Source of the DNA: a virus
Length of the DNA: 25,156 nucleotides
IMG/VR virus record: IMGVR_UViG_3300008448_000579
Span: 1 to 25,156 of that record
Strand: one strand, 5' to 3'
In this document: one piece after another, positions 1-25,156 of the stretch
Layout of the letters: the number at the start of each line of letters is the position of its first letter
How positions within the stretch are numbered: the stretch's first letter is position 1
Notes under the pieces: model-generated
Seen by the model: only the letters and a program-made list of their open reading frames with translations
What the model was told of the DNA's origin: nothing
The model's database searches: none
Translations under genes and position numbers: made by a program

Positions 1-1
1 T

Positions 2-565
2 TATATCGCAAACATTCTTGTCGTTCAAGATCCCAAGAATCCACAGAACGAGGGTAAGGTTTTCCTCTTCAAGTTTGGAAAGAAGATCTTCGATAAGATC
101 ATGGAGAAGTTGCAGCCAGAAAGCAACGAATACGATCCAGTAGAACCACTGAATGTGTTTGATTACTGGAATGGTGCAAACTTTAAATTGCGTGTTCGTA
201 GTGTCGCTGGCTATGTCAACTACGACAAGTCCGAGTTCGATAGTCCATCTCCTCTTCTCAACGGAGATGACGCCAAGTTGGAGGCGCTTTGGAAGAGTCA
301 ACACTCTCTCAAGGCGTTCACCGATCCTTCAGAGTTCAAGACATATGAAGAACTGAAGTCTAAGTTTGATTCGGTCAACAAGGGTTCTGCTTCCTCTCCC
401 AAGAGCGCAGAGGATGTTGAGATCAATGACGAAGATGATGCTCCAAAGCCAGTAGCAAAGTCTAAGCCAGCAGCAAAGATTCCAGAGAAGAAGCCAGCGT
501 ATGACGAAGGTGCAGAAGAAGAAGATGCATTAAGTTACTTCGAGAAACTTGCAAACGAAGAGTGA
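2..565 (+). CDS. 32: Single-stranded DNA-binding protein gp32, C-terminal part (5' end outside window)
   Basis: The frame is open from base 2 to a TGA at 563-565, giving about 187 residues, so the start lies upstream of the window. The visible part matches the second half of the T4 gp32 core: NILVVQDPKNPQNEGKVF followed by FGKKIFDKI corresponds to the T4 stretch around VIKDPANPENEGKVF and FGKKIWDKI, and NGANFKLRV to the segment before the core end. After the core comes a linker rich in Lys, Pro and Ala, then an acidic tail ending EEDALSYFEKLANEE. In T4 that tail is where replication and recombination partners bind. gp32 coats ssDNA cooperatively during replication, recombination and repair. 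Its Zn-binding and cooperativity regions are upstream and not seen. Codon use is visibly richer in GAG, AAG, TTC and GTC than in the structural genes, as expected for a highly expressed protein. Family assignment is firm. Confidence 0.93.
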   Translation, partial: YIANILVVQDPKNPQNEGKVFLFKFGKKIFDKIMEKLQPESNEYDPVEPLNVFDYWNGANFKLRVRSVAGYVNYDKSEFDSPSPLLNGDDAKLEALWKSQHSLKAFTDPSEFKTYEELKSKFDSVNKGSASSPKSAEDVEINDEDDAPKPVAKSKPAAKIPEKKPAYDEGAEEEDALSYFEKLANEE

Positions 566-584
566 TTTCTACATAATGTGCAAG

Positions 585-618
585 AAGAACAAGAGAGGGT
601 TTCCCCTCTCTTGTTTTT
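585..618 (+). terminator. Intrinsic terminator of gene 32, probably bidirectional
   Basis: A perfect stem pairs 589-599 (ACAAGAGAGGG) with 604-614 (CCCTCTCTTGT) around a 4-nt loop. It is followed by a seven-T run (614-620). It lies 20 nt after the gp32 stop, and the tape-measure stop on the other strand is at 619-621. The hairpin could therefore end transcription from both sides, although the U-tract in the minus direction is interrupted (TTCTTCTT) and weaker. The stem and T-run are read directly; the bidirectional role is inferred. Confidence 0.9.
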
Positions 619-3510
619 TTATACCTTTGCTCCCTTTTGATATAGAGCAATCATATTTGCAAACACTTCCTCGAATCCCATTACAGTAGGACCTGAATTA
701 AATTCTGGTCTTCCACCGCCTCCACCACCCGCAACAGTGGTGTTGCTTGATCTTCTATTATCTGCTATCACTATGGGTGGCATAGAAGATGGTGAGGAAC
801 TTGCTTGATAAAGATCTGCGCTTAGATTGTTAGATGCCCATTCTACTAACGGTTGAAGTAATCCTTGTCCTATGAGAGATGCAGAATCTCTTGCATATCT
901 TCCCTGTAGAGGGAGAACCGCTTCCATTCCTGCTTCTCCAATAATTGCTCTTGTTTCCGAGGTGGCTATACCGCCTGTAGCAAATTCTTGTTCTTCATAC
1001 CTCTCCATCGTCCTCTCGCGGCGTCTCTCGGTGGCTGCGGCATTTCTTTTTCTTTCTTCTTCTATACCGACATATAAATCGGGTCTAAGTTCTTTTAGTT
1101 TTTCTTCTAGATCTACATTCTGTGTTGCTTGTAATTTTTCTATCAACGCTTCTTTAAGAGTTTTCTCTCCTTTCATGTCTCCGCTCATAAACGAGCGAGA
1201 AATAACAGTATCTATACCTTCTGGCAGAATTTCTCGTTCTGCATCCGATAGACCTTTCATTTTTTTCTCCAACGCATTCGTATATACATGCTCTATATCA
1301 GCGTATCCTATATTTCCATATAAGGGCACAGGAACTTGCAAATTTGGCATATTTTTTAAGAAATATTCAGCATTTTCTTCAATGATTTCATCGTTCAAAG
1401 TTTCAGCCATTGCTTGTCTATTTGCCATCATTAATGCTTGTTCTTTCATTGAAGGTCCAGTTAATTTGGCAAATTTTGCAGTTATTGCTCTATTTCCTGC
1501 ATTTTGCACATAATCTGATAGTACAGGTAATGGTAAATCCTGTAGATCAGGAATAAATCCCGATTTCCAGTCTGCTTGTGCTCTTAGTTGATCTTGACCA
1601 TCCTGCATCCACTGTTGAAAAACCAACATTTCATCTATTGCAGTTCCGTCTCCTGATGCCAATCTTGTTTGTATATCCTCTAGAACAGCGCCGGCGTTGT
1701 TTATGGAAAAATATTCTTTCCACAGTTGTTGTGTTTTTGCATTACTATAAATTCCTGCTAATGTATCTGCAACAAGTAGTCCAATAACAGCGATCATTCC
1801 AGGTCCCAGTGCGGCAGATTCTCCCACTAATGCAGGAACTAATTCGAACGCCGCTCCATAACCCGCATTTGTCAACAGAGAACTTGCAACATCATACCCA
1901 TTCAATTCGTTCCAATTTTGTTCCCAATCTCCTTGTCCAAAAACTCTATCAACTAAATCAAGAGCAGTAAATGCACCAGTGAATCCAAGAAATCCTTTAC
2001 TGGCTAATCCTCTTGGAACTCCTTTTACATTACCATATCTTGTTTTTATACCTTCTTTTAATGCTGCTCTTCTAGACCTAACGGTATCAGTTGTCGTACT
2101 TGTTTTTGGTTTTGCGGAAGTTGCTGGTTTTGCACTTTCTGTTGTTGGTGTTTCTATTTTAGGTGCTTCTGTAGGAGTAGAAACACTTTGTGATGGTGCT
2201 TTTGTCTCAGTGACAGGAGATCCTGTACCAGAAGTAGATGGTGCTTTTGTCTCAGTGACAGGAGATCCTGTACCAGAAGTAGATGGTGCTTTTGCTTCCG
2301 TAGAAACTGGTGTTTCGGTGACAGCAGATGCTTCGACGGTCGAAGTAGATGGTGCTTTTGCTTGAGAAGTTGCTGATCCACCTTGTATTCGTCTTATTTT
2401 ATCTTTTGCGGTCCGCTCTTGTGTTGCTACACCCTCTGCTTGCAGTGCCAATTTATCTGCCTCTATAGACAAAGATTTTGCCTTTTCGGCATTTGTTTCG
2501 ATACTTGCTTGATATCTTAATTCTGCCTCGCGTAATTTTAATTCATATCTTTGTTTTCCTAAAGACTCTAAATCTGCTTGAAGTTTAGAAATTTCTGTAC
2601 CACTACCTTCAGAAACTTTTGCTTCTGAGGCTGATTTTTGTTTTTCTGCTGCTTCGTTCTGTTTTACTGCTGCTTCTTTTTGTGTATCAGCCGCTTTCTG
2701 TTGTTTTTCTGCTGCTTCATTTTGTGCAGTAGATTTTTGTCCTTCTGCTCTTTGTTTTGCAGATTCCGCTTCTGCTCTTGCTCTTTCTTTTTCTGCCTGA
2801 GTTCTTGCTTCTTGAGCCGCTTTTTCTGCTTCAGCCGCTTTTTGTCTGGCTTCTTCTGCTGCTTTTCTTGTTTCTTCTGCTTTTGTTCTTTGTTCTTCTG
2901 CTTTTCTTCTTGCTTCTTCATCAGAAGCACTCTTTCTTTCACGCTCTCTCTTTTCTTTTTCTTTCTCTCTTTCTCTTTCTCTTTTCTCTCTTTCTCTTTC
3001 TTTTTTCTCTCTTTCTCTTTCTCTTTCTCTCTCTCTTCTTTCTTTTTCTTTTTCTCTCGCATCTCTGTTTTTAAAATAGTCTCTTATACTTTTAATTAAA
3101 TAACCAACTGCTGCACCTATAGCACCGATTGCCCAATTTATAAGATCTTTCAAAGCATCTTTTAACATATCCAAGAAACCTTTATCCTTGGATCCTTTTC
3201 CGATGCCAGTTATGCCCTTCAATATCTTCTCAAGATAATCGAATAGCGTATCCCATCTCTTTCCTTCTTCTTTCCATCTTTCTCGGGATTCCTCTATTTC
3301 CATGAAGGACTTCTTGTTTGCTGTCCTCATCATTTTTGCAATACTTCGGATATTGTCATTGGTTTGTCTGGATGATTTTGCTATATTTTTAATGTCCTTT
3401 TTGATAGAATTAAAAGGAGTCATTATGTTTCGCAAAGACATAACAGAGTCTGCTGCTGCTCTTGCACCAGAACCAACGGTTTGCATAACGCCTGATAGAG
3501 GATTTGGCAT
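619..3510 (-). CDS. Tail tape-measure-like protein
   Basis: This is a 963-residue protein. Residues 1-100 look helical and amphipathic. Residues 123-139 are a hydrophobic segment (INWAIGAIGAAVGYLI). Residues 151-190 are almost only Arg, Glu and Lys. Residues 195-300 are an Ala/Glu/Lys/Gln-rich TolA-like coiled coil. Near residue 400 is a Thr/Ser/Pro-rich linker with a duplicated 15-residue unit, then a second hydrophobic region at about 547-587 (MIAVIGLLVADTLAGIY). Near residue 857 the motif IGEAGMEAVLPL follows ATGGIA; this pair is characteristic of the C-terminal part of many tail tape measure proteins. A tape measure sets tail length and is ejected ahead of the DNA. Position supports the call: it is the last gene of the operon and directly follows a gp26-type chaperone with a frameshift extension. 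It would replace T4 gp29 (590 residues), to which I see no clear similarity. A weak purine-rich stretch (GAAAGAGATAAG) precedes the ATG. The main alternative is a non-tape coiled-coil tail protein. Confidence 0.78.
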   Translation of the reverse strand: MPNPLSGVMQTVGSGARAAADSVMSLRNIMTPFNSIKKDIKNIAKSSRQTNDNIRSIAKMMRTANKKSFMEIEESRERWKEEGKRWDTLFDYLEKILKGITGIGKGSKDKGFLDMLKDALKDLINWAIGAIGAAVGYLIKSIRDYFKNRDAREKEKERREREREREREKKEREREKREREREKEKEKRERERKSASDEEARRKAEEQRTKAEETRKAAEEARQKAAEAEKAAQEARTQAEKERARAEAESAKQRAEGQKSTAQNEAAEKQQKAADTQKEAAVKQNEAAEKQKSASEAKVSEGSGTEISKLQADLESLGKQRYELKLREAELRYQASIETNAEKAKSLSIEADKLALQAEGVATQERTAKDKIRRIQGGSATSQAKAPSTSTVEASAVTETPVSTEAKAPSTSGTGSPVTETKAPSTSGTGSPVTETKAPSQSVSTPTEAPKIETPTTESAKPATSAKPKTSTTTDTVRSRRAALKEGIKTRYGNVKGVPRGLASKGFLGFTGAFTALDLVDRVFGQGDWEQNWNELNGYDVASSLLTNAGYGAAFELVPALVGESAALGPGMIAVIGLLVADTLAGIYSNAKTQQLWKEYFSINNAGAVLEDIQTRLASGDGTAIDEMLVFQQWMQDGQDQLRAQADWKSGFIPDLQDLPLPVLSDYVQNAGNRAITAKFAKLTGPSMKEQALMMANRQAMAETLNDEIIEENAEYFLKNMPNLQVPVPLYGNIGYADIEHVYTNALEKKMKGLSDAEREILPEGIDTVISRSFMSGDMKGEKTLKEALIEKLQATQNVDLEEKLKELRPDLYVGIEEERKRNAAATERRRERTMERYEEQEFATGGIATSETRAIIGEAGMEAVLPLQGRYARDSASLIGQGLLQPLVEWASNNLSADLYQASSSPSSMPPIVIADNRRSSNTTVAGGGGGGRPEFNSGPTVMGFEEVFANMIALYQKGAKV
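2192..2281 (-). repeat. Two perfect 45-nt tandem repeats in the tape-measure gene
   Basis: Positions 2192-2236 and 2237-2281 are identical 45-nt units. On the coding strand they encode the 15-residue unit TKAPSTSGTGSPVTE in register. Diverged partial copies sharing GATGGTGCTTTTG follow at 2282 and 2347. The encoded stretch is a Thr/Ser/Pro-rich, probably disordered linker between the coiled coil and the second hydrophobic region. Confidence 0.92.
2944..3058 (-). repeat. 115-nt uninterrupted polypurine tract encoding an Arg/Glu/Lys helix
   Basis: Every base from 2944 to 3058 is a pyrimidine on the + strand, so every base is a purine on the coding strand. Only codons such as AGA, GAG, GAA and AAG occur, giving a helix of Arg, Glu and Lys over about residues 152-189 of the tape measure. 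Such E/R/K-dense sequence is typical of stable single alpha-helices. The tract is also quasi-repetitive (CTCTTT units). Confidence 0.92.
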
Positions 3511-3514
3511 ATTC

Positions 3515-3718
3515 TTATCTCTTTCTTCTTATTTTCTTTTGCTGCTCTTTCATCTTTTCATTCTTTTCCTTGACATATTTCACCAATAAACTCACATAAA
3601 TCGTTCTTTCCCAAGGTATCATGTTTTCTAAGTCTTCAAGGCTGTACTTGTGTTCCTGCATCAAGAGAAAATTGGTGTCGTACATTCCCTTGAGCGTTTC
3701 ACGAGACAGCCCTAGGCG
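3515..3718 (-). CDS. -1 frameshift extension of the gp26-type chaperone (GT-like domain)
   Basis: Immediately after the slippery site, the -1 frame is open for 67 codons to a TAA at 3515-3517, ending 4 nt before the tape-measure ATG. The extension reads RLGLSRETLKG, then a stretch containing YSLEDLENMIPWERTIYV, and ends in a Lys/Arg-rich tail (KEQQKKIRRKR). The fusion would have 236 + 67 = 303 residues. An internal ATG at 3685 could start a separate 56-residue protein, but its only AAGG lies 2 nt from the ATG, too close for a good ribosome binding site, so frameshifting is the better explanation. From memory, short proteins with an EEL/DLENMIPWER-like core follow gp26 in other T4-like phages. 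It may correspond in role to T4 gp51 or to the T part of lambda gpGT, binding the tape measure during assembly. Confidence 0.7.
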   Translation of the reverse strand, partial: RLGLSRETLKGMYDTNFLLMQEHKYSLEDLENMIPWERTIYVSLLVKYVKEKNEKMKEQQKKIRRKR

Positions 3719-4425
3719 AAAAAATCCATGAAGTTCTCAAGAACCAGTTTCACTTGTTTTTCTGCTAAAGGTGAGAACAGTTCTTGTTCTAGTCTGATTT
3801 TTGGAATGTTCACGAAATACTCTGTTAATTTTCCAAAGTGTTCTTTTTTCAGATTCTCTATAAACTCTTCCAAGTCTTCTGATTTTATATCCTTCGCTTC
3901 ATATACATTCTCTGAATCAAAAATATTAACAATGGACTTTTTCACTAGATTCAATATCGCAGAATATTCGTCTGTCTGAAGTTTGTCTAGTTCGAGGTAA
4001 ACATCTCTTAATGTGACATCTCGAAGAGTGATGCCGACTCCTTGTTCAAAAATGATCTTATCACTTCTGTTTTCGTCCTTAATTACCTTTGCATTCTTGA
4101 GTTCAAGTTCGGAATCGAAATACTGACCAGTTATTGGACATTTTACGCTTGCGTGTATTACTTCTCCAATTGAAACTTCTCTTAATTTAAGAAACAACCA
4201 TTGTGCATCGTATGCTGGTATTTGTTCTGGATCGAAGTCTTTATTCTGTACACAGTTTTTTAATACTTGATTTATGTTCGTTATGATTATTTCTGGATTT
4301 TCGCTATTACCAGAGATCATAAGAAGTTTTTCTTCCTTAACCAAGAAAGGACGATAGGTTATTTTCTTTCCATTTGAAGGAAGTGTTGTTGTATATACAG
4401 GTGTGCTTAACTTTGGTAATGTCAT
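3712..4425 (-). CDS. 26: gp26-type baseplate hub / tape measure chaperone (T4_baseplate family)
   Basis: 237 residues; T4 gp26 has about 208. The N-terminus LPKLSTPVYTTTLPSNGKKITYRPFLVKEEKLLM has the layout of the gp26 family (short leader, LPS-GKK, then YRPFLVKEEK), and DAQWLFLKLREVSIGEVI in the middle is the family's second conserved block. In T4, gp26 is needed for assembly of the central hub. Its place just upstream of the tape-measure gene, with a frameshift extension, suggests it acts like lambda gpG on the tape measure. A good Shine-Dalgarno (TGGAGAT) sits 5 nt before the ATG. The gene follows the tube-like gene by 12 nt in the same operon. The family call is strong; the chaperone role is inference. 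Confidence 0.85.
   Translation of the reverse strand: MTLPKLSTPVYTTTLPSNGKKITYRPFLVKEEKLLMISGNSENPEIIITNINQVLKNCVQNKDFDPEQIPAYDAQWLFLKLREVSIGEVIHASVKCPITGQYFDSELELKNAKVIKDENRSDKIIFEQGVGITLRDVTLRDVYLELDKLQTDEYSAILNLVKKSIVNIFDSENVYEAKDIKSEDLEEFIENLKKEHFGKLTEYFVNIPKIRLEQELFSPLAEKQVKLVLENFMDFFA
3718..3724 (-). promoter_or_regulatory. Candidate -1 ribosomal frameshift site T TTT TTC
   Basis: The gp26-type gene ends ATG GAT TTT TTC GCC TAG. The last T of GAT plus TTT TTC forms T TTT TTC, a standard X XXY YYZ heptamer in the correct phase. It lies one codon before the 0-frame stop, and the -1 frame beyond it is open for 67 codons. I did not find a convincing stimulatory stem or pseudoknot downstream; only weak pairing is possible around TGTCTCGT and ACGACA. 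Confidence 0.72.
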
Positions 4426-4437
4426 ATTATCTCCATT

Positions 4438-4941
4438 TTAAAGAAGTTGTTCGTCGAAATAAGCGAATGTCACGGATTGTGTCATGTAATTGTTGGTGTC
4501 TCCCCAAGACAACTCTATAGCATCCATGTTGATTGGAAAAGCGTTTCTCAACACCACTCCGAATCTAAATTTGTTCTCTGTGTCTAATTGATAGATTCCT
4601 ACAGTACCTGTAATTTGATTGTAGTATTTGGAATAATAAAGATTATTCCTCTCTCCAAGTATTGCGTTCATCCATGCTTTTAGAGATTTTCTTGATGCGC
4701 CATTTTCTTCCATTCTGAATCTAATATTCACGGTTCCTTCTGGTACTCTTCTGTAAGGTACTTTGAACATAGGAAAATTATCCAGATCATAGTCTTGAGT
4801 CGCAACACTCTGATTTGGCATAGAAATACTTTCAATTTGAGATTCTTTGAAACTCAAAAGACCCAATCCAGGCAAGGATGGAGGAACTATGCTCACCATG
4901 TATCTGTTGGTTCTGGCTATTGAGAAGTTTCTTGGAATCAT
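4438..4941 (-). CDS. Tail-tube-family protein (gp19/gp54-like), possible tube initiator
   Basis: 167 residues, close to T4 gp19 (163). It shows the tube-protein pattern: an N-terminal NRYMVSIVPPS strand, an IESISMPNQS segment near residue 40, VPEGTVNIRFRMEENG near residue 70, KAWMNAI near residue 86, a YYNQITGTVGIYQLD strand, then a C-terminal ELSWGDTNN and SVTFAYFDEQLL. Both the major tube protein gp19 and the initiator gp54 (about 320 residues in T4) share this fold. Because the gene lies among hub and chaperone genes rather than beside a sheath gene, a minor tube-initiator role like gp54 is more likely than the main tube, but this is not settled. Its ATG overlaps the upstream stop as ATGA, indicating translational coupling. 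Confidence 0.7.
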   Translation of the reverse strand: MIPRNFSIARTNRYMVSIVPPSLPGLGLLSFKESQIESISMPNQSVATQDYDLDNFPMFKVPYRRVPEGTVNIRFRMEENGASRKSLKAWMNAILGERNNLYYSKYYNQITGTVGIYQLDTENKFRFGVVLRNAFPINMDAIELSWGDTNNYMTQSVTFAYFDEQLL

Positions 4942-5561
4942 TTTAGTTTTCTCACCATAGATTTTACTATTGAGTAAATTTGGGTTTTTTGTTTCTTTCT
5001 AAATTTGTGTACAGGTAAGAAAGACAACATTACAAATTCATCTGGAGTCACATGTCTTATCTTAGACTTTATGCCCATGAAGAAAAATTCCTCAGAAAGC
5101 ACAAATATGTATTTACGCAAAAGAGAACTTCTTAAAATATTATCTATTCTAATTTTTGAATTTGGATTGTTGCTTACTAAAGATTTGAGCAACAATAAAA
5201 GCATTGTTACTCTTATAAGAGGTGGAAGATAATGTAAATTTATCCCGATTACTTTTCCGCCTTCAAACTGTAGTGTCAGAATGATAGGATATTCGTCATA
5301 GAATGGTATATCCTTTTTATCTGGAGGAATATACCTGAACATATAAACATAGCCTGGTTTTTTAAATTCAAATCTTCTGGATGTTTTTTCAGATATTATG
5401 TTTTTTGTATTTTTTTCTTCAGTCTGTACTTTGGAAGCATTATCTGAAAACCATTTTATTGACGATTTTGTTTTTTTCACACCCTCTTCGTTGTTTGTGT
5501 TTTTTTGAAAACCAGGCAGCATTTTTATAGTTTGCTGAAGTTGTTTTATGATTTCTTTCAT
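4938..5561 (-). CDS. Putative gp2-like DNA end protector / conserved T4-like phage protein
   Basis: 207 residues. The first 60 are polar and low in complexity. The conserved part begins PGYVYMFRYIPPDKKDIPFYDEYP and continues with GGKVIGINLHYLPPLIR, a pattern I associate with a protein widely present in T4-like marine phages and often annotated as the gp2 DNA end protector (T4 gp2, 274 residues, protects injected ends from RecBCD). The rest is basic (HKFRKKQKTQ, MVRKLK). Gene order agrees: T4 gene 2 sits beside gene 4, as here. It is joined to both neighbours by ATGA overlaps. Similarity to T4 gp2 itself cannot be shown by eye, so the name is tentative. Confidence 0.55.
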   Translation of the reverse strand: MKEIIKQLQQTIKMLPGFQKNTNNEEGVKKTKSSIKWFSDNASKVQTEEKNTKNIISEKTSRRFEFKKPGYVYMFRYIPPDKKDIPFYDEYPIILTLQFEGGKVIGINLHYLPPLIRVTMLLLLLKSLVSNNPNSKIRIDNILRSSLLRKYIFVLSEEFFFMGIKSKIRHVTPDEFVMLSFLPVHKFRKKQKTQIYSIVKSMVRKLK

Positions 5562-5992
5562 TTTATGTTTAGATCGTCCTCGGTGAGAATTTTAAATTTC
5601 CAGTTATTCTGTTCTGCAAATTTTTTAGCATGACTCCATTTAGAATTGTTTACTTTCCATGTTTCTACTTCTTTTAAGAACGATCTGGTTGTTCTTTTTT
5701 TCTTTTCTGGGGGTTTGCATTGTCTTTTTGGTTTTATTTCTATCAAATAAACCTGAGATCCGTTTTTAGTATTAAACTCTACCAAAAAATCGACAAAATA
5801 CTTATGATATTCGCCGTCTATTGGAGACAAGTATGGTATTGATATTTCTTCCGATGACCATTTAACTACAGATGGGTTGTTATCACAGAACACCATAAAT
5901 TTTCTTTCCCAAAGAGATCTATAGACGATATTAGAATAATCGCCTACATATTTTTTGTAATTCTTGGGTTTAAAAATACCTTTATAAGACAT
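5558..5992 (-). CDS. 4: Head completion protein gp4, TnsA-like nuclease fold
   Basis: 144 residues; T4 gp4 (also called gp50/65) has 150. It aligns with T4 gp4 end to end: MSYKGIFKPKNYKKYVGD against MAYSGKWVPKNISKYRGD, YRSLWERKF, IPYLSPIDGEYHKYFVDF, LIEIKPKRQCKPP, and the C-terminal WKFKILTEDDL. E29 (in LWERKF), D68 (in FVDF), and E85 and K87 (in IEIK) fit the PD-(D/E)XK catalytic layout of TnsA-like enzymes. gp4 acts when the packaged head is finished before tail joining. This is the first gene of the minus-strand operon. No Shine-Dalgarno precedes its ATG; a TCTAAATA box lies 6 nt upstream. The start is fixed by the match to T4. Confidence 0.9.
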   Translation of the reverse strand: MSYKGIFKPKNYKKYVGDYSNIVYRSLWERKFMVFCDNNPSVVKWSSEEISIPYLSPIDGEYHKYFVDFLVEFNTKNGSQVYLIEIKPKRQCKPPEKKKRTTRSFLKEVETWKVNNSKWSHAKKFAEQNNWKFKILTEDDLNIK

Positions 5993-5998
5993 ACATAA

Positions 5999-6006
5999 TA
6001 TTTAGA
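5999..6006 (-). promoter_or_regulatory. Possible late-promoter-like box (TCTAAATA) upstream of gene 4
   Basis: The minus strand reads TCTAAATA, one mismatch from the T4 late -10 TATAAATA, with 6 nt (TTATGT) between it and the gp4 ATG at 5992. If used, the transcript would begin at about the start codon and lack a leader. It lies in the 26-bp divergent gap shared with gp48. A chance match in AT-rich DNA is quite possible. Confidence 0.3.
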
Positions 6007-6018
6007 AAAAGGAATCAT

Positions 6019-7008
6019 ATGTCTTCAATAAACTCTTCTTTTAAAGCAGTTACCGATTTAGTGGAAGAAGGAAAAGCCAGAATAGGTGCTGGCGCCAAAC
6101 CTATACTACCTTCTTCCAGTATTCCATCTAAAGGTAATAGTTCAACGGGATTGACAGCATGGACTGTTATGACGATTTATCCTCAAGGTAAAGCGGGAGG
6201 GGGTAGAATCGGAAGAAGTGGTTCTGCTGGAGGATCTGGTTCTACATGGGTTCTTCCTCTTCCTGTAGATCTGTCGGATGTCAATACCTTTACATACGAA
6301 CCAGCCGGATTCAATTCCTTACAAAGAGCGGTTGCGAGAGGAAGTGCTAATGTGGATATGGGTGCAATCGGAAGTAGTATTGCTGGTTTGCTAAAAGGAG
6401 ATCTTGGACAAGCAGCGGGAGGCGCAATTGATGCGTTGGGATCTTTTGTTAAAGGTATGGGACCAGAATTAGAACAAGCAATAAAAGATCTGGAAAGCGG
6501 AAAAGGGGGAAATGCGGCTTATGATCTAATTGGTCAGTTAGCACCAGAGGGAGTTTCAAATACTCTTTTAGCACCAAAAGGTGTGTTTTCTAATCCAAAT
6601 ATGGAAGCGTTGTTCAAAGGAGCAAATCTGAGAACACATTCTTTTTCTTGGAACTTGACTCCATTAAAATCTTCAGATTCTGCACAAATAGTTTCTTTCA
6701 TACAAGAAGTGAAAAAATTGATATATCCAAGTTATTCATCGGGCTCATCTAGAGGTGGTATATTTTCTCTACAGAATTTTCCAGCAGAATTTGAACTAAC
6801 ATTTAATGCGAGCGCGGCGGGTGGAGGTGCAAAGAGAATATTTGCAACAACTGCTTGTGCTTGCACAGATATGACTGTCAATTTTACACCACAGGGCGGT
6901 TTCTTTACTCATGAAGACGGTCGTGCAACAAATGTATCAATAAATATGACATTCCAAGAAGTATACACTCTTGATCAGAGTGATATTCCTGGCATTACTA
7001 TCCAATAA
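6019..7008 (+). CDS. 48: Baseplate tail-tube cap protein gp48
   Basis: 329 residues (T4 gp48 has 364). The N-terminus SSFKAVTDLVEEGKARIGAG parallels the T4 start. A Gly/Ser-rich region follows, then the diagnostic segment NPNMEALFKGANLRTHSFSW and NLTPLKSSDSAQIVSFIQ (about residues 192-235), equivalent to T4 ENRTKVFTWDLTPRSTED. The C-terminal part has TDMTVNFTPQGGFFTHEDGRA and INMTFQEVYTLDQSDI, like the T4 gp48 end (LEITMREIITLNR). gp48 sits on the hub and, with gp54, starts tube polymerisation. A clear Shine-Dalgarno (AAAAAGGAA) precedes the ATG by 5 nt. It is the first gene of the plus-strand baseplate operon. Confidence 0.85.
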   Translation: MSSINSSFKAVTDLVEEGKARIGAGAKPILPSSSIPSKGNSSTGLTAWTVMTIYPQGKAGGGRIGRSGSAGGSGSTWVLPLPVDLSDVNTFTYEPAGFNSLQRAVARGSANVDMGAIGSSIAGLLKGDLGQAAGGAIDALGSFVKGMGPELEQAIKDLESGKGGNAAYDLIGQLAPEGVSNTLLAPKGVFSNPNMEALFKGANLRTHSFSWNLTPLKSSDSAQIVSFIQEVKKLIYPSYSSGSSRGGIFSLQNFPAEFELTFNASAAGGGAKRIFATTACACTDMTVNFTPQGGFFTHEDGRATNVSINMTFQEVYTLDQSDIPGITIQ

Positions 7009-7016
7009 GGAAAGAT

Positions 7017-7838
7017 ATGTTTTCAGATTTTCCAGCAACCATATATCAGAACAAATTAGTAACTGACATTCTAAAGAAGGTCAAGTTTACTGATGGATTT
7101 AAAAAATCTTTATATGTAGAAAATTATACTGTAAAGGAAGAAGATTCTCCAGAGTCTCTGTCTTTCTATCTTTACAACGACACCACATTTTCTTGGATAA
7201 TTCTTAATCTTAATGATATAGCCGATAGAAACACAGAATGGCCATATTCGTATCTGAATATGGAAAAAATAATACAAAATAAGTATTCTGGATCGTCTGT
7301 TTTCATACCCGAATCCAATATAAATTTTTCTTTCTCCGATGTCAGTAGTATTAGCAAAGACGGGTCAGTTTATGCTATTTCTTCATATGATAGATCTATC
7401 AATAAACTCACAACATCATCCAGAATAACAGATATATCAATAAACAATCAAGTAACTGTTACTTTCAAAGACAATACCACACAAAATGTAGTTCTGGGTA
7501 GAGTTGTTTATGATGATTCGTTTTCTTTGCATCATTTTCAGGACTCGTTTGGGGAATACCTAGATCCTAGAGGACAGGATAATGCAGATCAAGATTATGA
7601 AGTTGTTTGTGATAATTGCTTGAATGGTTACATAAACGGTTCTTCGGAACTCTATACGATAACTAATAGAGATTATGAACTTCAGTTAAACGATGAAAAA
7701 AGACAGATTTTGCTCATGCGTCCTGAATATTTCTCTCCTCTTATGAACAAGATGAAGAATCTTTTTGAAAAAGTGGAAAAGAACAGCAATGTCTTCGATA
7801 TACAGGATACTTTTACCATTGGAGATCTTTCTGAATGA
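7017..7838 (+). CDS. 53: Baseplate wedge protein gp53
   Basis: 273 residues (T4 gp53 has 196). The N-terminus FPATIYQNKLVTDILKKVKF leads into YYVKEEDSPESLS-type sequence (YTVKEEDSPESLSFYLYN) and FSWIILNLNDIADRNTEWP. This reproduces the gp53 pattern of a Lys-M-like YxVxxGDxPExLA-YxxPxLxWVILLxNxxxDPxxxWP module. The C-terminal half has no obvious T4 counterpart until IYTITNRDYELQLNDEKRQI and IKIAK-like helices (LLMRPEYFSPLMNKMKNLFE), as in T4. gp53 joins neighbouring wedges around the hub. SD AAGGAAAG precedes the ATG by 3-4 nt. Its end overlaps gp27 as ATGA. Confidence 0.83.
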   Translation: MFSDFPATIYQNKLVTDILKKVKFTDGFKKSLYVENYTVKEEDSPESLSFYLYNDTTFSWIILNLNDIADRNTEWPYSYLNMEKIIQNKYSGSSVFIPESNINFSFSDVSSISKDGSVYAISSYDRSINKLTTSSRITDISINNQVTVTFKDNTTQNVVLGRVVYDDSFSLHHFQDSFGEYLDPRGQDNADQDYEVVCDNCLNGYINGSSELYTITNRDYELQLNDEKRQILLMRPEYFSPLMNKMKNLFEKVEKNSNVFDIQDTFTIGDLSE

Positions 7839-9160
7839 GTGATAAGACATTACTTATTGGTAATCTCTCAAATGTCCTCATTGTTTCTCCAGAGGGAACT
7901 ACTGACATATCTTCTGTAGTTACTAACATAGAAGTAACTGAGAGTATATTTTCTCCATTTATAAGTGGAAAAATTCTCATAAACGACACAGAATCAATAA
8001 GAGCAGTAAAGAAAGCAAAATTAAAAAGCGATCTATCGTGTAAGATAGATTTTTCTTTCTCTGGTCTAGAAGATGACGGCTCTTCCACTCAAAAAGAAAT
8101 AAAAATATCCGCACAGGATTACCTAATCTACAAAGTAGAACAAGGTGTTACTATGGGATATTCTACACAAACAACAGTAATATATTTTGCTCATAGACTG
8201 TTTTTTAAAAATGAAGCGAGTAACATTTCCAAGTCATTTAAAAAGAAAAAAGTAAGTGAAGTAGTTTCTCTATTAGCAAATAAACTTGGATGTAAATTCG
8301 ATCAGTTTGAACAGAGCGATAAAAAGTTTAATTTTGTTCTTCCTTACAGAACAATCGTAGGACAAATACATTTTTTGTGTCCGTATGCTAGAAGAGAAGA
8401 AAAACCATCAGACATAAATTTCTTGTTTTATCAGGATTTAGCAGGAAAACATAATTTTGTAAGTGTGGGAAAATTGATGGAGCAAGAATCTACTTTCGGA
8501 AATGATGTATCCAGTGGTTATGTTTATGGAATAAATCGAGGACAGGATTTTGCTTCAGCCAGAAAAGCAGCAATACATCATAATGTAAGCAATCAGTGTT
8601 CTTATGAAAATGCAGTAAATGGAATGGCATCTTCTGCTGTGATGACTCTGGATCCTAGCGAAAAGACTTGGGGAGTAACGACATATTTTCTTCCAGATCA
8701 ATGGAAGAAACAAACACATCTTTCCGATCAAGCAATAGTACCAGAAAATTCGGAAATGTATGAATATGTTAATGGAGCATTTTCACAAAGATTTTACATG
8801 AAGTCTCGTCATTCTCATTGCTGTAAGGAACAGAAAAACGGAAACAGCAAGATAGGTGGTTCAGACGATTGGTTGCTGCCTAGAATAAGTCAAATGGAAC
8901 AACTTAATCAGTCTTACATAGAATTTACAGCAACAGGTAATTCTGATATAAAAAAGATAGGTGCTGGTAAGGTAATATATTTCGGTAGAGTTTTGTTGAA
9001 TGAGTCTTCCAACACAAGCACAGCGGATAAAGATAAAATGGGTAGTGGTAAATATCTGGTTATGACAGTAGTGCATACAATAGCGAGAGCAAGAAGCGGT
9101 AAAATGGAGTACACTACAGCATTCAGATGTTGTAAAGATTCTTTCGGTGAGGAGCATTGA
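7835..9160 (+). CDS. 27: Baseplate central hub protein gp27-like
   Basis: 441 residues (T4 gp27 has 391). The N-terminal DISSVVTNIEVTESIFSPFI with ILINDTESI, then CKIDFSFSG, AQDYLIYKVEQ and IYFAHRLFFKNEA is the usual opening of gp27-type hub proteins, in which tube-like barrels form a ring at the base of the tail tube. KVSEVVSLLANKLGCKF and NFVLPYRTIVGQIHFLCPYA resemble the middle domain shared with other hub proteins (gpD/VgrG type). Near residue 325 is a short SRHSHCCKEQKNG with two adjacent Cys of unknown role. It lies between gp53 and gp5, in line with its role as the gp5-binding trimer. Translation is coupled to gp53 by ATGA. Sequence similarity to T4 gp27 is weak by eye, so the call leans on the pattern and gene order. 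Confidence 0.78.
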   Translation: MSDKTLLIGNLSNVLIVSPEGTTDISSVVTNIEVTESIFSPFISGKILINDTESIRAVKKAKLKSDLSCKIDFSFSGLEDDGSSTQKEIKISAQDYLIYKVEQGVTMGYSTQTTVIYFAHRLFFKNEASNISKSFKKKKVSEVVSLLANKLGCKFDQFEQSDKKFNFVLPYRTIVGQIHFLCPYARREEKPSDINFLFYQDLAGKHNFVSVGKLMEQESTFGNDVSSGYVYGINRGQDFASARKAAIHHNVSNQCSYENAVNGMASSAVMTLDPSEKTWGVTTYFLPDQWKKQTHLSDQAIVPENSEMYEYVNGAFSQRFYMKSRHSHCCKEQKNGNSKIGGSDDWLLPRISQMEQLNQSYIEFTATGNSDIKKIGAGKVIYFGRVLLNESSNTSTADKDKMGSGKYLVMTVVHTIARARSGKMEYTTAFRCCKDSFGEEH

Positions 9161-9161
9161 A

Positions 9162-10229
9162 ATGGAAAAAGGTTCTAATTCAACAGTATGGTATGGTGTA
9201 GTTGAGGACAGACAAGATCCTTTAGCCAAGGGAAGAGTCAAAGTCAGAATATTCGGTTATCATTCTTCTTCCACCGAGGATATTCCAAAAGAAGACTTGG
9301 TTTGGTCCGATGTTGCTGTTCCTGCGGTATTTGGTATAAACTCTGGAGTGGGTTTGTCACCCACTGGTGTTCCAGAAGGAACATGGGTAATGGGTATATG
9401 GAAAGACGATGGAGAAGGTACTCAACTTCCACTTGTTCTTTTTGCTCTTCCTGGTCATATTCCTGCGGAAACAAAAGAAAATCAAGGAAATGGTCTGGAT
9501 TATCTTCAGCAGGAAATAAAGAAAACCACTTATGTAGAAAATTATGGAGACGGGTTTCGAGATCCAAGAACAGAAGAAGAACTGGAAAAAGAACCAACCA
9601 ATAAATTTAAGAAAAAAGAATATCCAGATGGTAAAGGAAAGAAGGGCGATAAACGAGGAGCCCAGATAGAAAACGACAAAGCAGAGAAGTTTCCTAGAAA
9701 GCAGTCGAATGACTGTATAAATTTCGTAGATGGAACTATGTCCGACATGTCGGTTTTGGCAACAAATAATGAAAAATACATCGACAACACTATTGTCGGT
9801 TATAAAAGAACCTCCAGAGAAAAGGGAGGATTGTTGGATGATGGTGTCAAGATTGCATCTATAGAAATGAAACCCTTTAAGTGCGGAGTTACAAACGAAT
9901 CTAAAGCAAATAAAGGAACAAACAAGAAATTAGGTATAGGTGACAATACTTTGGTTTGTACTTGGGTTTCCTCCACTTTTGAAAACTACGCAGCAAAAAT
10001 AGAGGAACCTACAAATTCTAACAACGAACCAGTGTATAAAGATCCAGAAACAAGTTCCTCGTATAAAAGATATAATAGTCAGCAAGAATTCTTCGCTAAA
10101 GCGTCTGAGCAGGAACTTCAAGATTATTTTGAAGCAAAACTTTTTTCTGAACATTCAAATTGGGAAGATAGCAGAGTAGAAGCAGAAGCAAGCAGACAAG
10201 CACAACAAATTATAAAGAATAGAAAATAA
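9162..10229 (+). CDS. 5: gp5-like hub protein, OB-fold half, no lysozyme domain seen
   Basis: 355 residues from the ATG at 9162. That start is chosen because GAGGAG at 9149-9154 is well spaced; the upstream GTG at 9147 lies within this RBS region. Residues 1-115 are a gp5-type OB-fold: YGVVEDRQDPLAKGRVKVRI, FGYHSSSTEDIPKEDLVWSD, then SPTGVPEGTWVMGIWKDDG and LVLFALPGH. Residues 116-355 are polar and charged (KKEYPDGKGKKGDK; later NDCINFVDGTMSDMSV and GDNTLVCTWVSSTFENYAA) and I do not recognise them. The T4 gp5 lysozyme domain (Glu-Asp-Thr, GIGHL motif) is absent. The gene stops at TAA 10227-10229, and the next gene, the needle, is in the same frame starting at 10233. Together they cover OB-fold and needle as T4 gp5 does. 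The C-terminus is a Glu/Gln/Lys helix. Confidence 0.82.
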   Translation: MEKGSNSTVWYGVVEDRQDPLAKGRVKVRIFGYHSSSTEDIPKEDLVWSDVAVPAVFGINSGVGLSPTGVPEGTWVMGIWKDDGEGTQLPLVLFALPGHIPAETKENQGNGLDYLQQEIKKTTYVENYGDGFRDPRTEEELEKEPTNKFKKKEYPDGKGKKGDKRGAQIENDKAEKFPRKQSNDCINFVDGTMSDMSVLATNNEKYIDNTIVGYKRTSREKGGLLDDGVKIASIEMKPFKCGVTNESKANKGTNKKLGIGDNTLVCTWVSSTFENYAAKIEEPTNSNNEPVYKDPETSSSYKRYNSQQEFFAKASEQELQDYFEAKLFSEHSNWEDSRVEAEASRQAQQIIKNRK

Positions 10230-10232
10230 AAT

Positions 10233-11930
10233 ATGAGCAGAGAAGATCTTTTAAATAATTGTGATCCACCAATTCTACCGCCAGACGGTGGGGGCGGTAA
10301 TTCTGGTCCTGGCGGTCCGGGCGGTCCTGGCTCTGGTGGTGGTGGAGGCGGAGGAGGTAGAGGAAGGGGTGGTGGTGGAGGCGGAGGAGGTAGTAGACCT
10401 TCTAGACCAAGACCTATAGATCCAGTAACTCCATCCAGACCAGCAAATGGTGGTGGAGGTGGCGGCGGTGGTGGAGGCGGAGGAGGAGGGGGTGGAGGTG
10501 GCGGTGGTGGTGGAGGTGGTGCTGGTGGTACTCCTATTTCATTAAGATGTGATCCTTTCTCTGGACAGAATAAAGAAATAAACAAAGGGAAAGGTTGGTC
10601 TGAAACCCCAACTCAGTATGCAAAAATTAAAGGAAAAGATTTAAAGAAAAGAAAAGGTTGCGTAGATTGTGAAGGTAGCGACGGTGATGGTCCCGATGAC
10701 GCCGAAAGATTTCAAGATCTGACAATCTATCCTTATAATAAAGTAATAGAAACAGAGTCTGGACATGTGATAGAACATGACGATACTCCAGGCAGTGAAA
10801 GAATATCTTTAAATCATAGAAGTGGTTCTTTTGAAGAATATCACCCAAACGGAGATAAAGTAGTCAAAGTAGTGAGAGACGGTTATGTTTCTGTTCTACG
10901 AGACAGTCATGTGCATGTCGATGGTTATTGTGATGTGACTATAGACAAAGCACTAAAAATACTTGTGAACACGGACGAAATGAAAAGCACGGAATCAGAA
11001 GCAGTGAATTTTGATATTCATGTTATGAAAGGTGCAAATGTTAACATATACATCGAAAAGGGAAACCTTAATGTTAAATTGGATAAAGGCGATTCCAATA
11101 TTCAATTAATGGATGGTGATGTAAACATACGACAAGATTGTGGTAATTACAATCATTTTATAAATGGGGATTACAATTTAGAATGCACGGGACATATGCA
11201 TGTGGTTGTGGGGGAAGATCAAGTAACAGAAATAGGTAGAAACCGAGATGTTCGTATAGACGGATTGTTTGACAATCTCCAATTAACTAACGGAGAATCG
11301 GTAAAGGAAACACAACTGGAAGGTTCTTGTAGTACACTAGTAAAAGGGAGAACCAAGGAACAATATGAGAAAAAAGTGGAAAGGTTGTATAATGGAAAAA
11401 ATACGGAAGGACTAGTGGAAAGAGGACAAAAGTCACAAAGAACATTTGAGCAAGAAATTGAAAAATTCGGAACTCTGACCAAAAAGATAACTGGCGATTT
11501 TTCACTAGAAGCAAATAATTCAGTAATACGAGCATCTGGTGATAATTTCTTACTGTCAGACGGTAGTGCAGGAATACAAGCATATACAAATATCTTCATT
11601 GATGCTGGTATTTCCGAAACAAAAGGAACAAACAAAGATGCGGTTCTGAGAATGCATTCGCAGAATCTTTCTTTCATAGGTGGTAAAAAAGCAACAAATA
11701 TTTTCTCCAGAGATGCTTTGAGACTGTCCTCTTTGACAAACATAACACTATTTGCAAATAATAAAATGTTTAAAAATAAAGAATTCGAAGATGGTGGTAC
11801 TTTCACCGCAAATGAATTACCCCTCAGAACTACAGTGGCTCTACCACAGGATCCACTATTACCTACAAAATTTATTGATTGTCCGCCAGGAAAATGGATA
11901 CCAACGAAACAAAGCACTAGATGTAAGTAA
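10233..11930 (+). CDS. gp5 needle-like protein (C-terminal beta-helix) with polyglycine N-terminus
   Basis: 565 residues. Residues 19-53 are collagen-like and Gly-rich (GPGGPGGPG, two G8 runs); 73-96 are 24 consecutive glycines. Residues about 145-225 carry the gp5-type entry to the needle: ERFQDLTIYPYNKVIETESG, HVIEHDDTPGSERISLNHRS, GSFEEYHPNGDKVVKVVRDG. From about 265 come octapeptide-like turns with Gly every 8 or so residues (KGNLNVKLDKGDSNIQLMDG, DVNIRQDCGNYNHFINGDYN), the signature of the gp5C/VgrG triple-stranded beta-helix that pierces the outer membrane. No PAAR-type tip is seen; the C-terminus is Cys/Pro/Lys-containing (FIDCPPGKWIPTKQSTRCK). It is separated from the OB-fold gene by only AAT after its TAA, in the same frame. 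No clear Shine-Dalgarno is present, so reinitiation or termination-coupled starting is likely. Confidence 0.82.
   Translation: MSREDLLNNCDPPILPPDGGGGNSGPGGPGGPGSGGGGGGGGRGRGGGGGGGGSRPSRPRPIDPVTPSRPANGGGGGGGGGGGGGGGGGGGGGGGGAGGTPISLRCDPFSGQNKEINKGKGWSETPTQYAKIKGKDLKKRKGCVDCEGSDGDGPDDAERFQDLTIYPYNKVIETESGHVIEHDDTPGSERISLNHRSGSFEEYHPNGDKVVKVVRDGYVSVLRDSHVHVDGYCDVTIDKALKILVNTDEMKSTESEAVNFDIHVMKGANVNIYIEKGNLNVKLDKGDSNIQLMDGDVNIRQDCGNYNHFINGDYNLECTGHMHVVVGEDQVTEIGRNRDVRIDGLFDNLQLTNGESVKETQLEGSCSTLVKGRTKEQYEKKVERLYNGKNTEGLVERGQKSQRTFEQEIEKFGTLTKKITGDFSLEANNSVIRASGDNFLLSDGSAGIQAYTNIFIDAGISETKGTNKDAVLRMHSQNLSFIGGKKATNIFSRDALRLSSLTNITLFANNKMFKNKEFEDGGTFTANELPLRTTVALPQDPLLPTKFIDCPPGKWIPTKQSTRCK
10287..10391 (+). 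repeat. Collagen-like Gly/Pro-rich coding repeat
   Basis: GGN-rich DNA encodes residues 19-53 of the needle protein. It includes GPGGPGGPG and two runs of eight glycines separated by RGR. Confidence 0.85.
10449..10520 (+). repeat. Run of 24 glycine codons
   Basis: Twenty-four in-frame GGN codons (mixed GGT, GGA, GGC and one GGG) encode residues 73-96 of the needle protein, followed by GCT GGT GGT. The mixed codons argue for selection on the protein. The GGN repeat could still slip in replication or form G-rich structures. Confidence 0.92.
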
Positions 11931-11938
11931 TATAAATA
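11931..11938 (+). promoter_or_regulatory. Candidate T4-type late promoter box TATAAATA before gene 25
   Basis: TATAAATA, an exact match to the T4 late -10 element, starts directly after the needle-gene stop and ends 6 nt before the gp25 ATG at 11945. There is no Shine-Dalgarno between them. Used as a promoter, it would start the RNA at about the ATG (a leaderless message). I noticed no other exact match in an intergenic position on this strand, but I could not search exhaustively. Confidence 0.42.
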
Positions 11939-11944
11939 AAACAT

Positions 11945-12328
11945 ATGAAAAAGACAATAAAAGCCGTAGATTTGGATTTCTCTTTCAGTTCACACCCAGT
12001 GACGGGAAATCTTATTTTAAAAAAGGGAAAAGATGCCATAAAGCAATCTGTAAAAACCCTGCTTTTGTTGAATATTTTTGAGAAACCATTCTCTACTATT
12101 TCTGGAAATGTAAAAAATAAACTGTTTGAGAATTTTAATTATGTGATGGAAGAACAACTAAAGAATGATATTAGAAATTTACTGGAAACATACGAAACAA
12201 GAATAAGAACAGAGGATGTGACTGTAGATTATGATGATGTTGATTTATCGGTAACTGTTACATACACTATCATAGGAGAAGAGTCACAATCTGAGGATAT
12301 CACCTTAGTTGTGTCCAGAAGCAGATGA
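11945..12328 (+). CDS. 25: Baseplate wedge protein gp25
   Basis: 127 residues (T4 gp25 has 132). This is the GPW/gp25 family: AVDLDFSFSSHPVTGNLIL, then DAIKQSVKTLLLLNIFEKPF and STISGNVKNKLFENF, equivalent to the family's conserved block around the EPR-like turn, here EKP. The C-terminal strands end VTVTYTIIGEESQSEDITLV. gp25 binds gp6 and gp53 and is the likely start point for sheath polymerisation; its relatives occur in all contractile injection systems. A TATAAATA box takes the place of a ribosome binding site upstream. The end overlaps gp6 as ATGA. Confidence 0.9.
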   Translation: MKKTIKAVDLDFSFSSHPVTGNLILKKGKDAIKQSVKTLLLLNIFEKPFSTISGNVKNKLFENFNYVMEEQLKNDIRNLLETYETRIRTEDVTVDYDDVDLSVTVTYTIIGEESQSEDITLVVSRSR

Positions 12329-14154
12329 AAACAAAAGACTTACGAGTAACAGAAATAGAGTTTGACTTAATCAAACAAAATCTCAAGAACTTCTTGAGAT
12401 CCCAAGAGGAATTTTCTGGATATAATTTTGAAGGTTCTGCTCTGAATATTGTCCTCGATATTCTTGCGTATAACACATACTACCAAGCATTCTACAACAA
12501 CATGACAGTCAATGAAATGTTCTTGGATAGTGCTTCCAAAAGATCGTCCATCGTTTCTATTGCCAAGCATTTCGCATACAGACCAAAAACAATAACATCG
12601 GCCAGATGTCAAGTAGAAATAACAACAACGGATAAAACAGAATCCTTTATTCCAAGAGGAACTAGAATAAGTGCAACCAAGAATAACGAAAGTTTTAATT
12701 TTGTTGTCTTGGAAGATGTTAATCTGGTTCCTTTATCTTATGTAAATGGAATCGTTTCAGAACTCACTTCTAACACCATAACAGTAGTTGAAGGATCTTT
12801 GAAGAAATATTCTTTCATAGCAGATACCTCCAACACCACTCAAAAATTTGTTATTCCTTTTGAAAATGTAGATGCTTCTACTCTGAGAGTAACGATCCAG
12901 TCAGACATATCTGTTGCAGAAATGGAACAATATTACGAAGCAACAAACATAACAGAACTGACAGAAGATAGCAAGATATATTTCTTGGAAGAAAATGCGG
13001 ATGGGTATCTAGAACTAATATTTGGAGATGGTATTCTTGGAAAAGGTCTTTCCTCTGGAAATGTAATAAGAATTGAAATATTAGAAAGTTCTGGAAAAGA
13101 AGCAAATGGAATCGGTATATCCAATTCTACAAACACATTTGGTGCTCCAAGAACAATAAATCAAAGCACAGTAAGAGTGATCGTACCATCTTCTGGTGGA
13201 ACAGATAGAGAAACAAAAGAGTCTATAAGATTCAATACCACTAGAAATTATGTCACACAGGACAGAGCAGTTACTAAGGAAGATTATAGAAATATTCTGT
13301 TAAAAGACTTTTCTTTTTTAGAAGATGTAATTTGTTGGGGAGGAGAGGAAAACGACCCAATACAGTATGGAAAGGTATTCATATCTGTAAAACCAAAAGA
13401 GGGAGTGTTTCTTTCCTCGGAAGAAAAAGCGTTGATAATTCAGACTTTGACCAGAACTAGAAATGTAGTTGGTGTTTTGGTTGAATTCGTAGATCCAGAG
13501 GTTCTGTATCTCAATCTTACCATAAATGTAAAAATAGATCCAATAAATCTACCTCAAGGGGTAGAACAACTTGTTTCTGACATAACAACTTCCATATATG
13601 AATTTACAGATGTCAATCTAAACAAATTTGATAAAGACTTCTACGCTACAGAATTGTCCACTGAAATACAATCAATTGATGATAACATCATAAGTAATGA
13701 TATTCTTATAAGCGTAGAAAAAAGATTTGTTCCAATATTCGATCAAAAAGCACACAACTACACTCTAAAATACAACAACAAGTTTTACCATCCACAGGAT
13801 GGCTACAAGAGCATACTTTCTACAAATGTATTCGGATATTTGGATAAAAACGGATCAGACAAGGACTGTGAACTGGAAGATGATGGTAACGGAAAGATTA
13901 AATTATTCTATAGAGAAGGTTCTAACAAAGTTGTGATAAGTTCAAATATAGGAACCATTGATTACGATAATGGAATTATTAATCTTAAAAATTTCAAACC
14001 AACCTCTCTGATAAATGATTTTCCTATAAGTCTTTTCTGCATTCCAGATGAAATCGACATCATAGCAAAGCAAAAAATGTTCCTAGTTCATGAAAATCCA
14101 AGTGCAATTTCTCTAGTAGTAAACGCAACACAAGTACCATATAAAAACAGATGA
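12325..14154 (+). CDS. 6: Baseplate wedge protein gp6 (gpJ-like)
   Basis: 609 residues (T4 gp6 has 660). The N-terminus DLIKQNLKNFLRSQEEFSGY, NFEGSALNIVLDILAYNTYY, QAFYNNMTVNEMFLDSASKR, SSIVSIAKHFAYRPKTITSA is a textbook gp6 opening. The FGDGILGKGLSSGNVIRIE segment near residue 235 and the TRNYVTQDRAVTKEDYRNI block near residue 310 are the gpJ-type core conserved across contractile tails. gp6 dimers form the inner ring of the baseplate that links the wedges and changes shape on contraction. It is translationally coupled at both ends by ATGA. Confidence 0.92.
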   Translation: MKTKDLRVTEIEFDLIKQNLKNFLRSQEEFSGYNFEGSALNIVLDILAYNTYYQAFYNNMTVNEMFLDSASKRSSIVSIAKHFAYRPKTITSARCQVEITTTDKTESFIPRGTRISATKNNESFNFVVLEDVNLVPLSYVNGIVSELTSNTITVVEGSLKKYSFIADTSNTTQKFVIPFENVDASTLRVTIQSDISVAEMEQYYEATNITELTEDSKIYFLEENADGYLELIFGDGILGKGLSSGNVIRIEILESSGKEANGIGISNSTNTFGAPRTINQSTVRVIVPSSGGTDRETKESIRFNTTRNYVTQDRAVTKEDYRNILLKDFSFLEDVICWGGEENDPIQYGKVFISVKPKEGVFLSSEEKALIIQTLTRTRNVVGVLVEFVDPEVLYLNLTINVKIDPINLPQGVEQLVSDITTSIYEFTDVNLNKFDKDFYATELSTEIQSIDDNIISNDILISVEKRFVPIFDQKAHNYTLKYNNKFYHPQDGYKSILSTNVFGYLDKNGSDKDCELEDDGNGKIKLFYREGSNKVVISSNIGTIDYDNGIINLKNFKPTSLINDFPISLFCIPDEIDIIAKQKMFLVHENPSAISLVVNATQVPYKNR

Positions 14155-15986
14155 TTACAATAAAGAGTCCATTCCAAGATTCAACAATATACTCTGACAA
14201 AGTATATGTGGATTATTCTGTATCAGAAAATTCTAAATTTACAGATAAAGTGGTGTTTGTGCTTGATGGAGTCAAGCAGGAAAAAACTGAACTCAGTGGC
14301 GTCTTTACATACGACAATTTGACTGAGGGTTCGCATCTTCTCAGAGCATATCTTGTCAATAAATTCAATAAGATAATAGTTGGTTCTGAAAAGAAAATAA
14401 AGTTCGATGTAAATCTAGATGTAATCTATCTGAAAAACAGACTATCAGACACGATAGAATCAAGAATACCAAGTTTCATTCGTGAAGACTATTCTAAATT
14501 TGTAACTTTTATAGAAAAATATTATAAGTTTTTAGAGCAAAGTAATGAACCATCAAAGGTTCCTTTTGCTCAAGCAGAGTTCAAAGATGTTGATTATACA
14601 CCACAGATTCTGTTGGATAAATTCAAGAAGTTGTTTATACCAGATTTTCCAGAGCAACTTGCTGTTGACAGACAGACCGGCAAACCACTTAATCTAAAAA
14701 CTCTCATAAAGAGAGCAAAACAATTCTATCAATCAAAAGGAACAGAGAAATCATATGATTTTCTGTTCCGTGTTTTGTTTGATACGGATGTCGAGATATT
14801 CTATCCAAGAACAAAGATGATGATTGTATCTGGTGGTCTATGGGTAGAAACAAAAACATTAAAAATATTTGTTAATGATGTTGATAGAGCAAGGGCATTA
14901 GTAGGGAAAATAATATATCAGAGAGATAGTAATGGACTGAAAATCAATAGAGCAAGAGTAAAATCCTGTCAGATATACATGCAAAGTCCATATAAAGTGG
15001 CTGAATTCGAGATTGACGAGATAAATGGTACATTTCAATTCGGTAAGATATATGCAGATGTTGTGTATCAGGACGCAGAAGAAACGATTGAGTTTTCACT
15101 GAGAAGAGGTATCAGCACCATAAACATAACCTCTGGTGGATTTAATTATAAAATAGGTGATATTATAAGATTGTCATCGGTAAATGGTGGTTATGGTGTT
15201 GGTTATACCGCAAGAGTCGTTGAAACTGATAAATTCGGTACAATAACAAAACTACAAACGGTAAATTTTGGTTTTAATTATGAACAAAATCCAGTAGGTC
15301 TATATGATATAGAAGTAACTACGGTTGGTGGAACTGGTTTTGATGGTGTACCTCAGAGTACAGTTTTATGTCAATATACGGGATACTATAAGAACAGCAA
15401 TAGTCTTTTAGGCGGTGATAATTATCTACAGGATAATTTTTACTATCAAACACATTCATATGAACTAAAATCTAATATTCCAAAAGAGGCATATGAAGAT
15501 ACAGTGAAAAGAATGGTACACCCATCTGGTTATTTGTTGTTCGGTGAATTACTTTTAAAACAAACACTATTACTCAATCCTGATTCTTTGAATAATGTAA
15601 GACTTTTAGTAAGCGATTTTATTGGAAATTATCTCCCATATACTATAAATTCTTCGATAAATTTAAGAAATGATAATCAAGATCTTTTTCCTGAAGGATT
15701 TAATCCAAATTTACCCGTTCCACCACAAACAGGAGAATCGGTTTTCGTTCACGATCCTTTAGGAAATCCTATTTCTACAAAAATAGAAACAGCATTTTAT
15801 TCTACAAATAGAACCTTACCTAATGTTCCTGACATAAATCAAAAATCAAATTATTGGGTTGTTTTCCCACACCCTAACTTGGATCTAAATACAAATGAAA
15901 CCATATCTTCATTTATGGATTTGACAATACAGACACTTGCTGTGTTAGATAATACGAATAATACTATTATAGGGGATGAGTTTTAA
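14151..15986 (+). CDS. gp7-position baseplate wedge protein with N-terminal Ig-like domain
   Basis: 611 residues. Residues 1-95 form a probable Ig-like beta-sandwich (ITIKSPFQDSTIYSDKVYVD ... VFVLDGVKQEK ... LTEGSHLLRAYLVN). At about residue 105 the conserved segment IESRIPSFIREDYSKFVTFI, EKYYKFLEQS begins; at about 190 KRAKQFYQSKGTEKSYDFLF, RVLFDTDVEIFYPRTKM. These blocks are typical of long structural proteins that occupy the gp7 position between gp6 and gp8 in T4-like marine phages. Later, a GGFNYKIGDII / GVGYTARV module resembles repeats also seen in the next gene. T4 gp7 has 1032 residues; I see no direct match to it, so the name rests on position and pattern. gp7 holds wedge proteins 6, 53, 10 and 8 together. 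Start by ATGA coupling to gp6; TAATG overlap with gp8. Confidence 0.65.
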   Translation: MITIKSPFQDSTIYSDKVYVDYSVSENSKFTDKVVFVLDGVKQEKTELSGVFTYDNLTEGSHLLRAYLVNKFNKIIVGSEKKIKFDVNLDVIYLKNRLSDTIESRIPSFIREDYSKFVTFIEKYYKFLEQSNEPSKVPFAQAEFKDVDYTPQILLDKFKKLFIPDFPEQLAVDRQTGKPLNLKTLIKRAKQFYQSKGTEKSYDFLFRVLFDTDVEIFYPRTKMMIVSGGLWVETKTLKIFVNDVDRARALVGKIIYQRDSNGLKINRARVKSCQIYMQSPYKVAEFEIDEINGTFQFGKIYADVVYQDAEETIEFSLRRGISTINITSGGFNYKIGDIIRLSSVNGGYGVGYTARVVETDKFGTITKLQTVNFGFNYEQNPVGLYDIEVTTVGGTGFDGVPQSTVLCQYTGYYKNSNSLLGGDNYLQDNFYYQTHSYELKSNIPKEAYEDTVKRMVHPSGYLLFGELLLKQTLLLNPDSLNNVRLLVSDFIGNYLPYTINSSINLRNDNQDLFPEGFNPNLPVPPQTGESVFVHDPLGNPISTKIETAFYSTNRTLPNVPDINQKSNYWVVFPHPNLDLNTNETISSFMDLTIQTLAVLDNTNNTIIGDEF

Positions 15987-18900
15987 TGGCCGAGATATTA
16001 TCATATTCACTGAGAAGCACTTTCGCTACAGAATTTTATCAAAGTTTGACTGATCCTAATTCTAATGATAGGTATTACTTATATTATGGTCATCCTATGT
16101 CTTGGGGTTCAACAGTACCAAGTATTCAAGATACCATAAAAGAACAAAACGATGCAAAAAGAACGACTTTATTTTATCAATTAATAACTCCATCAGATGT
16201 TTCTCTGGTTGCACCAAGATACGATTGGACATCTGGTATAGTATACGATCAGTATGAAGACGATATTGCTTTATGGTCTGAAAGCAAAAAATATTATGTT
16301 CTAGTAAATAATGCGGATGAATATAATGTTTATGTTTGCCTTTCTAACAACAATGGCGCACCTTCTACTTCTGTTCCTTTTGGAACAAATTCTGAAGAAG
16401 TAATAACAGAAGATGGTTATGTTTGGAAATACCTCTATTCTCTTACCAACGAGATGGAGACATTTCTTACTAACGATTACATGCCTGTTTTGTTATTAGA
16501 TCAGATTTCATATACCGATGAAAGAGCATTGGCATTAAATGTCAAAGCAAATGCAGTAAACGGATCTATACAAAAAATAACAGTAGATTCTGAAAATGTT
16601 GTATTTGATAATATAATAAATCCTTCTCTTACTGCACAATATTTTGTTCAAGAAATCATTGATACAGAAGGTCTAACTTTCACAGTTGCTTTAAATAATC
16701 TAAATCCTAATTCTAATTTTTATAACAAAAAATATGTTGTCTATTTTAAAAATGGTCAAATAGGAACAATAGACACATACACCGTCTCTGGAAACATCGC
16801 CACCATTACATTGTGTGAATTGGTAGGAGATCCAATTACACAAAGTGATGTTTATTCCATATTACCAAAAGTAAACATAACTGGAAGTGGAACTGGAGCG
16901 GTTGCTGTTCCTAGATTTACAAATAACATATTGACATCAGTTGAAATTATAAATGGTGGACAGAATTATGGATTCGCTCAAGCATTCTTTCTGATTACTA
17001 CAACAGCAACCCTAAGTGCAATTATACCACCACAAGGCGGTCATGGTTATGATTTGTTGTCAGAAATTAAACCAACCAATATAATGATCAATAAAGAAAT
17101 AAATTTTAATTTTACAGATGATGAAAAGTTTTTCGGTGCTGGATCTAGGTTTGGTCAATATGGTATAATAAAAAATTTAAAAACAATACAGGGAGAAGAT
17201 GCATCTACCTCTGTTGTTGAATATGATATGGTTTTGATTACACAATCTGCGGATATTAATTTGCAAAGTGGTGCATTATTTAAAAATGTAGATTTAGCAT
17301 CCATAGAATTCACAGGATTGGGTACAGGACAGATTACAGATTACGAAAAAACTTATCCATTCGATACCTACACAATTATAAATTTATTGAATTTCAATAA
17401 TGATACGGGCAGAGGATTATCAATTCCAACTGGAACTCCAGAGCAAATTGCCCAGGCATTACAGGAATTTCCATATCTCAATACAGAAATAGAATCACCA
17501 TATAAGGAGTTTTTTAAAGTAGGAGATATAATCGCTAATAGAGATTTAAAATATACTGGTTATGGTGAATTTATTGGCAAAATAATTGATGTAGAGGTTC
17601 TTAATGGTGGTGTTACTGATGCAGATACCAATCTGCCTGTTGAATATGCTGGTTCAGGTGGAACACGACTTAAAGTACAAATGATCAGAGGAAACTCCTA
17701 TAGTGCAAATAAGAAAATATACAAGTATGGTGATGATAGTAATTTAACTGGACCGTTTTTTAATGTTTCAGGTTCAGATTATAATCAACAAGTATTTGTA
17801 AATTTAAATAATAATTTTACAAATTATGTTTTTTATAATTTTTGGTCTTTTAAAAATAGCACAGGACAGGGATTTAATCAAAATTTACCAGCAGGATCTG
17901 GTGGACCATTTTTTATAGAAAATGATATTGTTATACAAAAAAATGAAAATGAAGAAGAAACATATAGAGCAAGAGTTCTTAAAATCATAGAGCCTGGTAT
18001 GGTTGCTTCAATTAATACCTCTGGTTTTAGTGTTCCAACAAATTACAATACTGGATCGGCCACAGATAATAGAAGAAATTGTACTGTTGTTCTCGAAAAT
18101 ATATCTGGCGCACCTAATATTCCTGCGCTCGCGGACTGGTTTTCTACAGATGAAAGAATTAAAAAGAAAAATTGTTTTTACAATATAACACAAAATAATA
18201 GATTATTGTTACTTACTTCTTCTGAAAGAAATTTAGGAGATGGATTAGGTAATACAATAAACACAAAAGCATCTGCTATAAACAATACATCTTTGAGTGA
18301 ATTACAAAATAGTACTCATATATTAGGAAACGAGTCTCTCTCTATAGCGGAAATAAAACCAAATAGTGTTGCAATAAATCCAAATAATAATAGACAATTA
18401 AATTTAAAAATTTTAAATCCTAGTGATGATTTTATACTTGCGACGATCTCAAACAACAGTGTTATAGAGGGAGAAACGGTTACATTCTTAAAAAGAACAT
18501 TATCTGGTTATACTTTTGGGCCTAGTTTTGTATCCTATCCATTAAACAGTATGTTTGTTTTGAATGAGAATTATAATAAAGTGTCCACTGTTGCACAAGT
18601 GTTTAATTTTTCTAATATTAGAAAAATACAAATAAAAAGAATAGGATCTACTACTTTAGATTCTACAGTAATACCTGTTCCTCTTAGTGGTTCTTATCTG
18701 TACAGAGAATCAACAGAAACTACAGACTCAGCAGCAGGATTTATAGTTTCAATTGGAGTCTCTATCACATCTGGTTCAGATTCATTGATTGATGTATATT
18801 ATCTGGAGGAAAAGGGTTCATTTTCACAGGGGGACACTATAAAAATAGTAGAAAATCCTTTTGTTAAAAACATAAATCAAATTGGATTGGGTGCTAACCA

Positions 18901-19054
18901 AACAGTAAATCTGACATGTAATACCGGTCCATTTGGATATATTAATATTTTTACAAATAAATATTCTGGAGAGGTACTATATACACAAAACATAGAACCA
19001 ATAACTTTAGCGACAGATACCAACTTTACTACCAGAATTCTTCTAGGATTCTGA
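15986..19054 (+). CDS. 8: Long gp8-like baseplate wedge protein
   Basis: 1022 residues, three times T4 gp8 (334). The first 170 residues match the gp8 layout: SLRSTFATEFYQSLTDPNSN, then YYLYYGHPMSWGSTVPS, LITPSDVSLVAPRYDWTSG, VYVCLSNNNGAPSTSVPFG and EDGYVWKYLYSLTNEMETFL (T4: PRRDW, VYRCLD, GDGYVWEYLFEI). A middle region has VEIINGGQNYGFAQAF and IPPQGGHGYDLLSEI, which I know from gp8-like proteins of marine phages, with further GGVTDADT / GSGGTRLKV repeats. The last 350 residues are Asn/Ser/Thr-rich beta-type sequence with no match I recognise. gp8 binds gp7 and gp10 on the wedge. SD GGGGATGAG is good. The extra C-terminal 700 residues may take over roles of T4 gp9-gp12 in fibre attachment; that is inference. 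Confidence 0.8.
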   Translation: MAEILSYSLRSTFATEFYQSLTDPNSNDRYYLYYGHPMSWGSTVPSIQDTIKEQNDAKRTTLFYQLITPSDVSLVAPRYDWTSGIVYDQYEDDIALWSESKKYYVLVNNADEYNVYVCLSNNNGAPSTSVPFGTNSEEVITEDGYVWKYLYSLTNEMETFLTNDYMPVLLLDQISYTDERALALNVKANAVNGSIQKITVDSENVVFDNIINPSLTAQYFVQEIIDTEGLTFTVALNNLNPNSNFYNKKYVVYFKNGQIGTIDTYTVSGNIATITLCELVGDPITQSDVYSILPKVNITGSGTGAVAVPRFTNNILTSVEIINGGQNYGFAQAFFLITTTATLSAIIPPQGGHGYDLLSEIKPTNIMINKEINFNFTDDEKFFGAGSRFGQYGIIKNLKTIQGEDASTSVVEYDMVLITQSADINLQSGALFKNVDLASIEFTGLGTGQITDYEKTYPFDTYTIINLLNFNNDTGRGLSIPTGTPEQIAQALQEFPYLNTEIESPYKEFFKVGDIIANRDLKYTGYGEFIGKIIDVEVLNGGVTDADTNLPVEYAGSGGTRLKVQMIRGNSYSANKKIYKYGDDSNLTGPFFNVSGSDYNQQVFVNLNNNFTNYVFYNFWSFKNSTGQGFNQNLPAGSGGPFFIENDIVIQKNENEEETYRARVLKIIEPGMVASINTSGFSVPTNYNTGSATDNRRNCTVVLENISGAPNIPALADWFSTDERIKKKNCFYNITQNNRLLLLTSSERNLGDGLGNTINTKASAINNTSLSELQNSTHILGNESLSIAEIKPNSVAINPNNNRQLNLKILNPSDDFILATISNNSVIEGETVTFLKRTLSGYTFGPSFVSYPLNSMFVLNENYNKVSTVAQVFNFSNIRKIQIKRIGSTTLDSTVIPVPLSGSYLYRESTETTDSAAGFIVSIGVSITSGSDSLIDVYYLEEKGSFSQGDTIKIVENPFVKNINQIGLGANQTVNLTCNTGPFGYINIFTNKYSGEVLYTQNIEPITLATDTNFTTRILLGF

Positions 19055-19066
19055 ACGGAGCAATAG

Positions 19067-21070
19067 ATGACTTTCAAGAACCCTGACATTTTATCAAATG
19101 CACCATATTATGATGATTTTAATGAAGCAAAAAACTTCTTAAGAACTTTATTCAAGCCAGGATATGCAGTTCAGGCAAGAGAACTTACTCAACTACAGAC
19201 AGTTTTACAATCACAGATTTCCAGATTTGCAGATCATATCTTTGCAGATGGTTCTCAAGTTTTTGGTGGTAAAGTCTTTGTCACCGATACGAATTATGTA
19301 AGAGTTGAAAAATTCATATACGATAGTAACAACAATAGTACACCAATTGAAACTGAAGCCATTCTTGAAACATTAATTACGGAAATTCCCGACGAAACTG
19401 TTTCAAATGATGAAACTTACTCTTCAAACAGATTGACAGGAACACTTCAAAAAACTACTGTTCAGGTTTTGAGAGGTGGAATATCTACGGGAACTGTGCT
19501 GTTAAATCACTACATTCCCTCTTTTAATAATGGATCTGACGATTATCCTGTTATTTTCTTTGCAGATACCACAGGAAACGAAGGTATCTTACCAGGCGAT
19601 CTTCTTAGAATAGATGATACTACTTGTTTTAAAGTCATAACACCGACCACACAATCACAGCAAATCTATACCATATCACCAAGCGGTAAGGCCACTCTTG
19701 TCAAGGTTGATGCTGGTATCTACTATGTTGATGGAATGTTTGTAAGAAACAATTCTCAAATATTAGTTCCTTATGATATTTCAGCAGCAGGACAGGCAGA
19801 ACAAAGTTACGAAACTGGAAACTACAATTATTCGAGTGTTCCTGAAAATGTCAGACTGTTTTCAGCACCATCCGCAAGAGTAGGTCTTTATCTTAACAGA
19901 CAAGTAGTTACAGTAGACGACGATACCACACTGAGAGACCCATCTAACGGAATATACAACGCAAATGCACCCGGCGCAGACCGTTACAAGATAAGTCTGG
20001 ATATAACACAATACCCATACGATCCTCAAGATGTAAGTGTTGGTAACTACGCAAATCAAGACTTCATACAAATTGCAAGAATAGTTCAAGGAAGATTGGA
20101 TTGGATTCGAATTCTTCCAAATTATTCACAGATACTTGATCTTTTCGCTAGAAGAACATTCGATGAATCTGGTTCTTACACTGTTCGTTCATTTGGACTT
20201 GAAGTAAAAAACCACTTAAGAAATGATCTTTATGTTTATGTCGTTAGATCTTCTTCCGACAACAATTCCAATCCAAATTATACAGAAGTTGGTTCTTATA
20301 TCTGGACTGCCGATCAAAACATAGACCCTAGACAAAGTGGTTTTGATTTTGAAAATCAATCCTTCGGTATTGGTGAAGTGGTAGATGTAGTTCCATTTAA
20401 GGAACTGGAAGTCGGCATAGCCGAACAAACTCAGGGAAGCACTTCTAAATTAATTTATGTCAAGTTGAAGAACAACAAGAGAATTGATCTTGGAGAACTA
20501 GATGTCAATTCTTTCGGTACTGTAAGATATGCCAGATCCAGTACATCATTCAGCACCAGTACAATACAACTAAGATTTCAAAATTTCGTAGTAGATAAAA
20601 ACGGAACATATTCTCTTTTTGATATTCCACAAGGAGATTCTTCTTTAATGAACTTGGCAGTACAGCCAGGTAAAGCATATGTTTATGGTTATGAAAGCGA
20701 ATTATTCTATCCAAAAAATGTAGACTATGACAAGGGATTGAATCTTACCAAGAACACACAGACACAAACAGTGAATTTGAATTCTTCCAGTATCATGGGA
20801 AATTACTTAGTTTGTAGTTTTGCTAATGATACCGTCAATGCTATTCCAGATTGGGAAACTCTACCCAAGTTTGAACTCCAAACTTCCGACATCATGACTA
20901 TGGTGATTGAAGAGTCCGATCTAGTACAAGTCACAGCACCAATAATTTACTGGAGTCCTTTCAAATACTGGACAGCAACCACCGACGAAAATACTAAGTA
21001 TATGAAGGGATTACCTTCTGGCTTAGAGACAGAACAACATGAGAGCGTAATCTTCATAGAAGAAGTATAA
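19067..21070 (+). CDS. DUF4815-type baseplate/tail structural protein
   Basis: 667 residues. The N-terminus PDILSNAPYYDDFNEAKNFL, RTLFKPGYAVQARELTQLQT, VLQSQISRFADHIFADGSQV is the clear signature of the DUF4815 family found in virion proteins of T4-like marine phages. The remainder is beta-rich: a VDGMFVRNNSQILVPYDIS block near residue 220 and VQPGKAYVYGYESELFYPK near residue 530, both common to the family, in which AYVxGYExE recurs. These proteins are thought to sit at the baseplate periphery or tail fibre base. The DNA gap to gp8 is 12 nt and contains CGGAG as RBS; the next gene starts 13 nt after the stop. No T4 homologue is recognised; a gp10-like role is only a guess from gene order. Confidence 0.75.
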   Translation: MTFKNPDILSNAPYYDDFNEAKNFLRTLFKPGYAVQARELTQLQTVLQSQISRFADHIFADGSQVFGGKVFVTDTNYVRVEKFIYDSNNNSTPIETEAILETLITEIPDETVSNDETYSSNRLTGTLQKTTVQVLRGGISTGTVLLNHYIPSFNNGSDDYPVIFFADTTGNEGILPGDLLRIDDTTCFKVITPTTQSQQIYTISPSGKATLVKVDAGIYYVDGMFVRNNSQILVPYDISAAGQAEQSYETGNYNYSSVPENVRLFSAPSARVGLYLNRQVVTVDDDTTLRDPSNGIYNANAPGADRYKISLDITQYPYDPQDVSVGNYANQDFIQIARIVQGRLDWIRILPNYSQILDLFARRTFDESGSYTVRSFGLEVKNHLRNDLYVYVVRSSSDNNSNPNYTEVGSYIWTADQNIDPRQSGFDFENQSFGIGEVVDVVPFKELEVGIAEQTQGSTSKLIYVKLKNNKRIDLGELDVNSFGTVRYARSSTSFSTSTIQLRFQNFVVDKNGTYSLFDIPQGDSSLMNLAVQPGKAYVYGYESELFYPKNVDYDKGLNLTKNTQTQTVNLNSSSIMGNYLVCSFANDTVNAIPDWETLPKFELQTSDIMTMVIEESDLVQVTAPIIYWSPFKYWTATTDENTKYMKGLPSGLETEQHESVIFIEEV

Positions 21071-21083
21071 TTAGGAAACAAAA

Positions 21084-24000
21084 ATGGCATTTAATTCTAC
21101 CATATACAACGGAACAAATCCAACCGCTTGCAACAATAGAGAATCACCATTCAACTATGTTGCTGGTCAGACTTCTGGTATCTCATACAAGAAGAGATTG
21201 ACTTCTGATGTCAAGTCCAGAGTGGTAAAAGCATCATTTTTACAATTATCACAACAGGATTTTACTCAAGCATATGATCCTAGACTAAACAAAACAAGTT
21301 ATCCTGATGGTGTTGGATTTGTCGATGGTTACTTTACTAATTCTGTTTATACTGTAAAACAATTGAATAAAAATGGAATTGTTACTGGTATAGGACAAAG
21401 TTTGAGATGGGTTCCTTCAAATGGAGTAGATGACGAGGCGTCTCTTTTTATTGGAGTAACTTCTACTCCTATAGGATTTAAATCACCATATACTGGCACA
21501 ACCTATACAGCACAAAATGCTTTGGATTCTGGTGTTATATTTTTTCAAGGTAACGGTAGCAATAATAGCACAGCATGGGGAAGTAGTATTAAAAGCGTAC
21601 AAACAGTAACTAATGTTTGGGAATTTCAATTATCAACAGATGAAGAACATGTAGGTGGTGAAATAAGTGCAACTGGAACTCTTACTCCAATAAGAATATA
21701 CCAAAGTAATGGTACTACTTTTGTTGCTGATGGTTATATTTTCAGATTAGAAAGTTCTTCTGGACAACCCATAATTACAGCACAACTTTTCAGTGCAACT
21801 TCCATTATTGATGCGGGTTATATAATAAAATCAGAACAACTCATAGATGGAGTTCCGTGTTTTGAGTATATAATAAACACCGCTGTAAAACTTTCCACAG
21901 ATTCTACATTCAAAAGAATAGAATTCAATGATAGGAATCAATCAAAAGCAGCATTCAATAATTCTGCATCCACTGCTACTCAAAGAGATGTTTATCAGTG
22001 GAGATGGGATTCTCTCAACGGAAACAACGCTGCACAGTCACTCGGTGTGTTCTATGCCTGGGTCGGAAACCAAAAAGCACTGTATATTAAACAATGTGAC
22101 GACAACAATCCTTTTGCAGTTAAATATGGACCAGTATATCAAACTGGAGACATCGTTTGGGGTAACGAAGGATTCAGTACCAATACAAATTTTACAGAAA
22201 GATCTGGAAGATTTGTCAACATAAAGCACTCGGAAACAAATGACTATTCTTCAACTAAAAATTTTATTGAAGGTGAATTATTAATACAGACTCTTTCCAG
22301 AGATGTTTCATATAATCCACAGTACAATTTTATACCAGGCGAAAAAGTTTTCCAAATACAACAACCAAACACAAACGGCGATCCAGATAGTTCTGTCGAT
22401 TATCAGTATTCTTCTGCAACTGTCATATCTTGGACTTATCCAGATTTGACTAATCCATCAGACACTACTCCTATGATCTTGGTTGCTAAAATTGATCAAT
22501 ACGGACCAGATCAGCCAGGTGCATATTCTTCCACCAGCAGTCCGTTTGCTGAACTTAATGAATTCAAAGTGGGGGATGTCACGGAAGTATCAGATTATGC
22601 TTTTGATGGCAAGATTGTACCTTATAGAGTCCTCACAGGAGGAACAGCGAGTATAAATGCATGGCCATATGAAACAAATGGTCCAAATGTTTATTTTACA
22701 GACAACAAAGAGTCAAGAACTATAAAATCAGCAACTCCAATAAATTCCACCATAGGAACAACAAGAATACGAGCAGTCACTCCGTATGGTTCTATTGAGG
22801 AAGGCGAAACAGGTCCTCTTTATAAGTTTTTTATTTTCGATACCGAACTCATAGAAGAAGAATCGTCTTTTAAGAATGTATCTGGAATCATCTACAAACA
22901 AGATAATTTGAAAAAGAAAATTGCCACAGTTGCACCTTTCAGTGGTAAGAAAAGAGTTCTCGAAACATTCAATAACAGCAATCAAACTATCGAAAGATAT
23001 GATACTGTAATTTTTGAACCAGGCAAAGACAAAAATATTTTCAGTCTACCAACTGGTTCTGTATTTGAGAATGTAATTCTTGATGATAATCTTTCTATAG
23101 AAATACAAAAAATATACACAACTAAATTTGATAGTTCATCAACTACAGTTACTATACAACCAAATTCAGGTTCATCGCAAATAAGTAATCTCACATTCTT
23201 GACGGCAGATGCCAATATTAATTGGTTTGTAGTTAATACATTTACTGGTGAAAAGTATACTTTGATATTAGGTGGTGTTCCAGAAGAAGGACAAATATCG
23301 TATGCTGTAACCTCTGGTAATTTGGTTCTAACAAGATCAACTTCTAATACAGAAGAGCAAATAACTGTTTTTGCTAAAATGGATGCTACTTTCTCTGTTA
23401 CAACTATAAAAACCAAGAAATTGTTTTCTAATACAGAAACAATTCAAGGTTTAACTCTAGAAACAACAGGAAAGCATAAAGGAAAATATACAGCACAATT
23501 GCAAGGAGTTAATGGTCTTTTTGCTGATCTAAAATCAATATATGTTTCATCTGCAATAGGTGCTTCTAAACTTGATTCTTATTTTAAAATAGATGTAGGA
23601 ATAACAGATCAAAAAATAATCAAACCAAAATTAGTATTAAATTCTGGATATAGCAATCCAGACGGTACACTTAAAGGAGAAATTTTCTCAAGTCCAGAAA
23701 ATAATATTTCTCCAGATGGTGTATCTTTGGAGGTATCTTATGAATACTATGGTTATGTTCAAGGTTCAGATACACCAGGCATCTGTACAAGAGAATCTTT
23801 TTTAAATAATAGTAATCAGATAGAAAGTATTTCTAATATTCCTTTCTATATAAGTCCAAATGATGGTTTGATATACCACGAGTCAAGTATAATTGATTTT
23901 AGACCAAATTCTTTACAATCTTCCAACGATTTTAATTTAGGTAATACCAAGATCATACCGCACCCAGATTGGTCTGATTCTATAGGAGTTTCATATTATC

Positions 24001-25156
24001 TACCAAGAAGAGATAAGTTAATATTGAATGCGAAGGGAAACTTTGAAGTTATTTACGGTACTCCTTCTCTAAAACCAACATATCCGCCAGATAAACCACA
24101 ATCCATGACTCTCTATTTGTTGGATAAAGCAGATTATGTGTTCGGAACATCTGATATTAAATTTAAGATGATCGACAACAAGCGTTATACAATGAGAGAT
24201 ATTGGTAAAATTGATAATAGAGTACAGAAATTAGAATATTATACATCTCTATCTTTATTAGAAAAATCAGCAGAAGATCTTCTTGTTCTTGATGCAAATG
24301 GTAATAATCGTTTTAAGAGCGGTATACTTGTAGATACTTTTAATGGTCACAAAATAGGTGATGTGGCGCATCAAGATTATAATATAGCAATGGATTTCTC
24401 CGAAGGATATGCTAGATCTCCGTTTAAAACAAATACATCTAAACTTGTTGTGAATTCTGCTACAGGATTAAGTACTACTTTTAAAAAGGTAGGGGACAAT
24501 GGAATAGATTCCGAGACCGATAGAGAAGATTACAGAGATAATATCTTTATGTTTCCTTACACAAGAGAAGTTTTTGTTGCTCAGCCTTTGGCAACAAGAT
24601 CAATAAGTGTACAACCACATGAAGTCACCACATTCGAAGGTATAGGAAATATTTTCCCACCAATGAGTAATTGGGTGGACAGAGAAACTAGACCTGCTGT
24701 AAGAGTTAATTTGGCAGGAGAAAATGATGCATGGGAAATGATGGTCGCATCGTTTAATAATAACAATCTTGCACCATTTGGTACTCAATGGAACGAATGG
24801 CAAACTCTTTCTTCTACAGGAATTTCTAGTTCTACTGAAAGCAGAGTCATCGGAAGAGATGTTATTGCGAGTGGAAACAGAAACAGAGGTGAATTACCAA
24901 GAGGAAGACCTGATCGTGAGTTTGGTAGTAGAAGCAGATGGTTGTGGAGAGATACTGCTGTAACTACTCTTCACACTACCACAATAGAAGAAGAATTGTT
25001 GCAAGAAAGAACTGGCTTTATCAACACACTATCCACTAATACCTCAGATGTTTCACTTGGTAATAGAATAGTGGATGTGTCTATACAGCCATTTATGAGA
25101 GAGGCTGTTCTCCGTATCTGGGGAACTGGAATGAAACCAAATTCTAAAATGTATGT
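21084..25156 (+). CDS. Very long baseplate/tail fibre-associated structural protein (3' end outside window)
   Basis: From the ATG at 21084 (RBS TTAGGAAA 6 nt upstream) the frame stays open to the last base, 1357 codons, with no stop. The N-terminal 1000 residues are Ser/Thr/Asn-rich beta-type sequence. Around residue 1020-1070 stands the strongly conserved block DKADYVFGTSDIKFKMIDNK, RYTMRDIGKIDNRVQKLEYY, TSLSLLEKSAEDL, with GILVDTFNGHKIGDV after it. Further on come PAVRVNLAGENDAWE, FGTQWNEWQ and, at the window edge, RIVDVSIQPFMRE with GTGMKPNSKMY. All of these recur in the giant structural proteins of T4-like cyanophages. In those phages the blocks often belong to the DUF4815-type protein, so this gene and the previous one may be two parts of, or paralogues of, one ancestral protein. 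The precise role is unknown; an outer baseplate or fibre connection is likely from gene order. Confidence 0.75.
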   Translation, partial: MAFNSTIYNGTNPTACNNRESPFNYVAGQTSGISYKKRLTSDVKSRVVKASFLQLSQQDFTQAYDPRLNKTSYPDGVGFVDGYFTNSVYTVKQLNKNGIVTGIGQSLRWVPSNGVDDEASLFIGVTSTPIGFKSPYTGTTYTAQNALDSGVIFFQGNGSNNSTAWGSSIKSVQTVTNVWEFQLSTDEEHVGGEISATGTLTPIRIYQSNGTTFVADGYIFRLESSSGQPIITAQLFSATSIIDAGYIIKSEQLIDGVPCFEYIINTAVKLSTDSTFKRIEFNDRNQSKAAFNNSASTATQRDVYQWRWDSLNGNNAAQSLGVFYAWVGNQKALYIKQCDDNNPFAVKYGPVYQTGDIVWGNEGFSTNTNFTERSGRFVNIKHSETNDYSSTKNFIEGELLIQTLSRDVSYNPQYNFIPGEKVFQIQQPNTNGDPDSSVDYQYSSATVISWTYPDLTNPSDTTPMILVAKIDQYGPDQPGAYSSTSSPFAELNEFKVGDVTEVSDYAFDGKIVPYRVLTGGTASINAWPYETNGPNVYFTDNKESRTIKSATPINSTIGTTRIRAVTPYGSIEEGETGPLYKFFIFDTELIEEESSFKNVSGIIYKQDNLKKKIATVAPFSGKKRVLETFNNSNQTIERYDTVIFEPGKDKNIFSLPTGSVFENVILDDNLSIEIQKIYTTKFDSSSTTVTIQPNSGSSQISNLTFLTADANINWFVVNTFTGEKYTLILGGVPEEGQISYAVTSGNLVLTRSTSNTEEQITVFAKMDATFSVTTIKTKKLFSNTETIQGLTLETTGKHKGKYTAQLQGVNGLFADLKSIYVSSAIGASKLDSYFKIDVGITDQKIIKPKLVLNSGYSNPDGTLKGEIFSSPENNISPDGVSLEVSYEYYGYVQGSDTPGICTRESFLNNSNQIESISNIPFYISPNDGLIYHESSIIDFRPNSLQSSNDFNLGNTKIIPHPDWSDSIGVSYYLPRRDKLILNAKGNFEVIYGTPSLKPTYPPDKPQSMTLYLLDKADYVFGTSDIKFKMIDNKRYTMRDIGKIDNRVQKLEYYTSLSLLEKSAEDLLVLDANGNNRFKSGILVDTFNGHKIGDVAHQDYNIAMDFSEGYARSPFKTNTSKLVVNSATGLSTTFKKVGDNGIDSETDREDYRDNIFMFPYTREVFVAQPLATRSISVQPHEVTTFEGIGNIFPPMSNWVDRETRPAVRVNLAGENDAWEMMVASFNNNNLAPFGTQWNEWQTLSSTGISSSTESRVIGRDVIASGNRNRGELPRGRPDREFGSRSRWLWRDTAVTTLHTTTIEEELLQERTGFINTLSTNTSDVSLGNRIVDVSIQPFMREAVLRIWGTGMKPNSKMY

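Follow-up and report, generated by a model that had tools for sequence, protein, structure and literature searches.

The 25,156-nucleotide stretch of virus DNA analysed here (positions 1 to 25,156 of IMG/VR record IMGVR_UViG_3300008448_000579; hereafter the window) carries a gene of the T4 gp26 type that stops just after a run of T, and an open frame continues past its stop in the -1 register almost to the next gene. This raises the question of how the phage makes its counterpart of T4 gp51, and whether the gene and the frame beyond it are expressed as one protein pair. In lambda, G and G-T are encoded just before the tape measure gene, and the slippery site is G_GGA_AAG. Their products, the short protein gpG and the -1 frameshifted long protein gpG-T, act on the tape measure protein (PMC5009743), and a 2016 review described the G-T frameshift system as conserved "except T4" (PMC5009743).

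Results

The gp26-type gene ends in an in-phase slippery heptamer

The gp26-type ORF occupies positions 4425..3712 on the minus strand, encodes 237 aa and has a 3' end that reads GAT TTT TTC GCC TAG. The sequence-only reading had placed the heptamer TTTTTTC (3724..3718) one codon before the stop in the zero-frame phase T_TTT_TTC, and this phase and position were confirmed. Its statement that the -1 frame is open over 67 codons and closes 4 nt before the next ATG was correct at every coordinate: past the slip site the frame reads FF-RLGLSRETLKG..., with 67 codons after FF, and ends in TAA at 3517..3515, with only GAAT between this stop and the ATG at 3510. The internal ATG at 3685 had been described as having no usable ribosome-binding site, which is a fair description, as AAGGG lies only 1 nt upstream of it, too close for a normal site. 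The features of the locus are as follows.

3712..4425, minus strand: gp26-type gene, putative short form of a tail assembly chaperone (TAC-N, like lambda gpG), by PF12322, phrog_150 and AlphaFold2
3718..3724, minus strand: slippery heptamer T_TTT_TTC in zero-frame phase, kept in 94/99 and 80/80 loci
3712..3714, minus strand: zero-frame stop codon TAG of the short form
3515..3718, minus strand: -1 frame extension (gp51-type C-terminal domain, TAC-C), 67 codons plus TAA, by profiles and dN/dS
3683..3685, minus strand: internal ATG, an unlikely start, some twelve codons inside the conserved extension
619..3510, minus strand: probable tape measure protein gene, 963 aa, by position, size and a weak phrog_1538 match

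Within the 15 main genes of the window (7,936 codons), T_TTT_TTY occurs in phase once, exactly at the slip site. Across 99 gp26-type ORFs the in-phase motif lies near the 3' end in 94, compared with 14 occurrences elsewhere in 22,117 codon positions. The heptamer is therefore present at the slip site of the gp26-type gene well above chance.

The -1 extension corresponds to the C-terminus of T4 gp51

The gp26-type protein matched PF12322 (T4_baseplate) over its full length (2.8e-45, profile positions 2-219 of 219), as well as phrog_150 (1.3e-45), and its AlphaFold2 model had a pLDDT of 91. When the predicted fold was compared with solved structures using a second aligner, the top match was the HK97 tail assembly chaperone 2ob9, at a Z of 7.8 that falls below the caution level of 8 (rmsd 3.5 over 83 residues of the N-terminal domain). 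An uncharacterised B. stearothermophilus protein (3fgx) followed at Z 7.7, and the best row after these two reached Z 4.5. Because Foldseek alone found nothing significant among solved structures (best E 0.018, HK97 chaperone at 0.49), we treat the resemblance of the predicted fold to the HK97 chaperone as supporting evidence only.

The -1 extension matched phrog_634 (3e-25), whose annotation reads "baseplate hub assembly catalyst", and, at 4.9e-07, the C-terminal end of phrog_150. The second match would be expected if body and extension form a single protein in some phages, as they do in T4. T4 gp26 (208 aa) and T4 gp51 (249 aa) both belong to PF12322, with the last part of phrog_150 and phrog_634 being covered by gp51 only and not by gp26. 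A profile built from the extensions of relatives, leaving out the window's own clade, matched the -1 frame of the window (2.5e-28) and the C-terminus of T4 gp51 (residues 206-246; 1.2e-06), and also recovered gp51 of RB43, Aeromonas phage 31, SFHK24 and Acj9, while T4 gp26 was not matched by it. Since the profile matches the C-terminus of gp51 and not gp26, and both proteins are PF12322 members, T4 gp51 is most readily understood as a paralog of gp26 that carries the extension. Compared with the closest relative (L002), dN/dS in the extension was 0.11 in the -1 frame and 1.0 and 4.3 in the other two frames, showing purifying selection on the -1 frame.

A gp26 search of the 25-kb record, which is a genome fragment, matched a single place, and no independent gp51 gene of full length, with a start of its own, was found there; only the C-terminal extension was present, after gp26 and in the -1 frame. 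T4 has short and long forms from two divergent genes, 26 and 51, whereas the window phage would use one frameshifted gene. T4 gp26 still ends ...GLKEFFELL and lacks the extension that gp51 carries. The earlier suggestion that the gp26 and gp51 functions are made as one frameshifted pair fits these data well, given that the extension is a homologue of the T4 gp51 C-terminus and is absent from T4 gp26. In the T4 gp26 gene (L001:5803-6429), TTC TTT encodes the FF of the presumed old slip site, a codon pair that is not slippery, and the -1 frame is closed immediately; a replacement of frameshifting by duplication in T4 would be expected to leave this pattern.

Neighbouring genes

The gene that follows the extension lies 4 nt on, on the same strand, and encodes 963 aa. 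It had been called the tape measure gene; the ATG is where it was said to be, and the identity is probable, by position, size and a weak match to the phrog_1538 tape measure profile (0.0028). No significant match was found between this ORF and the tape measure protein of HTVC008M. At 2937-3058 and 2192-2294 (minus strand), the ORF has a long charged stretch rich in Lys/Glu/Arg, encoded by a CT/AG-rich repeat, and an exact 45-nt repeat in 2.3 copies. Elsewhere in the window, a gp5-type hub/lysozyme seems to be split into adjacent plus-strand ORFs, of which the first (9147-10229) matches positions 12-141 of phrog_430 and the second (10233-11930) positions 334-529; the second also contains long glycine runs at about 10340-10530.

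The heptamer is conserved across distant relatives

Conservation was assessed in 99 readable gp26-type loci, comprising the window, 78 IMG/VR loci and 20 GenBank phages; L080, which runs off its contig, and L081, which has an early stop, probably through an indel, were excluded from the counts. In 94 of the 99 loci, T_TTT_TTY was found in phase within the last 14 codons. Carriers include P-SSM2, S-PM2, S-CAM4, HTVC008M, Mosig, Melnitz and Cr30, as well as phiM12, phiW-14, LPCS28, PVA8, phiAS5, Ps15 and OLIVR6. The 48 heptamer loci that remained after redundancy was removed (<85% identity) had a median pairwise identity of 0.34, with identity to the window as low as 0.21. Given the amino acids and the codon usage of each locus, the log10 probability that all 48 would use NNT TTT was -26, a value that measures codon choice rather than discovery because possession of the site was what selected these loci. 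A search with the extension alone gave a less biased test, although some of its loci share contigs with the first set, and here the heptamer was correctly placed in 80 of 80. Alignment of related phages, which had been put forward as a way of checking the heptamer, its phase and the -1 frame, thus supports the proposal in both sets.

The five exceptions to T_TTT_TTY were RL38J1 (T_TTT_TTG), the Ackermannviridae S118, phiMAM1 and 207E48.1, and Cygsa01, all of which keep a T run at the same spot. In the Ackermannviridae and Pseudomonas phage Cygsa01 (L090, L102, L103 and L099), TTTTC or TTTTT stands in place of T_TTT_TTY, and in S118 the -1 frame is open despite the missing motif. These sites possibly support a one-tRNA slip on U_UUC.

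A downstream hairpin in the window's clade and an upstream SD-like element elsewhere

Downstream of the heptamer, the window is predicted to form a 12-bp hairpin (-29.1 kcal/mol, fold z -3.58), with the following arms.

3700..3712, minus strand: hairpin 5' arm (GGGCUGUCU-GUG), starting 5 nt after the heptamer
3639..3652, minus strand: hairpin 3' arm (CAC-AG-ACAGCCU), outside the pattern used to find relatives

The same outer stem, ~5 nt past the heptamer, was present in all hairpin relatives, namely L002 and nine further contigs from a pattern scan, together with L109 and L110 from the extension search. Synonymous identity was 0.89 in the 5' arm, part of which the search pattern had fixed, and 0.77 in the 3' arm, which lay outside that pattern, compared with 0.52 between the arms and 0.63 after the hairpin. 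One double change, from G-C to A-U and silent on both sides, was found in L109; as a single event, this covariation was not significant alone (60 of 500 shuffles). The case for the hairpin rests on synonymous constraint, not on formal covariation. Across the family, the 70 nt downstream of the heptamer fold better than synonymous recodings of the -1 frame (mean z -1.59, standard error 0.23).

The family also shows an SD-like 8-mer that has its peak some 15 to 8 nt ahead of the heptamer and is stronger than expected from synonymous recoding in 38 of the 48 loci (mean z -1.04, with a standard error of 0.20 that is optimistic because the loci are related). The window's clade lacks this element, the median strength there being -2.7 kcal/mol vs -5.65 elsewhere. 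As a stimulator in the window itself the element was rejected, being weak (-2.7 kcal/mol) and no better than synonymous recoding. Across the family, SD strength and downstream folding were not correlated (rho -0.04), and an exchange of the SD-like element for the hairpin is seen only as a difference between clades. We give roughly even odds to a history in which the slip site is ancient, the upstream SD-like element was lost and a strong hairpin kept in the window's clade, and the T4 branch instead underwent duplication into gp26 and gp51.

Independent starts and other explanations for the open -1 frame

In the -1 frame, no ATG, GTG or TTG precedes the conserved LSH motif in 35/48 and 59/80 loci, among which the heptamer is universal. 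In 19 of the 80 extension-fetched loci the heptamer directly adjoins a stop in the -1 frame, and the frame is therefore entered there only at or after the heptamer. That the extension is a small gp51 protein in its own right, translated from an internal ATG or by ribosomes re-initiating past the gp26 stop, is difficult to reconcile with these counts and with T4 gp51, in which the extension is fused in frame to a gp26-like body. Such a protein is what the records of P-SSM2, Cr30, PVA8 and HTVC008M imply by placing the gp51 start at an ATG close to the stop or beyond it, yet the annotated start positions vary between records. In a minority of relatives an ATG overlaps the gp26 stop (TAATG or TGATG), and re-initiation could add free extension there; the window has no such overlap, its first extension ATG being the one at 3685. 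Re-initiation and internal starts were rejected as a general mechanism because the starts are not conserved, and overall we regard the separate protein as improbable. Relatives that lack the heptamer and have an independent start for the second protein had been named as the observation that would count against frameshifting; they were sought, and what was found instead was a near-universal heptamer and starts that are not conserved. In the GenBank records examined (L083, L085, L084, L086 and L091), gp51 starts at +2, +5 or +53 from the gp26 stop, and the S-CAM4 record omits gp51. A joined CDS for the two frames was absent from every GenBank record inspected, with gp51 being given a doubtful start or left out.

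A slip in the other direction was also considered, and a plain +1 shift was rejected, with the +1 frame closing within a few codons in most loci. Slippage of RNA polymerase on the T run, which would give a share of mRNAs with an extra U, appears slightly less probable still than a separate gp51: runs of 6-9 T occur at the site, reaching 8-9 T in some relatives, but the window has six T only, a T always precedes TTT so as to give the exact tandem-slippage heptamer, and the elements flanking the site, a hairpin downstream and an SD-like sequence upstream, are ribosomal stimulators. That both parts together correspond to one T4 protein, gp51, is what would be seen had a single ORF been split by a sequencing or assembly indel or by gene decay. 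The same architecture recurs, however, in well over 100 loci from independent assemblies and cultured phages, and the -1 frame is under purifying selection; by this conservation, a split ORF appears already refuted and its probability negligible.

Discussion

The gp26-type gene and the -1 frame beyond it very probably constitute one tail assembly chaperone gene that is read two ways by -1 slippage. The phase of the heptamer, its conservation and the selection acting on the -1 frame support the programmed -1 frameshift that the sequence-only reading proposed, and from these we infer a fusion product joining the gp26-type chaperone to the extension. The majority of ribosomes would end at TAG and produce the 237-aa short form, while a minority would slip back one base on U_UUU_UUC, with the two tRNA-Phe re-pairing from UUU/UUC to UUU/UUU, to produce a long form of roughly 303 aa with the gp51-type extension. 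The slip rate is probably increased in the window's clade by the 12-bp hairpin that begins 5 nt downstream, and in most relatives probably by the SD-like sequence lying about 8-15 nt upstream. The proposed pair resembles lambda gpG and gpG-T in consisting of a short and a -1 long protein and differs in its heptamer, which is U_UUU_UUC in the window vs G_GGA_AAG in lambda. By analogy with lambda G/G-T, the short form may coat the tape measure and the extension may recruit tail tube subunits.

Vladimirov et al. reportedly found in 2022 that frameshifting is kept in several T4-like groups and that T4 uses genes 26 and 51. The tail assembly chaperones of these phages were identified in that study (Vladimirov, Gautam and Davidson 2022, Virology 566:9-15), whose title is cited in PMC10885494; PMC12846349 refers to it for the polyT -1 slippery sites of T4-like TAC-N genes. 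A frameshifted chaperone in T4-like phages is already known, and the window, from a marine T4-like phage, is a well-supported further case; the present analysis adds the hairpin, the upstream element and the breadth of conservation. In the Vandenendeviridae and Andersonviridae (phage Adele), -1 frameshifting of the chaperone takes place at a T-rich, conserved site that precedes the tape measure gene, and the extension is routinely annotated as a separate gene (PMC12846349). Those are other phage families and their motif is GTTTTT, whereas that of the window is T_TTT_TTC.

A shortened cyanophage gp51 was observed in 2010 without a frameshift explanation (PMC3037559). In our reading, the marine T4-like gp51 that seemingly lacks its first ~200 residues would have its missing part in gp26, to which it would be joined by frameshifting. 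The slip site and its clade-specific hairpin may offer a compact system for studying how the ratio of a frameshift is maintained as its stimulators change.
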